Part shown: piece after piece, positions 1 through 64,000 of the stretch
Position numbering within the stretch: position 1 is the stretch's first letter
How the letters are laid out: every line of letters begins with the position of its first letter
Assembly: GCA_949286705.1 (NCBI GenBank)
Contig: CASEDF010000005.1
Coordinates: forward strand, 62,001 to 126,000
Reading direction: 5' to 3'
Source of the DNA: an uncultured bacterium
GTDB lineage: Bacteria > Cyanobacteriota > Vampirovibrionia > Gastranaerophilales > Gastranaerophilaceae
Length of the DNA stretch: 64,000 nucleotides
The notes under the pieces: generated by a model
The model's database searches: none
What the model saw: only the letters and a program-made list of their open reading frames with translations
What the model was told of the DNA's origin: nothing
Made by a program: the position numbers and the translations under genes

Positions 1-3000
1 CAAATTTACGTTGTGCATCAGTTTTTCCGCGTTCCGGCTGAATAATTTCACCATTGTCAGCGGTAAGTGCTCTTTGTTCTTCCTCATCAAGTAATTCATT
101 GAGATTATTTTCAGGTTCTTCAAGTTTTTCTATTTTTTCATTTTCGGAACCCTCATCAGCCAAAATAGTTTCTTGCGGATCTTGAGAAGCAGCAGCTTCA
201 ATTTCTTCTTTTGTTTCCGGTTTAATAATGTCACCGTTGTCAGCAGTAAGGACTCTTTGCACTTCTTCATCAAGTTTTTCATCAAGATTATTTTCAGGTT
301 TTTCAAGTTTTTCTAAAACTTCATTTCTTGGATTCTGATTGTTAGAAGCGGGGTTCTGAGAATCTTTAGAATCTGTTTCATCAACCTTATCTAAATTGGA
401 TTTATCATCTGAATTTTTCTTATCATTTTTGCCTTTTTTTATGTTGCCTTTTTCATCAACGATGCTGTTTTCATCTTTTTGACCTGAGCTAGCATAACCG
501 CTGATTAAATTAGTTAACGAACCTGCTATTGATAATGAACTTCCGACTAAGCTTAAAACTGCTTCGGCTTTACCGGAGGCTTTGCCTTGAGTTTGTTTTA
601 TTAAAGAACTGATTTGTGAAGCAGAGGTTACAGTCGTACCAACAGCAGATGCTACCTGACCTATTTTTTGACCTATATTGCTGCCCTGCATTCCTCCTGC
701 AATACCGCCTGCAGCGCCTGTAGTTGATGATACGATACCGGCTATAGAATTGATTGTATTCAAATTCTTGCTTGATTGTTTACCATTAAGTGTATTGGTA
801 TTTGAAATCATTTGTGTCGTTGAACCAACAAGGTTTGCGGCACTTGAAGTTGCTTGTAAACCTGTGCTTATAGCTTGACCGGCAGTCATACTTGCTGTTT
901 GTGCAACTTGTCCTGCAGCTTGTGCACCTGCTTGAGCTGCTTGAGCTGCTGCTTGACCGGCTTGAACACCGGCCTGTGCTACTTGAGTACCTGTTTGAGC
1001 TGCTTGACCTGCTGCTTCTGCTGCGGCACCGCCTGCCGGGATAAATGACATTGCTGCGCTTGCTATACTTGTACCCAAAGTCATCCAAGCTTCTTTACTT
1101 AGACCGTTTTCAAACATAACAGCTGCTTTTGCAATGCCGCAGGCAAGTTGACCGGCAATTAGTACTATGTCCAATGCTGATAATTGAACTTTTGCTACGC
1201 CGTCTGTTATTTCCAGAGCGGTAGTCAAAGGTACAAATACGATTTGACCGATAATCGGGATACCTGATAAGCCTGCTGTAACTTTACCTGTTATAAATAA
1301 TATTTTTTCAACTAATTTGAGAATGGTAAGTACAGTTTGGACTATTGTTAAAACATTAGAAACTACGCCTATTACAGCTAATGATTTTTGCATTTTGGCT
1401 TGCTTTTCTTTTTCTTTTTTCTGAGCAGCCTTTTGCATTTTTATTCTTTGTTTTGTTATTTTTTCATATTTTCTGTGATTTTTATTGGAAGATTGGAAAA
1501 GTTTTGTTATAGATAATTTATTATCATTTATACGTGCTGTCAAAACATTAAATCTGCCTGAAATAGCAGTCATTCTTTCTTGATTTGCAGTGACTAAAGC
1601 AATATCACTTTGAGTTTCTGTTCCGTTGCCTGCAGAAGATGTCAACAGACCGCCGCCTTGCTGACCGTTATTTTGTCCTGCTGCCATGCCTCCGCCTGAT
1701 TGCTGGCTTGCTAATATACGTGAATTTGCTTCTTCTGTTTGTGCATTTAAGGCTTCAAATTCTGCTGCCAATGTGTTTTGTTCTTGCATTGCCTCTTCGG
1801 AATCTTTTGTTAATTCTTCTATTTCTTTTTGGTCTTTATTAATTTGTTTGACAACTTTTTTAGATTCCTTTTCTAAATCTTTTTCTTCTTTTTTGGCATC
1901 TTTTGTTACTTTTTCAGAATCTTTGCTTGCTTCTTCTGCTTCTTCAGTTGCCTCATTAGACTGTTCTTCACCTTTTTCACCTTCTTTTTGGGTTTCTTTT
2001 GCGTCTTTAATAGTGGCTTTACCTTCTTCATTAACTTTGTTACCTTCAGCAGCTACTTGATCATTAGACATTTCACTCATATCTTTTTGAGTAGATCCGC
2101 CTTTAGAAGAGTTGTTAGAAGTTCCGGCATCAGTCATAACGGCAACGGTTTCATCAACCGCTTTCAATGCTGCAGCTGCACCTGTTGTAGCGCCTGCAGT
2201 AGCGCCGCTTGTTGGCGGAACTGTTGCAACTACGGTTGCATCTTCTGTAGCATTTTGAGATTGTTCAATATTTTCTGCTGTTTCGTCAGCAGTTTGTTCA
2301 GTGGTGTTATCCGCTTCAGTATTTTCTGTGTTTTCTTCTGTTTCAGCACCAAGGCTAATTGCTTCAATTCCTGTCGTTCCTTGAACTGCCATTTGATTAT
2401 CCTGAATGGAAGTTTTTGCGTCAGAAATTTTGTTTTGAGCAGAGGATTGAACTTTGTTGTTATCTTCACCCATTAATTGTCCGAGTTTACCTGTAGCTAC
2501 AGCACTTGCTCCTATTGCTTTGTATATCAATAACAGGGTTGTTAAAGCAGGATTCAAATATGATATAAATCCCGGATCATAATCAAGCATTTCATTACCG
2601 ATTTCTAAGGTTACATTACCGAAATCAATAGAGGCATTACCGTTTAATTGTTCATTGCCTGCTTTTTTTTCAAGGTTGTCTGCTTCCTGTAACTTGTTGA
2701 ATAAATCTGTTTGACCTTGAAGTCCGATATTTTCAATTTCTTGTGTTACTTTATCAAGTTCCTGCTGATCTTGTTCTGTAAATTCTTCATCTTTATTTGC
2801 GTTTTTCATGTTTTCGGCTGCTTGTTCGACACCTTCATTGTTGTCAGGTGTTTTCATTGCATCTGCCAATTCTTGTTTTTTCTCTTCTGATTTTTCTTTC
2901 TTTTCTGATAGTTGTTCTTGTTCTTCTTTTTTGGTTTTTGTTATTTGAGTTACGATTTGTTCTATTATTTCAGCTTCTTCTTTAATTTCTTCGGAATCTT

Positions 3001-5164
3001 TTCCCATAGAGGAAAGTTTAATCATATTTATAAATGACATAAACATTTCCTGTTCGGTCTTGCTCATGAATGAAATTGCCTGACCTAAAAGGCTTACACC
3101 TTCTTTGCGCATTTGTTCGCGAGCTTTTTCAGCTTCTGATTTTTCGTTTTCTTCATCGCCCTGTTCAATTCCTTCAATAGTTTCTTGAATATCTTCAGCA
3201 GCCTGAGTAATCATCTGGTCTGCTTTTTCACATTCAACAATACCTGCAATACCTCCGCCGAAGATTGTTCCGCCTAATATTGAAAGCATGCTGCCTGTTG
3301 TAATTATTACGGCACCTTCTGCTACCATTGATGTACCTATTGCAACCATTGCTGTACCGGCTGCAAGTGTAAATATATTTGACATCATCGGTGTTCCGGC
3401 AGCTATCAATGCTGAACCTGTAGTTACCTGAGTACCACCCATTGCTATGAAAGCTGCACCTAATCCCATGGTTGTTTGTCCCATTATGGTGCCTGATTGC
3501 ATTGTTTTTTCAGCATCTGAATTGAATCTGCCGCGTTCGCTATTTAATTTCAAGGTTTCTTGTAATTTTTCAGTAGCTGTTAATTCTTTTTCTGTTTCTA
3601 CTTGTATTTCTTTATCGATTGATTTTTCTTCGCCTGAAGTTTCTTTTGCTGTCTGTGCCGGTTGAGCGGTTTCTTGAGTTGCTTCTTGACCTTCTGCTTG
3701 TTCTTGTGCTGTTTCTTGCTGCTCTGTTGCTTGTGAAATCTTTTCTTCCTGTGCTTGTGCTTTTTTCTCAATTAAATTTTCTTTTGTTTCTTCTGCTTCT
3801 TTGATTGCGTCTTCTGCTTCTTTTTGTGCAGTTGCAGCATTTTCTTTTACTTTGTTTATCAATTGGGAAATGCCAGCACCTTCTGCTTGCAAAGCCGGAA
3901 TATCATAACCTTCTTCTTTATTTTCTCCTTCGCCTGCGGGCATATCAACTTCAGTGTTTTCAGAATCTTCTGAGCCAATGTTGAAATTTTCACCCATTGT
4001 TTCTTTGGTTTGTCCGATTGTTTCTGTTGCATTATTTGTAAAGTTTTGTGCAAATTCATACAATGATACATACTGGTTCATCATTAATTGAGTGCTTAAA
4101 GTGTTTGAAAATTCGATCAGCCCGTTACCGGTTGTGGTAGCTTCTTCCGCGATATCATTACCCTGACTGCCCTGTAAAGCATTTCTGATGTCACCTGTTG
4201 TAATATTAATAACATCTTTGGAACCTGTATTTTTTCTTGTATATCCTTTTTCATAGCGTGCAAGTTGTTTTGCAGCTTGGATTGTGTCATCACCTAAGTC
4301 GATGCCTGTTGTTATTTCGTTATTTAATCCGTCCATTGAATCAATCAATGTCTGCAAATCATCATTTGATGCTTGAATAGCGGTTACAAGCTCACCGTCT
4401 TTTCCGTTAAGCATTGAACCTAATTCTTTGTAACGTTTTTGTTCTGATTCTGTTAATTTGTCGCCTTTTTCTGTTTTTGCTGAGATTTCTTCCCATTCTT
4501 TTGTCAATTCTTCAATTTGTTTAAGAGAATCTTTTTTTGTAGATTCCTGTTCTTGTTTGATTTGTTCTGCTTTTTCAGCAAGTACTTTGAAAGTATCAAA
4601 GTTCTGTGTGAGCTGTACTTGTGTGTTTGCAGATTTGTTGCCAAGAGTTTGAACTTTCTTTTGAAGTTCTTTAAACTCTGAGCTTTGGGAATTGGTGCCT
4701 GTTTCTTCTGTTTCTTCCTCAGCATTCGGATCATCGTTGATTTCATAAGCCGTCACATCACTATCTTGCATAGAATGAGCCCATGCAAGCACTTCTTTAG
4801 GAATTAGTACACCGTCTGATTCCATCTGCAAAATTTCTTCATAAGAAAACCCTGCCCATTGAGCGATTTCAGGGTTGTTGTTTACAGACGGAAGACCGTT
4901 AAAATCATATTTTGTTGTAATTGCGTTATCTCTTTTAAGACAAATTTTAGCATATTCTACCCAGTCGTTTTCTTTGAAATTTTTGAATTTAGAATATTTA
5001 TTTTTATCGGAATTGTACAAATCTTTAAGTTCTTTGACTTTTGCAGCAACACGTTCTTCGTAAGCAGCCTGGCGTTCTTTTTCGTATGCCAGTGCTTCTG
5101 CCTCAGTTTCAAACGTCGGATTAAGACCGTATTGTTTTCTTAATTCTGAAATCTTAAGAACCAT
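1..5164 (-). CDS. Giant coiled-coil/hydrophobic protein of unknown function (3' end outside window)
   Basis: One reading frame stays open from the ATG at 5164 to the left edge (about 1721 codons seen, no stop). The start has a Shine-Dalgarno AAGGAAAGG just upstream. The N-terminus (MVLKISELRKQYGLNP) has no signal peptide. Long Glu/Lys/Gln-rich coiled-coil stretches alternate with hydrophobic Gly/Ala/Thr-rich segments, at about residues 560-640 and 1255-1340. An Ala/Gln/Gly-rich stretch lies at about 1370-1520. Near the visible C-end a motif of the form QR(V/A)LTADNG(D/E)II(K/Q)PE occurs twice. I recognise no family. Coiled coils around hydrophobic helices are a layout also found in secreted pore or translocator proteins, but that is only an analogy. 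Ser/Arg- and Cys-rich frames on either strand here are shadows. Confidence 0.8.
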   Translation of the reverse strand, partial: MVLKISELRKQYGLNPTFETEAEALAYEKERQAAYEERVAAKVKELKDLYNSDKNKYSKFKNFKENDWVEYAKICLKRDNAITTKYDFNGLPSVNNNPEIAQWAGFSYEEILQMESDGVLIPKEVLAWAHSMQDSDVTAYEINDDPNAEEETEETGTNSQSSEFKELQKKVQTLGNKSANTQVQLTQNFDTFKVLAEKAEQIKQEQESTKKDSLKQIEELTKEWEEISAKTEKGDKLTESEQKRYKELGSMLNGKDGELVTAIQASNDDLQTLIDSMDGLNNEITTGIDLGDDTIQAAKQLARYEKGYTRKNTGSKDVINITTGDIRNALQGSQGNDIAEEATTTGNGLIEFSNTLSTQLMMNQYVSLYEFAQNFTNNATETIGQTKETMGENFNIGSEDSENTEVDMPAGEGENKEEGYDIPALQAEGAGISQLINKVKENAATAQKEAEDAIKEAEETKENLIEKKAQAQEEKISQATEQQETAQEQAEGQEATQETAQPAQTAKETSGEEKSIDKEIQVETEKELTATEKLQETLKLNSERGRFNSDAEKTMQSGTIMGQTTMGLGAAFIAMGGTQVTTGSALIAAGTPMMSNIFTLAAGTAMVAIGTSMVAEGAVIITTGSMLSILGGTIFGGGIAGIVECEKADQMITQAAEDIQETIEGIEQGDEENEKSEAEKAREQMRKEGVSLLGQAISFMSKTEQEMFMSFINMIKLSSMGKDSEEIKEEAEIIEQIVTQITKTKKEEQEQLSEKKEKSEEKKQELADAMKTPDNNEGVEQAAENMKNANKDEEFTEQDQQELDKVTQEIENIGLQGQTDLFNKLQEADNLEKKAGNEQLNGNASIDFGNVTLEIGNEMLDYDPGFISYLNPALTTLLLIYKAIGASAVATGKLGQLMGEDNNKVQSSAQNKISDAKTSIQDNQMAVQGTTGIEAISLGAETEENTENTEADNTTEQTADETAENIEQSQNATEDATVVATVPPTSGATAGATTGAAAALKAVDETVAVMTDAGTSNNSSKGGSTQKDMSEMSNDQVAAEGNKVNEEGKATIKDAKETQKEGEKGEEQSNEATEEAEEASKDSEKVTKDAKKEEKDLEKESKKVVKQINKDQKEIEELTKDSEEAMQEQNTLAAEFEALNAQTEEANSRILASQQSGGGMAAGQNNGQQGGGLLTSSAGNGTETQSDIALVTANQERMTAISGRFNVLTARINDNKLSITKLFQSSNKNHRKYEKITKQRIKMQKAAQKKEKEKQAKMQKSLAVIGVVSNVLTIVQTVLTILKLVEKILFITGKVTAGLSGIPIIGQIVFVPLTTALEITDGVAKVQLSALDIVLIAGQLACGIAKAAVMFENGLSKEAWMTLGTSIASAAMSFIPAGGAAAEAAGQAAQTGTQVAQAGVQAGQAAAQAAQAGAQAAGQVAQTASMTAGQAISTGLQATSSAANLVGSTTQMISNTNTLNGKQSSKNLNTINSIAGIVSSTTGAAGGIAGGMQGSNIGQKIGQVASAVGTTVTSASQISSLIKQTQGKASGKAEAVLSLVGSSLSIAGSLTNLISGYASSGQKDENSIVDEKGNIKKGKNDKKNSDDKSNLDKVDETDSKDSQNPASNNQNPRNEVLEKLEKPENNLDEKLDEEVQRVLTADNGDIIKPETKEEIEAAASQDPQETILADEGSENEKIEKLEEPENNLNELLDEEEQRALTADNGEIIQPERGKTDAQRKF
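35..270 (-). repeat. Internal repeat in the giant protein (TADNG motif)
   Basis: Bases 35-88 and 217-270 are near-identical copies encoding (E/V)QR(A/V)LTADNG(E/D)II(Q/K)PE, each preceded by a DE-rich linker with NNL(N/D)E(L/K)LDEE. The unit is about 180 bp. More copies may lie beyond the window edge. Confidence 0.7.
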
Positions 5165-5245
5165 GTGTACCTTTCCTTTGTATTATTTGTCGGTATTAAG
5201 GTTCTTAAACTTTAAAAAAAATACCCTTTTGTTACACAATGTAAC

Positions 5246-5280
5246 AAAAAAGAACTGCGAAAAGCAGCTCTTTTTTGTTT
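5246..5280 (-). terminator. Rho-independent terminator after trxA
   Basis: On the minus strand the stem GAGCTGC / GCAGTTC with a 5-nt loop is followed by six T. It lies between trxA and the giant gene, so the two are probably separate transcripts. A further palindrome, GTTACA-CAA-TGTAAC, sits at 5231-5245 in the leader of the giant gene. Confidence 0.75.
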
Positions 5281-5296
5281 GAACTTTTAAATTTTA

Positions 5297-5620
5297 TTAT
5301 AAATGTTTTTCAACATTTGAAAGAATTGTTGATTTTGGCATTAAGCCTACAAGCCTTTCAACGGCTTTTCCGCCTTTGAATACCAATAAACTCGGTAATC
5401 CGCTGATTGAATAATCCTGTGCGGTTTTTAAGTTTTCATCAGTGTTAACTTTGACAACTTTTACCTTATCGCCTAATTCCTGTGAAACTTCGTCCAAAAT
5501 CGGTCCGAGTTTTCTGCATGGACCGCACCATGGTGCCCAGAAGTCTACCACAACAGGTTTTTCCGAATTCAAAACTTCCTGTTCAAATGATGAATCATTA
5601 ATTTCTATTGCGTTTGACAT
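5297..5620 (-). CDS. trxA: Thioredoxin
   Basis: A 107-aa cytoplasmic disulfide reductase. The active site WCGPC is at residues 31-35, preceded by VVVDFWAP, and the cis-Pro motif GLPSLLVF follows; this is the full normal length for the family. The ATG at 5620 has the Shine-Dalgarno AAAGGAGA. It is transcribed alone, between its own terminator and the divergent exonuclease gene at 5710. It probably supplies reducing power to ribonucleotide reductase and other thiol enzymes, as is usual for the family. Confidence 0.97.
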   Translation of the reverse strand: MSNAIEINDSSFEQEVLNSEKPVVVDFWAPWCGPCRKLGPILDEVSQELGDKVKVVKVNTDENLKTAQDYSISGLPSLLVFKGGKAVERLVGLMPKSTILSNVEKHL

Positions 5621-5709
5621 GACATCTCCTTTTTCCTTTTACATGCGCTATTCTATCACAGATTTTTTTTTTGTGCTATTATCTTAATAGATTGCAACAG
5701 GATAACAAA

Positions 5710-6624
5710 ATGACAAGAAAAAAAGTAATAGAAATAGTCCTTGATACTGAAACTACCGGATTGGACTATACCAAGGAGAAGATGGTTGAATTTGCCGGAG
5801 TAAGACTTGAAAACGGCAAAGTTAAAGATGAATTTCAAACTCTTATTAACCCTAAGCAGCATATAAGAAAATCAAGTATCGCAATTCACGGTATAACTCA
5901 GGATATGGTGGAAGATGCCCCTACAGAAAATGATGTTATGCCGAAAATTCTTGAATTTATAGGAGATTATCCTATTGTTGCGCATAATGCGATTTTCGAT
6001 TATACATTTTTGAATGAAGCAAGTTTAAGGGTTACAGGAAAAGGTATTGAAAACCCGAGAATTGATACCCAGCAGATGTTCAAGGAGGTTTATCCGGAAC
6101 TTGAATCACACGGGCTGGAGGCTTTGACAAATAAATTTAACGTTGAGCTTAACAACCATCATAGAGCCATGGCGGATGCTATGGGGCTTGCGCTTGCTTA
6201 TCCGAAATTGAAAAAATTATATCTGCAAAAATATGATTGGGAAGTTAAACAGCTTGATAATGTTGAATATCTGTTTGAAAGATTTTTGAGAATTCAGCAG
6301 GCTGTTAACACTTTGCAATCTGAATTGCAGGATTTGAAATCCGTGTTCAAATTATATTTTGAACAGGGCGGAACACCTATTACGTCGCAATCAGGCGATA
6401 TTTTGACATATAATTCAAAACAGTCTTTCGGGTATGATTTGGCTGAAATCAAAGAGGTTTTGGATGAGATCGGTGCATTTGAAAAAGCCGTTAAATTAAA
6501 TACAGGGTTTATAGATCGTTTGGTTTGCGGTCACAGTATTGACGACGAGAAACGTGAGATTATCAAAAATGCACGTCAGGAACTCACGGAAACCAGAAAT
6601 ATACAAATAATAAGGAATAAGTAG
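5710..6624 (+). CDS. DEDDh 3'-5' exonuclease, DNA polymerase III epsilon-like
   Basis: A 304-aa protein. The first 170 residues carry the three exonuclease motifs of the DnaQ/RNase T family: DTETTG (Exo I), AHNAIFDYTF (Exo II) and HRAMADAMGLA (Exo III), so all metal-binding acids and the catalytic His are present. The C-terminal 130 residues are helical and unassigned. I start at ATG 5710 (MTRKK) rather than the upstream codon at 5671, because the latter lies in the promoter area. It could be the proofreading subunit or a repair exonuclease; the sequence does not decide. The MFS gene follows 1 nt after the stop. Confidence 0.85.
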   Translation: MTRKKVIEIVLDTETTGLDYTKEKMVEFAGVRLENGKVKDEFQTLINPKQHIRKSSIAIHGITQDMVEDAPTENDVMPKILEFIGDYPIVAHNAIFDYTFLNEASLRVTGKGIENPRIDTQQMFKEVYPELESHGLEALTNKFNVELNNHHRAMADAMGLALAYPKLKKLYLQKYDWEVKQLDNVEYLFERFLRIQQAVNTLQSELQDLKSVFKLYFEQGGTPITSQSGDILTYNSKQSFGYDLAEIKEVLDEIGAFEKAVKLNTGFIDRLVCGHSIDDEKREIIKNARQELTETRNIQIIRNK

Positions 6625-6625
6625 T

Positions 6626-8032
6626 ATGGGATTGAAAGAATTTTTTAAGGAACCTCCCGCAATACCGGTTATTGGGGATGAGGCGAAAGTAAAGTCGATG
6701 TATTCGCATTGGCGGTTAAGGATTTTTTATGCATGTTTTATCGGATATACGGTATTTTACTTGTGTAAGAAAAATATCGCGGTAGCGTTGCCGGGTATTA
6801 TGGATGAATTCGGGTATTCGGCGACTGAGCTCGGGCTTTTGGGAAGTTCGCTTTATTTGACATACGGTATCGGTAAATTTGTTAACGGAGTTCTTGCTGA
6901 CGGATCTGACGTCAGAAAATTTTTCCCGACGGCGTTATTAATGACTGCAATTGCAAATATTTTGTTTGCACTGGCGCCAAATGCCGTTGAACTTTTGGGC
7001 TTAAGCACTAAAATGACGGCAATGGTTTTATTATGGGTTCTGGCATTTTTGTGGGGTGTAAGCGGTTGGTTTCAATCTGCAGGTTTTCCGGCTGTTGCCA
7101 AGAGTTTAACCTACTGGTATTCAAATTCCGAGCGCGGGACAAAATGGTCATTGTGGTCATGCTCGCACCAGACCGGAACTTTTTTGAGCTTTATAATAGC
7201 AGGTCATATCGCGGCACATTTCGGCTGGCGTGCGGCCTTTTTGGTGCCGGGAACTCTGGCTGTTATAACTGCCTTATGGCTGTATGAAAGATTACGCGAC
7301 AGACCGCAATCCCTCGGTTTGCCGGATGTTGAAGAATACAGAAATGAGCCGGTAAAAGTTAAATCTTCCGATGAAAAAAATGCCGAAGACAGTATGACTT
7401 ATGTCCAAATTTTCAAAAAATATGTTTTGTGTAATAAAACAATCTGGCTTCTGGCAGTTGCTTATGTGTTTGTTTATATAATCAGATTTGGTGCTGAGGA
7501 CTGGATGATTATGTATTTGAAAAATGCTAAAAATATCGGTCTTGATCAGGCAACAAATATGATTGCGTCGCTGCCTCTTGTTGGAATTTGCGGAACTGTT
7601 TGCGCGGGGTTGATTTCAGATAAATTGTTCAAAGGCAAAAGAGCGCCCGTGAATTTGATTTATCTCGTCGGTGTTATTTTTGCGATAATTGCTTTGAAAT
7701 TCAACACGATTAATTCGTTGAATTACGTAATTATCGGGCTTTTGGGGGCATTTACTTACGGACCGCAGATGATGATAGGCGGACTTTGTGCTGTTGAAAG
7801 CAGCTCCAAAAAAGTTGCATCCGCCGCATCAGGATTTACCGGAACTTTCGGGTATGTAGGCGCGTTTTTGTCCGCTACAGGAACGGGTTTTCTCGTTGAT
7901 AAGCTCGGGTCTAACGGTCAACAAAACTGGGACGGCGCAATTTATTTCTGGCTTGTGTCCGGTATAATTTGTCTGATTCTTTGTACAATTCTCGCTATTG
8001 ATGAATATAAAAAAGATTCTCATAAGGCTTAA
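6626..8032 (+). CDS. MFS transporter, organophosphate:phosphate antiporter-like
   Basis: A 468-aa polytopic inner-membrane protein with about 12 hydrophobic segments. The N-terminus (YSHWRLRIFYACFIGYTVFY followed by KKNI) resembles the GlpT/UhpT/UhpC (OPA) branch of the major facilitator superfamily, with the loop motif LADGSDVRKFFP after helix 2. The likely substrates are glycerol-3-phosphate or hexose phosphates exchanged for phosphate, but the sequence does not fix which. An UhpC-like sensor role is a less likely alternative, since no two-component genes are nearby. It follows the exonuclease gene almost directly, has AAGGA upstream, and ends in a strong terminator. Confidence 0.85.
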   Translation: MGLKEFFKEPPAIPVIGDEAKVKSMYSHWRLRIFYACFIGYTVFYLCKKNIAVALPGIMDEFGYSATELGLLGSSLYLTYGIGKFVNGVLADGSDVRKFFPTALLMTAIANILFALAPNAVELLGLSTKMTAMVLLWVLAFLWGVSGWFQSAGFPAVAKSLTYWYSNSERGTKWSLWSCSHQTGTFLSFIIAGHIAAHFGWRAAFLVPGTLAVITALWLYERLRDRPQSLGLPDVEEYRNEPVKVKSSDEKNAEDSMTYVQIFKKYVLCNKTIWLLAVAYVFVYIIRFGAEDWMIMYLKNAKNIGLDQATNMIASLPLVGICGTVCAGLISDKLFKGKRAPVNLIYLVGVIFAIIALKFNTINSLNYVIIGLLGAFTYGPQMMIGGLCAVESSSKKVASAASGFTGTFGYVGAFLSATGTGFLVDKLGSNGQQNWDGAIYFWLVSGIICLILCTILAIDEYKKDSHKA

Positions 8033-8036
8033 TAAT

Positions 8037-8061
8037 AAGCGGTCATGTTGACCGCTTTTTT
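8037..8061 (+). terminator. Rho-independent terminator after the MFS gene
   Basis: A perfect stem AAGCGGTCA / TGACCGCTT with a 3-nt loop, followed by T residues, 4 nt after the MFS stop codon. Confidence 0.9.
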
Positions 8062-8089
8062 GCACATAAAAATTTTTTCATTGTATAAT
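8060..8089 (+). promoter_or_regulatory. Promoter of gmk, placed for a leaderless mRNA
   Basis: TTGCAC (8060-8065) and a perfect TATAAT (8084-8089) are 18 nt apart. The gmk ATG starts at 8097, only 7 nt after the -10 box, and no Shine-Dalgarno lies between. Transcription would start at or next to the A of the ATG. Confidence 0.65.
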
Positions 8090-8096
8090 AATTTTA

Positions 8097-8660
8097 ATGA
8101 ACAAGAAATTGTATGTGATATCAGGTTCGTCAGGTGTCGGGAAGGGCACTGTTTTAAAAGGATTTTTGGAAAAGAATCCCGAATTTATGCTGTCGATTTC
8201 CTGTACTACAAGAAAACCAAGACCCGGTGAAATTGACGGGGTAAATTATTTTTTCCTCTCGCCCGATGAGTTTAAAAATTGTATTGAAAATGACAAATTC
8301 CTTGAATGGGCTGAATTTGCCGGAAATTTTTACGGTACAAAGAAAAAGTATATTAATCAATGCCTTGAAGATGGTAAAGATATAATTCTTGAAATTGACA
8401 CTCAAGGTGCTTTGCAGGTTAAAAAACGTATGCCTGAGGCGGTTTTGATTTTTATTTGTCCTCCATCTTATGAAGTTTTGGAAAACCGTTTGCGCGGACG
8501 TCATACGGAAGACGAACAGACTATTCAAAAACGGCTTAATGAAGCGAAAATCGAACTTGAAAGAGCTGAAAATTTTGATTATAAAATCGTAAATGATAAT
8601 CTGGATAAGGCAATTTCAGAGCTTGAAAAAGTGATTAAAAAGGAGCGTGAAAATGCTTAG
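8097..8660 (+). CDS. gmk: Guanylate kinase
   Basis: A 187-aa cytosolic enzyme phosphorylating GMP/dGMP to the diphosphates. The P-loop GSSGVGKGT is at residues 10-18. The GMP-binding segment SCTTRKPRPGEIDGVNYFF and the lid R-x-R-x-x-E-like stretch (LRGRHTEDE) are intact, and the length is normal. It heads a set with coaBC (overlapping by 8 nt) and the NIF3 gene. No Shine-Dalgarno precedes the ATG, consistent with leaderless translation. Confidence 0.96.
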   Translation: MNKKLYVISGSSGVGKGTVLKGFLEKNPEFMLSISCTTRKPRPGEIDGVNYFFLSPDEFKNCIENDKFLEWAEFAGNFYGTKKKYINQCLEDGKDIILEIDTQGALQVKKRMPEAVLIFICPPSYEVLENRLRGRHTEDEQTIQKRLNEAKIELERAENFDYKIVNDNLDKAISELEKVIKKERENA

Positions 8661-9879
8661 CGGAAAAACTGTTTTGATAGGAATTACAGGCGGGATTGCC
8701 GCATATAAGATTTGTGAATTAATCCGTATGTTTAAACGTCAAAACGCAAATGTCCGTGTAATTTGCACTCCTAACGCTTTGAATTTTGTGACAAAACTTA
8801 CTTTGCAAAATCTCAGTCAAAATGAAGTAGGTATTGAAGAATTTGAAATTCCCGATTTTAAACCCGAGCATATTTCTTATGCAGATGAAGCGGATGTTAT
8901 GGTGATAGCGCCTGCAACGGCGAATACAATCGGCAAAATTGCAAACGGAATTTGTGATAACCTTTTGACATCGGTTGTAAGTGCTTTCAAAAAACCGATT
9001 TTGATTGCGCCGGCTATGAATTGTAACATGTGGCAAAACGGGATTATTCAGGAAAATATTGAAAAATTACGCAAATACGGTTATGAAATTTTAGAGCCGG
9101 AAACGGGTTTTCTCGCCTGCGGCACGGAAGGTGTCGGGCGGCTTTGCAGTCTTGAGAAAATTTTTGAAAGAACGGTTGAAATACTCAATTCTAAAAAAAA
9201 ACTGTCCGGTAAAAAAATAGTCATAACAGCAGGCGGCACAATTGAAAATATTGATCCTGTCCGCTATATTTCAAATTATTCATCAGGCAAAATGGGTCTT
9301 GCGCTTGCGGATGCGGCATTTAGTCAAGGTGCCGAGGTTGTTTTGATTACAACCGTTGATATAACACGAGGATATAAAGTGATAAAGGTTAAATCCGCAC
9401 TTGATATGCAGCAGGCTGTTAATAGTGAATTTGATACGGCGGATAGTGTTATTATGGCGGCGGCTGTTGCCGATTACAGAGCAAAAAATATTGCCGGTCA
9501 AAAAATGAAAAAAACATCTGAAAATGAAATTACTCTGGAGCTGGTCAAAAATCCGGATATTTTAAAAGAGATTTCCGCCCGCAAAACAACTCAAAAAGTC
9601 ATTGGGTTTTGTGCGGAAAGTGAAAATTTAATCCAAAATGCAAAAGAAAAAATTCAAAAAAAAGGCTGCGATTTTTTGATTGCAAATGACATTTCAAGAA
9701 GCGATATAGGTTTTTCAAGTGATTACAATGAAGTTGTAATTTTTGATAAAAACGGTATTGTAAAAAGGCTTGAGCGAGCAGAAAAGACAACAATCGCAGA
9801 GCAAATTTTAGAGGTAATTTATGGACAAGAATGTGCTGACGGACAAAATAGAGAACTTTGCACCGTTGAATCTTGCTGA
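8653..9879 (+). CDS. coaBC: Phosphopantothenoylcysteine decarboxylase / phosphopantothenate-cysteine ligase
   Basis: A 408-aa bifunctional enzyme of coenzyme A synthesis. The N-terminal flavoprotein half (CoaC) has GITGGIAAYK, PAMNCNMW and the Cys-containing ACGTEGVGRL loop. The C-terminal half (CoaB) has ITAGGTIE, YSSGKMG and AAAVADYR. I prefer ATG 8653 over GTG 8647: the Shine-Dalgarno AAAAAGGAG ends 7 nt before the ATG but only 1 nt before the GTG. The gene overlaps the gmk stop and its 3' end overlaps the NIF3 start by 59 nt. With panD at 31251 it covers part of the CoA route. Confidence 0.95.
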   Translation: MLSGKTVLIGITGGIAAYKICELIRMFKRQNANVRVICTPNALNFVTKLTLQNLSQNEVGIEEFEIPDFKPEHISYADEADVMVIAPATANTIGKIANGICDNLLTSVVSAFKKPILIAPAMNCNMWQNGIIQENIEKLRKYGYEILEPETGFLACGTEGVGRLCSLEKIFERTVEILNSKKKLSGKKIVITAGGTIENIDPVRYISNYSSGKMGLALADAAFSQGAEVVLITTVDITRGYKVIKVKSALDMQQAVNSEFDTADSVIMAAAVADYRAKNIAGQKMKKTSENEITLELVKNPDILKEISARKTTQKVIGFCAESENLIQNAKEKIQKKGCDFLIANDISRSDIGFSSDYNEVVIFDKNGIVKRLERAEKTTIAEQILEVIYGQECADGQNRELCTVESC

Positions 9880-10513
9880 AGAATGGGATGCATCCGGCTG
9901 GGTTGTCGATGTACACGACAAATCTCAGGTGCAAAAGGTTATGATATGTCTTACGGTGACTGATGACGTTGTTCAACAGGCAAGGGAAAATGGTTGTGAT
10001 ATGATAGTTTCGCATCATCCGTTGTTTTTTGTGCCTTTTGAGTATAAAGATATTAATATTTATTGCGCGCACACAAATCTTGACCGCGTACAGGGCGGTA
10101 CAACCGATGAGCTTATTAAAATGCTGGAATTGAGTGATTATATTACGTCTGAACAGCATTCATTTGTCAGATATGTGGAATGCCCTTTGACAGTGAGAAA
10201 TTTCACGGAGAATTTATGCAGAATGTCCCAAAATGTTCGTGTGGTAAATAATAAAAATGTTTCAGATATTAAAAAAATAGCCTTTTGTGCGGGAAGCGGA
10301 TCTGAATTTATTGAAGATGCCGTGAAAAACGGTGCGGATGCTTTTGTAACCGGAGATGTCAAATTCCATACGGCTGTAGAATGTCCGATTGTTTTATTCG
10401 ATATGGGACATTTTGAAAGTGAAATTCCTGTGTTGAACGTGTTTTTAAAGTTATTGCGTTATGAAGTCCGGATAGTTTTTGCAAAAGAAAAAAGCCCGTT
10501 TAAGTCGGTTTAA
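9821..10513 (+). CDS. NIF3/YbgI-family dinuclear metal-centre protein
   Basis: A 230-aa member of the NIF3 family (often annotated as GTP cyclohydrolase I type 2 homologue). Conserved metal-binding motifs are SHHPLFF, AHTNLDRVQGG and, near the C-end, TGDVKFHTA and DMGHFESE. The biochemical role of the family is unsettled. The ATG at 9821 has GAGGTAATTT upstream and lies 59 nt inside the 3' end of coaBC in another frame, so translation of the two is probably coupled. It is slightly shorter than the usual single-domain form of about 250 aa. Confidence 0.9.
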   Translation: MDKNVLTDKIENFAPLNLAEEWDASGWVVDVHDKSQVQKVMICLTVTDDVVQQARENGCDMIVSHHPLFFVPFEYKDINIYCAHTNLDRVQGGTTDELIKMLELSDYITSEQHSFVRYVECPLTVRNFTENLCRMSQNVRVVNNKNVSDIKKIAFCAGSGSEFIEDAVKNGADAFVTGDVKFHTAVECPIVLFDMGHFESEIPVLNVFLKLLRYEVRIVFAKEKSPFKSV

Positions 10514-10517
10514 AATA

Positions 10518-10545
10518 TTGACAACCAAGTTTTAGCAGATAAAAT
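10518..10545 (+). promoter_or_regulatory. Promoter of tRNA-Gln
   Basis: Consensus TTGACA (10518-10523), a 16-nt spacer and TAAAAT (10540-10545), ending 17 nt before the mature tRNA 5' end. Confidence 0.8.
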
Positions 10546-10562
10546 AAAAATTGTGACCATAT

Positions 10563-10634
10563 TGGGGCGTCGCCAAGTGGTAAGGCAGCTGGTTTTGGTC
10601 CAGCCATCCGGAGGTTCGAATCCTTCCGCCCCAG
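10563..10634 (+). tRNA. tRNA-Gln (anticodon TTG)
   Basis: A 72-nt cloverleaf. The acceptor TGGGGCG pairs with CGCCCCA, with discriminator G. The D stem is GCC/GGC, the anticodon stem GCTGG/CCAGC around loop TTTTGGT (anticodon TTG at 10595-10597), and the T arm GGAGG-TTCGAAT-CCTTC. CCA is not encoded. A promoter and a terminator bracket it, so it is a single-gene transcript. Confidence 0.97.
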
Positions 10635-10639
10635 AATTT

Positions 10640-10662
10640 AAAAGCCCTTAATGGGCTTTTTT
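10640..10662 (+). terminator. Terminator after tRNA-Gln
   Basis: The stem AAAGCCC / GGGCTTT with a short loop runs directly into T residues, a few nt after the tRNA 3' end. Confidence 0.88.
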
Positions 10663-10710
10663 GCTGAAATATGTGATTTAAAAAATAAGTTTTTAATTTT
10701 TATACTGTAC

Positions 10711-10934
10711 TTTTTTGTCCAGTTTGATTTGTACGGATAGATAGATTATTTTGGTAAAGTTGGCTTTGTGTGGGCATTTCGGGGTCGGAAAAATTAAATT
10801 TACCAAAATAATCAAACTGGAAAACTGGACTTTTTTCGGACTGTACGGATAGATTGAGATTTGCAGAATTTCAGTGAAATACGCACCGTTTTTGAGTTGT
10901 ACGGATAATTTGATTATTTCGGAATAGTCCAGTT
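10711..10934 (+). repeat. Unassigned repeat region with TGTACGGATA copies and a split inverted repeat
   Basis: The gene-free 350 nt between tRNA-Gln and the GNAT gene hold three copies of TGTACGGATA (10730, 10842, 10899). A 15-bp perfect inverted repeat GATTATTTTGGTAAA lies at 10744-10758, with its partner at 10799-10813. The partner arm continues without a break into AAACTGG. On the left side the matching CCAGTTTGATT is separated from the rest by the segment carrying one TGTACGGATA. GTCCAGT-type words occur at 10717, 10824 (reverse) and 10927. No reading frame is convincing. It may be a structured RNA, a protein-binding array or a small mobile element. Confidence 0.6.
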
Positions 10935-11011
10935 CCGCAAATTTTCAGAAAAATATCATAAGGTTTAAGAATTTTGAACAAGGTCGGAAGTTTTTTCTTA
11001 AGGTTGGAAAC

Positions 11012-11458
11012 TTATAAAATTTTTTTTAAATAAATCATATCTACCAACTGTTTTCCATTTTCAAAAATTGGATGTGTGTAGTTATCAATAAAAAAGTTTT
11101 TTAGTTTGTGAGTTTCTTGAAAACCATGTTTTTTATAGAAATTCAATGTTTTGTTATTTTCTCCGGTTCCAAGGATTAAATATTTAAACTTTGTTTTATA
11201 TTTATTACATACAAAATTAATCAATGCCGTGGCATAGCCTTTATTTTGATACTGTGGATAGGTTGCAAGATTTTTTATTTCAATAGTTTCATTATCTATT
11301 TCTACTACGGTACAAACAGAGGTTAATACATTATTCTCATATAATGCATAAAGGATAGATTGCTCAAGATATTTATTAATCATTTTTTTATCTTCATCGC
11401 CAATTAATAGAATATCCATATAATCCGTTTTATTTATAGTTATTTCTTTAATTTTCAT
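11012..11458 (-). CDS. GNAT-family N-acetyltransferase
   Basis: A 148-aa protein with the GNAT acetyl-CoA-binding motif: LATYPQYQNKGYATALI (residues about 69-85, matching the Q/RxxGxG/A loop), then the strand FKYLILGTGENNKTLNFYKKHGF typical of motif B. The substrate is unknown. No Shine-Dalgarno precedes the ATG; a TATATT box ends 6 nt upstream, so translation may be leaderless. It lies alone next to the repeat region after tRNA-Gln. Confidence 0.85.
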   Translation of the reverse strand: MKIKEITINKTDYMDILLIGDEDKKMINKYLEQSILYALYENNVLTSVCTVVEIDNETIEIKNLATYPQYQNKGYATALINFVCNKYKTKFKYLILGTGENNKTLNFYKKHGFQETHKLKNFFIDNYTHPIFENGKQLVDMIYLKKIL

Positions 11459-11592
11459 AAGTTAAATATATCATAATTGATACAAAACCGACACAAAGCT
11501 CGAAACCTCTAATTAGAATCAGTATAAATTAATGCAGATATTGAGAAAAAGTTATAAGTGAAATTGAGAAGAACTTATGTTTTATATTGCCG

Positions 11593-11632
11593 AAAAAATC
11601 AAACCACGTGGAACAAGAAATCAAACCATGTG
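11593..11632 (-). terminator. Probable terminator of the GH13-like gene
   Basis: On the minus strand CACATGG pairs with CCACGTG (one G-T pair), followed by GTTTGATTTTTT. Each arm is followed by the same GTTTGATTT, so the hairpin lies inside a short direct repeat. Confidence 0.5.
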
Positions 11633-11638
11633 TTTTTT

Positions 11639-13051
11639 TTACATATACATTGCATTACTGAATATCTGATAAATCTTTTGCGTATAATTTCTTGCATCGT
11701 TGTCGAGCCTAAAAACTCCGTCCAAATGCCGTTCGCATTCAGTCCAGGCGTCGGATCCTTTCATTTGGATTGTATGTTCCATAACCTGATGCGTATTGAT
11801 ATAAGGCGATAATGGCAGTATATCATTTATTTGCATAAATGACGGGAGTTTGTCTTTCGGGTTATCATAGCCGAAAAGACATGAATTAAGCCGCACTAAA
11901 CGTTCTTCAAAGTTTTTTTCTCCGTAGTCATTGTCGTTGGAAACTTCCGGTCCCGCAGCATAATTATGTCGTCCGGCTTGTTTCCTTGATTCGTGTTTGA
12001 CATGTTCAATATTTATGGAATCACCCCAGTGTGTTCCGGCAGTAAAGCCCATTCCTTGATATACCGGATTATCACTGCATTTTTCTCCTATAAATGCGAG
12101 ATTAGTGCGTCCGGTTTGTTCTCTTATTTTGTATAAAATGTATGCCATTTGTTTTTTATTCGGGACATCACCTATACCGCAATAGCCGTTCATATCAATA
12201 ATATGTTTTGCACTGTCAAAATATATTGCGTCAAATCCGAGTTCAATAGCCCAAACGCAGGCATCTATATAGGCTTTTTCGTGTTTTTGCCAGGAAAAAT
12301 CTTCTCCTCTTACTCTTAGTTGACCTGAAGAAATCGGCATTCTTATACCTGTTTTGAATCCCAGAAGGTGTGCGAGATCGTTAAAAGCTTTTACCTGTTC
12401 GTCATCTCCCATTCTGTAATCCAAACCGCGAGCAGTGAGGTTCTTGCTAATGCCGTCATGTAAATTAACATGATAAAGAGTTTCGTCATGTGTTGTTCCA
12501 TCGCCGTAAAATGACGGATAAAGCTGCGAAAGAATTATACAGTTTGCAATATTGTCTGATGAAGGCGGAATCATTGTCATAAGTTTCATTGTATTTAAAA
12601 GTCCGTCTGAAATTTTCCCGTTGTCGTATTTCGCAATTAAACGAGGATTAATTTCAATGTAATTTGCATATCGCCCCCACGTGTCGCCTCCGATATCAGG
12701 TGACGGGATGTAATCGGGTATTCTTTTTTTACCTGTAATGGTCATTATGGAATTTATGGTATCTTGGGGTGATCTTTTTAAAATCTCATTCGGGTATGCG
12801 TTTATCCATTTTTTATGCCCGTATTCATAGATGTGATTATCAGTCCAATTGTCGTGTTTTGGTATATTTTGTCGGCTTGTAATCCAATACAATTTTTTAA
12901 CGGGCTGATTATCTCCATAATAACCCGTAAATGGAATATATCCGTAGAAATTATGTCTGTTTGCGGTTTGCAAAACAGCCGTTTGATTAAGTTTTGTTTT
13001 TTTAGGTGTATATATTTGCGAATAAAGTCCGGTTATTGGAAGTATTTTCAT
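11639..13051 (-). CDS. Divergent GH13-like alpha-amylase-superfamily protein
   Basis: A 470-aa protein, cytosolic as far as can be seen (no signal peptide). I read it as a distant glycoside hydrolase family 13 barrel. FDAIYFDSAKHI fits conserved region II and keeps the nucleophile Asp and the KH, but the usual Arg two residues before the Asp is Tyr. AFIGEKCSD could hold the acid Glu, and VSNDNDYG could be the transition-state Asp region. I reject the longer frame to 13270 because it would cross the pgi terminator and overlap pgi. The chosen ATG (MKILPITGLYS) has no clear Shine-Dalgarno. Substrate unknown; it may act on glycogen-like or cell-wall glucans. Confidence 0.6.
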   Translation of the reverse strand: MKILPITGLYSQIYTPKKTKLNQTAVLQTANRHNFYGYIPFTGYYGDNQPVKKLYWITSRQNIPKHDNWTDNHIYEYGHKKWINAYPNEILKRSPQDTINSIMTITGKKRIPDYIPSPDIGGDTWGRYANYIEINPRLIAKYDNGKISDGLLNTMKLMTMIPPSSDNIANCIILSQLYPSFYGDGTTHDETLYHVNLHDGISKNLTARGLDYRMGDDEQVKAFNDLAHLLGFKTGIRMPISSGQLRVRGEDFSWQKHEKAYIDACVWAIELGFDAIYFDSAKHIIDMNGYCGIGDVPNKKQMAYILYKIREQTGRTNLAFIGEKCSDNPVYQGMGFTAGTHWGDSINIEHVKHESRKQAGRHNYAAGPEVSNDNDYGEKNFEERLVRLNSCLFGYDNPKDKLPSFMQINDILPLSPYINTHQVMEHTIQMKGSDAWTECERHLDGVFRLDNDARNYTQKIYQIFSNAMYM

Positions 13052-13084
13052 ATCATAAGTAAAGTCTGTAAAAAATATTTTTGC

Positions 13085-13114
13085 TAAAAAAGCGGGTATT
13101 AAACCCGCTTTTTT
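13085..13114 (-). terminator. Terminator of the NTase-PGI gene
   Basis: The stem AAAGCGGGT / ACCCGCTTT is flanked by A and T runs on both sides, so it can work in both directions. It separates this gene from the GH13-like gene downstream. Confidence 0.9.
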
Positions 13115-13145
13115 ATTAATATTCTTAATAAAATTAATAAAAATG

Positions 13146-15233
13146 TTATTCGGAAATTCTTCCCGGAACAACGACTCCGCCTTTAAGGTTCTTTTTGTAA
13201 TATTCAACATGCGGCTGGAGGACGCTGTCAAGAACTTCGGGGAATTGAATACCCTGCATAATTTTTTCAACGATTTCCTGATAAACAGTTGCGAATGCTC
13301 TCAATTGAGTCATCGCGCCTGCTGCTTCAGGGGTTAAGCCCATTCCTTTTGTTTCAACTGATTCGTTGAAGAATGAGCCCATGCTTTCGTAAGATTTTTT
13401 CAATGCGTCAATGTAGCTTTCTGCATTTTCTCTGCAAACGCCGTGGTCTTTAGGTGTTGTCAGTGCAAATGCAAATTTGTTTGCAGGGTTAAAGTGAGCT
13501 TCTGCACTGTGGTGCATTGCATCAGGAACTTTTGCAACCTGTTTGAGAGTATTTTTAACTGATTCATTCTGCATCTGAGCATGCCAGTAAACAGTATTTT
13601 CGAAGATTGAACCCATATACTGGTGAACTGATGTCAAAATTCCGTTGAGGGTTGCATTTGCCCAGAAAATACCTTCTTTTAAGGCAATATTTTTATCAAG
13701 ATCAGCCGTCAGGGCGCGGGATGAAATTTCCTGAGCTGCTTCAAGCATTTGAACCATATCGGTTTTTGCCATACCTGCATAAGCCAGTGTAAACAAAGCA
13801 TGATCATCAAATGCAGAGAATCTTCCGCCTACATCATCGTGGATATAAAGATCTCCCAGCCAGCCTTTTTCATTTGAAGTTCTTCTTAGCTCGCTTTTTT
13901 CAGCATTGCCGTCAGTTACTGCTATAAAGTGTTTAGAAGCAAGTTCTTCATAGTTTGAATGTCCTTTTGCTTTGTATTCATTTTCAAGCATTGTTTGAAT
14001 TCTTAAAAATCCGTCTTTTGTTTCAAAAGTTGAGCCTGATTTTGAGGCGATAAGATAATTTGATTTTGTAATATCGCCAAGTCTGTACAGGTATCTTTCA
14101 AGACTTGCGGAATCAACGTCCGAATAGAAAAGGATTTTGTCCTGATTTACGTTAAGTCCGTTTATGCTGAGCATGTGTTCAACTGTGTGTTTTGAGCCGC
14201 CGATACCGAGTACGCTTAATTTTTCAGCGCCTGTTTGATTTTTTAATTTTGCGGCGAGTGAATAAATTTCATCAACGCGTTTAATTTGTTCCTGCGGTAA
14301 GTTTACCCAGTTTAGGAATTGTCCTTTTTTGTTCGCGCGTGATGAGAATTCATTTACAAATTCGGATACTTTTGATGAGTATTTGCCGAAATCTATTCCG
14401 GTAAATTCTGCCGATACCCCGAGATTTTGGGATAGAACTGCTGTGTTTTCTGTCATTATGACCTCCTTTTTAAGTTCTTTTATAATTTCTTTTAAATATT
14501 TTTCTTTTTCGTTTATCGGTGATGTTATAAGATTTTCAATATTCTGTTCAAAGTTTTCGGGTAAAATTTTGCAGTTTTCTTTTGCAAATTTAATTAATCG
14601 TTTTTCGCCCGGATGAAGCTGTTTATTCAGTGTAAAAATTACGTCAAAATAGCTTGCCAAAAACGCGGTTATGCGGTGATTAACGCTGTTGACGTCGCCT
14701 CTTTTCACGGCGAGCAGAATTTGATCCGTAAAAGTCGCCGCCATTTTGCCGTATAAAAGCGGAAGATTTTTCGCGATAATATTTTTTGCAAGCTGTTCGG
14801 GATATTCACTGTTAATCCTGTTTTGCAAATTTTTGTACCAGCCGTCCGTATCATATAGGATTTTTGAATTTTTAATATTATAAATAAAGCATGTTGAATA
14901 TCCGACAGAGGCGCCAAAGTTATTCCAGATGCGGTTAACCTGGTCCTCAATCCATTCGGGCGAACGGTACATAATGTCAATACCTTTTCCTGAATCTTTT
15001 AAAATCCATTCATCGCCGTTTTCAAAAAAATTATTATCAATTTCGTATTTTGCAGCAAATTTTTCGGCAATTTTGAATCTTTTTTCAGGATTTATTGAGT
15101 TTTTTACGTAAAAATACAAATCGTAATCCGAAACTTCATCGTCATAACCGCTTGCGGATGACCCTCCGAGCGCTATGGCTTTTATATCTTCGTCGTTTTT
15201 AAATTCATTAACTATTTCGTCTAAGATATTCAT
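13146..15233 (-). CDS. pgi: Nucleotidyltransferase domain fused to glucose-6-phosphate isomerase
   Basis: A 695-aa frame in two parts. Residues 1-259 form a nucleotidyltransferase-like domain with GGSSASG and DYDLYFY, the DxD metal motif of the Pol-beta/aminoglycoside adenylyltransferase fold, plus a helical C-part. Residues 260-695 are glucose-6-phosphate isomerase, with SKSGSTFETK, DDVGGRFSAF and HHSAEAHFNPANK. The PGI half begins with its own Met preceded by a perfect Shine-Dalgarno (AAAAGGAGG, 14470-14462). PGI alone (436 aa, from 14456) is therefore probably made as well as, or instead of, the fusion. The outer ATG has no Shine-Dalgarno but a TATAAT box 8 nt upstream. The NTase substrate is unknown. 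Confidence 0.85.
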   Translation of the reverse strand: MNILDEIVNEFKNDEDIKAIALGGSSASGYDDEVSDYDLYFYVKNSINPEKRFKIAEKFAAKYEIDNNFFENGDEWILKDSGKGIDIMYRSPEWIEDQVNRIWNNFGASVGYSTCFIYNIKNSKILYDTDGWYKNLQNRINSEYPEQLAKNIIAKNLPLLYGKMAATFTDQILLAVKRGDVNSVNHRITAFLASYFDVIFTLNKQLHPGEKRLIKFAKENCKILPENFEQNIENLITSPINEKEKYLKEIIKELKKEVIMTENTAVLSQNLGVSAEFTGIDFGKYSSKVSEFVNEFSSRANKKGQFLNWVNLPQEQIKRVDEIYSLAAKLKNQTGAEKLSVLGIGGSKHTVEHMLSINGLNVNQDKILFYSDVDSASLERYLYRLGDITKSNYLIASKSGSTFETKDGFLRIQTMLENEYKAKGHSNYEELASKHFIAVTDGNAEKSELRRTSNEKGWLGDLYIHDDVGGRFSAFDDHALFTLAYAGMAKTDMVQMLEAAQEISSRALTADLDKNIALKEGIFWANATLNGILTSVHQYMGSIFENTVYWHAQMQNESVKNTLKQVAKVPDAMHHSAEAHFNPANKFAFALTTPKDHGVCRENAESYIDALKKSYESMGSFFNESVETKGMGLTPEAAGAMTQLRAFATVYQEIVEKIMQGIQFPEVLDSVLQPHVEYYKKNLKGGVVVPGRISE
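14454..14470 (-). promoter_or_regulatory. Internal ribosome binding site and start codon for stand-alone PGI
   Basis: AAAAGGAGG, then 5 nt, then ATG (14456-14454), inside the open fusion frame. No stop codon separates it from the upstream nucleotidyltransferase frame. Confidence 0.75.
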
Positions 15234-15281
15234 ATAAAAATATTATACTAAAAAAATATCCAAAGATATTTATGTTTATAG

Positions 15282-15308
15282 TATAATTTTTAACAGGATA
15301 GACTGTTA
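15282..15308 (+). promoter_or_regulatory. -10 box and 5' stem-loop of the NifU-like gene
   Basis: TATAAT at 15282-15287, then the perfect stem TAACAG / CTGTTA (15291-15296, 15303-15308) at about the transcript start. Such a 5' hairpin could stabilise the mRNA. The opposite-facing -10 box of the NTase-PGI gene is at 15242-15247, so the promoters are divergent. Confidence 0.55.
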
Positions 15309-15325
15309 ATGAAAAAGGAGGCCAA

Positions 15326-16027
15326 ATGGGCAAAATAGAAATTACACACGAAATTGAAAATCAATGCTGTGTATGCCGCGGAGTTAAAGGCGTACCGGCA
15401 CCAATCCCTCAAGAAGGCGAATGGACAAAATGTAAAGAAATCAAAGACATATCAGGTCTTACACACGGCTGCGGATGCTGCGCACCTCAGCAGGGTACCT
15501 GTAAATTAACACTTAACGTTAAAGAAGGTGTTATTCAGGAAGCTCTTGTTGAAACTATCGGATGCTCCGGCATGACTCACTCTGCTGCTATGGCAGGTGA
15601 AATACTTCCGGGCAAAACAATTCTTGAAGCTTTGAATACTGACCTTGTTTGCGACGCTATTAACGTTGCAATGAGAGAATTATTCCTGCAAATCGTATAC
15701 GGCAGAACTCAATCAGCATTTTCTGAAAACGGTCTTCCCGTAGGTGCAGGACTTGAAGATTTGGGCAAAGGACTTTGCTCAATGGTTGGTACTATTCATT
15801 CAACTAAACAAAAAGGCGTTAGATATCTTTCATTGACTGAAGGTTATATCCTGAAAATGGGTCTTGATAAAAATAACGAAGTTATCGGTTATCAATTCGT
15901 TAACCTCGGCAAAGTTATGGACGCTATTAAAAAAGGCGTTGATCCTAAAGAAGCCTATGAAAAGAATATCGGTACTTATGGCAGATTTGCTGATGCCGTA
16001 AAATATATCGATCCTCGTCAAGAGTAA
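15326..16027 (+). CDS. NifU-like iron-sulfur scaffold-type protein
   Basis: A 233-aa Cys-rich protein. The N-terminal third has CCVCRG and HGCGCCAPQQGTC. The middle resembles the IscU/NifU fold (IGCSGMTHSAAMAGEILPGK, then LNTDLVCDAINVAMRE). The start has AAAAAGGAGG. It precedes the GGGtGRT gene at 16135, and from memory these two families often occur side by side in anaerobes. The role is likely Fe-S or metal related but not established; the extra N-terminal cysteines set it apart from housekeeping IscU. Confidence 0.7.
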   Translation: MGKIEITHEIENQCCVCRGVKGVPAPIPQEGEWTKCKEIKDISGLTHGCGCCAPQQGTCKLTLNVKEGVIQEALVETIGCSGMTHSAAMAGEILPGKTILEALNTDLVCDAINVAMRELFLQIVYGRTQSAFSENGLPVGAGLEDLGKGLCSMVGTIHSTKQKGVRYLSLTEGYILKMGLDKNNEVIGYQFVNLGKVMDAIKKGVDPKEAYEKNIGTYGRFADAVKYIDPRQE

Positions 16028-16028
16028 T

Positions 16029-16102
16029 CCCGCCTCGCCCCTTGCGGGAGAGGGAAGAATTTCAACACGAGGTACGAGTGTTAGAAATTCGGGTGAGGGG
16101 TA
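16029..16102 (+). repeat. REP-like palindromic element, copy 1
   Basis: Begins 2 nt after the NifU-like stop. It has nested inverted repeats: GAATTTC/GAAATTC and AACAC/GTGTT around a GAGGTACGAG core, with outer arms CCTCGCCCC and GGTGAGGGG. A nearly identical copy lies at 40208-40277, also between two genes of an operon. Confidence 0.85.
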
Positions 16103-16134
16103 ATAAATGTAGTTAATTATGAGGAATAAAATAT

Positions 16135-17136
16135 ATGACAGTTAAATTTGAAGGACAAGACAGACGCGAAGCTACTTTGAAAAAAGTTTTGCCCGAATAC
16201 GGGTTCAAATCTTTGGAAGAAGCCCGCGATTTATGTTTATCTAAAGGCATCGACGTTGATGCTATTGTAAAAGGCATTCAGCCTATCGCATTTGATAACG
16301 CTTCCTGGGCATATACTCTGGGCTGCGCTATCGCTATTAAAAAAGGTATTAAAACTGCTGCAGAAGCTGCAGAAGCAATCGGTTTGGGTCTGCAGGCATT
16401 TGCAGTGCCCGGTTCTGTTGGTGACAGCAGAAAAGTCGGTATAGGACACGGCAATCTGGCCGCTATGCTTTTAAGAGAAGAAACAAAATGTTTCTGCTTC
16501 TTGGCAGGTCACGAATCTTTTGCCGCTGCTGAAGGTGCTATCGGTATTGCAAGAAACGCTAATAAAGTCAGAAAAGAACCTTTAAGAGTTATTTTGAACG
16601 GTCTTGGTAAAGACGCTGCTTATATTATTGCAAGAATTAACGGCTTTACTGCTGTTGAAACCGAATATGATTATAAAACAGGCGAACTTAAAGTTAAAAA
16701 AGAAATTCCGTTCTCAGACGGCGAAAGAGCTAAAGTTAAATGCTACGGCGCTGATGACGTTAACGAAGGTGTTGCAATCATGATTAAAGAGGGAGTTGAT
16801 GTTTCTATTACAGGTAACTCAACTAACCCGACACGTTTCCAACACCCGGTTGCAGGTACTTACAAAAAATGGTGCTGGGAAAACGGAAGAAAATATTTCT
16901 CAGTAGCATCAGGCGGCGGCACAGGCCGTACACTTCACCCTGATAACGTTGCGGCAGGTCCTGCTTCTTACGGTATGACTGATACTATGGGAAGAATGCA
17001 CGGTGATGCTCAGTTTGCAGGTTCATCTTCTGTTCCTGCTCACGTTGAAATGATGGGCGTTATCGGTATGGGGAACAACCCGATGGTAGGCGCTACGGTT
17101 GCTGTTGCCGTTGCCGTTGAAAAAGCTATGGCATAA
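16135..17136 (+). CDS. GGGtGRT protein (conserved, function unknown)
   Basis: A 333-aa protein carrying the naming motif SGGGTGRTLHPDN near residues 260-272. Other conserved-looking Gly/His stretches are KVGIGHGNLAAMLL, AGHESFAAAEGAIG and AQFAGSSSVPAHVEM. There is no signal peptide or clear membrane segment; the C-end is Ala/Val-rich. It forms a unit with the NifU-like gene 107 nt upstream, with the REP-like element between. Codon use is even and GC-richer than its neighbours, as for a highly expressed gene. Biochemical function is unknown to me. Confidence 0.8.
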   Translation: MTVKFEGQDRREATLKKVLPEYGFKSLEEARDLCLSKGIDVDAIVKGIQPIAFDNASWAYTLGCAIAIKKGIKTAAEAAEAIGLGLQAFAVPGSVGDSRKVGIGHGNLAAMLLREETKCFCFLAGHESFAAAEGAIGIARNANKVRKEPLRVILNGLGKDAAYIIARINGFTAVETEYDYKTGELKVKKEIPFSDGERAKVKCYGADDVNEGVAIMIKEGVDVSITGNSTNPTRFQHPVAGTYKKWCWENGRKYFSVASGGGTGRTLHPDNVAAGPASYGMTDTMGRMHGDAQFAGSSSVPAHVEMMGVIGMGNNPMVGATVAVAVAVEKAMA

Positions 17137-17153
17137 GCCCGTTTGTAAATAAA

Positions 17154-17188
17154 AAGAAAAAGCAGGTTCAAATACCTGCTTTTTCTTG
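17154..17188 (+). terminator. Terminator after the GGGtGRT gene
   Basis: A perfect stem AAGAAAAAGCAGGT / ACCTGCTTTTTCTT with a 6-nt loop. Confidence 0.9.
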
Positions 17189-17238
17189 TCAAAAATAAAA
17201 GAATATGCTATAATTATTCTAAAAGAAGGAGAACAGCT

Positions 17239-17286
17239 ATGGAAAACAAAGAAATTTTGCAAAACGGGGGGGGGCGTGTCTCCTAA
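17239..17286 (+). other. G-run frameshift site A: 15-codon leader frame of a pseudopilin gene
   Basis: ATG 17239 has the Shine-Dalgarno AGAAGGAG and a TATAAT box further upstream. The frame reads MENKEILQNGGGRVS and stops at TAA 17284. Nine G (17266-17274) fill codons 10-12. The pilin frame is -1 relative to this start and is open from the G-run onward (GGGACLLSRYNKDF...). One extra G, or a -1 slip, joins the two. Confidence 0.75.
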
Positions 17287-18176
17287 GTAGATATAACAAG
17301 GATTTTGACGGTATAGAGATAAGCAGAAACTATTTTCTCGACGACGCTCTCGCCTCTGGCTCCGCTATGGTTTCGGAAATAGTTTCTGCTTATCTCAAGA
17401 GAGTAAATAAAGCTTTTACCTTGGCAGAGGTTTTGATTACACTGGGCATAATAGGGATAGTAGCTGCCTTAACAATACCAACAATATTAAATAATATGCA
17501 AGAGATGGTTCTGAATAACCAGTTTAAAAAATTTTACAGTACATTTAAGCAGGCGTTTTTAACGTTGCAGACTATAGAAGGTCGTCCGATAAAGTGTTTT
17601 TACTGGCAGGAAAGTCCTTATAAAGGAGTTTGTACTTCAACATGCGATGTCAGAAATGAATATGGAGAATGTACGTCTGATTTGTATTGTAAAGAAACAG
17701 GTAACCCGTTACCTGCGGATTATATGGGTTCTCACTCTGAATGTCGTGTTTTGTATAATGACGTTTTTAAAAATAGATTGAAGGTTGCCAAAATTTGTGA
17801 AGAGAATGCATTGTCAGGCGGGTGTCTGCCTGAAAATATTAAAGGTTCGGATATTATAAATGCCGAAAAAAATCCTGATGGTGTCTACAATCCTGAAGGA
17901 GAATTTTCTGATAGCAAAATAAAAAATACATATCCTGCAATTGTTTTACAAGATGGTACATATATTATAAAATTCGGTTCAAAAAACAGCGTTGGTGCTG
18001 TTTATGCTTTTGATATTAACGGCAAAAAAGGTCCTAATAAGTGGGGATATGATATTTATGGTACTATTTTTTACGGAAATTCACAAAATGGAATACGGGA
18101 GTTCAAATCATATGGTCCTATTGAATCAGGCGGTAAAAACCTTACAACAAGGCTTAATTTACTCGGTATAAAATAA
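17239..18176 (+). CDS. Type IV pseudopilin (type II secretion/T4P-like), expressed across a -1 frameshift
   Basis: The body has the prepilin signature VNKA|FTLAEVLITLGIIGIVAAL with Glu at +5 of the mature protein and Ala at -1 of the cleavage site. It continues as a Cys-rich globular domain (KCFYWQESPYKGVC, then CTSTC, ECTSDLYC) and ends near NGKKGPNKWGYDIYG. An in-frame ATG at 17367 exists but has no Shine-Dalgarno and sits inside a palindromic insertion; the real start is likely 17239 through the G-run. The protein would be anchored by its N-terminal helix and exported via PilD-type peptidase. It is a paralogue of the 19052 gene (shared PADYxGxxSEC and LxVAKIC). Partner machinery is not in this window. 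Confidence 0.75.
17316..17396 (+). repeat. 81-bp palindromic element inserted in frame in pseudopilin A
   Basis: Perfect 20-bp inverted repeats (17316-17335 and 17377-17396; arm GAGATAAGCAGAAACTATTT) flank a 41-nt loop. The length is a multiple of three and the -1 pilin frame stays open through it, encoding about 27 residues between leader and pilin. Confidence 0.85.
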
Positions 18177-18177
18177 A

Positions 18178-18213
18178 AAAAAGAGGCTTTCAAAATTTTG
18201 GAAGCCTCTTTTT
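18178..18213 (+). terminator. Terminator after pseudopilin A
   Basis: The stem AAAGAGGCTTTC / GGAAGCCTCTTT with an 8-nt loop starts directly after the stop codon. Confidence 0.9.
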
Positions 18214-18441
18214 AGTATGATTTATTTCAAGAAATTGAAATAAGTTATACCGGTGTTTGGCGTTGAACTGTTATTTATAAGGTTCATCTTGTTCGGTTGG
18301 TAACATCAATTACGCCCGCGCCAAATAAGTGTCTTTTACTCTTGCGTTTCCGGTAAATTCAGCTTTGATTTTTCAGCCTCTTGTAATGATGTATTTAATA
18401 ATATTAATTTTGTGTTATAATTATACAAAAGGAATTTAGCG
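18214..18441 (+). other. Gene-free stretch before plsY
   Basis: No convincing frame or RNA. A short minus-strand stretch around 18300-18330 reads GAGVIDV but is interrupted by stops, so at most a decayed gene fragment. A TATAAT box close to 18417-18422 probably serves plsY, which has AAGGAAT as Shine-Dalgarno. Confidence 0.4.
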
Positions 18442-19041
18442 ATGATATTGGAAGTTATAATTGTAATTTTAGCGGCATATTTAATTGGATCTATACCAAC
18501 AGGCTATATAATAGTCAAAGCATTTACAGGTCAGGATATCAGAACAATCGGTTCCGGATCCACAGGCGCTACAAATGTAAAACGTGTCATGGGTAAGAAA
18601 TGGTTTTTTACCGTTATGATTCTGGATGCAATAAAAGGTGCTGTGCCGGTCGTGCTGGCTAAACTTTTTGCAACATCTTTTGCATCAATAGGTTTGCTGC
18701 CGGTACTTGCGGCGGTTGCTGTTATAATAGGGCATAGTAAATCTGTATTTTTAAAATTTACAGGCGGCAAATCCGTTGCATCAGGTGTTGGTACTATTCT
18801 GGCGCTTAACTGGCAGGTCGGTTTAATTATTGCTGCTGTTTGGGCTGTTATAACGTATGTTTCAAAATATGTGTCTTTAGGTTCCATAATTGCATTATTT
18901 ATATCGCCTTTTTTGATGTGGTATTTTAAAGAACCTCTTGCATACATTTGTTATTGTGCATTGGGTGCTTTGTATATAATCTATTTACACAGAGAAAATA
19001 TAGGGCGGTTAATACGCGGAGAAGAAAATAAGGTTAGATAG
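18442..19041 (+). CDS. plsY: Acyl phosphate:glycerol-3-phosphate acyltransferase
   Basis: A 199-aa inner-membrane enzyme that starts phospholipid synthesis using acyl-phosphate. Family motifs are all present: GSIPTGYIIVK, then IGSGSTGATNVKRVMGKKW, GHSKSVFLKFTGGKSVASG and the C-terminal YLHRENIGRLIRGEE. About five hydrophobic segments; normal length. Its stop is followed after 10 nt by the leader frame of the next pseudopilin, so the two are probably co-transcribed. Confidence 0.96.
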   Translation: MILEVIIVILAAYLIGSIPTGYIIVKAFTGQDIRTIGSGSTGATNVKRVMGKKWFFTVMILDAIKGAVPVVLAKLFATSFASIGLLPVLAAVAVIIGHSKSVFLKFTGGKSVASGVGTILALNWQVGLIIAAVWAVITYVSKYVSLGSIIALFISPFLMWYFKEPLAYICYCALGALYIIYLHRENIGRLIRGEENKVR

Positions 19042-19051
19042 GAGGACAATA

Positions 19052-19108
19052 TTGAAAAATAAAGGGTTTGTAAATCTCGGGGGGGGGCGACTCTCCCGGC
19101 CAGCGTAG
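19052..19108 (+). other. G-run frameshift site B: 18-codon leader frame of a pseudopilin gene
   Basis: The Shine-Dalgarno GGAGG (19041-19045) lies 6 nt before TTG 19052. The frame reads MKNKGFVNLGGGRLSRPA and ends at TAG 19106. Nine G (19079-19087) are again codons 10-12. The pilin frame is -1 and is open from the G-run on (GGGATLPASVAAGPD...). Two hairpins follow: CCAGCG/CGCTGG at 19100-19115 and a GACCA.../TGGTC stem. Confidence 0.72.
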
Positions 19109-20175
19109 CCGCTGGACCCGACCAACACAGTTGTGGTCGAAGGGAGTCTGTCATTCTGAACTTGTTTCAGAATCTCAATAAAAATTTTAAGAGATTCTTC
19201 TTTTCCTCTCGCAAAACAATACTCAATTGTTTTGCTCGGCAGAGAGCTCAGAATGACAAAAATACTATTTTTCGCCCTACGGGAGAGGGATTAAGGGAGA
19301 TGGGGCTATCAGCTCATGATGAGATCTTGAAACGAGTTCAGGATGACAGATTAGTGAGCAAAACTCACAGTAAAGAACTTAACGTCCTAACGTCTTATCA
19401 TCTTAACGACTTTAAAAAGAAAGTCGCGTTTACCTTAGCAGAGGTTTTGATAACCCTTGGAATCATAGGTATTGTTGCTGCCATAACTATTCCGACGTTA
19501 ATCAGTAAATATCAAGACTTTTCATTAAAAGTTCAATTTAAAAAAACTTATGCAGTGTTGCAGCAGGCTGCGCGCAGAGCCGAATATGAATTCACAGTTC
19601 AGCCAAAGTGTTATTATTGGGACGTTAATCCTTATGGACAGGTTGTTTGTACCAAAGTTAGCGATGATGGTTTAAACTGTATTGGCGAGTATGTCTTGAA
19701 AGATACGGGTGAACCAATACCTGCAGATTATAATGGTTTGTTTTCAGAATGTCAGACATTTGGAGAACAAATGACAAAAAATTTGAGAGTTGCAAAAATT
19801 TGTAAAACAAAACCTTTTGATAATGGGTGCGTTCCTGTATATGAAGGAATGGATACTTATGATGGCGGTAATCATGCTTATCAGGGTATGGCAAATGCCA
19901 TGCGAAAAGAATGGTTAATGAATAAAAATTATACGGTGGTACTTGCTGATGGAACTATAATTATCAATGGTATGGGAAAAGAAAATATTTCTCCTCAGTT
20001 GTTTTTTGTTGATATAAACGGTAAGAGCGGTCCAAATAAATGGGGATATGATATCTTTCCTTTTAAATCAGTTAAAGATACTGCCGGTAATTTAAAAATA
20101 GGGCAGGCAAACAGTTTTAAAGAAGATGGCGGGAAAACAGTCAATGAGATGCTTGAGGAAATTGCAGGCAAATAA
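19052..20175 (+). CDS. Type IV pseudopilin with a long in-frame insert, expressed across a -1 frameshift
   Basis: The prepilin signature KKVA|FTLAEVLITLGIIGIVAAI lies about 110 residues after the G-run. The globular part has KCYYWDVNPY, PADYNGLFSEC and VAKIC, and ends in the GKSGPNKWGYDIF motif shared with the 17239 paralogue. Between leader and pilin, a stretch made of palindromic repeats encodes VILNLFQNLNK and HDEILKRVQDDR, the kind of peptide produced by repeats inserted in reading frames. A TTG at 19162 could act as a start but lacks a Shine-Dalgarno. The pilin peptidase site would be very far from the N-terminus if the whole insert is kept. Confidence 0.7.
19150..19257 (+). repeat. 108-bp MITE-like palindromic element inside pseudopilin B
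   Basis: Terminal inverted repeats GTCATTCTGA (19150-19159) and TCAGAATGAC (19248-19257) enclose further perfect palindromes: AGAATCTC/GAGATTCT and GCAAAACAAT/ATTGTTTTGC. Length 108 bp, a multiple of three, and the -1 pilin frame is open through it. Confidence 0.8.
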
Positions 20176-20207
20176 AAAAGACCCATCATCTGATGGGTCT
20201 TTTTTAT
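20176..20207 (+). terminator. Bidirectional terminator between pseudopilin B and rplT
   Basis: A perfect stem AAAGACCCATCA / TGATGGGTCTTT with a 2-nt loop, with A and T runs on the two sides. It serves both converging genes. Confidence 0.9.
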
Positions 20208-20221
20208 CAGCTTTAAATAAA

Positions 20222-20572
20222 TTATTTTGCAGCTTTTGCAGCTTCAAACACTACATCAAAAGCTTCTTTGTCGTTAACTGCCAATTCAGCAAGCATTTTT
20301 CTGTTAACAACGATATTAGCTTTTTTGCAGGCATTCAAAAATCTTGAATAGCTCATGCCGCGTTCTCTTACAGCCGCGTTAATTCTAACAATCCAGAGGC
20401 GTCTCATATTACGTTTTGTAGTACGGCGATCTCTGTATGCGTATTTAAGCGCTTTCATAACAGCTGTATTTGCTACTTTGAAAATTCTGCTTCTTGCGCC
20501 TTTAAAGCCTTTAGCAAGTTTTAATATTTTTTTGTGTCTTAAACGACTAACATTACCACGTTTTACTCTCAT
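20222..20572 (-). CDS. rplT: Ribosomal protein L20
   Basis: A 116-aa, highly basic large-subunit assembly protein. [20 protein letters not shown] and the central [16 protein letters not shown] stretch are typical, and the length is normal. It lies 9 nt after rpmI in one operon. infC, often upstream of this pair, is not adjacent here. Confidence 0.98.
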
Positions 20573-20581
20573 TTTATGCTC

Positions 20582-20791
20582 CTATCTTGAATACTTCTTG
20601 TATGGTAACTCTTTGGAAACCAGTTTTAAGTGTGACTCAGAAACACCAACCAGTTTGAAAATTCTGCGTTTTCTTGAACCTGATTTGTGCTGGAGCAAGT
20701 GGCCTATACCTGCTTGTCTTTTTTGGATTTTGCCTGTTGCCGTTACTTTGTAACGTTTTGCAGCAGACTTGTGTGTTTTCATTTTTGGCAT
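20582..20791 (-). CDS. rpmI: Ribosomal protein L35
   Basis: A 69-aa basic protein, MPKMKTHKSAAKRYKVTATG, of normal length with Shine-Dalgarno AAAAGGAG. It is first gene of the rpmI-rplT operon. Confidence 0.97.
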   Translation of the reverse strand: MPKMKTHKSAAKRYKVTATGKIQKRQAGIGHLLQHKSGSRKRRIFKLVGVSESHLKLVSKELPYKKYSR

Positions 20792-20895
20792 TTTCTTATC
20801 TCCTTTTTGGTTTAAGTAACTAAAAAATTACAGGCATACCAAAGCCTATAACTTTCGGCTAATTTATATATTATTATATAAATCTTATTTTGCAA
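20792..20895 (-). promoter_or_regulatory. Leader of rpmI-rplT with a stem-loop, possible L20 autoregulatory element
   Basis: On the minus strand TTGCAA and TATAAT/TAATAT-type boxes are followed by a leader with the 7-bp stem TATAGGC / GCCTGTA (20829-20850). In many bacteria L20 binds a leader of this operon to repress it. The resemblance here is by position and presence of a stem only. Confidence 0.4.
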
Positions 20896-20903
20896 GCGGT
20901 TTG

Positions 20904-21206
20904 TTAAATCATGTTAATTTCTATAAGGCTTTTTGCTATTGCGTTTTTGAATTCGCCGGAAATTTCATCCAAGTCAACAACGTCAACTTCAATGGGTAAT
21001 TCGGAATTTTCAAAGGCATCTTTTAGGAAAAGCAGGGTGTTTTTGTCTGTACCTGTAATAAATTTTATTGCCAGATCCAAATCGGAATATTTTTTGTGTT
21101 TTTCCCTTGTTCTCGAACCAAAAACATAAACTTTATCTATGCGGTTTTTGTATTCCGATAAAATTTTTTTGACAGTATTTAAATATTTTTCTTCAAGGTA
21201 TATCAT
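20904..21206 (-). CDS. MNT-type minimal nucleotidyltransferase (HEPN/MNT pair)
   Basis: A 100-aa protein with the minimal nucleotidyltransferase signature GSRTREKHKKYSDLDLAI, where GS and DxD bind nucleotide and metal, and a third acid in EVDVVDLD. The ATG overlaps the stop of the HEPN gene by 4 nt (ATGA), so the two are co-translated. In studied HEPN/MNT systems the MNT protein AMPylates and neutralises the HEPN toxin. That role is inferred here from family and pairing. Confidence 0.85.
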   Translation of the reverse strand: MIYLEEKYLNTVKKILSEYKNRIDKVYVFGSRTREKHKKYSDLDLAIKFITGTDKNTLLFLKDAFENSELPIEVDVVDLDEISGEFKNAIAKSLIEINMI

Positions 21207-21598
21207 TTCAGTTTAGTAATAAGATATTCAATTTCTTCAATAAATTTACCGACAATTGAGATAACTTCTTTTGCTTTTTCTATATTGTATGTGTGAGAAG
21301 TTATATTTCTTTTTTGTCGGTATATAATCCATTGCTCAAGGTCATTCAGAAGAATTCCCATTTCATTTGCCTGACGGATTAATTGGTTAAATGTCAAAGT
21401 ACTCAAATCTTCCTGATTCGGAATATTTAGCTCAATATAGCGCTGGATGAATTTTACGGCAAGAGCATAAGTATATTCAAATCTTTGAATAACAGAATCC
21501 CGTACATATTCATTTTTGGTTTTGTTATATTCCGAATATGCATCTTTTAAGCTTTTAAGCGCATTTTGCAGCGCTGAAATGTCCATTACGTAATCCAT
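21203..21598 (-). CDS. HEPN-domain protein (putative toxin partner of MNT)
   Basis: A 131-aa all-helical protein of the HI0074/nucleotidyltransferase-substrate-binding type. The C-terminal half carries RNITSH, a fit to the Rx4-6H motif of HEPN RNases, after EQWIIYRQK. Upstream a TATAAT box ends 6 nt before the ATG and there is no Shine-Dalgarno. ATG 21586 is an alternative start. Paired with the MNT gene it is likely a toxin-antitoxin module. Confidence 0.8.
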   Translation of the reverse strand: MDYVMDISALQNALKSLKDAYSEYNKTKNEYVRDSVIQRFEYTYALAVKFIQRYIELNIPNQEDLSTLTFNQLIRQANEMGILLNDLEQWIIYRQKRNITSHTYNIEKAKEVISIVGKFIEEIEYLITKLK

Positions 21599-21641
21599 AG
21601 TCTAATTATATATTTTTAATGCAGTACTGTCAAATTTACGT

Positions 21642-21851
21642 TTAATTAAAATTAGTCAGTTTGGAAACGGTTGTGTCAAGAGCTTTTGCAATTTCTATCA
21701 ATGTATCAAGTGAAGGCTTGGAAAAAGCAACTTCAATTTTTCCGACAAAGTTCAGTGACATATTCAATTTGTCTGCCAGCTCCTGCTGGGTTAAACCAAG
21801 TTCTTTTCGTCGTTTTTTGATGTTTTTTCCAAGTTCACAATAAAAGTTCAT
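21642..21851 (-). CDS. XRE-family transcriptional regulator
   Basis: A 69-aa single-domain Cro/C1-type helix-turn-helix protein: IKKRRKELGLTQQELADKLN, then FVGKIEVAFSKPSLDTLIEIAKAL. No Shine-Dalgarno is visible. Two long direct repeats, each with two TACGTA boxes, overlap and precede its start and face the divergent pseudopilin gene at 21934. It probably represses itself and may control that pilin. Confidence 0.88.
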   Translation of the reverse strand: MNFYCELGKNIKKRRKELGLTQQELADKLNMSLNFVGKIEVAFSKPSLDTLIEIAKALDTTVSKLTNFN

Positions 21852-21906
21852 ACGTACAGTCTATACGTAAAGTTTTGTAAATTATACGTACGGTTAGTAC
21901 GTAAAG
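21851..21906 (+). promoter_or_regulatory. Two 22-bp operator-like repeats between XRE and a pseudopilin gene
   Basis: Copies at 21851-21872 and 21885-21906 share TACGTAC-G/A-GT, then TA-C/G boundary variations, then TACGTAAAG (about 19 of 22 identical). Each contains two TACGTA palindromes. One covers the XRE start codon; a TATAAT on the minus strand lies between them. Confidence 0.75.
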
Positions 21907-21933
21907 CGTGGTATATTTTTATTGGAGGTAAAA

Positions 21934-22662
21934 ATGTTCAGAAGAATAAAAAATCATAAAAAAATATCAGGTTTTACACTGGCGGAAGTTCTTATCACCC
22001 TTGCGATTATCGGTGTTGTCGCGGCAATGACAATTCCTACATTAATTACAAAATATCAGACAAAAGCACTGGAAAACGGATTTAAAAAATCATATTCAAT
22101 GCTTATGCAGGCAATTATACCTATACAAAATGAGTTTTACGGTGTAATGTCTGTCAACGTAACACGTGAAAATGATTTTTATAATGCATTATGGCAAAAT
22201 TACAAAATTCTGGATGAAAATAATAGTATTGCAGCTCAAGATATGTGGGTAAAGCTTAAATATCTCGATAGCAAAACAGGCTTGTATAAATTAAAAGATT
22301 ATGCAGGGAATGTATCCGGAGGGTATCCTGAATGTCCGCAGCTGCCTACCAATATTTCGGCTGACGGATCTGCAGTCGGAGGAATGTATAACTGCGCGGC
22401 AAATTGGATTGTGTTTGATGTAAATGGTTCAGGAGGTCCGAATGCCTTGGGGCATGATATATTTTATTTTACCGTTGATAATAAAAGAGCACTTGTGCCT
22501 ATAGGACAAGGCGTTACAGGATATTGGAATTTTGCCGATAATAATACGTATTGTTCTATAAATTCAACCAATAATATGAATGGTGTTGGCTGTGCATACT
22601 GGGCTCTAAAAAATATTTGCCCTGATGATGAAACCAAAACTTATTGGGAATGCTTGCCGTAA
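21934..22662 (+). CDS. Type IV pseudopilin with normal in-frame leader
   Basis: A 242-aa protein. The leader MFRRIKNHKKISG precedes FTLAEVLITLAIIGVVAAM, so Gly at -1 and Glu at +5 are canonical. The ATG at 21934 has a TTGGAGG Shine-Dalgarno and there is no G-run. The C-terminal region (SADGSAVGGMYNC, NGSGGPNALGHDIFYF, NGVGCAYWALKNICPDDE) is closely similar to the 31616 gene. It may be controlled by the divergent XRE regulator through the TACGTA repeats. It is exported to the inner membrane and processed by a prepilin peptidase not found here. Confidence 0.9.
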   Translation: MFRRIKNHKKISGFTLAEVLITLAIIGVVAAMTIPTLITKYQTKALENGFKKSYSMLMQAIIPIQNEFYGVMSVNVTRENDFYNALWQNYKILDENNSIAAQDMWVKLKYLDSKTGLYKLKDYAGNVSGGYPECPQLPTNISADGSAVGGMYNCAANWIVFDVNGSGGPNALGHDIFYFTVDNKRALVPIGQGVTGYWNFADNNTYCSINSTNNMNGVGCAYWALKNICPDDETKTYWECLP

Positions 22663-22665
22663 AAT

Positions 22666-22950
22666 TTATTCCACTACTTCCAGATTGATTGTTGAAAATC
22701 CTGATACAAGATTTTTCACGCTTTCGGATTGTACGTGGCATTTGAGTTTGCCTTCGGGGTATTTTTTATAATGATAGGCGGATGACAGCATCATAACTTT
22801 TGCTGCATCAAGAATATTGAGTTTGGTGAGGTCAAGAGTCATCTCCGGACAGTCAAATTTGTTTATGTATTTTTGGATATTTTCTAAAATTTGCTGCGAA
22901 TTTCCGCAATTCAAGTCTAAAAATTTGCTTTTTGTTATATTTTGAGCCAT
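22666..22950 (-). CDS. Small protein of unknown function, possibly STAS-like
   Basis: A 94-aa protein with Shine-Dalgarno AAAAGGAAAC. The alternating strand/helix pattern with MTLDLTKLNILDAAKVMMLSS recalls the core of STAS (anti-sigma antagonist) domains, but the match is weak. The stop lies 4 nt from the convergent pseudopilin stop at 22662. No operon partner. Confidence 0.6.
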   Translation of the reverse strand: MAQNITKSKFLDLNCGNSQQILENIQKYINKFDCPEMTLDLTKLNILDAAKVMMLSSAYHYKKYPEGKLKCHVQSESVKNLVSGFSTINLEVVE

Positions 22951-23064
22951 TTTTGTTTCCTTTTGGCATAAAAATCGCCGAAAAGTTTAAAAACTTTAAA
23001 AATTTATATATTTTTAATACTTTTAACGGATATTTATTGTATAATTAATTTGTGGGGGTACAAT

Positions 23065-24051
23065 ATGGGAAGTATCATGAGTGTAAAATCTATAAACGAT
23101 CTTGCAAAAGATGTATTAAAAATAGAAGCGGACTCTATTTTAAAATTAATTGACAGAATAGGCGATAATTTTGATAAAGCAATTGAGCTTTTATATTCCT
23201 GTAAAGGCAGAGTTATCATAACAGGTATGGGTAAATCCGGTCTTATCGGTAAAAAAATTGCCGCGACTTTATCGTCAACCGGAACTCCGTCATACTTTTT
23301 GCATCCTGCGGAAAGCACGCACGGCGATTCAGGGATTATAACCCGTGAAGATGTTATAATTGCGATTTCCAATAGCGGAGAAACTCAGGAATTGTTAAAT
23401 CTTTTGCCGCTTATCAAAAGATTTGGCGTTCCAATGATAGGAATGACCGGCAATATGAATTCAACTCTTGCAAAAGCAAGTGATGTTGTTCTTGATATTG
23501 CGGTGGAACGGGAAGCCTGCCCTTTGAATAAAGCTCCTACAGCAAGCACAACGGCAACTCTTGCAATGGGGGATGCTCTTGCTGTTTGTCTTTTGGAAAA
23601 ACGCGGATTTTCCGAAGAAGATTTCTTGATTTTCCATCCGTCAGGTGCTCTGGGCAAAGGATTTTTGTATCACGTTAAAGATTTGATGCTGTCTGATCCC
23701 GAAAAACTTCCGATTGTTCACGAAAATGATACGTTTACAAGCGTTATTGAAACTATTTCAAAATTCAAACTCGGTATGGCAATGATTGTAAACGGTTCCG
23801 GAAAACTTGCAGGGGTCTTGACGGATGGTGATATCAGAAGAACTTTGATAAAATATCCGGATACGGTTTCTTTATTAATAAAAGATGTCATGACTGTCAA
23901 TCCGAAAAGAATTTCCGGTGATGAATACGCGGCAAGTGCGCTTCATTTGATGGAAAAATATTCAATTACGGCGCTTGCGGTTGTTGACAGCAGTGATATG
24001 CCCATAGGCGTTATCCATATTCATGATATTTTGAAAGCGGGTGTTGCATAA
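23065..24051 (+). CDS. kdsD: Arabinose-5-phosphate isomerase
   Basis: A 328-aa enzyme converting ribulose-5-phosphate to arabinose-5-phosphate for Kdo synthesis. An N-terminal SIS domain (VIITGMGKSGLIGKKIAATL, PSYFLHPAESTHGDSG) is followed by two CBS domains (from about residue 205). The ATG at 23065 has GGGGGT 7 nt upstream. The TTG at 23050 and ATG at 23077 are less likely starts. It overlaps kdsC by 1 nt. Together they indicate a Gram-negative outer membrane with Kdo-containing lipopolysaccharide. Confidence 0.93.
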   Translation: MGSIMSVKSINDLAKDVLKIEADSILKLIDRIGDNFDKAIELLYSCKGRVIITGMGKSGLIGKKIAATLSSTGTPSYFLHPAESTHGDSGIITREDVIIAISNSGETQELLNLLPLIKRFGVPMIGMTGNMNSTLAKASDVVLDIAVEREACPLNKAPTASTTATLAMGDALAVCLLEKRGFSEEDFLIFHPSGALGKGFLYHVKDLMLSDPEKLPIVHENDTFTSVIETISKFKLGMAMIVNGSGKLAGVLTDGDIRRTLIKYPDTVSLLIKDVMTVNPKRISGDEYAASALHLMEKYSITALAVVDSSDMPIGVIHIHDILKAGVA

Positions 24052-24587
24052 TGGATTTAAAAGAGAGAGCAAAAAAAATTAAGCTTATGGCGTTTGACGT
24101 TGACGGAGTTATGACTGACGGAAGCGTTACGTATGACGAAAACGGCGTTGAATATAAAACATTTAATGCAAAAGACGGGCATGGACTTGTCAGAATGGCA
24201 CATGCAGGTTTTGTTACTGCTATAATTACCGCAAGAAATAACGGAACGGTTGCTCATCGTGCCAAAAATCTTAATATAACAGAATTACATCAAGGGAAAA
24301 AATACAAACTTCCGACTTTAGAAGAATTGCGTCAGAAATACAATCTTTCTTATGATGAAATTTCTTATATGGGAGATGATCTGCCGGATGTTTGCTGTCT
24401 GGAAAAAGTCGGTCTGGCATGCTGTCCGAATGACGCGGTGGATGAAGTAAAGAGTATTTGTCATTTTGTGTCCTCCAAAAACGGCGGACGCGGGGCAGTC
24501 AGAGAACTTTGCGATTTTATTCTTGATTGTCAGGGGATTGAAAAAGAGTATATAGTTTGTGAAGGAAGCACACCAAAAGCTTCTTGA
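24051..24587 (+). CDS. kdsC: 3-deoxy-D-manno-octulosonate 8-phosphate phosphatase
   Basis: A 178-aa HAD-superfamily phosphatase without a cap domain. AFDVDGVMTDG holds the nucleophile Asp pair, IITARNNG is motif II, and YMGDDLPDVCCLE motif IV. It removes the phosphate from Kdo-8-P. Its ATG shares a base with the kdsD stop (TAATG). queD starts 13 nt downstream. Confidence 0.93.
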   Translation: MDLKERAKKIKLMAFDVDGVMTDGSVTYDENGVEYKTFNAKDGHGLVRMAHAGFVTAIITARNNGTVAHRAKNLNITELHQGKKYKLPTLEELRQKYNLSYDEISYMGDDLPDVCCLEKVGLACCPNDAVDEVKSICHFVSSKNGGRGAVRELCDFILDCQGIEKEYIVCEGSTPKAS

Positions 24588-24600
24588 TAAAGGGGAACAG

Positions 24601-24963
24601 ATGTACGAAATTAAGACACAGGCATTTTTTGCGGCAGCACATCACCTTTTGAATTATGAAGGTGAATGCGAAAATCAGCACGGGCATAACTGGATGGTTG
24701 AAGCTTATGTTAAGGGCGATACTCTCGACAGGAGTAATATTTTGATTGATTATAAGGTTTTGAAACGTGAGTTGAATGCGGTTTTAGACTTGTTGGATCA
24801 TAAAGATATCAATGAGCTGCCGGAATTTAACGGTGAAAGTCCGTCAAGTGAGATGATTGCACGGTTTATTTACGGCAAATTAAAGGAAAAAATAGTTCAG
24901 TTAGATAAAATTTCAGTTTGGGAGACACAGACTTCCTGCGCTACGTATTATGAAGAGGAATAA
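24601..24963 (+). CDS. queD: 6-carboxy-5,6,7,8-tetrahydropterin synthase
   Basis: A 120-aa enzyme of queuosine (7-deazaguanine) synthesis. The zinc ligands are in AAHHLL and QHGHNW, the Cys of GECENQHGH is catalytic, and the C-terminal VWETQ Glu binds the pterin. The ATG at 24601 with AAAGGGG is chosen over the GTG at 24559, which lies inside kdsC. QueH at 54210 belongs to the same pathway. Confidence 0.92.
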   Translation: MYEIKTQAFFAAAHHLLNYEGECENQHGHNWMVEAYVKGDTLDRSNILIDYKVLKRELNAVLDLLDHKDINELPEFNGESPSSEMIARFIYGKLKEKIVQLDKISVWETQTSCATYYEEE

Positions 24964-24966
24964 AAA

Positions 24967-25809
24967 ATGAATTTTATACAGGCAATATTAATGGGGATAG
25001 TACAGGGTTTGAGTGAATTTTTGCCGATTTCAAGCTCCGGGCATTTGGTTTTTACATCTAATTTTTATAAAGTTTTTAAGGGTATTGAGATAGTTCAGCA
25101 TTCAAATGAGGAAATTTTCTTTGATATCATGCTTCATTTCGGAACTTTGATTGCTGTTTTGATATTTTTCAGAAAAGAAATTGCGGATATTTTAAAAGCC
25201 TTGTGGAACGGGGTTAAGACAAAAGACTATAGTGACCGAAACGCAAAAGTCGGGCTTTACATATTATTGGGCACGGTTTTGACCGTAGCTGTTGCATATC
25301 CTCTGGAAAAAGTTGCGGAAAAGCTTGTGTATTCACCTGCTATTGTCGGAATTTTACTTATTATGACCGGTTTTGTCCTTTTTTACAGCGAATACAGATC
25401 TAAAAAAATCCCGACTAAAGCAGATGTGGATTTAAAAAGTTCGATATTTATCGCGTTAGCGCAGGGTATTGCGGCACTTCCCGGACTTTCAAGATCGGGC
25501 TGGACCATTGCAACAGGACTTTTTAACGGTTTGGACAGATTAACCGCGGCAAGATATTCATTTTTGTTGAGTATTCCGATTATTCTCGGTGCGTCTATGG
25601 TTTACCCGTTTATAAAAATAGATTTGCATGAAGCGCTTACTTATAATTGGTCTGCTATTATTGCAGGAACAATTGTTTCAGGACTCGTCGGGTATTTGTG
25701 TATAAAATATTTCCTGAAATTTGTCGCGAAATTTTCTCTTGCAATATTCGGTTATTATTGTGTTGTAGTAGGTATTTTGACGGCTGTATTTTTTACGTTT
25801 TTTGTATAA
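24967..25809 (+). CDS. uppP: Undecaprenyl-diphosphatase
   Basis: A 280-aa BacA-type membrane phosphatase recycling the C55 lipid carrier for peptidoglycan and lipopolysaccharide. The signature SEFLPISSSGHLV is at residues 16-28, and the second motif ALPGLSRSGWTIATGL is intact. About eight hydrophobic segments. It is last gene of the kdsD-kdsC-queD-uppP unit, 3 nt after queD. Confidence 0.96.
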   Translation: MNFIQAILMGIVQGLSEFLPISSSGHLVFTSNFYKVFKGIEIVQHSNEEIFFDIMLHFGTLIAVLIFFRKEIADILKALWNGVKTKDYSDRNAKVGLYILLGTVLTVAVAYPLEKVAEKLVYSPAIVGILLIMTGFVLFYSEYRSKKIPTKADVDLKSSIFIALAQGIAALPGLSRSGWTIATGLFNGLDRLTAARYSFLLSIPIILGASMVYPFIKIDLHEALTYNWSAIIAGTIVSGLVGYLCIKYFLKFVAKFSLAIFGYYCVVVGILTAVFFTFFV

Positions 25810-25860
25810 AAATATTGTAAAAAAATGTTAAATTAAAAAATAGTCATGGCAAAAAAAATT

Positions 25861-25888
25861 TTGACAGACTTTATATTATACATAATGT
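25861..25888 (+). promoter_or_regulatory. Promoter of the 25902-31162 operon
   Basis: Perfect TTGACA (25861-25866), a 16-nt spacer and TAATGT (25883-25888), ending 13 nt before the ATG at 25902. Confidence 0.6.
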
Positions 25889-25901
25889 GTGCGGAGTAAA
25901 A

Positions 25902-26930
25902 ATGATTTCACCGATAAGTAATTCAAAAATAAGCGTGAATTTCAAAAGTAATAATGCTGAAGGTAAAAAATTACCTTATGCAAAAGATACTCTGCTTGAA
26001 AACAATTTTGCCAACCGTACAAGAATAGGTTTTGATAAATTTACAAACGCGTTAACATTGTATCCGGCAAAGGGTTTGAAAGGGAGTAAAAACGCCAATT
26101 TTTATGAATTTTTGACAATGGGAACAGTGCCTTATGTGATAGGCAGTTTGATGTTGATGTCTGTATTTAACTCTGCAAATAAATTTTTTGCCCCGCTTGC
26201 AAGATCCAAAGCCGGAGCAATAGGTCGTAAAATGGCTTTAGGAGTATTGTTTTACGGGATCTTGAAATCTGCAACAAAATCATTTGTAACCTCTCCGGTA
26301 AAATGGATTACGGGTGTTGATACTGAAGTCCCTTATGCAAAAGTAAATTATGAATTACCTGATAATATTAACGATACGGATATTACAAGTATTGAATACC
26401 ATAAAGCTTATGAAAGCAAGGAATTTCCCCGATGGGATCTTTTTTATAAATCCGAAGCCCACGGTGAAACCAGAAATGAATATTATGATAAAATAGCTAA
26501 AAAGTTGGGTTACGGGGATAATTTGAATGATTCGGATCAGGAAATGAAGCCTGTCATCCGTAAAATTGCTACAAAAACTGATATGGCAAAGATATTATCA
26601 TCATATTTTTGGGCTGCCGCCGGCGTAGCGTATGCCTTCCAAACCCCTTGGGAAGATTATTTTAATGTCGCCACTTTGAAATTTTGGAAGTTTGACAAAT
26701 TTAAGCATTCGTTAAAAGTGTTTAAAGATAGCGCAATAAAGAGTGCAAAAGAATTATATCGCGGACCTAAAAACGCTGCAGGCTGGGCAAAACATGCAGG
26801 TAAGGTTATGATTGGTGCTGCGGTTTTATCGTCAATTTTAGGTGTCATCAATGCGGTTAGTGTTAAAAAACCGTCTCCGCTTAAAGCCGATGATGTGATT
26901 GATAAAGACAGAAAGTTTGTGGTGAACTAG
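25902..26930 (+). CDS. Lineage-specific membrane-associated protein, unknown function
   Basis: A 342-aa protein. ATG 25902 with CGGAGT is preferred over GTG 25887. The N-terminus (MISPISNSKISVNFKSNN) is polar with no signal peptide. Hydrophobic segments lie at about residues 75-95 (TVPYVIGSLMLMSVF), 110-125 and 300-320 (VMIGAAVLSSILGVINAV). I recognise no domain. It is followed after 1 nt by another unknown membrane protein and then a GH13 amylase, probably one operon. Confidence 0.8.
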   Translation: MISPISNSKISVNFKSNNAEGKKLPYAKDTLLENNFANRTRIGFDKFTNALTLYPAKGLKGSKNANFYEFLTMGTVPYVIGSLMLMSVFNSANKFFAPLARSKAGAIGRKMALGVLFYGILKSATKSFVTSPVKWITGVDTEVPYAKVNYELPDNINDTDITSIEYHKAYESKEFPRWDLFYKSEAHGETRNEYYDKIAKKLGYGDNLNDSDQEMKPVIRKIATKTDMAKILSSYFWAAAGVAYAFQTPWEDYFNVATLKFWKFDKFKHSLKVFKDSAIKSAKELYRGPKNAAGWAKHAGKVMIGAAVLSSILGVINAVSVKKPSPLKADDVIDKDRKFVVN

Positions 26931-26931
26931 T

Positions 26932-29442
26932 ATGCGACCAAATTTAATTCAAACATATTTGAATAATATGCCTGCGGTTCAACCGGATAAGAAAGACCGT
27001 AATCTTGATATTGAGTATGTTTTGTCAAACAGAACTTTTATAAAACCGTTACCTTCTAAAGGTCATTTGGTTAATCGCGGTATTTTGAGTGCACCTTCTA
27101 CAGTTGCTAAAAGTCTTGCTTACGATGCAAAATCTCTTGGTAAATCTCTTACCGGTAAAGCAAATGATCATGAATTAGGAAAAGTAAATGATATTGGTAT
27201 GAAAGTCGGCGGGCTTATGATAGCTGCATATTTGATGACAAGAAAACAGGCTCCGCTGGCAAAGGCAATGGAATTGGTCGGATTTGCATCATTTTTTGCT
27301 GCCATGTCTATATGGCCTAAGGTTGCGCTTCAATGGCCTGCACAATTAATACACGGCTTTAATATAAGACAAAAATATGAAGACAGCTTTGGCAGAGAAA
27401 AAATGTTCTTTCAGGATCCGCAATATTTGCCTTGGTCTTTATACAGCGATCAAAAAATAAATAAAATAGGCGATTGGATGGGTGTCCCTAAAGATATGAA
27501 CAACCGCAGGGACTTTATTCAGGAAAAAATGAAAAAAGTTGCAGTTCAAAATAATACAATGTGGATGCTGACAGCCGGATTTGCTACACCTGTTTTGAGC
27601 GCATTAATTTGTAATGCCTGCGAAAAGCCGGTCAAATCTTATCTCGGTAACTTACGCGCTAAAAAGGCTGATAATTTGCTTTCAAATGTAAGCTCAGCTT
27701 CTGCAAAATTCAAAGACTTATCTTCTGTCAGAGCTCTGGATGATATATTAACCGCAAATCGTGGTAAAGAATTGACTCCTGAACTTGTTAAAAAAATTAA
27801 GGATATTTTATCAAACGGATTTGATTCTGTTACAGCTCAGGCAGTTAGAGATGATTTGGATGATATTTTAAATCTTAATAACAAAAAATTTGTTATGAGT
27901 GATAATGTAGCTGAAAGGATTATTGAAAATACCCGTGTATTACTTGACAAAACTCTTTCTGCAGCTGAAATTGATGAATTTTTACCTGATAAAGCTGCTA
28001 TAAAAGCTATTTTAAATAAATTTAGTTCTCAAATGTCAGACGTTGATGTTAAAAAGGCTCTGGCATCTATAGGTACTGAAATCAGAAAAAATATTCAAAA
28101 ATATAATTCTGCACATTCCGATAATCCGTTAAATGAAAAACTCATTATAAATAAATTATTCAATGTGAAAAGTTCAGATAACCCGATTGCGCAGGCTTTA
28201 CATTCAAAATCTAATTCCTGCTTGACACCGGAAGTTATAAAGAACCTTAAAACAATATCAGATATTTTTACTGATTTTAAAGCGAAAAATGCGGTTTTGG
28301 ATGAATATGTTTATTTGAAATCTGCTGCCGCGCCGGAAACTGTTATTGCAAATACATGGAATGATATAACAGGAAGCTTGCCTAAATTGTTTAATATTTC
28401 GGATAAAGAAATTGCCGACACCAGATATGATAGAAAAATGGTAGGTAAACTTCTCCGTGAAAAGATTGAGAATATCGTTTCGACCGAAAATGGCGAATAT
28501 GAAAAAATTGTTCAGGCATTAAGGGATAAAATTACATTGCTTGATTCCAAAATGGAAGCTCTTAATACTTCTTCCAGCGGAAGTTATAAATCTACGGTAA
28601 ATTCTATTTTTGAACAATTACCGCAGCTTTTGGATGAAAAAGGTATAAAAATGCCTCTTACTGTTAATCGGTTAAATGGTTCGTTCGGTTCCGCTAAAAA
28701 TATTCAATTGTCTTTTGTATCCAATAGATTGCTTGGAATAAGAAGTTCTTTGTACAGATTGCTCAATACACTTGATTTTTATAAACGTATTGCGGATGCA
28801 GGTCAAATTCCTGAAGCTCATACTGCCGCACTGCATAAATTTATGCCCCGTGAGATAAAAGAAGAAGTCGTCGAAATGGCAAAAAGTTTGTCCGTGGAAG
28901 GTACTACGTCAGATTTTATAACTAAATTTTATAAAACAAGAAATCCCAAACCTAATTTGCAGGATTTGGATAACATAAAAGTTGAAGCCGGCAAAGTTAA
29001 GAACAAATATTTAGGCAAAGCTGTTGAGGGCGGAAAAGTTGATATACCTCAGGATAAGAATTTCTTTAAAGAAGTTGTTAAACTTTTATATGAAAATCAA
29101 CTTCATCCGAAAACTTCCGAATTGATTTCAAGCGGAAGTATTGCAAATGAACTTTTCGATTACAGACGTGATTTTATAAGAGAAATTGGCGATGCTGAAT
29201 ATTTCTTTAAATCTTTCCATATTGTAAACGGGCAGAATAAAAATGCAAAATCGTATAAGCAATTCCTGTTAATGGGAATGGCACCTGATCAAATGTTTAG
29301 CACAACAATGAAAGAAATGTTTAATACTAAAAAATGGCTGAAAATGTTTGGAGGTTTTGGCGCAGGTTTATTAGGCATAACTGTTCTTTCACAATTTTTC
29401 TTCGGAAAAATGAAGGCTCCGGAGGTGAAAAAGAATGATTAA
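26932..29442 (+). CDS. Large lineage-specific membrane-associated protein, unknown function
   Basis: An 836-aa protein. Hydrophobic segments are at about residues 88-130 (VGGLMIAAYLMT; LVGFASFFAAMSIW), 205-225 (MLTAGFATPVLSALICNAC) and at the C-end (FGAGLLGITVLSQFFFG). Between about 240 and 780 it is a long, helix-rich, charged region. No signal peptide and no known domain. The stop overlaps the amylase start by 8 nt, implying coupled translation. The N-terminal part loosely parallels the 25902 protein. Confidence 0.8.
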   Translation: MRPNLIQTYLNNMPAVQPDKKDRNLDIEYVLSNRTFIKPLPSKGHLVNRGILSAPSTVAKSLAYDAKSLGKSLTGKANDHELGKVNDIGMKVGGLMIAAYLMTRKQAPLAKAMELVGFASFFAAMSIWPKVALQWPAQLIHGFNIRQKYEDSFGREKMFFQDPQYLPWSLYSDQKINKIGDWMGVPKDMNNRRDFIQEKMKKVAVQNNTMWMLTAGFATPVLSALICNACEKPVKSYLGNLRAKKADNLLSNVSSASAKFKDLSSVRALDDILTANRGKELTPELVKKIKDILSNGFDSVTAQAVRDDLDDILNLNNKKFVMSDNVAERIIENTRVLLDKTLSAAEIDEFLPDKAAIKAILNKFSSQMSDVDVKKALASIGTEIRKNIQKYNSAHSDNPLNEKLIINKLFNVKSSDNPIAQALHSKSNSCLTPEVIKNLKTISDIFTDFKAKNAVLDEYVYLKSAAAPETVIANTWNDITGSLPKLFNISDKEIADTRYDRKMVGKLLREKIENIVSTENGEYEKIVQALRDKITLLDSKMEALNTSSSGSYKSTVNSIFEQLPQLLDEKGIKMPLTVNRLNGSFGSAKNIQLSFVSNRLLGIRSSLYRLLNTLDFYKRIADAGQIPEAHTAALHKFMPREIKEEVVEMAKSLSVEGTTSDFITKFYKTRNPKPNLQDLDNIKVEAGKVKNKYLGKAVEGGKVDIPQDKNFFKEVVKLLYENQLHPKTSELISSGSIANELFDYRRDFIREIGDAEYFFKSFHIVNGQNKNAKSYKQFLLMGMAPDQMFSTTMKEMFNTKKWLKMFGGFGAGLLGITVLSQFFFGKMKAPEVKKND

Positions 29443-31162
29443 TTCAACGAATTTATTAGTGCAAAAAGTTAATTCATACCAGCCGCAGCAAGTTAATACT
29501 AAACCGGCTGAATATCCTCCTATGCCTGCTTTTAAACCGGGTAATCTTCTGGAAAGATTTTTAAAATCTAAGGCAGTAATAAATGCACCGCTTGTGAATA
29601 AAATTGAGCCAAATGTTCATATTAATCAAAAACCTTATAAAAATGATTTGAGAACGCTTTTCAGAAATAATGAAGCTAAAATTCTTGCGATTTTGCCGAG
29701 AATATTTAACGCAAAAGATTTGAACGGTAATGAATATATTGACGGAAATGAACAGCACGGAACATTTTTGAATGCTATAGAAAGACTTGATGAGGTGAAG
29801 GCTCAGGGCTTTAATACATTACATCTGCTTCCTATACATCCGCCAGGATTGAAAAAAGCAATGGGAACGGCAGGTTCTGTATATTCACCGAAAGATATAC
29901 TCACTATTGATCCGACATTGATTGATCCGAATGATCCAAGAAGTGACAAGGAACAATTTAAAGCATTTATTGACGCTTGCCATCAGCGTGGTATAAGGGT
30001 TATGCTTGATTTGCCGAGTTGTGCTTCGTATGATATGTTCCTTGAAAAACCCGAACTTATGGCAAAAGAACGTGACGGACTTGCAAAAACTCCGCAAGGA
30101 TGGAATGATATCAGAATGTTTCAGCCATGGGAAGATGAAGGTAAGCGTACTTTAAATCCTAAACTTCTTGAACTTCATAAGCAATATATAGATTTTTGTG
30201 TTGATCTTGGTATTGACGGTATAAGAGCTGATGTGGCACGTGCAAAACCTGTTGAGTTTTGGGATATTATAATACCTTATTCAAGAAAACTTGATCCGGA
30301 ATTCGGGTGGCTTGCCGAAACATATACATATGAAGATGCATCTCCTCAGGCAAACATGCCGTTTGACAGACCGGAAGATTCATTACGTGCCGGTTTTGAC
30401 ATGATATACGGACAATATCATATTTTCCATGAAATGGCAACAGCAACTGAATTTATGAAATATGTTGAAGATCAACTTGAAATGTCAAATCGTCTGGATA
30501 AAGGTAAATCATTGATAGGCTCATTTGCGACTCATGATGATATTTCACCGATGTATCACGGCAAAACAGCTTATTGTAATCTTACAAGCGGACTTCAGGC
30601 AACTTTACCTATGCTAAACCCGTATATTGTTGACGGTTTCCAGTCGGGTGATTATTATGCATTCCCTTATGAAGATAAGTATAATCCGGTGACATATACT
30701 GATAACCACGAAATGACCGTTCACCACGGCAAGCTTGATTTGTTTAATTTGTCAAGAAGACCCGGCGGTAAAAATCCTGAAATCGGACAATTTTTGACTG
30801 AATGTTTTAAATTGAAAGATAAATATGCTGATATCATTAACAAAGGTTCATTTATAGAGCTTGATAAATCTGGTGATAAAAATGATCAGATTATTGCTTA
30901 TGCAAGACATTACAAAGGCAGAACACTTCTTGTTGTCGCAAATAAAAATATTGACAGATCAATTGCATGTAAAGTTAAGGTTCCTACATTAAAATCAAAT
31001 CAGGAGTTGAAAAATCTTTTGCCGTCGTATGGTAAAGAAAGTGTTGTTCAGGCTGCAGACGGTGAATTGCGCGTTGACTTGGGACCTGCAAGAATTCATG
31101 TATTTGAAGTGGATACTCCATTTATAGAAAGCTATTCAAAGAAAATTTATAAACAGCATTAA
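29435..31162 (+). CDS. GH13 alpha-amylase-family protein
   Basis: A 575-aa enzyme with an unusual Pro/Gln-rich 40-residue N-terminal extension and no signal peptide. Barrel motifs: LHLLPIHPPG after strand 2, region II GIDGIRADVARAKP (Arg and nucleophile Asp present), region III WLAETYTYE (acid Glu) and FATHDD (third Asp). The C-terminal beta domain has LLVVANKN. It probably acts on cytoplasmic alpha-glucan such as glycogen or maltodextrin. Overlap with the preceding unknown membrane gene suggests a linked role. It differs clearly from the divergent GH13-like protein at 11639. Confidence 0.85.
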   Translation: MINSTNLLVQKVNSYQPQQVNTKPAEYPPMPAFKPGNLLERFLKSKAVINAPLVNKIEPNVHINQKPYKNDLRTLFRNNEAKILAILPRIFNAKDLNGNEYIDGNEQHGTFLNAIERLDEVKAQGFNTLHLLPIHPPGLKKAMGTAGSVYSPKDILTIDPTLIDPNDPRSDKEQFKAFIDACHQRGIRVMLDLPSCASYDMFLEKPELMAKERDGLAKTPQGWNDIRMFQPWEDEGKRTLNPKLLELHKQYIDFCVDLGIDGIRADVARAKPVEFWDIIIPYSRKLDPEFGWLAETYTYEDASPQANMPFDRPEDSLRAGFDMIYGQYHIFHEMATATEFMKYVEDQLEMSNRLDKGKSLIGSFATHDDISPMYHGKTAYCNLTSGLQATLPMLNPYIVDGFQSGDYYAFPYEDKYNPVTYTDNHEMTVHHGKLDLFNLSRRPGGKNPEIGQFLTECFKLKDKYADIINKGSFIELDKSGDKNDQIIAYARHYKGRTLLVVANKNIDRSIACKVKVPTLKSNQELKNLLPSYGKESVVQAADGELRVDLGPARIHVFEVDTPFIESYSKKIYKQH

Positions 31163-31182
31163 GGCACACATTAAATAAACAG

Positions 31183-31218
31183 CAAAAAGGTGCGAGTGAA
31201 AACTTGCACCACTTTTTT
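31183..31218 (+). terminator. Terminator after the GH13 gene
   Basis: The stem GGTGCGAG / CTTGCACC (one G-T pair) with flanking A and T runs, about 25 nt after the stop. Confidence 0.85.
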
Positions 31219-31250
31219 GTCTGATATATAATTTATGTACGAGGTAAAAA

Positions 31251-31601
31251 ATGTTATTGGAATTTTTATATTCAAAAATACACAGAGCCACAGTAACGGA
31301 TGCAAATTTGAATTATGTAGGCTCTATTACTATTGATGAAACTTTATTAAAAGCAAGTAATATTAAAGTCGGACAAAAGGTTGATATTTTAGACGTAAAT
31401 AACGGCGAAAGATTTCAAACTTATGTTATAAAAGGACCTGCGGATTCCGGATGTATTTGTTTGAACGGTGCTGCTGCAAGAAAAGTTCAGCCGGGAGATA
31501 AAGTGATAATAGTTTCTTATGCTTATTTTACACCTGATGAGGCTGGTGATTTTGAGCCGACAGTTGTAATGGTTGACGAAAATAACAGGTTATTGAAATA
31601 A
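31251..31601 (+). CDS. panD: Aspartate 1-decarboxylase
   Basis: A 116-aa proenzyme making beta-alanine for pantothenate and CoA. The self-cleavage site Gly24-Ser25 in YVGSITID generates the pyruvoyl group; [22 protein letters not shown] follows as usual (shown in parts: [16 protein letters not shown]). Shine-Dalgarno GAGGT. The leader frame of the pseudopilin at 31616 starts 14 nt after its stop, so they are probably co-transcribed. Confidence 0.96.
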
Positions 31602-31615
31602 TAAGGAGAAAGTTG

Positions 31616-31663
31616 ATGAGAGTTAAAGTATTTTTGAGTTTCGGGGGGGGGCGACTCCTTTAA
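31616..31663 (+). other. G-run frameshift site C: 15-codon leader frame of a pseudopilin gene
   Basis: The Shine-Dalgarno AATAAGGAG precedes ATG 31616. The frame reads MRVKVFLSFGGGRLL, stop TAA 31661. Nine G (31643-31651) are codons 10-12. The pilin frame is -1; joining gives GGGATPLSRCRKGFTLAEV. A perfect hairpin CCGCAAG/CTTGCGG (31671-31693) begins 19 nt after the G-run. Without a frame change this pilin has no start codon before its signature. Confidence 0.8.
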
Positions 31664-32364
31664 GTAGATGCCGCAAGGGTTTTACGCTTGCGGAAGTATT
31701 AATCACACTTGGAATAATCGGCATTGTTGCGGCAATGACAATTCCTACATTAATTACAAAATATCAGACAAAAGCGCTGGAAACCGGATTTAAAAAATCA
31801 TATTCAATGCTTATGCAGTCAATTGTTCCTGTACAAAATGAGTTTTATGGTTCAATGACCACAGGCAGCAGTATTAGAGAAACTGATTTTTACAATGCTC
31901 TGTGGCAGAGGTATAAAGTTATAAGCAGCGATGTAAATGGTTATGACACTTGGAAAAAACTTAACTATCAAGATAACAAAGGTAATTTTTTGTTAAAAGA
32001 TTATGCGGGTAACTCAATTAACTATCCCGGATGTGCTCAGTTACCAACGCAAATTTTAGCGGATGGAAGTGCTGTTGGCGGAATGTATAATTGTTACTCT
32101 AACTGGATTGTATTTGATGTAAACGGTTCAGGCGGTCCAAATGCCTTAGGCCATGATATCTTTTATTTTGGATTGGATAATAATACCCGAAAGCTTATAC
32201 CATTAGGTGAAGGTGCATATAGTTATTGGAATTATAAAGATTATAGCAACTTTTGTTCAAAAAATTCTACAAACGCACAAAACGGAGTTGGCTGTACATA
32301 TTGGGCATTGAAAAATGTATGTCCTGATGATCAGACTAAAAAATACTGGGAATGTCTGCCTTAA
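31616..32364 (+). CDS. Type IV pseudopilin requiring a -1 frameshift
   Basis: The body in the -1 frame reads RKG|FTLAEVLITLGIIGIVAAM, with Gly at -1 and Glu at +5, then about 225 residues closely similar to the 21934 pseudopilin (KSYSMLMQ, DGSAVGGMYNC, NGVGCTYWALKNVCPDD). The first ATG in the pilin frame (31735) is after the cleavage signature, so a product from it would lack the export signal. The frame is otherwise intact to the stop, so decay is not evident. It is probably co-transcribed with panD. The stop overlaps the convergent glcD stop in a TTAA tetramer. Confidence 0.8.
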
Positions 32365-33743
32365 AATATTTTGTAAGGATTCAAAATATTATTCGGATCA
32401 AATATTTTTTTGATTTCGCGCATGTAATTCAATGCTGTTGTATTAACCACTTTCGAAATATGTGCGCGTTTTTCTCTGCCTATGCCGTGCTCGCCTGAGA
32501 GAGTCCCGCCGAGTTTTATTGTCAAATCATAGATTTCGCTTTTAGCAAGTTTATAATTTTTGTATTCCTCTTTATCATTAAAGTCAAGCGGAATTTGCGG
32601 GTGCACGCTGCCGTCGCCGACATGTCCCACCATGCATACTGTTAATTTATACTTATTGCAAATTTCTTGAATACCTTTTACAAGCTGCGGAAGATTTTCT
32701 CTCGGGACTATAACATCATCGGTTGTTATATTGGGTTTTAATTTTGCACAGGCTCCCATTGAAGATCTTCGTGCCTGCCAGATTTTGCGAGCTTCATCAT
32801 CTGTCGATGAATATTGTATTGCGGAGGCGTTCGAGTGCCTCAAAACTTTTGTTATTGTGTCTTTTTGTTCTTCAATTGAGCTTTTGTATCCGTCAATTTC
32901 GATTATTAAAGCTGCTTCTTTATCCGTTAAAAGCCCTACGGGATAAAATTGTTCAACGGTTCGGAGTGCATTTTTATCCATAAAGTCAATTGTGGCAGGT
33001 GCTATCTGCTGTTCAATAACTGATGTAACCGCGTTTGCGGCATCTGTTAAGTCATCAAAATATGCCATTATCACTTTTGAGCATTGCGGTTTTGGTATCA
33101 ATTTTAAAGTGGCTTCGACAACGATGCCTAAAGTACCCTCGGAACCTATAAAAAGACTGCCTAAATTGTACCCTGTTGCATTTTTTATAGTATTTGACCC
33201 CGTTCTTAAAAGTTCTCCTTGAGCTGTTACAACAAGCATATCAATTACATAATCTTTTGTTGAACCGTATTTAAATGTTCTTGCTCCGGCGGAATTCTGG
33301 GCAATGCTTCCGCCGATTGTTGATACTGCAAGGTTTGAAGGATCAGGCGGATAAAAAAGTCCTAATTTTTCAACTTCGTTTTGCAATACGCCTACTATCA
33401 CACCCGGTTGAACCCTTGCTGTCATATTCTCGCGGTTTATTTCAAGAATTTTATTCATCTTGGAAAAATTCAAGATGATTCCGCCGTGTTCCGCAACGCA
33501 GGCTCCGACAGTATTTGTTCCGGCGCCTCTGCAAATTACCGGTAATTTATATTTATTTGCAATTTTGATAATATTTTGAACGTGTTCGATATTTTCGGCA
33601 AAAACCACAACATCGGGAAGATGCGTGTGTCCCGATGTGTTTGAAGCATCTTGAGAATATGCGTATCTTTCTTCAATTTCCGTCAATACGTTTTTTGAAG
33701 TTAATGTTTTTTGTAAATCAGATATTGCTTTATTCATCAACAT
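32361..33743 (-). CDS. FAD-linked oxidase, glycolate/lactate oxidase GlcD-like
   Basis: A 460-aa flavoprotein of the VAO/PCMH family. FAD-binding motifs: VICRGAGTNTVGAC, PPDPSNLAVSTIGGSIAQNSAG (parts: PPDPSN; STIGGSIAQNSAGA) and GSEGTLGIV. C-terminal HVGDGSVHPQI and GGTLSGEHGIGREK carry the family's His residues. It probably oxidises a 2-hydroxyacid (glycolate or D-lactate). No GlcE/F partner is adjacent. It starts 14 nt inside the 3' end of the coiled-coil gene, so the two are co-transcribed. Confidence 0.9.
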   Translation of the reverse strand: MLMNKAISDLQKTLTSKNVLTEIEERYAYSQDASNTSGHTHLPDVVVFAENIEHVQNIIKIANKYKLPVICRGAGTNTVGACVAEHGGIILNFSKMNKILEINRENMTARVQPGVIVGVLQNEVEKLGLFYPPDPSNLAVSTIGGSIAQNSAGARTFKYGSTKDYVIDMLVVTAQGELLRTGSNTIKNATGYNLGSLFIGSEGTLGIVVEATLKLIPKPQCSKVIMAYFDDLTDAANAVTSVIEQQIAPATIDFMDKNALRTVEQFYPVGLLTDKEAALIIEIDGYKSSIEEQKDTITKVLRHSNASAIQYSSTDDEARKIWQARRSSMGACAKLKPNITTDDVIVPRENLPQLVKGIQEICNKYKLTVCMVGHVGDGSVHPQIPLDFNDKEEYKNYKLAKSEIYDLTIKLGGTLSGEHGIGREKRAHISKVVNTTALNYMREIKKIFDPNNILNPYKIF

Positions 33744-36700
33744 AAGAAGCCAGCTTTTCTATTGTGTTGCTTAATTTCGTCAGTTGTTTGTCAATTTTTT
33801 CGACTTTTTTGGTCAATTTAGTATCATCAATATCATCTATCGCGGAAATAATTTTTTCAAGTTTCATTTCCAAACGGTCAAGTCTTTCTTCCTGTTCTTC
33901 AAATTTATCCGATAAGTTGTTTAATAATTCCGTGTGTTCGGGGACTTTATCCTGAAGTTCTTCTATAATATTTTTAACCTCATCTATTGTATCTTCCTGT
34001 TCACAAAGACTTTCAATTTTTTCGCTCGTTGTGTCAATCCATTCGCCCATATACATAAGCGCCTGACGCATTACTTTATCAGAATTTGCAGAACCTGTTA
34101 CAACATTTGCAACATTGTCGAGTTTTTCCTCGATACGTTCAGTGATTTCTTTATTATCAAGGTAATTTATTCTTTCTTCAAGTTTATATACTATATTGCT
34201 AAAGTCGTTCAGTCCGTTATTTAATGCGTTATATGATTCATCGGAAGTCAATAACAACTTGTTTGTGCGTGAGCTGATACTTAAAATGTCCTCTGAAAGT
34301 TTTTCAAAGTCATTTTTTAAATCTGAAATTTGTTCCTGTGTCAAGGAATTTTGTAAGTCCTCTACAGAGGTTACAATTTTGTGAATATTGTCTGAAATGT
34401 CTGACATTTCTTCTCGTGAAGAATTTTCAGAGATTTCATTTATCACAAGTCTTAATTTGGCAATATCGGATTCCACATCCTGTAAAGTATAGGAATATCC
34501 GTCGTCGTTATTTGAAATTTGTTTCAGTCGCTCTTTTACTTCAATTAAGTTCTGATTAATTTCGTCTGTTTTTTCTTCAACAAAATCTTTTATATCTTCT
34601 GACTCTTCTATAAAAGATATTTGTTCAAATACGTTCAATACCGCTGAAATTATATTTTCACGCATATCTTTTAAATCGGTACTTTCAATTATATCAATTT
34701 TGTTTATCAAATCCTGCAGTTGATTTTCGATTGCATTTATTTTTTCGGAACTTGCGGAATTTGTAAGGAGTTGTCTTTGGGACGAAATCATTTCTTTTAT
34801 TTCGTCGATTTCATCCAAAACAGCAAAATCATTATTATCGGACATTGCAAGAATATCTATTTTCTGGTTTAAAGCATCAAGAAGTCCTGTGATTTTGTTG
34901 TTGTTATTTGAAATTTCATTTGTTTTATCAAGAATTTCACTGTAATTATTACGTTCGTTGAAAATTCGTGTTACTTTATCGGAAATATCACTTTTTAAAT
35001 TATCTATTGCCCATGTTATATCATCATTATTCATTGCAACGGATAACATTGTTTTTAAATCTTCGGTGTTAGAGTTGATTTTTTCGTATAAAGCTGTTTT
35101 TATACCCTCAGAAGAGGAAGTCAGCTCATCTTTTATTTCATCTATTGATAATTGATTATCAAGTTTTTCTTCTATTGTGTTGTGAATATTGTTAATTGTT
35201 GATATTATTTTATCTCCGATATCCAGTTTTGACGCGCAATTTTCAAGAACTTCATGGACTGTATCTTTTATTTCTTTAACAGCATTAGATATGGCTGTAT
35301 TTTGGTTCTCGGAGTTTTCCGTAAGTTTTGTTGCTATGTTTTCTCCAAGATTAGAAAATATTTCAAGAGTTTCTTTTAAAGGTGTAATTGCCTGCATTAT
35401 AGCATCAGCTTTAGAATTTAATACATCTGTTATATCAGTATTAATCAAATTAATTTCTTGCTTTACTGCGGTAATTTTGTCTTTAATTTCCTTAAGCGGA
35501 GTTTGCAGGTCTACAGCAGGTTCGTCTTCTTCATTTGTATGAAGTTTTTCTTTTAAATCTTCAATAAATTTAACAAGATTATTTATTTGGTTTTCTATAA
35601 GTTCGCTGTTTTTAGAGAGTTCCTGATGAACTCCTGCCTGTATTGAATCCTGCAAAGTTGTAATTGTTACTCCGATTTCACCGAGTTCGGATGAAATCAT
35701 ATTAACTATTTTTGAATCGCGGGCTTCCTGACCGTAGTTCCATTCGGTGAATTCTTTTGAAATTTGTTCAATTTCTGCTTTTAAATCAGTGATTTCGGAA
35801 ACGGAATTGCCGATTTTTATTTCGGTGTCGTTTGTAATTGTTTGAATTTTGTCAATAAATTCATTAAGCTTTTCTTGAAGGTTTTTGAAATTTTCATCTC
35901 CGGATTTGACACCGTCCGTAATCATATCACGAAGTGCGAGAAGTTTTTCCGTCAGGCTCGTTTCGTTTGAGTTCTGCGCGGATACTACTGTTTCGCGTAA
36001 AAAATCTATATTATTGTGCAGACTTGTAAATTTATCGCTGTCGTCAATTGATAATTTTTCGGTGATCTCATTTTTTATACTTTTGACATCAAGACCTGTT
36101 TCGGCGAGCGTATCTTTAATTTCAATAAGTTTGTCATTTATTTCGTCCGGTTTAATATTATCAACTTTGGAAGAAACGGTTTCTATTTGCGCTGAAAGAT
36201 TTTCGGCATTGCTCATCGCAGTATTATGAACATCTTTAATTGCACTTGTCAGACTTTCAAAATTATTGTCAAAATTCAAGCCCGTAAGTTTAGTCTGCAA
36301 ATCTTCATTATCTTTTGATAATTTTTCAAATATTTCAGACTGCATGTTTTTGATAGTTTCTGACGTATCATATATATTTTCGCTTAAAGCGTTTATTCTG
36401 TTTTCCACATCGTTGTTTGAAAGTTCATCTATTTTTGATGAAATGTCATTGATTTTTGTGCTTAAAACTTCTACGTTGTCGGAAACATTTATTCTTAATC
36501 CGTCCAGAGCGTTTGCAATGGTTGTAATATTTTTGTGGATATCAAGGTTTTCAATTTCTTTTATCAAATTTTGAAGAACGTCTTTATTGATATTGAGATT
36601 TTCATTAAGACTTACAGAATTATCAATTATTTTTCGGATAAAATCCGCAAGATCGTGTCTGAAACCCGTAAAATCATTTTCTGTTACAACAGCTGATAAA

Positions 36701-38019
36701 ACGGTGTTTAATCTGTCTAATTGTTCATTAATTATTTGTTTGGACGATTCATTTGAAGATGTCAGCTGTTCTCTTAAATTATCTAAAATTGTTGAAAACT
36801 CGTGTACGCAGTGATAAATATCCGCCACGTCATTTTGCTGCGGCAATTGGTTTATTTGTTCGCTAATAGCAATTGTTTTACCTGAAATTTGTTCAAGATC
36901 GGATTTTGTGGGTAAATCGTTAAGTCTTTGTGAAATATCAAGAGTTTTGACCAAAACATTATCAATATCCGATTTTTCCGCAACAGGTGAAAATTTTTCA
37001 ATAATTTCATTGTTTTGGGATATTAATTGAGCAAGTTCCGGTTTTGGAGAGATTTCATCCAATTTTTCTTTAATATTTTCTGTTGTCTTAACTGTTATTC
37101 CGTCTAAATCTTCTTTTTGAGGAAGTGTTGAAATCTGCTCTGATAATTCGTTTGTTTTTTCCGAAAAATATTTTAAATCTTCTCTGAGCGGAAGTTGATT
37201 TATTTTGTCGGAAATTTCCGTAGTTTTATATATAATGCTGTCAAGGTCTGTTTTTTCCGTGACAGTATTTAATTTTTCATATATATTATTGTATTTTTCA
37301 ATTATTGTATCAAGCTTTTGCTGTGATTGTTCGTAGTTGTCTTTAGTTATAAAGTTTTCCAAAGATTGTGCAAGGTCATCATTTTTTTGATCAACAACAT
37401 GCAATGCCGAAAGAATTGCGTTTGTGGACAGGTAAACATTTTCCAACTCGCGTTTTACAATGTCATTTTGTGCTGTAGGGTCCATAACAATTAAGTTTTT
37501 AAAAATTGACTGGATATTGGCATTTATGTCTGCAATAGATGTTTCAAAACTCTGGTTAATTATCTCAACATCTTTTCTGATGCCTGCAACTGATGTTATT
37601 ATTTCATTTTTGTCCGTTTTGTCTTCAGTAAATGCTGCGAATCTTTCATCATACTGTGCTAAAAGCTCTTTTTGATTATACAACTCTCTTGCAATGCTTT
37701 GCATATTGTTTGAAAAAATGTCAAACATTTCTTTCATTTCTGAGGTTTTTGATAATTTTGACTGTTCGTCAGTCAGTGATTTGAAAGAATTTTCAATTTT
37801 ATTGAATTCGGAAACAACCAGGGCATGTCTTTCTTCAAGAGTTTTTTTAAGTTCTGTCAGGTAAACTTTTATCAAATCATCAGCTTCCGTATCGTTTGAC
37901 ATGAATTCGAGTTTATTATTAATGCTTGTTAAAAGTTTATCGAAAGTTTCCGCATTGCGGTCAGCTTCAAGTTTTATATTATCCAGAATTTCAGCAAGTT
38001 CTTCTACTGTTTGAGCCAT
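33730..38019 (-). CDS. 1429-aa coiled-coil protein with internal 23-residue repeats
   Basis: An acidic, almost wholly helical protein (MAQTVEELAEILDNIKLEAD start, Shine-Dalgarno AAGGAAAC) with no signal peptide and no hydrophobic segment. Heptad-like patterns (KIDELSN, LSEQI) run for most of the length. Residues 257-418 hold seven units of about 23 aa of the form x-D-L-x5-KT-x-x-I-S-x-x-I-N-x-L-P-x-K. The C-end is Lys/Glu rich. It could be a cytoskeletal or scaffold protein, SMC-like rod or surface fibre; nothing in the sequence decides. It overlaps the glcD-like gene by 14 nt. Many plus-strand frames here are shadows. Confidence 0.85.
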   Translation of the reverse strand: MAQTVEELAEILDNIKLEADRNAETFDKLLTSINNKLEFMSNDTEADDLIKVYLTELKKTLEERHALVVSEFNKIENSFKSLTDEQSKLSKTSEMKEMFDIFSNNMQSIARELYNQKELLAQYDERFAAFTEDKTDKNEIITSVAGIRKDVEIINQSFETSIADINANIQSIFKNLIVMDPTAQNDIVKRELENVYLSTNAILSALHVVDQKNDDLAQSLENFITKDNYEQSQQKLDTIIEKYNNIYEKLNTVTEKTDLDSIIYKTTEISDKINQLPLREDLKYFSEKTNELSEQISTLPQKEDLDGITVKTTENIKEKLDEISPKPELAQLISQNNEIIEKFSPVAEKSDIDNVLVKTLDISQRLNDLPTKSDLEQISGKTIAISEQINQLPQQNDVADIYHCVHEFSTILDNLREQLTSSNESSKQIINEQLDRLNTVLSAVVTENDFTGFRHDLADFIRKIIDNSVSLNENLNINKDVLQNLIKEIENLDIHKNITTIANALDGLRINVSDNVEVLSTKINDISSKIDELSNNDVENRINALSENIYDTSETIKNMQSEIFEKLSKDNEDLQTKLTGLNFDNNFESLTSAIKDVHNTAMSNAENLSAQIETVSSKVDNIKPDEINDKLIEIKDTLAETGLDVKSIKNEITEKLSIDDSDKFTSLHNNIDFLRETVVSAQNSNETSLTEKLLALRDMITDGVKSGDENFKNLQEKLNEFIDKIQTITNDTEIKIGNSVSEITDLKAEIEQISKEFTEWNYGQEARDSKIVNMISSELGEIGVTITTLQDSIQAGVHQELSKNSELIENQINNLVKFIEDLKEKLHTNEEDEPAVDLQTPLKEIKDKITAVKQEINLINTDITDVLNSKADAIMQAITPLKETLEIFSNLGENIATKLTENSENQNTAISNAVKEIKDTVHEVLENCASKLDIGDKIISTINNIHNTIEEKLDNQLSIDEIKDELTSSSEGIKTALYEKINSNTEDLKTMLSVAMNNDDITWAIDNLKSDISDKVTRIFNERNNYSEILDKTNEISNNNNKITGLLDALNQKIDILAMSDNNDFAVLDEIDEIKEMISSQRQLLTNSASSEKINAIENQLQDLINKIDIIESTDLKDMRENIISAVLNVFEQISFIEESEDIKDFVEEKTDEINQNLIEVKERLKQISNNDDGYSYTLQDVESDIAKLRLVINEISENSSREEMSDISDNIHKIVTSVEDLQNSLTQEQISDLKNDFEKLSEDILSISSRTNKLLLTSDESYNALNNGLNDFSNIVYKLEERINYLDNKEITERIEEKLDNVANVVTGSANSDKVMRQALMYMGEWIDTTSEKIESLCEQEDTIDEVKNIIEELQDKVPEHTELLNNLSDKFEEQEERLDRLEMKLEKIISAIDDIDDTKLTKKVEKIDKQLTKLSNTIEKLASYVDE
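36766..37251 (-). repeat. Seven tandem 23-aa repeats in the coiled-coil protein
   Basis: Units start at residues 257 (TDLDSIIYKTTEISDKINQL), 280 (EDLK), 303 (EDLD), 327 (PELA), 350 (SDID), 373 (SDLEQISGKTIAISEQINQL) and 396 (NDVA), spaced 23-24 residues. Nucleotide identity between units is low, so the repeat is old and kept at protein level. Confidence 0.75.
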
Positions 38020-38099
38020 TTTAATTGTTTCCTTATATCCCTACTTTATATATAGTACCAGAATTATGACTAATTGCGCAAAAATATTAAGTTTGTTTA

Positions 38100-38148
38100 T
38101 TACAATTGTAAAGATTATAGCTAATTTTGTATAAATTAGTGGTACAAT
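38100..38148 (+). promoter_or_regulatory. Divergent control region of the oxidoreductase operon
   Basis: The perfect palindrome TTACAATTGTAA (38100-38111) and a TACAAT -10-like box (38143-38148) lie between the coiled-coil gene and the ferredoxin subunit. The palindrome may be an operator. Confidence 0.4.
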
Positions 38149-38177
38149 AGAAAATGTATAAGTTGGAAGAGGTGAAT

Positions 38178-38390
38178 ATGAGCCGGATAGTTATAGATAG
38201 TACAAAATGTAAGGCTTGTTATTTATGTATAAAGGAATGCCCGAAGAATCTTATAAAAGTCAGTGACAAAACAAATAAGCTCGGGGATAAAATAGTGGAA
38301 TTTGATGACCCTCAAGGTGTTTGTCTGGGCTGTGCAATGTGTGCAACAAGATGTCCGGATATGGCAATAACAGAGGTTTATAAAGGATAG
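38178..38390 (+). CDS. 2-oxoacid:ferredoxin oxidoreductase, delta (ferredoxin-like) subunit
   Basis: A 70-aa 4Fe-4S protein with two clusters: CKACYLCIKECP and CLGCAMCATRCP. ATG 38178 (MSRIV) has GAAGAGGTG upstream and is preferred to ATG 38154. It passes electrons from the TPP subunit to free ferredoxin. It is first gene of a delta-alpha-beta-gamma set typical of 2-oxoisovalerate or 2-oxoglutarate oxidoreductases. Confidence 0.9.
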   Translation: MSRIVIDSTKCKACYLCIKECPKNLIKVSDKTNKLGDKIVEFDDPQGVCLGCAMCATRCPDMAITEVYKG

Positions 38391-38393
38391 ATT

Positions 38394-39461
38394 ATGGTAA
38401 AATGTTTAACCGGAAAAAAAGTTTTGACAAAAGGGAATTACGCAATCGCTAATGCGGCCGTTATAGCCGGATGTGATTGTTATTTCGGATATCCGATTAC
38501 GCCGCAGAGTGAAATCGGCGAATTTATGAGCGGAAAAATGCAGGAATTAAAAAGGGCTTATGTATCTGCAGAAAGTGAACTCGCCGCAATTAATATGACG
38601 CTCGGAGCATGTTCTACCGGCAAAAAGGCGATGACATCTTCATCTTCATGCGCGGTATCTTTAATGCAGGAGGCACTTTCTTATGCTACGTCCGACGAAC
38701 TCCCCGTTGTATTAATCAGTGTTATGCGAGCAGGCCCGGGATTGGGGAATATTTTCCCTTCTCAGGGTGATTATAACCAGTCAACAATCGGCGGCGGCGA
38801 CGGCGATTATAAGATTATTGTTTTATCGCCTTCTACCGTTCAGGAAGCAGTTGATTTGACTTATAAAACTTTTTATCTTGCGCATAAATACAGAAATCCC
38901 GCAATTCTTCTTGCGGACGGACTTTTGGGACAGATGATGGAGCCTGTGGAATTTGGTGAATATCCTTATCCTGAAATTGATAATTCTTCCTGGGCTTTAT
39001 CAGGCGCTAAAGGCAGAGAAGCAAGGATTATCAGGTCTTATTCTCCGACGGAAGGTCCTCAATGCGAGCATATCAGACATTTATTTAATAAGTATAAACT
39101 GCTTGAAGAAAAAGAAGTTATGTACGAAGAACTTTATACGGATGACGCGGATTTGCTGGTATTGAGTTTCGGCAGTCTTTCAAGAAATGTAAAAGCAGCT
39201 ATTAAAAAATTGCGTGAAAAAGGTTTGAAAATCGGATTTTTCAGACCGATTACGCTGTTCCCGTTCCCGAACAAAAGGCTGCAAGAATTGGCGGGATGTG
39301 TTAAAAAATTCCTGACAGTTGAAGTTAATATGGGACAAATGGTAAGGGATGTAAGACTTGCCGTGAACGGGCGAGTTCCGGTTGAATTTTTCGGCAAACC
39401 TGTAGGATCCTGGCCGAGTGTTGAGGATTTGGAGTTTGCAATAGAGGGGGCAATGAAATAA
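38394..39461 (+). CDS. vorB: 2-oxoacid:ferredoxin oxidoreductase, alpha subunit (VorB/KorA-like)
   Basis: A 355-aa subunit with the pyrimidine-binding TPP domain (GNYAIANAAVIAGCDCYFGY, then PITPQSEIGE) and a transketolase C-like domain (LLVLSFGSLSRNVKAAIKKL; KIGFFRPITLFPFP). Residues SSSSCAVSLMQEALSYA and GPGLGNIFPSQGDYNQ match the branched-chain (Vor) type best, but oxoglutarate (Kor) specificity cannot be excluded. It is 3 nt after the delta subunit. The enzyme converts a 2-oxoacid plus CoA to acyl-CoA, CO2 and reduced ferredoxin. Confidence 0.88.
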   Translation: MVKCLTGKKVLTKGNYAIANAAVIAGCDCYFGYPITPQSEIGEFMSGKMQELKRAYVSAESELAAINMTLGACSTGKKAMTSSSSCAVSLMQEALSYATSDELPVVLISVMRAGPGLGNIFPSQGDYNQSTIGGGDGDYKIIVLSPSTVQEAVDLTYKTFYLAHKYRNPAILLADGLLGQMMEPVEFGEYPYPEIDNSSWALSGAKGREARIIRSYSPTEGPQCEHIRHLFNKYKLLEEKEVMYEELYTDDADLLVLSFGSLSRNVKAAIKKLREKGLKIGFFRPITLFPFPNKRLQELAGCVKKFLTVEVNMGQMVRDVRLAVNGRVPVEFFGKPVGSWPSVEDLEFAIEGAMK

Positions 39462-40207
39462 TGGAAACACAAGTTTTTAAAATACCCGATTCTTTCAAGA
39501 AGGATTTCAGATATACGTTTTGTCCGGGCTGCGACCATGGGATTGCAATCAGGCTTGTGGGTGAAGTCATGGATGAACTTGGTATAAGAGAGAATACTAT
39601 TGCCGCAACTTCTATCGGATGTTCGGTTACAATATATGATTTTTTAAATGTAGATGCAATAGAAGCACCGCATGGAAGAGCATTAGCTGTTGCAACCGGT
39701 GTTAAGCGCGCAAATCCGGATAAATTTGTGTTCACATATTCAGGCGACGGCGATTTTGCATCAATAGGTTTGGCGGAAAGCTTGCATGCAGCTCTTAGAG
39801 GTGAATCATTATCCGCAATTTGTATTAATAATACAACATACGGCATGACAGGCGGTCAGCTTGGTCCTACAACTCTTTTGGGACAGGTTACGACAACATC
39901 TCCAACGGGACGTAATGTTGAATATTACGGCTATCCGATTAAAATTGCGGAGCATGTGGCGCTTTGTGACGGAACTGCTTTTTCGGCAAGGGTTTCACTG
40001 GATACAATTGCCAATATAAGAAAAGCAAAACAGGCAATTAAAAAGGCTTTTGAAGTTCAGCTTCACGGGCTGGGATTCGGATTTGTCGAGATATTGTCAA
40101 CTTGTCCTACAAACTGGCATATGACACCAGATGAAGCACATGAAAGAGTGCGTAATGAAATGATGCCGGTATTTGTTCCGGGAATTTATAAGGATGTAAC
40201 GGTGTAA
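39461..40207 (+). CDS. vorA: 2-oxoacid:ferredoxin oxidoreductase, beta (TPP-binding) subunit
   Basis: A 248-aa subunit. CPGCDHGIA is the N-terminal Cys motif, GDGDFASIG with INNTTYGMTGGQ forms the TPP/Mg motif GDG-x-NN. The ATG shares one base with the alpha stop. After its stop a REP-like palindrome is inserted before the gamma gene. Confidence 0.9.
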   Translation: METQVFKIPDSFKKDFRYTFCPGCDHGIAIRLVGEVMDELGIRENTIAATSIGCSVTIYDFLNVDAIEAPHGRALAVATGVKRANPDKFVFTYSGDGDFASIGLAESLHAALRGESLSAICINNTTYGMTGGQLGPTTLLGQVTTTSPTGRNVEYYGYPIKIAEHVALCDGTAFSARVSLDTIANIRKAKQAIKKAFEVQLHGLGFGFVEILSTCPTNWHMTPDEAHERVRNEMMPVFVPGIYKDVTV

Positions 40208-40277
40208 TTCCCTCTACCTCCGGGAGAGGGAAGAATTTCAACACGAGGAACGAGTGTTAGAAATTCGGGTGAGGGTA
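40208..40277 (+). repeat. REP-like palindromic element, copy 2
   Basis: Starts directly after the beta-subunit stop. It shares GGGAGAGGGAAGAATTTCAA and the following ACACGAGG-A/T-ACGAGTGTTA, GAAATTCGGGTGAGGG with the copy at 16029-16102. Both copies lie between co-directional genes of one unit. Confidence 0.85.
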
Positions 40278-40309
40278 AAACTCGGGTTTTAGTTAAAAGG
40301 AAATACAAT

Positions 40310-40861
40310 ATGGAAAAGAATTTTATAATAGCAGGATTTGGCGGTCAGGGCGTATTGTTAGCGGGTGAAGTGCTTGCGAATGCCTTTATGATTGATAATA
40401 AAAATGTAACCTGGTATCCGTCATACGGCGCTGAAATGAGAGGCGGTACGGTTAACTGCGAAGTTGTCATGAGCGACGATGAGGTCAGTTCCGTTAACAA
40501 AAAAGAAACGGATTTTATAATTGTTTTAAATCAGGCATCGTTCGATAAGTTTGAACCTAAAGTCAAAAAAGGCGGGTATTTAATAGTTAATACAACGCTT
40601 GCCGAAGAAAAGAAAAATAGAGAGGACATTCATTATGTTTTCGCTCCGATTTCCCAAATGGCAGTGAATTTGGGAAATGTAAAAATGGCTAATATGCTTG
40701 CATTAGGAATATTATTAAAAGCAAGCGGGTTTTTGTCCGTTGATATTCTGGAAAAAGCTCTGGATACAGTGCTCCCGCCTCACAGGAAAAATCTTTTGCC
40801 GTTAAATAAAAACGCAATGGAAATAGGTTATAAGTATGATTTATTAACCGTAAATTGCTAA
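40310..40861 (+). CDS. 2-oxoacid:ferredoxin oxidoreductase, gamma subunit
   Basis: A 183-aa POR-gamma domain protein: IAGFGGQGVLLAGEVLANA at the N-end and YPSYGAEMRGGTVNCEV, the CoA-side motif. Shine-Dalgarno AAAAGGAAA. It completes the four-subunit enzyme despite the palindrome between it and the beta gene. Confidence 0.92.
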   Translation: MEKNFIIAGFGGQGVLLAGEVLANAFMIDNKNVTWYPSYGAEMRGGTVNCEVVMSDDEVSSVNKKETDFIIVLNQASFDKFEPKVKKGGYLIVNTTLAEEKKNREDIHYVFAPISQMAVNLGNVKMANMLALGILLKASGFLSVDILEKALDTVLPPHRKNLLPLNKNAMEIGYKYDLLTVNC

Positions 40862-40937
40862 AATCACCTAAAAAGTCGATTTAAAAAATGCGGAAAAATA
40901 TTATTCTGTTTCATGTCGAAATAAAAGAGGTTTAATA

Positions 40938-41168
40938 GTGAAAAAAGAACTGGTATTAGCAATAAAAGAAAAAGAGCGCCAGCTCGCCAAATTAAAGGAG
41001 CATATGGATAAGAGTTCCGTTTGTGCGGAACTTTATAACAAAGTCGTTTTGGAAAAAGCAATCCTGAAAAAAGAATTGGAAGATTCTCAAAAGAATAAAT
41101 TTATTGAAGGTGTAAAAAATCTTTTACCGCGTAAAAAAACGTTAATCTGTGATTATTTTAAAAAATAG
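40938..41168 (+). CDS. Small coiled-coil protein, unknown
   Basis: A 76-aa Lys/Glu-rich helical protein with GTG start and Shine-Dalgarno AAAGAGG 7 nt upstream (40924-40930). It contains one hydrophilic coiled coil (ELVLAIKEKERQLAKLKEHM) and a basic tail. It lies 76 nt after the gamma subunit and could be the last gene of that operon. No family recognised. Confidence 0.55.
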   Translation: MKKELVLAIKEKERQLAKLKEHMDKSSVCAELYNKVVLEKAILKKELEDSQKNKFIEGVKNLLPRKKTLICDYFKK

Positions 41169-41678
41169 CAGTCTAAATATTGTGATTCGTGAGCCTGTAT
41201 CGTTCCGTTAAGGTCGAATATTTGTTCAAGCCGCGCCGTTGTCATTAGGCGCGGTAAAAGATTGCAGGATTTTAGCCCCTCTCCTGTCCTTCGGACACCC
41301 TCTCCATAAAGGGAGCGAGGGATAAAATACTGCAACGGCACGTAGTGCGCCCGTCAGGGCTTGAGCAATCCAAAGGATTGCAATTTATTTAGCGTGTTTC
41401 TCTTTCTTTTGCCAGCGTTTTCTTTCTCTTTTCCTCGCCAAAAAAGAGAAAGAAAATGCTGATACATACCTATAATAGTTTTTATGTAAAGCGGTAATAC
41501 TAATGCTTGTATTATAGTTTACACATAATCGTATAAAGCGGCTAACACCAATGTCGGCACAATGTCCTGCCTCAGGCAGATAATAGTTTTTATTGAAAAT
41601 TATTATGCATGTTTATTTTTTTGTGTTATTATACCTGTATAGTCGTTTAATTTATTTTAAATAAACAGGAGAAAAATT
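41169..41678 (+). repeat. 510-nt gene-free region made of repeats and hairpins
   Basis: No gene. It holds: a GC-rich REP-like stretch at about 41270-41325 (CCCCTCTCC ... GGGAGCGAGGG); a long hairpin at 41413-41461 (arms CAGCGTTTTCTTTCTCTTTT and AAAAGAGAAAGAAAATGCTG, 9-nt loop); an exact 14-bp direct repeat ATAATAGTTTTTAT at 41472-41485 and 41580-41593; between them two imperfect repeats (41485-41509, 41532-41557) sharing AAAGCGG and CAATG/TAATG; and a CTGCC-TCA-GGCAG palindrome at 41567-41579. The ppdK promoter must be near the 3' end. Confidence 0.65.
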
Positions 41679-44339
41679 ATGACAGAAAAAAGAGTATGGC
41701 TTTTCAGAGAGGGTAATGCAGGCATGCGTAATCTTCTCGGCGGCAAAGGTGCTAACCTTGCTGAAATGACCAATTTAGGTCTGCCTGTTCCTCCGGGGTT
41801 AACCATTACAACAGAAACTTGTATGGATTATATTAACCACGGGAACAAAATGCCTGAAGGGTTAATGGACGAAGTTAAGTATTACCTGAAAGAAGTTGAA
41901 GAACAAGCAGGTAAGAAATTCGGCGACAATCAAAATCCGTTGCTGGTTTCAGTAAGATCCGGCGCAAGACTATCCATGCCCGGTATGATGGAAACAATTT
42001 TGAACTTAGGTTTGAATGATGAAACCGTTGAAGCTATGATCAGATTGACTAACAATCCGAGATTCTGCTACGACAGCTATCGTCGTTTCTTGACTATGTT
42101 CGGTTCCGTTGCATGGGAAATGGACAGACAAAAATATTTTGAATCAGAAGTTGAAAAACTTAAAGAACGTGAAGGTGTTAAAGAGGATACTGAAATTTCA
42201 GCAGAAGGCTGGAAGTCTTTAATTCCTGTTTACAAAAGAGTTATTAAAGAAGTTACGGGCAAAGAATTCCCGCAAGATCCTTACGTTCAATTGGAAGAAG
42301 CAATTGAAGCCGTATTCAGATCATGGAATATTCCGCGTGCGGTTGCTTACAGAAACATGAACAAAATCGACCACAATTACGGTACTGCAGTTAACGTTCA
42401 AACAATGGTATTCGGTAATATGGGCGACGATTGCGCAACAGGTGTTTCATTCACACGTAACCCTGCAACCGGTGAAAATAAATTCTACGGTGAATATTTG
42501 ACAAATGCTCAAGGTGAAGACGTTGTAGCAGGTATCAGAACTCCGAAACCTATCGCTGAACTTGAACATGAAATGCCTGACTTGTACAGACAATATGTAG
42601 ATATTGCTAAAAAACTTGAACTCGGTTACAAAGATGTTCAGGATATGGAATTCACAATTGAACGCGGAAAACTCTGGATTCTTCAAACACGTAACGGTAA
42701 AAGAACTGCTGCTGCAGCTGTAAAAATTGCCGTTGATATGTATGAAGAAGGTATTATTACTAAAGAAAGAGCAATCCAGCTTGTTGATCCGTATACTGTT
42801 AACCAAATTCTTTTGCCTTGCTTTGATTCAAAAGCAATGGAAGAAGCTCACAAGATTTGTACAGGTGTAAACGCATCCCCGGGTGCTGCTGTAGGTAAAA
42901 TTGTATTTGACACCGAAGAAGCAGCTGAACGCGGCGCAGCAGGCGAAAAAGTTATCCTTGTCCGTGTTGAAACATGCCCTGATGATATTCACGGTATGGC
43001 AGTTTCACAAGGCGTTTTGACCCTCAGAGGCGGCGCAACTTCTCACGCAGCTGTTGTTGCTAAAGGTATGGGCAAACCTTGCGTTTCAGGTTGCGAAGAT
43101 TTGAAAATCGATCTTTCTAATGAAACATTAACAGGCAGTGACGGTACTGTTTACCACAAAGACGATATTATCTCTCTTGACGGTGGTAAAGGTCTTGTTA
43201 TGGAAGGTGCCGTTAAACTCGTAGAAGCAAGAATTGACGATAACTGGAACAAATTCTTCTCTTGGGTTAACGAAATCAAACAAATGAAAGTTGAAGCTAA
43301 CGCTGATACTCCGAAAGACATCGAAAATGCTTTGAAATTCGGTGCTGAAGGTGTAGGTCTTTGCAGAACGGAACATATGTTCATGGATCCTGACAGACTC
43401 CCATGGGTACAAAAAATGATTATCGCAGGTACTCCTGAAGCAAGAAAAGAAGCTCTTGATCACTTATTGCCTATGCAGTATTCAGACTTTTATGCAATGT
43501 TCAAAGCATTGGGTGATAAACCTTTAACTGTAAGACTTCTTGACCCGCCGCTTCATGAATTCTTGCCTGATAAAGAATCTTTGATTGCAGAAGTTGCAAC
43601 ATTGAAAGCTTTGGGCAAAGATTCAAGCGAAAAAGAAGAAATGCTTCACGTTGTAGAAAGCCTTTCAGAAGCTAACCCGATGATGGGTCTTCGCGGATGC
43701 CGTTTAGGTTTGACTTACCCTGAAATCAATGAAATGCAAGTAAGAGCAATCTTTGAAGCATGCTGCGATTTGAAAAAAGAAGGCGTAAACGTTAAACCTT
43801 GGGTAATGGTTCCGTTAATCGGTCATGTAAACGAACTTAAAGTTGCAAAAGACGTTTTAGTTCGTGTTGCAAAAGACGTTATGGCTGAAAAAGGTGTTGA
43901 AGTTGAATACAAATTCGGTACTATGATTGAAATTCCGCGTGCTGCATTGACTTCTGACGAAATTGCAGAATACGCTGAATTCTTCTCATTCGGTACCAAT
44001 GACTTAACACAGATGACATTCGGCTATTCACGTGACGATGCTGAAGGTAAATTCCTCAACCGTTACGTTGAACAAAAAATCTTGCCGGCTAACCCGTTTG
44101 ACACATTAGATCAAAAAGGCGTAGGTCAATTGATTGAAATGTCTATGGAACGCGGCAAAAAGACTAACCCGAGCCTTGTCGGCGGTATCTGCGGTGAACA
44201 CGGCGGAGATCCGGATTCTGTTAAATTTGCTCACAGAATCGGTCTTGATTATGTTTCTTGCTCACCGTTCAGAATTCCTCAAGCAAGACTTGCAGCAGCT
44301 CAGGCAGTTGTTGAAGCTAAACAAGCCGTTACCTGCTAG
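41679..44339 (+). CDS. ppdK: Pyruvate phosphate dikinase
   Basis: An 886-aa enzyme interconverting pyruvate and phosphoenolpyruvate with ATP/PPi. N-terminal ATP-grasp domain (LLGGKGANLAEM); phosphohistidine domain with GGATSHAAVVAKGMGKPCVS; C-terminal PEP barrel with SFGTNDLTQMTFGYSRDD and the Cys loop GGICGEHGGDP. Full family length. Codon use is strongly biased, as in highly expressed genes. It fits a fermentative or gluconeogenic role beside the ferredoxin oxidoreductase genes. Shine-Dalgarno ACAGGAGA. Confidence 0.97.
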   Translation: MTEKRVWLFREGNAGMRNLLGGKGANLAEMTNLGLPVPPGLTITTETCMDYINHGNKMPEGLMDEVKYYLKEVEEQAGKKFGDNQNPLLVSVRSGARLSMPGMMETILNLGLNDETVEAMIRLTNNPRFCYDSYRRFLTMFGSVAWEMDRQKYFESEVEKLKEREGVKEDTEISAEGWKSLIPVYKRVIKEVTGKEFPQDPYVQLEEAIEAVFRSWNIPRAVAYRNMNKIDHNYGTAVNVQTMVFGNMGDDCATGVSFTRNPATGENKFYGEYLTNAQGEDVVAGIRTPKPIAELEHEMPDLYRQYVDIAKKLELGYKDVQDMEFTIERGKLWILQTRNGKRTAAAAVKIAVDMYEEGIITKERAIQLVDPYTVNQILLPCFDSKAMEEAHKICTGVNASPGAAVGKIVFDTEEAAERGAAGEKVILVRVETCPDDIHGMAVSQGVLTLRGGATSHAAVVAKGMGKPCVSGCEDLKIDLSNETLTGSDGTVYHKDDIISLDGGKGLVMEGAVKLVEARIDDNWNKFFSWVNEIKQMKVEANADTPKDIENALKFGAEGVGLCRTEHMFMDPDRLPWVQKMIIAGTPEARKEALDHLLPMQYSDFYAMFKALGDKPLTVRLLDPPLHEFLPDKESLIAEVATLKALGKDSSEKEEMLHVVESLSEANPMMGLRGCRLGLTYPEINEMQVRAIFEACCDLKKEGVNVKPWVMVPLIGHVNELKVAKDVLVRVAKDVMAEKGVEVEYKFGTMIEIPRAALTSDEIAEYAEFFSFGTNDLTQMTFGYSRDDAEGKFLNRYVEQKILPANPFDTLDQKGVGQLIEMSMERGKKTNPSLVGGICGEHGGDPDSVKFAHRIGLDYVSCSPFRIPQARLAAAQAVVEAKQAVTC

Positions 44340-44358
44340 GTTAGGATAATTATTTGGA

Positions 44359-44388
44359 AAAAGCGGTTCAGAAATGAGCCGCTTTTTT
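44359..44388 (+). terminator. Terminator after ppdK
   Basis: The stem AAAAGCGGTTC / GAGCCGCTTTT with a 6-nt loop, ending in T residues. Confidence 0.9.
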
Positions 44389-44422
44389 CTTATGCTATAA
44401 TTAGATTATAAGGAGAAAATTT

Positions 44423-45472
44423 ATGATTATAGTAATGGAGCCGTCGGCTTCAAAAGAGAATATAAAAAGAGTAGTTGACGTTTTGACCGAACATGAATTC
44501 AGGGTTATTGTAAATCAGGGCGAAATTCATACTGTTATTGATGCATTCGGTGATAAAACATCTATCACGCCCGGCAGAATAAGTGCTCTTGAAGGGGTAA
44601 AAGAGGTTAAAATAATCCGCGAACCTTTTAGGCTTGCATCCCGTGACAGGAAACCGGAGGATACGGTTATAGAATTCGAAAACGGTGTGAAAATCGGCGG
44701 GGCTAACAAGCCTGTTATGTTTGTCGGTCCGTGTTCAGTCGAAAGCGAATATGACGGTCTGCAAAAGGTCGCGTTTGCAGCAAAAGAGATGGGCTGCGAA
44801 TTTTTAAGAGGCGGTGCATTTAAACCGAGAACTTCTCCTTATGATTTTCAAGGATATGAAGAAAAAGCTTTGAAGTATTTAAAAAGGGCAAGTGAAGAAA
44901 CAGGATTGTTAACTGTGACTGAAGTTATGGATTCTGCGGATTTAGATATGATTTGTGATTATGTCGATGTTGTTCAAATCGGCGCGCGTAATATGCAGAA
45001 TTTTAAACTATTAAAGGCTGTAGGCAAATGTAATAAGCCTGTTATTTTAAAGCGCGGTCTTGCAAGTACGATAAGGGAATTTTTGCTTGCGGCGGAGCAT
45101 ATTATGTACAACGGTAATGAACGGGTTATTCTTTGTGAGCGCGGAATTAGAAGTTTTGACAGTACCTTTACGAGAAACGTTATGGATATAGCGTCAATTC
45201 CTGTTATCAAAAAATATTCGCATTTGCCGGTAATTGCGGATCCGAGCCATGGAACAGGTCAGAGATATTTGATTGAACCTATGACAAAAGCCGGTTTAAT
45301 TGTCGGAGCTGACGGAATTATGATAGAGGTTCACCATGATCCAGAAAATGCTCTGTCTGACGGTAAACAAAGCTTGCCAATTCCTATGTTCAGGGATATG
45401 ATGAGCCGTGTGAATTCAATGATTCGGCATCTTCATTATGAAAAAAATTGTCTTTCCGCAAATGTTGACTAG
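44423..45472 (+). CDS. aroF: 3-deoxy-7-phosphoheptulonate synthase (DAHP synthase)
   Basis: A 349-aa enzyme for the first step of the shikimate pathway, of the Iβ (KDO8P-like) type with an N-terminal regulatory domain of about 70 residues (MIIVMEPSASKENIKRVVDV). Catalytic barrel motifs: GPCSVES, GGAFKPRTSPYDFQG, RGLASTIREFL, ADPSHGTGQR, and EVHHDPENALSDG. The TATAAT box is at about 44394 and the Shine-Dalgarno is AAGGAG. Its stop overlaps the convergent purine phosphorylase stop in CTAG. Confidence 0.95.
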   Translation: MIIVMEPSASKENIKRVVDVLTEHEFRVIVNQGEIHTVIDAFGDKTSITPGRISALEGVKEVKIIREPFRLASRDRKPEDTVIEFENGVKIGGANKPVMFVGPCSVESEYDGLQKVAFAAKEMGCEFLRGGAFKPRTSPYDFQGYEEKALKYLKRASEETGLLTVTEVMDSADLDMICDYVDVVQIGARNMQNFKLLKAVGKCNKPVILKRGLASTIREFLLAAEHIMYNGNERVILCERGIRSFDSTFTRNVMDIASIPVIKKYSHLPVIADPSHGTGQRYLIEPMTKAGLIVGADGIMIEVHHDPENALSDGKQSLPIPMFRDMMSRVNSMIRHLHYEKNCLSANVD

Positions 45473-46269
45473 ATGCTTTTTAATATTTCCAAAATGAGTG
45501 ATTTAAAGCGTTTTTTGGCTTTATCGGTCGTTTCAATTACTTCCGTATGGGACAATTGGGCACCTGAAATCCCGCTTGCGGCATTTGATATGCAGCTTAT
45601 GCCGAGGACTCTTAACCCGCAGTAATTTGCGACAATTGCCTCGGGAACAGTTGACATGCCAACGGCATCAGCCCCCAAAATTCGTGCCATATTTATTTCT
45701 GCAGGTGTTTCATAGCTCGGACCGGAGGAGGCAAAGTATACCCCTTTTTGGATGTCCAAACATAATTTTTCAGCGCATTTTTCAGCGATTTTTATCAAAT
45801 CTTTTTTGTAAATTTCGCTCATATCAGGAAAACGTTCGCCAAGAGTGTCATCATTAGGCCCGACAAGGGGATTTGCGCCCATAAAATTAATATGATCCGT
45901 TATAATCATCAAATCCGCAGGACGGAAGCTTTCGTTAACAGCTCCTGCAGCATTTGTAAGTATAAGAGTTTTGACTCCCAATTTTTTCATCACTTTAACG
46001 GGGTATGTAATTTCGGACATGGTATGTCCTTCGTAAAAGTGGTTTCTGCCCTGCATCATGACAACTTTTTTGCCTTCAATTTCAGCAAAAACAAGTCTGC
46101 CTTTGTGCCCTTGAACATTTGATTTGATAAAATGCGGGATTTCGGAATAGGGAATTGCATATTCGCAATATTCATCCGCGAATTCCCCGAGTCCTGAACC
46201 TAAAATAATTCCGATTTCAGGTTCAAAATTGTTTGTTTTTTCCTTTAAGAAATTAATTGTTTCTTCCAT
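45469..46269 (-). CDS. Purine nucleoside phosphorylase
   Basis: A 266-aa trimeric-type (PNP-I/MTAP family) enzyme cleaving inosine/guanosine with phosphate. Motifs: LGSGLGEFAD, GHKGRLVFAEI, QGRNHFYEGH, LTNAAGAVN, SSGPSYETPAEI and AVGMSTVPEAIVA. ATG 46269 with AGGGGT is chosen; the longer frame to 46317 would begin within the terminator of the upstream gene. It sits in purine salvage together with upp nearby for pyrimidines. Confidence 0.93.
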   Translation of the reverse strand: MEETINFLKEKTNNFEPEIGIILGSGLGEFADEYCEYAIPYSEIPHFIKSNVQGHKGRLVFAEIEGKKVVMMQGRNHFYEGHTMSEITYPVKVMKKLGVKTLILTNAAGAVNESFRPADLMIITDHINFMGANPLVGPNDDTLGERFPDMSEIYKKDLIKIAEKCAEKLCLDIQKGVYFASSGPSYETPAEINMARILGADAVGMSTVPEAIVANYCGLRVLGISCISNAASGISGAQLSHTEVIETTDKAKKRFKSLILEILKSI

Positions 46270-46291
46270 TTTTATACCCCTAAATCTACAC

Positions 46292-46328
46292 AAAAAAGCA
46301 CAAATTGGTTTTGCCATTTGTGCTTTTT
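46292..46328 (-). terminator. Terminator of the omega-like gene
   Basis: A perfect stem AAAAAGCACAAAT / ATTTGTGCTTTTT with a 10-nt loop, flanked by A and T on both strands. Confidence 0.85.
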
Positions 46329-46336
46329 AAAATTTA

Positions 46337-46576
46337 TTAGCCGACTAAACGGTTGTCGTCAGCTTCTGATGCTTTAACCATAATAGCATGTTCCACAGGA
46401 TTTTCTTTTGTATATCCTGCTTCATAGTTTTCTTCAAATCCGAAATCTTCGCGGGCTTTTTTAGCCTGATTTTCATCAACTAATTTTTTTGCGAGTTCAG
46501 CTATTTCATAAACAAGTTGATATCTGTTTTCGGTATTTTCATTTAAGTCCCATGCTACTTTAATTATTTGTTCCAT
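46337..46576 (-). CDS. rpoZ: Probable RNA polymerase omega subunit
   Basis: A 79-aa acidic protein. ENRYQLVYEIAELAKKLVDE fits the conserved N-RY-LV-x5-A core of omega, and NPVEHAIMVKAS fits the following KPV-x2-A segment. Position and size also fit, but the match is modest, so a small unrelated protein remains possible. It is a single-gene unit with its own terminator. Confidence 0.6.
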   Translation of the reverse strand: MEQIIKVAWDLNENTENRYQLVYEIAELAKKLVDENQAKKAREDFGFEENYEAGYTKENPVEHAIMVKASEADDNRLVG

Positions 46577-46669
46577 TTAAATTTCCTCATATTTTACAAT
46601 TATAATATTATAATACAAAAAATTTTTTGGCAAGGGGTAAAACCTGTATTTTCCATGTATAATAAAGTT

Positions 46670-47302
46670 ATGAAGTTTACAGAAAACATAAGATTATACG
46701 CATGGCTTGAATTTTTAGTGTGGTTTGTTATTTTGTGTTTAGGTATTGCAGGTTTGCGGTTTTACCATTACAAGCAATATAAGGAACTTCCGAGTTATCA
46801 GATTTTTATGCCTGATGTTGACGGAATGATTGTAGGTTCACCCGTCAAATACATGGGTGTTCAGGTCGGGTATATTACTAATATAAAAATTTTGACAAAT
46901 AACGTGTACGTACGTTTTGTGATAAACGATAAGGCGTTAAAACTGCCGAAAGGTGTTATTGCAACTGTTGAATTTAACGGACTCGGCGGGTCAAAGAGTC
47001 TTGAACTTTATCCGCCGGATGAAAATGAACATTCTGAAAGGCTTATAGTAATTAATACTCCAAAAAGATTGCATGATTCAATTGGTTTATTGAACGATAT
47101 GTTTGGTAAAATTGACTCCATTGCAACTAAACTTTCTCATTTTGCCAACGAGATGGGGCTGGAAAATTCATCGACAGAACATTTAATAGTTAAGCCTGAA
47201 GATATTCAAAAAAGTATAAAACAAACGGATGATTTTGTGAATAGCATGATAAAAAACAGAGATGATTTTCAAAGCAGGATTAAGGAGTGGAAGCATGAAT
47301 AA
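46670..47302 (+). CDS. MlaD/MCE-family lipid-transport substrate-binding protein
   Basis: A 210-aa protein with a single N-terminal anchor (WLEFLVWFVILCLGIAGLRF) and one MCE domain (YQIFMPDVDGMIVGSPVKYM, then GVQVGYI and VEFNGLGGSKSLEL), followed by a short helical tail. MlaD binds phospholipids moved between the membranes. No MlaE/MlaF genes are next to it. The start is at ATG 46670: TATAAT (46658-46663) ends 6 nt before it and no Shine-Dalgarno is present. ATG 46655 (MYNKV) is the alternative. upp begins inside its last codons. Confidence 0.85.
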   Translation: MKFTENIRLYAWLEFLVWFVILCLGIAGLRFYHYKQYKELPSYQIFMPDVDGMIVGSPVKYMGVQVGYITNIKILTNNVYVRFVINDKALKLPKGVIATVEFNGLGGSKSLELYPPDENEHSERLIVINTPKRLHDSIGLLNDMFGKIDSIATKLSHFANEMGLENSSTEHLIVKPEDIQKSIKQTDDFVNSMIKNRDDFQSRIKEWKHE

Positions 47303-47945
47303 AGAAAAAGTAAGAGTAATAAATAATCCCGTTGTACTTTTAAATCTTTGTACGATGCGTGACAAAAATACTGACAGTCAGGGAGTTAGAATTGCAACAA
47401 GAAAAATTACAAGATGTTTGCTATATGAAGCAGCTAAAAATCTTCCGCTTGTGGAAAAAGAGGTTACAACACCTTTAACAACATTTAAGGCAAAAACCGT
47501 TGATCCTGATATTAATTTGATAATTTCACCGATATTGCGAGCAGGATTGATTTTTACTGATGAAGCAATTGATATTCTTCCCCAAGCCTGCATAAGACAT
47601 ATCGGAATGTACCGTGACGAAAAAACTTTAAAACCCGTCTGGTATTATAATAAGGTTCCGATGGAAGCGCCTGATCCGGAAAAATTTTATATCTATATTA
47701 CGGATCCCATGCTTGCAACGGGAAATTCACTCATTGAAGCAATAAAACTCTATGCGGATAAAGGAATTCCGATAGATAATATAAAAGTGATTTGTATAAT
47801 TGCAGCACCGCAGGGGATTGAAAATATTCAAAAACATTACCCTGATATCGAAATCATAACTGCGGCAGTGGATGACCATTTGAACGAAAAGGGTTATATC
47901 GTCCCCGGAATGGGTGATGCCGGCGATAGAATTTTTAATACATAA
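47295..47945 (+). CDS. upp: Uracil phosphoribosyltransferase
   Basis: A 216-aa salvage enzyme making UMP from uracil and PRPP. SPILRAGL and the PRPP loop YITDPMLATGNSLIEAI are typical, and the C-end PGMGDAGDRIFNT matches the uracil-binding segment. ATG 47295 with AAGGAG is preferred over an earlier codon at 47262. It overlaps the MCE gene by 8 nt. Confidence 0.95.
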   Translation: MNKEKVRVINNPVVLLNLCTMRDKNTDSQGVRIATRKITRCLLYEAAKNLPLVEKEVTTPLTTFKAKTVDPDINLIISPILRAGLIFTDEAIDILPQACIRHIGMYRDEKTLKPVWYYNKVPMEAPDPEKFYIYITDPMLATGNSLIEAIKLYADKGIPIDNIKVICIIAAPQGIENIQKHYPDIEIITAAVDDHLNEKGYIVPGMGDAGDRIFNT

Positions 47946-48101
47946 GTAAGGTGTGTTTGAGCTTCTGTTACATCATTTTGTGCTTTCGGGCATTAGCAAT
48001 CAGTATAAAATTTATATGTAAATTTAATTTAACATAATAATTTTTTATTAAAGTTTTTTTAAATCCAATCCGTATTTTTTTATGTGTAGCAGAGGTTTTT
48101 T

Positions 48102-50309
48102 GTGAAAATAAATAATTTTGATACGAATATATATGTTTCGAAACAATCATTACCGGCAGAATCTGAACCTGTAAAGCAGCCTTCCGATACATTAAAAAAT
48201 GCGGGAGCAAAACCGGCATCTGCGAATAGTACTGAAACAGAAGTCGCAATTGATTCAACTATAAATGTTCCTCAGGGCTTTCATCTTGTTCAGCCGAAAG
48301 AAACTTTATACAGTATTGCAAATCATTACGGTATTACTGTGAGTGAGCTTATAGAATTTAATCCTGATCTGGCAACAGATAAAAACGGAAATAAAATTAT
48401 AAAATCTGGCTCTGTAATTAAAGTGTCTAAAACTATTGAATCGGGTGATACAACGGATTCATATGAGGCAAATGAGCAAGTTTTCGGTTCCTGGACAATT
48501 GAACAAGGTAAAGGCGCATATTCCGTTATGTCAAAATTTAATCTTTTCCGTGAAGAACTGGCGCTTTTGAACCCGCAAATCGATTTGAATAATTTAAAAA
48601 AAGACGAAGTTTTAAAAGTCCCCGGTTATAAGGTTAAAGCAGGAGATACGCTGTATGGTATCGCAAAAGCACATGACATTACGGTTGATATGTTAAAAGA
48701 GTTAAATCCCGGGCATAGTGAAATATTAAAACCCGATGAAATACTTAACGTGCCAAAACTCGCGGGACAAGATTTAGGCTTTGAAAATCTTGAAGTCGAA
48801 TTTGATGTTGTAGCCGAAACTCCTCAAAAAATTTTACATACAATTAAAAACGGTGAAGCTTTATCCAAAATCGCAGAAAAATACAATGTCCCTATGTGGG
48901 CAATTATGCTTCATAATAATATTGAAAATGAAGATAAAATATTTAAAGATCAGGTGCTTGAGATATCAACAGAAGAAGAAGTCGTACAGCTTGAAGAATT
49001 AAAAAATAAATCGGACTCTGTTCCTGACAAAACACCCAAAACGCATACCGTGAAAAAAGGCGATACGCTTTCCGAAATTGCAATTAAATATGGCATATCT
49101 TTAAAGGATTTAAAAGAATGGAACAATTTGAGAAATGACAGAATTGATATAGGAAAAGTTTTAAAACTTTCCAAACCGGATAATTTTGATGCGCCAAAGC
49201 CGCCTCAGGATATAAAATATACCGTTAAAAGCGGGGATGTTTTATCCAAAATTGCATTAAAATATGGTGTTTCAACAGCTTCCATTATGTACAAAAATAA
49301 TATTCAAAATCCAAAACATATTCAACCCGGTCAGACCATTGTAATTCCTGATAAAGCCGAGGTCGCAGAACTTGAAGCTGCACAAAGAGCTATAAAAGCT
49401 AAACAGGCAACCCCCTCTCCCCAAAGGAAAAAAGTATCCGGCAGTACGAATGTTCCGTCCCCTACAAATACTGTTTCGTTAAATCGAGGCATTGTTGTTC
49501 ATAAAGTTAAAAAGGGGGATACTCTGCTTGATATTTCTAAAAAATATAATATTCCTGTGAAAGATTTGTTGCTTTATAACTACAATCTTAAAGGTATTAA
49601 GTCATCTGAAAATCTTTCAGAAAAAGAAGTAAAAAACGTAAGAATTATAGCTACAAAAAATGCCGTAATTGACGCTACAGGTGTAAGTGAGGAGTTTATC
49701 AATGATTTGATTTCCATAGAAAAAAAACGTAATCGCTTATATAATGATGACTGTGGAATTCCGACAATAGGTATCGGGCATAATACACGTGCGCATGGCG
49801 ATACAAGTTTTTACCGCGGCAAAACCCTTTCCGATAACCAGATTTATAGCCTTTTAGCCAGAGATATTTTTGATGCTCAAAGTAAAATCAAAAGTGCAAT
49901 TGGCAAAGATGCTTTTGATAATCTTTCCAGAGGGCAGAAAGAAGCACTTTACGGGCTTGTCTTTAATACTGGTAATCTCTCCGGCAGTCCAAAGCTTGTT
50001 GAAGCATTGAAGAAAAATGATTATGTTGAAGCTGCCTGTCAAATGGATCAGGCATGCGGTAAAATTAAAGGTAAATTACAGGTACTTCCGGGGCTTGCAA
50101 AACGAAGATTTATGGATATATCGAAATTTATTGAGGGTTCAAGATTTTCAAGAAGTGATCTTAGAACCGTAATGTCAACACTGCAGAATTTGTATGATAA
50201 AGGATTTAATAATATACAAAAAGAAAATACAAAAGTTGATTATAATGCATATGCCAAGAAATTTTTGGGTGACTATATTGATAAAGGCTGGATAGACATT
50301 AGAAGTTAG
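48102..50309 (+). CDS. LysM-repeat protein with C-terminal GH24 lysozyme domain
   Basis: A 735-aa peptidoglycan hydrolase. Six clear LysM repeats (for example HTVKKGDTLSEIAIKYGISL, YTVKSGDVLSKIALKYGVST) and one degenerate one (WTIEQGKGAYSVMSKFNL) cover residues 60-520. The lysozyme domain from about 555 keeps the T4-lysozyme triad spacing: Glu in ISIEKKRN, Asp 9 residues on, Thr 15 residues on, within GIPTIGIGHNT. The GTG start has AGAGG upstream. There is no Sec signal peptide, although the substrate is outside the cytoplasm. The 3' end overlaps the convergent asparaginase gene by 11 nt. Confidence 0.88.
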   Translation: MKINNFDTNIYVSKQSLPAESEPVKQPSDTLKNAGAKPASANSTETEVAIDSTINVPQGFHLVQPKETLYSIANHYGITVSELIEFNPDLATDKNGNKIIKSGSVIKVSKTIESGDTTDSYEANEQVFGSWTIEQGKGAYSVMSKFNLFREELALLNPQIDLNNLKKDEVLKVPGYKVKAGDTLYGIAKAHDITVDMLKELNPGHSEILKPDEILNVPKLAGQDLGFENLEVEFDVVAETPQKILHTIKNGEALSKIAEKYNVPMWAIMLHNNIENEDKIFKDQVLEISTEEEVVQLEELKNKSDSVPDKTPKTHTVKKGDTLSEIAIKYGISLKDLKEWNNLRNDRIDIGKVLKLSKPDNFDAPKPPQDIKYTVKSGDVLSKIALKYGVSTASIMYKNNIQNPKHIQPGQTIVIPDKAEVAELEAAQRAIKAKQATPSPQRKKVSGSTNVPSPTNTVSLNRGIVVHKVKKGDTLLDISKKYNIPVKDLLLYNYNLKGIKSSENLSEKEVKNVRIIATKNAVIDATGVSEEFINDLISIEKKRNRLYNDDCGIPTIGIGHNTRAHGDTSFYRGKTLSDNQIYSLLARDIFDAQSKIKSAIGKDAFDNLSRGQKEALYGLVFNTGNLSGSPKLVEALKKNDYVEAACQMDQACGKIKGKLQVLPGLAKRRFMDISKFIEGSRFSRSDLRTVMSTLQNLYDKGFNNIQKENTKVDYNAYAKKFLGDYIDKGWIDIRS

Positions 50310-51249
50310 TAACAATTTCACCGACGACTTTACCATGAATAGTTTTTATTGATTTATCAACCGGAATATCTGCCCAGCGGAGATTTTTCAATGTGTCAAT
50401 AACAACAATTTCTCTTGCTTTCATATCGCTGTCGCAGATTTTTACGGCAAAACCTTCTTCCTTTTCGGTATTTATTACAATACAAAGTCCGCCGGCACCG
50501 ACTTTTGCTATTATATTTTTTGAATTTTGAATAATTTTAGTGTCGGTTCTGTCCTCGCCGCCAATGATGTATGGTTTATTTAAAAAAGCGTGTGTAAGCT
50601 TTTCATAAACCGGATTACAAAAAAGATTTAAATAACCTTTTACCATATTGACTAAAGGCATGGAATGAATAGGAACTCCGCATCCGTCGGATGTCACTGG
50701 ATAAGTTTGTTTAATTTCGCACAAATCGTAAATCCTTTGTTTAATGAGTTTCTGTAAAGGGTGATTTATGTCATCATAAGTCAGTATATCCCAGCCGTTC
50801 ATAACGCATAATCCGAGCATCATTATGTGTTTGCCGGAACAGTTGTTGTGGAAAACATTTTCAACTTCACTATTCAAAAGCAATTTTTTTTGTTCGGTTT
50901 TTGATAAAGGCTTATGCAGTCCGCATTTTAGTGAAGCCGGCGCAAGCCCTATTTTTTTTAAAAGCCCTTGCGCTGTTTTTGTGTGGATTTCTTCTCCTGC
51001 GTGGGATGCACAGCAAAGCGCAATTTCGTCTTCCGTCATATTAAAAAATTTGTCCATGCCGAAATCTATCAAAAGGCTTGCCTGTAAAGGTTTGGCGCAC
51101 GATCTTAAAAAGAACGGATAATTGTTTGTTTCGCCTGTTGTACCGATTACTTTTTGCTTATTGCACAACACAATATAGCCGAAGTGTTCTTGTTCAACAA
51201 GTCCGTCACGAATATATTTTACCAATTTTTCAGGATAGGTCTGTGTCAT
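50299..51249 (-). CDS. L-asparaginase II (AnsA/PF06089 type)
   Basis: A 316-aa protein of the asparaginase II family first known from Rhizobium, unrelated in sequence to E. coli AnsB. Typical features: FFLRSCAKPLQASLL, CCASHAGEEIH, NNCSGKHIMML and SDGCGVPIHSMPL. It likely hydrolyses asparagine to aspartate in the cytosol. Its start overlaps the upstream MshEN-like gene by 20 nt. Confidence 0.9.
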   Translation of the reverse strand: MTQTYPEKLVKYIRDGLVEQEHFGYIVLCNKQKVIGTTGETNNYPFFLRSCAKPLQASLLIDFGMDKFFNMTEDEIALCCASHAGEEIHTKTAQGLLKKIGLAPASLKCGLHKPLSKTEQKKLLLNSEVENVFHNNCSGKHIMMLGLCVMNGWDILTYDDINHPLQKLIKQRIYDLCEIKQTYPVTSDGCGVPIHSMPLVNMVKGYLNLFCNPVYEKLTHAFLNKPYIIGGEDRTDTKIIQNSKNIIAKVGAGGLCIVINTEKEEGFAVKICDSDMKAREIVVIDTLKNLRWADIPVDKSIKTIHGKVVGEIVTNF

Positions 51250-51976
51250 CTTTTCTTATGATTTCCAGTAATTGCGTTATTTGTTTTTTTAATTTTGCAT
51301 TTTCGGATTCTAAATTTGAAATTTTTTGTTTATACATTTCTTCTTTATCGCAAAATTCGCTTTTGCCTTGAGGTACTGTATTATAATCCAGTACAAAGCG
51401 TTTTTTTGCCTCTTTTTTAAATGTAAGCATTGCTGCTACGTCATCTCTTGTTATAAACCCTAATTCAACAAGAATCTCAGCAAATTTTTTCTGTGATTGA
51501 GAACTTATATTAATGGCTTTTTCCAATTGTTCATCCGTTATAGCGCCTTTTTGTCTGAAATATTCACCTGTTCTGAATTTACCGGCAATAAATCCTGCCG
51601 TTGCCTCAATTTCTATATTTTCGGGTTTTTCAATATAGCCTTGTTCCATGCAAAAAATAAAGTATTTTGCGACCTCTTCCATTGATAAAAATGTGTTTAG
51701 CGAAATTTCCAGAATGCTTGAATTGTTTTCGCAGTGATCCAAAAAGTTATATATGTTTAAATCAAGCCCGCAGGAGCGTTTTTTTAATTCTTCACTGCCT
51801 TTAAATGTCAGGGTAGGTTTGTATAGCGAAAAAATGTTTTCCGAATTTTCTTTTAAAAATTTTTCGCAAACCTGTGATTTTATATCGTCAGACAATTTTA
51901 AAAAAATTATCTGCTTAATCCAGAGCGGGAAATCGTCAATTTTAGATAAAAATGTATTGAATATATTTTTTTTCAA
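51230..51976 (-). CDS. MshEN/GspE-N-like domain protein, unknown function
   Basis: A 248-aa protein. Residues about 130-190 (GEYFRQKGAITDEQLEKAIN, then KFAEILVELGFITRDDVAAML) form the repeat seen in the N-terminal domain of type II secretion/T4P ATPases, which in MshE binds c-di-GMP. The C-end is a coiled coil. I choose TTG 51976: AGGAGAG sits 5 nt before it, while ATG 52006 lacks a Shine-Dalgarno. It overlaps asparaginase by 20 nt. With pilin-like genes nearby it may be a regulator of pilus or secretion motors, but this is inference. Confidence 0.65.
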   Translation of the reverse strand: MKKNIFNTFLSKIDDFPLWIKQIIFLKLSDDIKSQVCEKFLKENSENIFSLYKPTLTFKGSEELKKRSCGLDLNIYNFLDHCENNSSILEISLNTFLSMEEVAKYFIFCMEQGYIEKPENIEIEATAGFIAGKFRTGEYFRQKGAITDEQLEKAINISSQSQKKFAEILVELGFITRDDVAAMLTFKKEAKKRFVLDYNTVPQGKSEFCDKEEMYKQKISNLESENAKLKKQITQLLEIIRKDDTDLS

Positions 51977-52042
51977 AACTACTCTCCTGTACACGGATTT
52001 TAACATGCAAAAATTTTGACTTCAACATCTGTCTATACAAAC

Positions 52043-52071
52043 TTGACAAAATTTGTGAAAACGTTTTTAAT
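52043..52071 (+). promoter_or_regulatory. Promoter of pseudopilin D
   Basis: TTGACA (52043-52048), 17-nt spacer, TTTAAT (52066-52071), ending 20 nt before the leader ATG at 52092. Confidence 0.7.
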
Positions 52072-52091
52072 AGAAAAAAAGGAGAAGTACA

Positions 52092-52139
52092 ATGAAAAAC
52101 ATGAAAAAAGAAAAACTCGGGGGGGGACGACTCTCCTAG
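52092..52139 (+). other. G-run frameshift site D: 15-codon leader frame of a pseudopilin gene
   Basis: AAAGGAG precedes ATG 52092. The frame reads MKNMKKEKLGGGRLS, stop TAG 52137. Here the run is eight G plus A (52119-52127), still codons 10-12. The pilin frame is -1; joining gives LGGGTTLLDRQDKSFGG and continues to the pilin. ACTCT/AGAGT and CCT/AGG can pair just after the run. Confidence 0.75.
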
Positions 52140-52942
52140 ATAGACAGGACAAGAGTTTTGGCGGAATTGTTTGGGAAAAGATACTAAGATACTATGATAC
52201 TAAGGCAGTAAGAAGTAACAACAATGTAGGTCGGCTTTACCAAGCCGACAGAAAAATTTACACCCCTCATTTTACTCACGCTATTCACGTTAAAAAAGCC
52301 GCCTTTACGTTAGCAGAGGTGCTTATAACCCTTGGTATAATCGGGATTGTGGCTGCCATGACAATACCGACACTTATATCAAATTATCAAAAGAAAACAT
52401 ATGTTGTAGGCTTAAAAAAAGAATATTCCATATTACAGCAAAGTTTTAAAATGATGCTGGTCAATTCGGATTGTTTAAGTTTAACCTGTCTGGGCTGGGG
52501 AAGTTCTTTAGACGCTGTTGATGGCAGGTCATTTACAGATACTAATACAAGAAATATGTATTTATTATTCAAACAATTCAAAGGTGCACATTGGCTTGAT
52601 GAATGTATATACACTACCTATTATTCCAGTGTAGACAATTCACTAAAAAATGAAAATTACAATCTGTGTACAAACGGTGGTTTTGCAGGTGCAGACGGAG
52701 TATTATATGCGATGCAAAATTCTCAAATATATGTTGATGTAAACGGGATTGAAAAAGGACCCGGTAATCTCGGGCGCGATATTTTTGTGTTTTATATTGA
52801 TAGTGAAAAGGCTATGGTATACCCTCGTGCAGGCTGGGATTTGGGCAAGGGATATTGCATGACTGATATGTCAAAACCTCAGGCCGTCTGGGGATCGTAT
52901 TGTACTAAAAGAGTTTTGGATGAAAATGCAATGAATTATTAA
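52092..52942 (+). CDS. Type IV pseudopilin, expressed across a -1 frameshift
   Basis: The -1 frame carries HVKKAA|FTLAEVLITLGIIGIVAAM with Ala at -1 and Glu at +5, then a globular domain (KEYSILQQSFKMMLVNSDC, GADGVLYAMQNSQIYVDVNG, GPGNLGRDIF). About 60 residues with repeat-derived sequence (three GATACTA units and a GTCGGCTT/AAGCCGAC hairpin) separate the leader from the pilin signature. The pilin frame happens to be open upstream to 52016, but that codon lies before the promoter -35 box and is rejected as start. Confidence 0.75.
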
Positions 52943-52988
52943 TTTTTTTATTATACTAAAAGGGAATTTTTTTTCCTGCTTTATACTA

Positions 52989-53017
52989 TTGATTTATCGA
53001 ATTCAGGCGTGTAAAAT
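52989..53017 (+). promoter_or_regulatory. Promoter of the VKOR-DsbA gene
   Basis: TTGATT (52989-52994), 17-nt spacer, TAAAAT (53012-53017); the Shine-Dalgarno AAGGGGAG and the ATG at 53045 follow. Confidence 0.65.
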
Positions 53018-53044
53018 AGTACTAAAGAATAAGGGGAGAAAAAG

Positions 53045-54232
53045 ATGAATGCAGATAAAAAGAAACTTACCGTCTCAATTTTGTCAATAATTGGGATTAT
53101 TACAACGATTAAACTCGCGATTATTTATTACAACGCAAATTTTAATCCGTATGCATTATCAAGTTTTTGTTCGGTGAATGAATTTATAGATTGCGACGGA
53201 ATTGCAAAGACAACGGAATCTCAGTTTTTTGGAATCCCGCTTGCATATTGGGGATTATTTTTGTATGCATTTATTTTTGTGATGCTTTTTGTTGACAAGC
53301 TTAAAAATATCAGATTTTTAAAATTTTTAGAGGTCTTTAAAAATCCGTATTCATATATTGCGGCGCTCGGTGTAATTTCATTTACAATTTCTATGATTTT
53401 GCTATGTTTGAGTCTTTTTGAAATTAAAAAATTGTGTGTACTCTGTGCGTTTACGTATTTGTTAAACCTTTTAATAGGTTTGATTGCAGCCCGCGGTATT
53501 GGATTTAAGCAGGCATTCAAGGATAGTTTTATTGATTTTAGAGATGCTTTGAAAATCAAGCCTTATGCAATTGCATTTGGTGTCGTTGCATTAATTGCTG
53601 CATCATTTTTAACTTATACGGGAGTTTCGTATGTATTTGCCCCGCAGGTTAAAAGACAAAAAGAATTTAAAGAATTCAGACGTCCTCATAAAAACAAATA
53701 TGCAGTATCCGGTAATTTACTTGGTGTGCAAGATGCTAAAGTCGTTTTGCATGCATATACAGATTATCAATGTCCTATGTGTTATTCATATAACATAATG
53801 GTTCATAAACTTGTAAAAGAAATGAAAAATGTTAAAGTAATCCACCATAATATGCCGCTGGATACAGCATGCAATAAATATCTGCGCGGAGAGTTTCATC
53901 AGAATTCCTGCATGATGGCTAAATACGCAATCGCAGCAGAAAAACAGGGCAAATTTTGGGATATGAATACTCAATTATTTGAAAAACAGCCAAGCACAGA
54001 AAAAGAAATTCTTGAAATTGCTAAAAAGCTTGATCTGGATTTGAGTAAGCTGCAAGATGATGCAAACAGTTTGGATACAATGCATAAAATTCAAGCAGAT
54101 ATTAATGAAGCATATTCTTTGGGTATAAACGGCACCCCGAGTACTGCTATAAACGGTAAGACTCAGGTCGGGATAAAATCTTATTCAAAATTAAAACAAT
54201 GGGTAATAGATGAAGGCGGAATTGAAAAATAA
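53045..54232 (+). CDS. VKOR domain fused to a DsbA-like thioredoxin domain
   Basis: A 395-aa inner-membrane disulfide-forming enzyme. The N-terminal half has five hydrophobic segments and VKOR cysteines: SSFCSVNEFIDCDG (loop pair) and KKLCVLCAF (CxxC). The C-terminal half, after a further helix, is a periplasmic DsbA-like domain with TDYQCPMCYSY (active CPMC) and the cis-Pro loop NGTPSTAING. The fusion couples quinone reduction to oxidation of secreted proteins, and would be apt for the Cys-rich pseudopilins encoded here. queH overlaps its end by 23 nt. Confidence 0.93.
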   Translation: MNADKKKLTVSILSIIGIITTIKLAIIYYNANFNPYALSSFCSVNEFIDCDGIAKTTESQFFGIPLAYWGLFLYAFIFVMLFVDKLKNIRFLKFLEVFKNPYSYIAALGVISFTISMILLCLSLFEIKKLCVLCAFTYLLNLLIGLIAARGIGFKQAFKDSFIDFRDALKIKPYAIAFGVVALIAASFLTYTGVSYVFAPQVKRQKEFKEFRRPHKNKYAVSGNLLGVQDAKVVLHAYTDYQCPMCYSYNIMVHKLVKEMKNVKVIHHNMPLDTACNKYLRGEFHQNSCMMAKYAIAAEKQGKFWDMNTQLFEKQPSTEKEILEIAKKLDLDLSKLQDDANSLDTMHKIQADINEAYSLGINGTPSTAINGKTQVGIKSYSKLKQWVIDEGGIEK

Positions 54233-54761
54233 AATTATTCTACACGCCTGTTGTGCAATTTGTTCAGGGTATCCCATTACTTTATTAAAAGAAATGGGAT
54301 ATAACCCTATTATATATTTTTACAACCCTAACATTTATCCCGAAGCTGAATATCAAAAACGGCTGGAAGCCGAACGTATATTATGTGAAGCTTTGAATTG
54401 CGAGTTGATTGAAGGCGATTACGAAACCGAAACTTTTTATAAAGCTGCAAAAGGTTTGGAAAATGAACCGGAAAAAGGCAGACGATGCGATAAATGTTTT
54501 GAATTAAGACTTTTGAAAACGGCTCAGCTCGCAAAAAAATTAGGTATAAATGAATTTACGACATCTATTGTTATAAGTCCGCATAAAAATTTTCAAAAAT
54601 TAACTCAAATCGGTCAAAAAATTGCCGGAGAATATAATTTAATTTACCAAGCTATTGATTTTAAAAAGAAAGACGGTTTCTTAAAGACAAATAAACTATC
54701 TAAAGAATTAAATCTTTACAGACAAAACTATTGCGGGTGTGTGTTCAGTAACCGAATTTAA
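54210..54761 (+). CDS. queH: Epoxyqueuosine reductase QueH
   Basis: A 183-aa protein of the DUF208/QueH family that performs the last step to queuosine in tRNA. LHACCAICSGYP provides the CC-x2-C set and GRRCDKCFELRL plus YCGCVF the remaining cysteines for the 4Fe-4S cluster and catalysis. The ATG lies 23 nt inside the VKOR-DsbA gene. Confidence 0.92.
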   Translation: MKAELKNKIILHACCAICSGYPITLLKEMGYNPIIYFYNPNIYPEAEYQKRLEAERILCEALNCELIEGDYETETFYKAAKGLENEPEKGRRCDKCFELRLLKTAQLAKKLGINEFTTSIVISPHKNFQKLTQIGQKIAGEYNLIYQAIDFKKKDGFLKTNKLSKELNLYRQNYCGCVFSNRI

Positions 54762-54880
54762 TATTTTTATATAAAAATGTCTCTAAATTCATTTATTTAT
54801 ATTAGTAAATATTATTAAAAATGTTATATAATTGATTTATAGAAAGAAATCATTATATAAAAATAAAAAGGGTAAAATGT

Positions 54881-55879
54881 ATGAAAAAAACATTATTAGT
54901 ACTGTTATCAATAATATTATTCGGAAGTTCGGCGTTTGCAGCAGTAGGCAAAGAAACAAAGGGACCTTTCGGTTATAATCTCTATGACGATATAACCAGA
55001 AAACCTGATAAAAAACCTGCAAATACAAATGCGAGTTCAACTGCTCCAAAGCAGTTTTATGGCGATCAGATCGAAGCCGAGTGGGAAGCCGAAGACATAT
55101 ATTATTCTAATGCTAATTTAAACAGTGCCGTTAATAAATATAAAAAAGGAAATTATTCCGGTTGTTTGCAGGAAATGATTTCTTTGACCAAAATTGATCC
55201 GTCTAATCCGGTTGTGTATTATTATATGGGAATGTGCTATTCCCGTGTCGGCAAAAAAGATCAAGCTGTAAAAGCATATGAACAGGTTATAAAATTACAG
55301 CCGGATAAAACTCTTGTTCAATATGCTACAAAAGGACGTGATTGTCTTGTCGGCGGACCTACTTGTGCTCCGGACAGTCAAAATACTGATCCCGAATTGG
55401 ATAGTTTTATAAATTCACCATACGGCAATGGCTTTTCTGATGAATTAAACCAGCAGGTAAAAGAAAAACAGCTTCAAAATATTCAGAAAACCATTAATAA
55501 AAAACAGGATCTTGAAGATAAAGATATTGAAAAAATCCAAAAGTTTGATCAAAAAAGCGAAAATTTCACAGAAGAAAAATTGGCTTCCGGTAAAGTTTCC
55601 GATGATGAAATTTTGTCAGCTATTCAGACTTTGAAAAATGCAGGCGTCACTGTTACCGTTAACAATCCAATGGCAATGCCGGTTAATAATCAGTTTAATG
55701 AATACAGCATGCTTTTAGGAAACAATAATAACAATAATAATTCCATGATGAATATGGTTCCGTTTCTGCTTAACCAGTATCAAAACGGTGAAAAAATTAA
55801 TCCTGAGATAATTCAAGCCATGATGATGAATTCCATGATTCCTGATTTTACTTTTAATGATGATAATAAAAATTATTAA
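54881..55879 (+). CDS. Exported TPR-repeat protein, Asn-rich C-terminus
   Basis: A 332-aa protein with a clear Sec signal peptide (MKKTLLVLLSIILFGSSAFA, cleavage near AFA-A). TPR-like pairs (NKYKKGNYSGCLQEM; VYYYMGMCYSRVGKKDQAVK) lie at about 85-150. A coiled region and an Asn/Met-rich tail with a run of seven Asn follow. It is periplasmic or surface; the partner is unknown. The TPR-like gene at 55883 follows by 3 nt. Shine-Dalgarno AAAAAGGG. Confidence 0.85.
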   Translation: MKKTLLVLLSIILFGSSAFAAVGKETKGPFGYNLYDDITRKPDKKPANTNASSTAPKQFYGDQIEAEWEAEDIYYSNANLNSAVNKYKKGNYSGCLQEMISLTKIDPSNPVVYYYMGMCYSRVGKKDQAVKAYEQVIKLQPDKTLVQYATKGRDCLVGGPTCAPDSQNTDPELDSFINSPYGNGFSDELNQQVKEKQLQNIQKTINKKQDLEDKDIEKIQKFDQKSENFTEEKLASGKVSDDEILSAIQTLKNAGVTVTVNNPMAMPVNNQFNEYSMLLGNNNNNNNSMMNMVPFLLNQYQNGEKINPEIIQAMMMNSMIPDFTFNDDNKNY

Positions 55880-55882
55880 TGT

Positions 55883-56488
55883 ATGATATCGGATTATTCT
55901 AAAGCAAAAAAAGATTTTTTATCCGCAAAGTTCCAAGGGTGTAAACATTTTTTTCAAACCCATAACTATAAACTTGAACAGGCATATTGTGAAATAATTC
56001 TGGATAATCTTCAAAATGCTTACGAATTATTCAAATCGCTTGAAAATATTGATTTAAGAGCTAATTGGGGCATGGTTATGCTTGAATTTATAAAAGGCTG
56101 CGTGTCACATTATCCTACGTATTTTGAATTGAGAAATTTTCTGGAAATTGATTTGAATATTTTGATAACATATTGCAAAGGAGATTACGTTGAAAAAATT
56201 GTGAGATACGCAGATTTTATGTTTACGATTAATCCGGAAGTTTACAAATTCATCGGCAGAGTATTTTTAAATAATGATTTAAAGCCTCAGGCATTATTCT
56301 TTTTAAATAGAGCCAGAGATAATTTTTATCAGGATCCGGAATTGCATTATATTTTTGCACAGGTATTTAAAGAAGAAAATAATATTGCTCAATGCAGAAA
56401 GGCACTTTTAACTTGTCTTGAAATCCTTCCGGGTTATGCACCGGCGGAAATTTTACTTGAAGAAATTTCAGGCTGTTCAGCAGGCTGA
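55883..56488 (+). CDS. TPR-like helical protein, unknown
   Basis: A 201-aa helical protein with no signal peptide. The C-terminal half (PQALFFLNRARDNFYQDPEL, then HYIFAQVFKEENNIAQCRKA) looks like TPR repeats. It follows the exported TPR protein in the same operon. Its last 55 nt overlap the convergent 56434 gene. Confidence 0.7.
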   Translation: MISDYSKAKKDFLSAKFQGCKHFFQTHNYKLEQAYCEIILDNLQNAYELFKSLENIDLRANWGMVMLEFIKGCVSHYPTYFELRNFLEIDLNILITYCKGDYVEKIVRYADFMFTINPEVYKFIGRVFLNNDLKPQALFFLNRARDNFYQDPELHYIFAQVFKEENNIAQCRKALLTCLEILPGYAPAEILLEEISGCSAG

Positions 56489-56889
56489 GGCTCAATTTGA
56501 TTTTGTGCGTTATCTTTTAAATAAAACATCTCTTTGACGTCATATTTTTCAAAAAGTTTTTGCTGATTTTTATAAACTTGTCTGCCGGCAAGGCTTATTG
56601 CACCAAGACCGAAAGCAATACCTCCTGCGACAGCTCCTGCCCATGAAAGAATGGATTTTTTAGCAACTTTTCCTCCCAGATAAACTCCGAGTAATGTAGA
56701 AAGCCCTGTCCCAATCAAAGAAAATATAGTGCTGTTTTTTCTTTGTTCTTTATATGATGCAATAAATTCATCAGCTTTATCTTTTGGAACGGAAAAATGA
56801 GTTACTACTGTTGATTTTTTGGAAATTTTATTTTCACAAACAAGTTCAACTCGGTTGCCGTCTAATTCTCTTACAGGTTTAATCTCCAT
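56434..56889 (-). CDS. Small membrane protein, unknown
   Basis: A 151-aa protein. ATG 56889 (MEIKPVREL) with AAAGGAG is preferred to the longer frame from 56925. Two Gly-rich hydrophobic helices (IFSLIGTGLSTLLGVYLGG and GAVAGGIAFGLGAISLAG) form a glycine-zipper-like hairpin. The C-end is Pro/Gln/Ser rich. No family recognised. The overlap with the convergent TPR gene is 55 nt. Confidence 0.65.
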   Translation of the reverse strand: MEIKPVRELDGNRVELVCENKISKKSTVVTHFSVPKDKADEFIASYKEQRKNSTIFSLIGTGLSTLLGVYLGGKVAKKSILSWAGAVAGGIAFGLGAISLAGRQVYKNQQKLFEKYDVKEMFYLKDNAQNQIEPQPAEQPEISSSKISAGA

Positions 56890-56970
56890 AGTCGCTCCTT
56901 TGTTATTTATATTAAACGAAAACAAGGAGAAATTTGTTAAAAAAGAGAAAAAATAAAATAATTCTTTACA

Positions 56971-58569
56971 TTAAGCACTTTTATCCTGCATATCTCTTCC
57001 GCCAACAATTCTGAGGTGTCTTTGGTCGCCTTCTCCTACGGATTGGCTTTCGAGGTTATGCTGTTCAACAAGTTCGTGCTGGAGTTTTCTTATCTGATGG
57101 TTTTGGGGTTGAAGTTCAACGTGTTCCGCGCCTGCAAGAATTTTATTTATTGCGGCTTTTGCTTCATCAAGAGCCCGCTCCGCATCGTCATAATATCCGC
57201 GTAAAGTTTCGTTTGATTCGGGGACATCAAGTGCTTCTTTTAAAACTTTTTGAATTTGTGCCATTGAGTTTGTTTTTACATAGAAAATCTGTAATCTGTA
57301 ATCGTTTGCGGTATTCAGAACTTTTGCCCCGCCTTTTGCAAAGTTTTTGTGGGCGATTACAATATCCGCATCTTCAATGCTTCGAGTTATTTCCGCATTC
57401 AAGTCAAGTCTTTCGATTACTTTTTCAACAATACTTCTTGATACTGCATATAAGTATATCTTTTTGAAGGCTTTGACGCTTTCGGTGTAATCTTTTCTGT
57501 TAAAGCTGAATTTAAGACTTTCGGAAGAATCAGGAATTTTTTGTTCAAGTTTGTGAATTTCTTCTGAAATTGTGGGTTCGTGGTGATCGTAGGTCTGGTC
57601 AACTTTTCTGATTTCCGGTCTTATCGGCCAGCCTCTTAAAATATAATCCACGGCTTCTGCAGTGTCTTTGTAAACCGCGAGAGTGTTTCTGTCCAGAATT
57701 TCTATAACTATATCAAAAGTCGGCTGTTTTTCGCGTTCGAGAACGGTTTTTTGTGATGCTCTGCGTTTTGCTTCATCGTCACCTAAGGTTACCGATTGAA
57801 TCCCGCCGACTAAATCCGACAGTGTCGGGTTTTTGATTAAATTTTCCAAAGTATTACCATGGGCAGTTGCAATCAACATAACGCCGCGCTCTGCAATTGT
57901 TCTGGCTGCTTGAGCTTCGGCTTCGGTACCGATTTCGTCGACTACAATAACTTCAGGTGTATGATTTTCGACAGCTTCTATCATTATGTCTTTTTGAAAT
58001 TCCGGTTGGCGGACCTGCATACGACGTGCATGGCCTACTGCCGGGTGCGGAACGTCACCGTCGCCGGCAATTTCGTTTGACGTGTCGACTATCACCACCC
58101 GCTTTCCGAGTTCATCGGCAACAAGTCTTGAGATTTCTCTCAGTTTTGTTGTTTTCCCGACGCCCGGTCTGCCCAAAAATAATATACTTTTGTTTTGCAT
58201 ACAGAAATCTTTTATACAAGCAATTGTCCCCGTAACAACTCTTCCGATTCTGCAGGTAAGACCGATAATTTTGCCCTGACGGTTTCTTATTGCACTTATT
58301 CTGTGGAGTGTTCCGGGGATTCCTGAACGATTATCCGATGTAAATTCCTGAACTCTTTGCGTTATAAAGGAAATATCTTCATCTGTAACTTCATTTTTGC
58401 CAAGATACTCAATCTTCCCCGAAGAATGACGTATTTCGGGGACTCTGCCAATATCCAAAACGATTTCTATAACATCTTGCAAACTCTCATAGGTGATGTA
58501 TTTTCGAACCTTTTCGGGCAAGATTGCGATCAACTTTTCTAAATCGTTTTGAAATTGTAAATCTGTCAT
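56971..58569 (-). CDS. Ycf45-like AAA ATPase with C-terminal R3H-type domain
   Basis: A 532-aa P-loop ATPase. Walker A LGRPGVGKTTKLREI (about residues 133-147), Walker B VIVVDEIGTEAEAQAART, then the sensor stretch LIATAHGNTLENLIKNP. The ATPase core resembles SpoIIIAA; the longer form with a C-terminal nucleic-acid-binding region is the Ycf45 family known from Cyanobacteria and some plastids. Function is not established. It is the best single marker for a cyanobacterial relative in this window. Confidence 0.85.
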   Translation of the reverse strand: MTDLQFQNDLEKLIAILPEKVRKYITYESLQDVIEIVLDIGRVPEIRHSSGKIEYLGKNEVTDEDISFITQRVQEFTSDNRSGIPGTLHRISAIRNRQGKIIGLTCRIGRVVTGTIACIKDFCMQNKSILFLGRPGVGKTTKLREISRLVADELGKRVVIVDTSNEIAGDGDVPHPAVGHARRMQVRQPEFQKDIMIEAVENHTPEVIVVDEIGTEAEAQAARTIAERGVMLIATAHGNTLENLIKNPTLSDLVGGIQSVTLGDDEAKRRASQKTVLEREKQPTFDIVIEILDRNTLAVYKDTAEAVDYILRGWPIRPEIRKVDQTYDHHEPTISEEIHKLEQKIPDSSESLKFSFNRKDYTESVKAFKKIYLYAVSRSIVEKVIERLDLNAEITRSIEDADIVIAHKNFAKGGAKVLNTANDYRLQIFYVKTNSMAQIQKVLKEALDVPESNETLRGYYDDAERALDEAKAAINKILAGAEHVELQPQNHQIRKLQHELVEQHNLESQSVGEGDQRHLRIVGGRDMQDKSA

Positions 58570-58897
58570 ATTCTTTTTGCCTCCTGTCAGTACAGGGTTC
58601 AGGCAGATATTTATTATCTCCTCTAATATTATTATACCACTTTTTTGAAACTTTTCATCGGTCTATGGTGCGACATAAATAGTAATTTTACAAATCTTAA
58701 TTTGTAAATCATGCTAAAGTCTTTGTTGACGCATGTTTTGCAAGGTAGTTCGCGGCTTGAATTTTATATTCAAAATAAATCTTAAGATTGAGTAATTTTA
58801 TTTATTGATAAGTAGTAGCTTAGATGGTTATAAGGCAAAAAATTATTATGGATTTTAAGTCCATAATATTTGTTATCAATGTCAGATAATTATTATA
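58570..58897 (+). promoter_or_regulatory. Control region with two palindromes before the XRE gene
   Basis: A 328-nt gene-free stretch. TTTACAAAT-CTTA-ATTTGTAAA lies at 58687-58708 and ATTATGGA / TCCATAAT (7-nt spacer) at 58845-58867, 31 nt before the XRE start; the second is a good candidate operator. A GATAAT box (58885-58890) ends 7 nt before the ATG. Confidence 0.5.
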
Positions 58898-59107
58898 ATG
58901 AGTGAAGATATAATTAAACGATTTAGAAAAAATTTATCTGATATAAGAAAAGCCAAAGGTTATTCAAGCAAGTTGTTATCCGAGCTGATTGGTTGTGATT
59001 CATCTTATATAAGTAAAGTAGAAAATGGTAGGCTCATACCTTCGCTTGATAAAATAATATTAATTTCCAATTATTTTGATATAGAATTTATAGATTTGTT
59101 TAAGTAG
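58898..59107 (+). CDS. XRE-family regulator, single HTH domain
   Basis: A 69-aa Cro/C1-type protein (RFRKNLSDIRKAKGYSSKLL, then CDSSYISKVENGRLIPSLDK). The size fits C-proteins of restriction-modification systems and simple repressors. No Shine-Dalgarno precedes the ATG. It converges on a DNA methyltransferase gene, with a palindrome between. Self-regulation through the palindrome at 58845 is likely but inferred. Confidence 0.88.
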   Translation: MSEDIIKRFRKNLSDIRKAKGYSSKLLSELIGCDSSYISKVENGRLIPSLDKIILISNYFDIEFIDLFK

Positions 59108-59120
59108 CAGGATTGCAAAA

Positions 59121-59140
59121 GAGAGCGCAATTGCGCTCTC
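59121..59140 (-). terminator. Palindrome between XRE and methyltransferase genes
   Basis: GAGAGCGCAATTGCGCTCTC is a perfect 20-bp palindrome. On the minus strand it is followed by TTTT, so it can end the methyltransferase transcript; on the plus strand the T-run is poor. Confidence 0.65.
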
Positions 59141-59171
59141 AGGTTTTCGGGGATTGTATGAAGAAATTTTG

Positions 59172-60044
59172 TTAACGTTTTTGGAATACCATGACGTATT
59201 CGTGTTTAAAGATATAAAATCCGCCCGCAAGCGCTCTGTAGCGCCAGAGGTTTGCGGTTTTGCCTTTTGCACGTTCGTTGCCCTGCATGTCTTTTACAAT
59301 AATTGCTTTTAGGGCAAAGCCTAATTTTTGCATTCTTGCCATGCATTCAAATCCAAGCGGCTGTACTTCGGAATTTTTGTAGCTGTCGCCGATAATTAAT
59401 GCGGCAAATCTGCCTTTTTCGAGCAAGTCATATCCGTTTTTGGCAACTTTTTCAAACAAATCGTAAAATTCTTCCGTAGATGCGCAGTTTGATAAGTCCT
59501 CTTTTTTGTCGGAAAACTTGATAATATCGTCATATGGCGGGTGAAGAATTAAAAATTGTGCAAAATCTTCGCCCATAATATCAAGTCTTGCTTTGATTTT
59601 TTCTTTTGCAAGTTCGGAGGCGGAATCTGCGCAAATAATATTTACATCTGTTACAAGTTGTTTCGGGGTGAATTTTTCCGAAACTTTTTCAGCCAGATCG
59701 TCTTTTAATTCAACACCGATGCAGCGTCTGTTCATATTTACGGCTTCAATGCCGGAGGTTCCGGAACCGAAAAATAAATCCAGTACAACGTCGTTTTTCT
59801 TTGTAAATCTTTCGTACAATTGCTGTGCAATCTGGGGGATATAATTCCCGTGATATTCGTTTGAATGCCCGTGTTCCTTTAACCTTGAAGGAAATTCCCA
59901 TAAGGTATCGGTTTTAATATGGGGGTAATCTTTCCACGCATTTAAGTTTATGTCGCTGTATTTAGTGGTTTTTACCTCTTTTACAATTTGAAGATCCGCT
60001 TTTTTTGCCGGTCTTAATTTAGTATTTGTCTTTAATCTTGCCAA
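59172..60044 (-). CDS. DNA methyltransferase (adenine-N6 or cytosine-N4)
   Basis: A 290-aa protein. The AdoMet motif DLFFGSGTSGIEAV precedes the catalytic motif, here HPPYDD instead of the usual (D/N/S)PPY, an unusual first residue. C-terminal LIIGDSY is another family motif. I choose TTG 60044 after GGGGGAAGAG. The frame reaches 60107, but that start would lie inside the promoter (TTGAAA ... TATATT). No restriction enzyme gene is adjacent; an orphan or regulatory methylase is likely. Target unknown. Confidence 0.8.
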   Translation of the reverse strand: MARLKTNTKLRPAKKADLQIVKEVKTTKYSDINLNAWKDYPHIKTDTLWEFPSRLKEHGHSNEYHGNYIPQIAQQLYERFTKKNDVVLDLFFGSGTSGIEAVNMNRRCIGVELKDDLAEKVSEKFTPKQLVTDVNIICADSASELAKEKIKARLDIMGEDFAQFLILHPPYDDIIKFSDKKEDLSNCASTEEFYDLFEKVAKNGYDLLEKGRFAALIIGDSYKNSEVQPLGFECMARMQKLGFALKAIIVKDMQGNERAKGKTANLWRYRALAGGFYIFKHEYVMVFQKR

Positions 60045-60158
60045 TTCTCTTCCCCCGATTAAATAATATAGGTTTATTTTATAGAAATGTTTCAAATTTG
60101 TAATCAAACGTTTAGATGAATTTGTTTTTGTAGTAGATTAAAATTGAATGGAGGAAGT

Positions 60159-61178
60159 ATGTTAGAATACGGTTTTACTTTAAACACATTTTTTATGATT
60201 ACCGGCTTCCTTCTTGCGATGTTCTCATGTGTTTCCAATGATATTATTCAGACATTGGGGACATTTTTAAGTGCTAACAAGAAGACGAATTCATTATATA
60301 TATGGGCTTTTACAAGTATTGTTTTAATATTGACGATAGGTATTGGCTGGGTTGTAAATGACGGTGATATGTCGTTTGGACGTTTGGACAGAATACCTGT
60401 TACTCATACTTTTACGATAATACATGTTTTGCCGCCTATTATATTATTAGTTTTGACACGCTATGGCATTCCTGTTGCCACAGCGTTTTTAATATTAAGT
60501 ATGTTTTCTGTGAGTGATGCCCACGTTATTGGCTTAATGCTCACAAAATCTTTTATTGGTTACGCAGTTGCATTTGTTTGTGCATTAATTATTTATAATA
60601 TTATTGCAAGACCTATTGAAAGATATTTTTATTACACACAAAAAAAGCATTCTAAAGAGATTTCTAAATGGTGGATGGTTGCAAAATGGTGCTCAACAGC
60701 ATTTTTGTGGTCGCAGTGGATTATGCAGGATGCGGCAAACCTTTTTGTATATCTGCCGAGAAAAGCGTCATTAGGTGAGTTAATCTTTGTTCTTGTGGCA
60801 TGTACTATATTTATGGGATATATTGCCTTTAACAGAGGCGGCGAAATCCAAAATATTGTTAAAATGAAAACAAATGTTCAAGACCCTAGATCGGCTACGA
60901 TTATTGATTTAATTTATGCTTCATTATTGTTATACTTTATACAATTAAATAATATTCCGATGTCAACAACCTGGGTGTTCTTAGGCTTGCTTGCAGGTCG
61001 TGAAATTGCTCTTTATCACAGATTGCGTTTTGAATCACCGAAAAAAATGTACAAACACATTTTAAAGGATCTTGCAAAGGTAACGTTTGGTATGATAGTG
61101 TCACTTTTGACAGTATTAATTCTTACTAAATTCCATGTAGTAAAAGATTTCTTTATTATGCATTTTATTAATATGTAG
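60159..61178 (+). CDS. Polytopic membrane protein, PiT phosphate-permease-like
   Basis: A 339-aa protein with about nine hydrophobic segments. SNDIIQTLGTFLSANKKT near the N-end and IPMSTTWVFLGLLAGRE near the C-end parallel the two inverted-repeat signatures of PiT (ANDxxNAxGT and PxSTT-x3-G) phosphate transporters. The match is partial, so substrate is uncertain. ATG 60159 with GGAGG is chosen over TTG 60144. mutL follows by 7 nt. Confidence 0.6.
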   Translation: MLEYGFTLNTFFMITGFLLAMFSCVSNDIIQTLGTFLSANKKTNSLYIWAFTSIVLILTIGIGWVVNDGDMSFGRLDRIPVTHTFTIIHVLPPIILLVLTRYGIPVATAFLILSMFSVSDAHVIGLMLTKSFIGYAVAFVCALIIYNIIARPIERYFYYTQKKHSKEISKWWMVAKWCSTAFLWSQWIMQDAANLFVYLPRKASLGELIFVLVACTIFMGYIAFNRGGEIQNIVKMKTNVQDPRSATIIDLIYASLLLYFIQLNNIPMSTTWVFLGLLAGREIALYHRLRFESPKKMYKHILKDLAKVTFGMIVSLLTVLILTKFHVVKDFFIMHFINM

Positions 61179-61185
61179 GTGTAAA

Positions 61186-62940
61186 ATGGCAAGAATAAAA
61201 CAATTGTCAAAACATTTAATAAATCAGATTGCAGCAGGAGAAGTCATTGAACGTCCGGCATCAGTTGTAAAGGAATTAACCGAAAATTCCGTTGATGCGG
61301 GTGCTTCAAAAATAAGTATTGAAATTACAAATGACTGCCGCGATATAAGAATTGCGGATAACGGTTCGGGAATTCATCCCGATGACATATTGCTTGCGTT
61401 TTCAAAGCATGCCACAAGTAAAATTCAAAATGATGAAGATTTATTTGATATACACACTCTTGGTTTTCGCGGCGAAGCCCTTGCAAGTATTATTTCGATT
61501 TCAAAATTAACCTGTACTACAAGAACAAAAGACTTTGAAACAGGAACAAAGGTTAAGTGTGAAAATTCCGAAGTTAAAAAGGCTGAAACAGGCTGCGCAA
61601 TCGGTACAATTATGGAGGTTAAAGATTTATTTTATAACCTCCCCGTCAGGTTGAAATTTTTGCGTAATCCGAATACGGAATTTTCTTATATTCAGGAAAT
61701 TGTTCAATCGCTCGCTATTATAAACACAAATGTGGCATTTGAATTAAAACGCAACGGAAAAACAGTTTTAAAAACTACAGGACAGGGTGATTTAAAACAA
61801 ACACTTAAGGAGGTTTATTCATCTGATGTTGTGGAAAATTTAAAATCTGTTTTAAAAACCGATGAATTATCTCACCTTAAAATCACAGGCATGGTCAGTA
61901 AGCCGGATTATACACGTTCAAGCAAAAAGAATTATCATCTCTATATAAATTCCCGCTCAGTTAAATGTCCTGTTATGCAAAAAGCTGTTGATACGGTTTA
62001 TAAAACACTTATTGCAAACAGTAAATATCCCTTTGTGGTTTTGAATCTTGAATTACCGCCGCATGACGTGGATGTTAATGTCCATCCGACTAAAAAAGAG
62101 GTACGTTACAAAAATCCGAATCAGATTTTTAATTTTGTGCGGACTGCGGTTGAGGCAGGGCTTGCTAATTATGTGGAAAAAGAGTTTATGCCCATACCTC
62201 AGCAGACTAATGTTGTGGAACTTCAGCCGGTATCCAAAAGGGATCTAAAAATTGATAATGATGATGATACTATGTATGTTTCCGATAGTTTGATGCAAAA
62301 AATTCATGATGAAATTTCAACGCCGAAAGAAAATATTGTTGAACAAAAGACAATTATACAGCAGTCTGTAATTAAAGAGCCGGAACCTGAAGAAAATATT
62401 ATCGGACAATACAAAAATACTTATATTTTAATCGAACAGGACAATGGACTTGAAATCGTTGACCAGCATATTGCGGAAGAAAGATTTATTTATGAGAAAC
62501 TTAAGTCCGAAAAGCAGATAGCATCTCAAATGCTGTTTGTATCCGATGTTGTGCCGGTATCATCTACTGATATGGCGATAATTAAAGAGAATTTGGATAA
62601 ATTTGAAAAGTTCGGTTTCGGGATAGAATTTTTGAACGATAATGAACTTATTTTCAGAAAAATCCCTATGCTTATTGCAAAAGTCAATCCTAAGGAAATT
62701 CTTGCGGATATTCTGGAAAATATTGAAGGCGATATTGACAGGCTTGAAGAAAAAATACTTATTACAACTGCTTGCAAAGCCTCTGTTAAAGCGGGTCAAA
62801 AGCTTTCTCTGTGGCAGATGCAGGAGATTATAAAAAAATGGCGTAAAACCAAAATGCCCTATACTTGTCCGCATGGTCGACCAATTTCTCATATTATTCC
62901 GCATAAAGAAATTGCTTTATTCTTTCAAAGACAGGGATGA
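61186..62940 (+). CDS. mutL: DNA mismatch repair protein MutL
   Basis: A 584-aa protein. GHKL ATPase motifs: AAGEVIERPASVVKEL, DNGSGI, GFRGEALASI. The C-terminal domain has the metal endonuclease motif DQHIAEERFIYE (the Ala of DQHA is Ile), ACKASVKAG and CPHGRPI, so this is the nicking MutL of organisms without MutH. MutS is not in the window. It shares an operon with the PiT-like gene. Confidence 0.96.
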   Translation: MARIKQLSKHLINQIAAGEVIERPASVVKELTENSVDAGASKISIEITNDCRDIRIADNGSGIHPDDILLAFSKHATSKIQNDEDLFDIHTLGFRGEALASIISISKLTCTTRTKDFETGTKVKCENSEVKKAETGCAIGTIMEVKDLFYNLPVRLKFLRNPNTEFSYIQEIVQSLAIINTNVAFELKRNGKTVLKTTGQGDLKQTLKEVYSSDVVENLKSVLKTDELSHLKITGMVSKPDYTRSSKKNYHLYINSRSVKCPVMQKAVDTVYKTLIANSKYPFVVLNLELPPHDVDVNVHPTKKEVRYKNPNQIFNFVRTAVEAGLANYVEKEFMPIPQQTNVVELQPVSKRDLKIDNDDDTMYVSDSLMQKIHDEISTPKENIVEQKTIIQQSVIKEPEPEENIIGQYKNTYILIEQDNGLEIVDQHIAEERFIYEKLKSEKQIASQMLFVSDVVPVSSTDMAIIKENLDKFEKFGFGIEFLNDNELIFRKIPMLIAKVNPKEILADILENIEGDIDRLEEKILITTACKASVKAGQKLSLWQMQEIIKKWRKTKMPYTCPHGRPISHIIPHKEIALFFQRQG

Positions 62941-62970
62941 AAATTTTATTTGTAAAAAAAAGTTAAAATA

Positions 62971-63000
62971 CTGACAAAAAATATTGATTTTTTGTTTTAT
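62971..63000 (+). promoter_or_regulatory. Putative promoter of the 63034 gene
   Basis: CTGACA (62971-62976) and TTTTAT (62995-63000), 18 nt apart. Confidence 0.35.
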
Positions 63001-63033
63001 TAGAGTGAGAATAATTTCAATGGGTGGAGGACG

Positions 63034-64000
63034 ATGAAAGTAGACAAAACTCAATTTTATAGCGGTAATAAACGACATCTGGCAGGCATGGTGTCCGACA
63101 AATCGCTCCCGTTGAGTTCCTATCCCATGACACAATATAATAATCGATATTTTGAGAGACCTTTAAAACATAATTCAAACGATTTATCTTTTAAAGGTCT
63201 TTCTTTTACGGGTGATTCTGCGGTTAAAGAAGAACCGAAAAAACATAAGCCTATAAATCCCACACTTGTTTTATTGGGCGCTTTGGGTGTGGCAGGTCTT
63301 GCATTAAGGCTTGCACCTTCCTACAAGCAGGCTGTAAAATTTAATATCCCCGAATTTAAAAAATTTACTAATAAATATATAGAAAATATCGGCGGTGATT
63401 TGTTTGATCATTTAAAAGATTCAAAATTAGCCCAAAAAATGCTGAAAGTCGATGGAGATGAGGCAATAATCTATAAAAAGACTATTCCTCAATTGATTTG
63501 GGATGGTTTGAAATATCCGTTTACTGTTTTGCCTGCTGATTTATTGAATGGTACGGTTGAACTTCTGGGTAAAATAAAACCGTTTAAAAAATGGTCTGAA
63601 GAAACGCTGGCAAAACCATTATTTAAAAACATCAGACAGCGTTCAAAAATTGATGCGAAAATTAATTCTTTGCAAGGACTTGTTGAAACACAACAAAAAT
63701 TGTCTAAAAAACTTGCATCAGGCGAATTGACAAGTGCCGAAGTTTCATCAGAAATGTTTCAGAAGTCTGTTAAAATGTTTGATAAAGAAAAATACGGTGC
63801 CTATGATACAAAGCATGAAAGAGCCTTAAATAGACTTGTATCAGGTTTACCGCCTGCTGTATTCTTGGCAAATGATGCTTATAACCTTTCACGTATGATG
63901 GATGATGATCCCAAAAAAGCTGACAAGGAAAAGAAAACCAGGTTTAAACAGGAAACGGCAAGAATATTATCCAGCGGGTATTTGACGCTTATAACACTTG
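63034..64000 (+). CDS. Lineage-specific membrane-associated protein, unknown (3' end outside window)
   Basis: Open from ATG 63034 (Shine-Dalgarno GGTGGAGG) to the right edge, 322 codons seen. The polar N-terminus contains DLSFKGLSFTGDS, then a hydrophobic stretch TLVLLGALGVAGLALRLAP at about residues 81-99 and a long helical Lys-rich part. It resembles the 25902 and 26932 proteins in layout (polar Phe-Lys-Gly type start, few membrane helices, long helical body) but I recognise no domain. Confidence 0.75.
   Translation, partial: MKVDKTQFYSGNKRHLAGMVSDKSLPLSSYPMTQYNNRYFERPLKHNSNDLSFKGLSFTGDSAVKEEPKKHKPINPTLVLLGALGVAGLALRLAPSYKQAVKFNIPEFKKFTNKYIENIGGDLFDHLKDSKLAQKMLKVDGDEAIIYKKTIPQLIWDGLKYPFTVLPADLLNGTVELLGKIKPFKKWSEETLAKPLFKNIRQRSKIDAKINSLQGLVETQQKLSKKLASGELTSAEVSSEMFQKSVKMFDKEKYGAYDTKHERALNRLVSGLPPAVFLANDAYNLSRMMDDDPKKADKEKKTRFKQETARILSSGYLTLITL

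Follow-up and report, generated by a model that had tools for sequence, protein, structure and literature searches.

Does an open reading frame that joins a nucleotidyltransferase (NTase) to a glucose-6-phosphate isomerase (PGI) encode a new enzyme system, or two old proteins that have come to share a frame? This question is raised by a locus of an uncultured bacterium of the Gastranaerophilales, found in a stretch of 64,000 nucleotides that was analysed as a whole (hereafter, the window). Among the papers searched, none reported an NTase-PGI fusion or a Gastranaerophilales PGI. In summary, the fusion, found in a few related gut bacteria, appears to be an accident of recent evolution and not a new enzyme system, and comparison of the related sequences indicates that two products are likely to be made from the locus.

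Two domains in one frame

As shown in Table 1, the NTase is open in frame into the PGI-like protein without a stop, just as a preliminary description of this DNA had stated. The terminator-like hairpin beyond the stop codon has a T run on the plus strand and an A run on the other side, and is possibly bidirectional.

Table 1. Positions of the features of the NTase-PGI locus in the window
Feature	Position	Strand	Remarks
Open frame of 695 aa, NTase followed in frame by PGI-like protein	13146..15233	-	ATG to TAA; recurs in relatives
Nucleotidyltransferase, aa 1-259	14457..15233	-	Standalone homologues in sister species have 258-260 aa
Pol-beta NTase catalytic domain	15021..15218	-	GGS..SDYD and IDIM motifs
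DUF4037 C-terminal helical domain (HEPN-type, Aminoglycoside_NT_C)	14601..14879	-	
PGI-like protein, 436 aa, aa 260-695	13146..14456	-	Own ATG at 14454-14456
Internal Shine-Dalgarno AAAAAGGAGG	14462..14471	-	In-frame reading Lys-Lys-Glu plus the G of Val
Possible weak hairpin with the Shine-Dalgarno in its loop	14434..14478	-	Arms 14473-14478 and 14434-14439
Predicted -10 region TTTTTAGTATAAT	15242..15254	-	8 nt between the end of TATAAT and the outer ATG
Terminator-like hairpin beyond the stop of the frame	13085..13115	none assigned	13 pairs

The identity of the NTase was confirmed by two Pfam matches above the cut-offs, Polbeta (6.3e-08, aa 6-71) and DUF4037 (3.7e-06, aa 119-211). The GS...DxD motif and the third aspartate are present; G24, S25, D36, D38, and D86 are invariant in 22 NTase homologues. 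In the literature, DUF4037 is the HEPN-type domain found at the C-terminus of aminoglycoside NTases (PMC3710099), and the window NTase carries this helical domain as ANT/LinB-type nucleotidyltransferases do. A search of solved structures by sequence gave only chance matches for the NTase. The best fold matches of its AF2 model (pLDDT 93.6) in Foldseek were ANT(4′), LinB, and kanamycin NTase, with E values of about 1e-8 to 1e-7 and TM scores of about 0.6. These matches extend across all 259 residues. Thus, the modelled NTase resembles the ANT(4′)/LinB small-molecule adenylyltransferases (PDB 1kny, 6p06, 3jyy), sharing with these and kanamycin NTase the Pol-beta domain, the three aspartates, and the HEPN-type C-terminal domain, while the identity is 12-17% and the window NTase, in this clade only, is fused to a PGI. 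The suggestion of sugar-nucleotide chemistry in the preliminary description is not supported; the closest folds are antibiotic and small-molecule adenylyltransferases and not sugar-nucleotide enzymes. Among curated antibiotic-NTase families, LnuB and ANT(4′)-I matched far below their cut-offs; therefore, resistance is not claimed. An identity as the type VII antitoxin MntA was rejected (25 of 60 bits, below the cut-off, and no HEPN gene pair seen at the locus), as was a HEPN-MNT toxin-antitoxin or defence role, for which PADLOC gave only a weak PDC-S09 match at 0.011.

The PGI-like part matches NCBIfam PRK14097 at 1.1e-21, yet with 77 of 443 bits, which is far below the curated cut-off, and Pfam PF00342 was not reported for it. 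Its fold, however, matches those of PGIs. A sequence search of solved structures retrieved solved PGIs, and the model (pLDDT 76, pTM 0.83) superimposes on 1zzg with a Z score of 33 (rmsd 3.1, 375 residues), all of the top rows being PGIs. When aligned to the canonical PGI that this genome also encodes, the Lys139-Thr143 loop, Arg212, Glu298, His316, Gln414, and Lys421 coincide with its residues at the positions known to be catalytic in the PGI family. The alignment thus places a catalytic Glu, His, Lys, and Arg and a phosphate-binding Ser/Thr loop in the PGI-like part. The fold, the KSGST loop, the Arg of VGGRFS, and the catalytic residues are shared with glucose-6-phosphate isomerase (PF00342; PDB 1zzg, 3ff1, 1c7r), whereas the identity to solved PGIs is about 20% and the Glu298-His316 segment is shortened.

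The genome of the window has three PGI-family genes. One is canonical (L001, on contig C2); the other two, the window copy and G000:C3:141947-143248 (L002), are lineage-specific and 63% identical. The window protein is an additional paralogue that PF00342 misses and that stays below the NCBIfam cut-offs. Judged from its sequence, it is a divergent, lineage-specific PGI that has kept its catalytic residues intact and exists alongside the canonical one. This PGI-like family occurs in all 16 genomes of the genus and in many of the genera sampled from the family, and PF00342 misses not only the window copy but also a second member, L046. Its substrate may differ from glucose-6-phosphate.

Two starts

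The PGI part was said to have its own Shine-Dalgarno and start codon. Indeed, AAAAAGGAGG lies five nucleotides before its ATG, and the full internal site, AAAAAGGAGGTCATAATG, occupies positions 14454-14471. The Shine-Dalgarno of the isomerase now codes for the final NTase residues (KKEV). An AAGGAGG-N3..8-ATG arrangement occurs twice in the 64 kb, against 0.43 expected from shuffles, the second site being the start of the divergent gene at 15326. When upstream sequences were compared, AGGAGGTC before the PGI ATG was found to be kept in the sister species as well, where a TATAAT-like box and AACAAGGAGGTC lie in the spacer ahead of the isomerase ATG. Between the two subclades of fused genomes, the junction (the last eleven NTase codons and the ATG) has 0.08 differences per codon, while the NTase averages 0.68 and the PGI part 0.37, and no other 12-codon stretch of the NTase part is as low. 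Such low divergence is expected if the ribosome binding site is in use. These comparisons indicate that the isomerase gene has conserved its ancestral start inside the frame; thus, it very likely still yields a 436-aa product of its own. As for the hairpin around this site, its pairing is kept in L036 with one compensated pair (A-U to G-C), and its folding strength is not significant (z -1.56 and -0.92).

It was also correct that the outer ATG has no Shine-Dalgarno upstream, but about 45% of the larger ORFs in the window (21/47, by a crude count) are alike, so that the lack is unremarkable. It may be explained by the TATAAT so close to the start codon, which predicts a leaderless mRNA; the spacing to this box, without a clear -35, is the basis for predicting that the NTase transcript is leaderless. 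The -10 box is conserved in the genus, and in most members its distance to the start is 6-8 nt. In L035, L037, and L040, it lies 17-18 nt from the start, with a longer leader that has SD-like bases. A promoter scan reported no minus-strand promoter-like site between the two domains, and it likewise missed the outer TATAAT. The region 15234-15325 has two divergent promoter-like boxes, TTTTTAGTATAAT on the minus strand and TTTATAGTATAAT on the plus strand, which separate the NTase from the 233-aa gene at 15326, a gene 98-100% identical across the genus.

Is the outer start used at all? The 436-aa isomerase might be the sole product made in quantity, with the NTase start essentially silent and its frame serving mainly as upstream DNA. 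The AT-rich, leaderless context of an outer ATG lacking a Shine-Dalgarno would agree with this, as would the very strong and conserved internal site. Among the fused genomes, however, dN/dS is 0.07-0.19 for the NTase and 0.02-0.08 for the PGI. Therefore, both parts are maintained as proteins under purifying selection. Since the catalytic residues of the NTase are also all kept, the NTase appears to be translated and selected, and a silent start is very improbable.

Distribution of the fused frame

Is the fusion common in relatives? I searched 146 genomes of the family and 192 of the order (the sets overlap), and 16 of the genus. In the genus, the PGI-like protein is found in 16/16 genomes and the DUF4037 NTase in 12/16. 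Seven genomes have the fused frame, namely G000 (the window), G096 (L033), G153 (L034), G152 (L035), G134 (L036), G148 (L141), and G149 (L140), versus nine non-fused ones. The 695-aa frame is shared by L033/L004, L034/L134, L035/L135, and L036/L005; it is partial in L140 and L141, where contig ends cut the frame and the junction is open. In a tree built from the isomerase and two proteins encoded next to it, the fused genomes form one clade (support 92/91), which includes L038, a contig-cut copy of G148 with the same junction DNA.

Most of the related genomes are metagenome-assembled, and one might think of a lost stop or an indel produced by sequencing, assembly, or binning. The same frame in six other genomes rules out a sequencing error or indel behind the fusion. 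The junction is common to all seven genomes; several of these are 90-96% identical in protein sequence, and there is a 6-nt length difference that preserves the frame. The probability left for an artefact of any of these kinds is negligible.

The sister species show various arrangements. In L037 and L041, the NTase ends with TGA and TAA, respectively, followed by 24 and 42 nt before the isomerase gene. In L051, 17 nt are missing at the junction, and the NTase frame extends 71 nt into the isomerase gene in another reading frame. Here the junction of a sister species collapsed separately (L051 4750-4831, G116:C2). In L040, the two genes are 1826 nt apart; the intervening region (L040 1787-3537) has two small genes for HTH-like regulators and, on the minus strand, two genes of the secreted-protein type. 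L039 has no NTase at the isomerase locus. Thus, among the genomes searched, conservation of the fusion is restricted to the one clade of seven. A stop or a frame break, which the preliminary description had named as evidence against its reading, does occur in sister species within the genus.

Among the matches listed for the about 200 family and order genomes sampled, there was no other fused NTase-PGI frame, neither a repeated fusion nor one in another lineage, and the NTases of other genera are unlinked to PGI and have varied neighbours. No common neighbour of the standalone NTases was found in 15 loci. The idea that the fusion functionally couples nucleotidyl transfer to glycolytic flux has no support: the pair is split in sister species and unlinked elsewhere, and a canonical PGI is present.

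Origin of the fusion and related systems

How did the frames become one? The fused NTases have 257-259 aa and the standalone sister NTases 258-260 aa; therefore, the fusion did not bring in a linker. The NTase codons CTT AAA lead directly into AAGGAGGTC in the fused clade. With high probability, the fusion is a young, clade-limited one made by spacer deletion, in which the old internal start was retained and from which two products are expected. The ancestral state would have been the one seen in L037 and L041, where the NTase gene stands by itself just upstream of a lineage-specific PGI-like gene in the same direction, the latter with its own -10 box, strong Shine-Dalgarno, and ATG. In the ancestor of the seven species, loss of about 25 nt between A-rich tracts would have taken out the NTase stop, the spacer, and the isomerase promoter, joining the last NTase codons (Leu-Lys-Lys) to the AAGGAGG of the isomerase, and the frame across the junction would have stayed open by chance. 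When deletions that keep the Shine-Dalgarno were enumerated in the sister spacers, about 31-32% were in frame and 3-7% were in frame and open. Therefore, the event needs no special cause. It is also conceivable that an older collapse of the junction was later reopened, given the uncertain near-basal position of L051 in the tree.

At present, transcription would start from the TATAAT of the NTase, at or beside the outer ATG. Ribosomes that enter at the presumably leaderless outer end, probably inefficiently, would make the 695-aa fusion, and those that bind the preserved internal site would yield the 436-aa isomerase in its normal form, probably as the more abundant product. Each domain may retain its ancestral activity: transfer of a nucleotidyl, probably adenylyl, group to a small molecule by the NTase, and isomerisation of ketose and aldose phosphates by the PGI-like part.

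An alternative is a bifunctional enzyme, in which the tethered NTase acts on a product of the isomerase or controls the isomerase itself, with the free 436-aa form adjusting the stoichiometry via mixed PGI dimers. The frame has been retained open in seven species across a PGI dS of about 0.7 between the two subclades, with purifying selection on both parts, and there are precedents for full-length and internally started products that assemble together (CTP1L endolysin, PMC4777826; Cas11b, PMC11899642). However, in a simple neutral model that fixes only AGGAGG and ATG, the junction is open in both subclades with a P of about 0.62; persistence is thus expected under neutrality and is no evidence for selection on the fusion. 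Moreover, the fusion brought no shift in dN/dS, there is no linker beyond the C-terminus of the NTase itself, and the fusion is confined to one clade whose sisters have an unfused pair or lack the NTase, which is unlinked to PGI elsewhere. A bifunctional enzyme is therefore unlikely. I regard it as quite unlikely that the fusion was selected for mixed dimers of the 695-aa and 436-aa forms that carry an adenylyltransferase whose substrate is made or sensed by the isomerase, the ratio being set by leaderless versus Shine-Dalgarno initiation.

One genus presents a natural series of genes that are apart, adjacent, overlapping out of frame, and fused in frame. If the locus arose by spacer deletion, the series illustrates how deletion of a spacer can turn a ribosome binding site into coding sequence while the site is still under selection. 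It is also a warning for annotation: a gene caller will report a single gene of 695 aa although two products are likely, and the standard PGI profile does not catch the isomerase part.

Internal in-frame starts are known from other systems. Cas11b is made from such a start in cas8b, which gives a full-length and a short product (PMC11899642). The window locus has in common with Cas11b and the CTP1L endolysin a strong internal start in one frame and a C-terminal part that is a complete domain. In contrast to both, the internal start of the window locus appears to be the old start of a separate gene.
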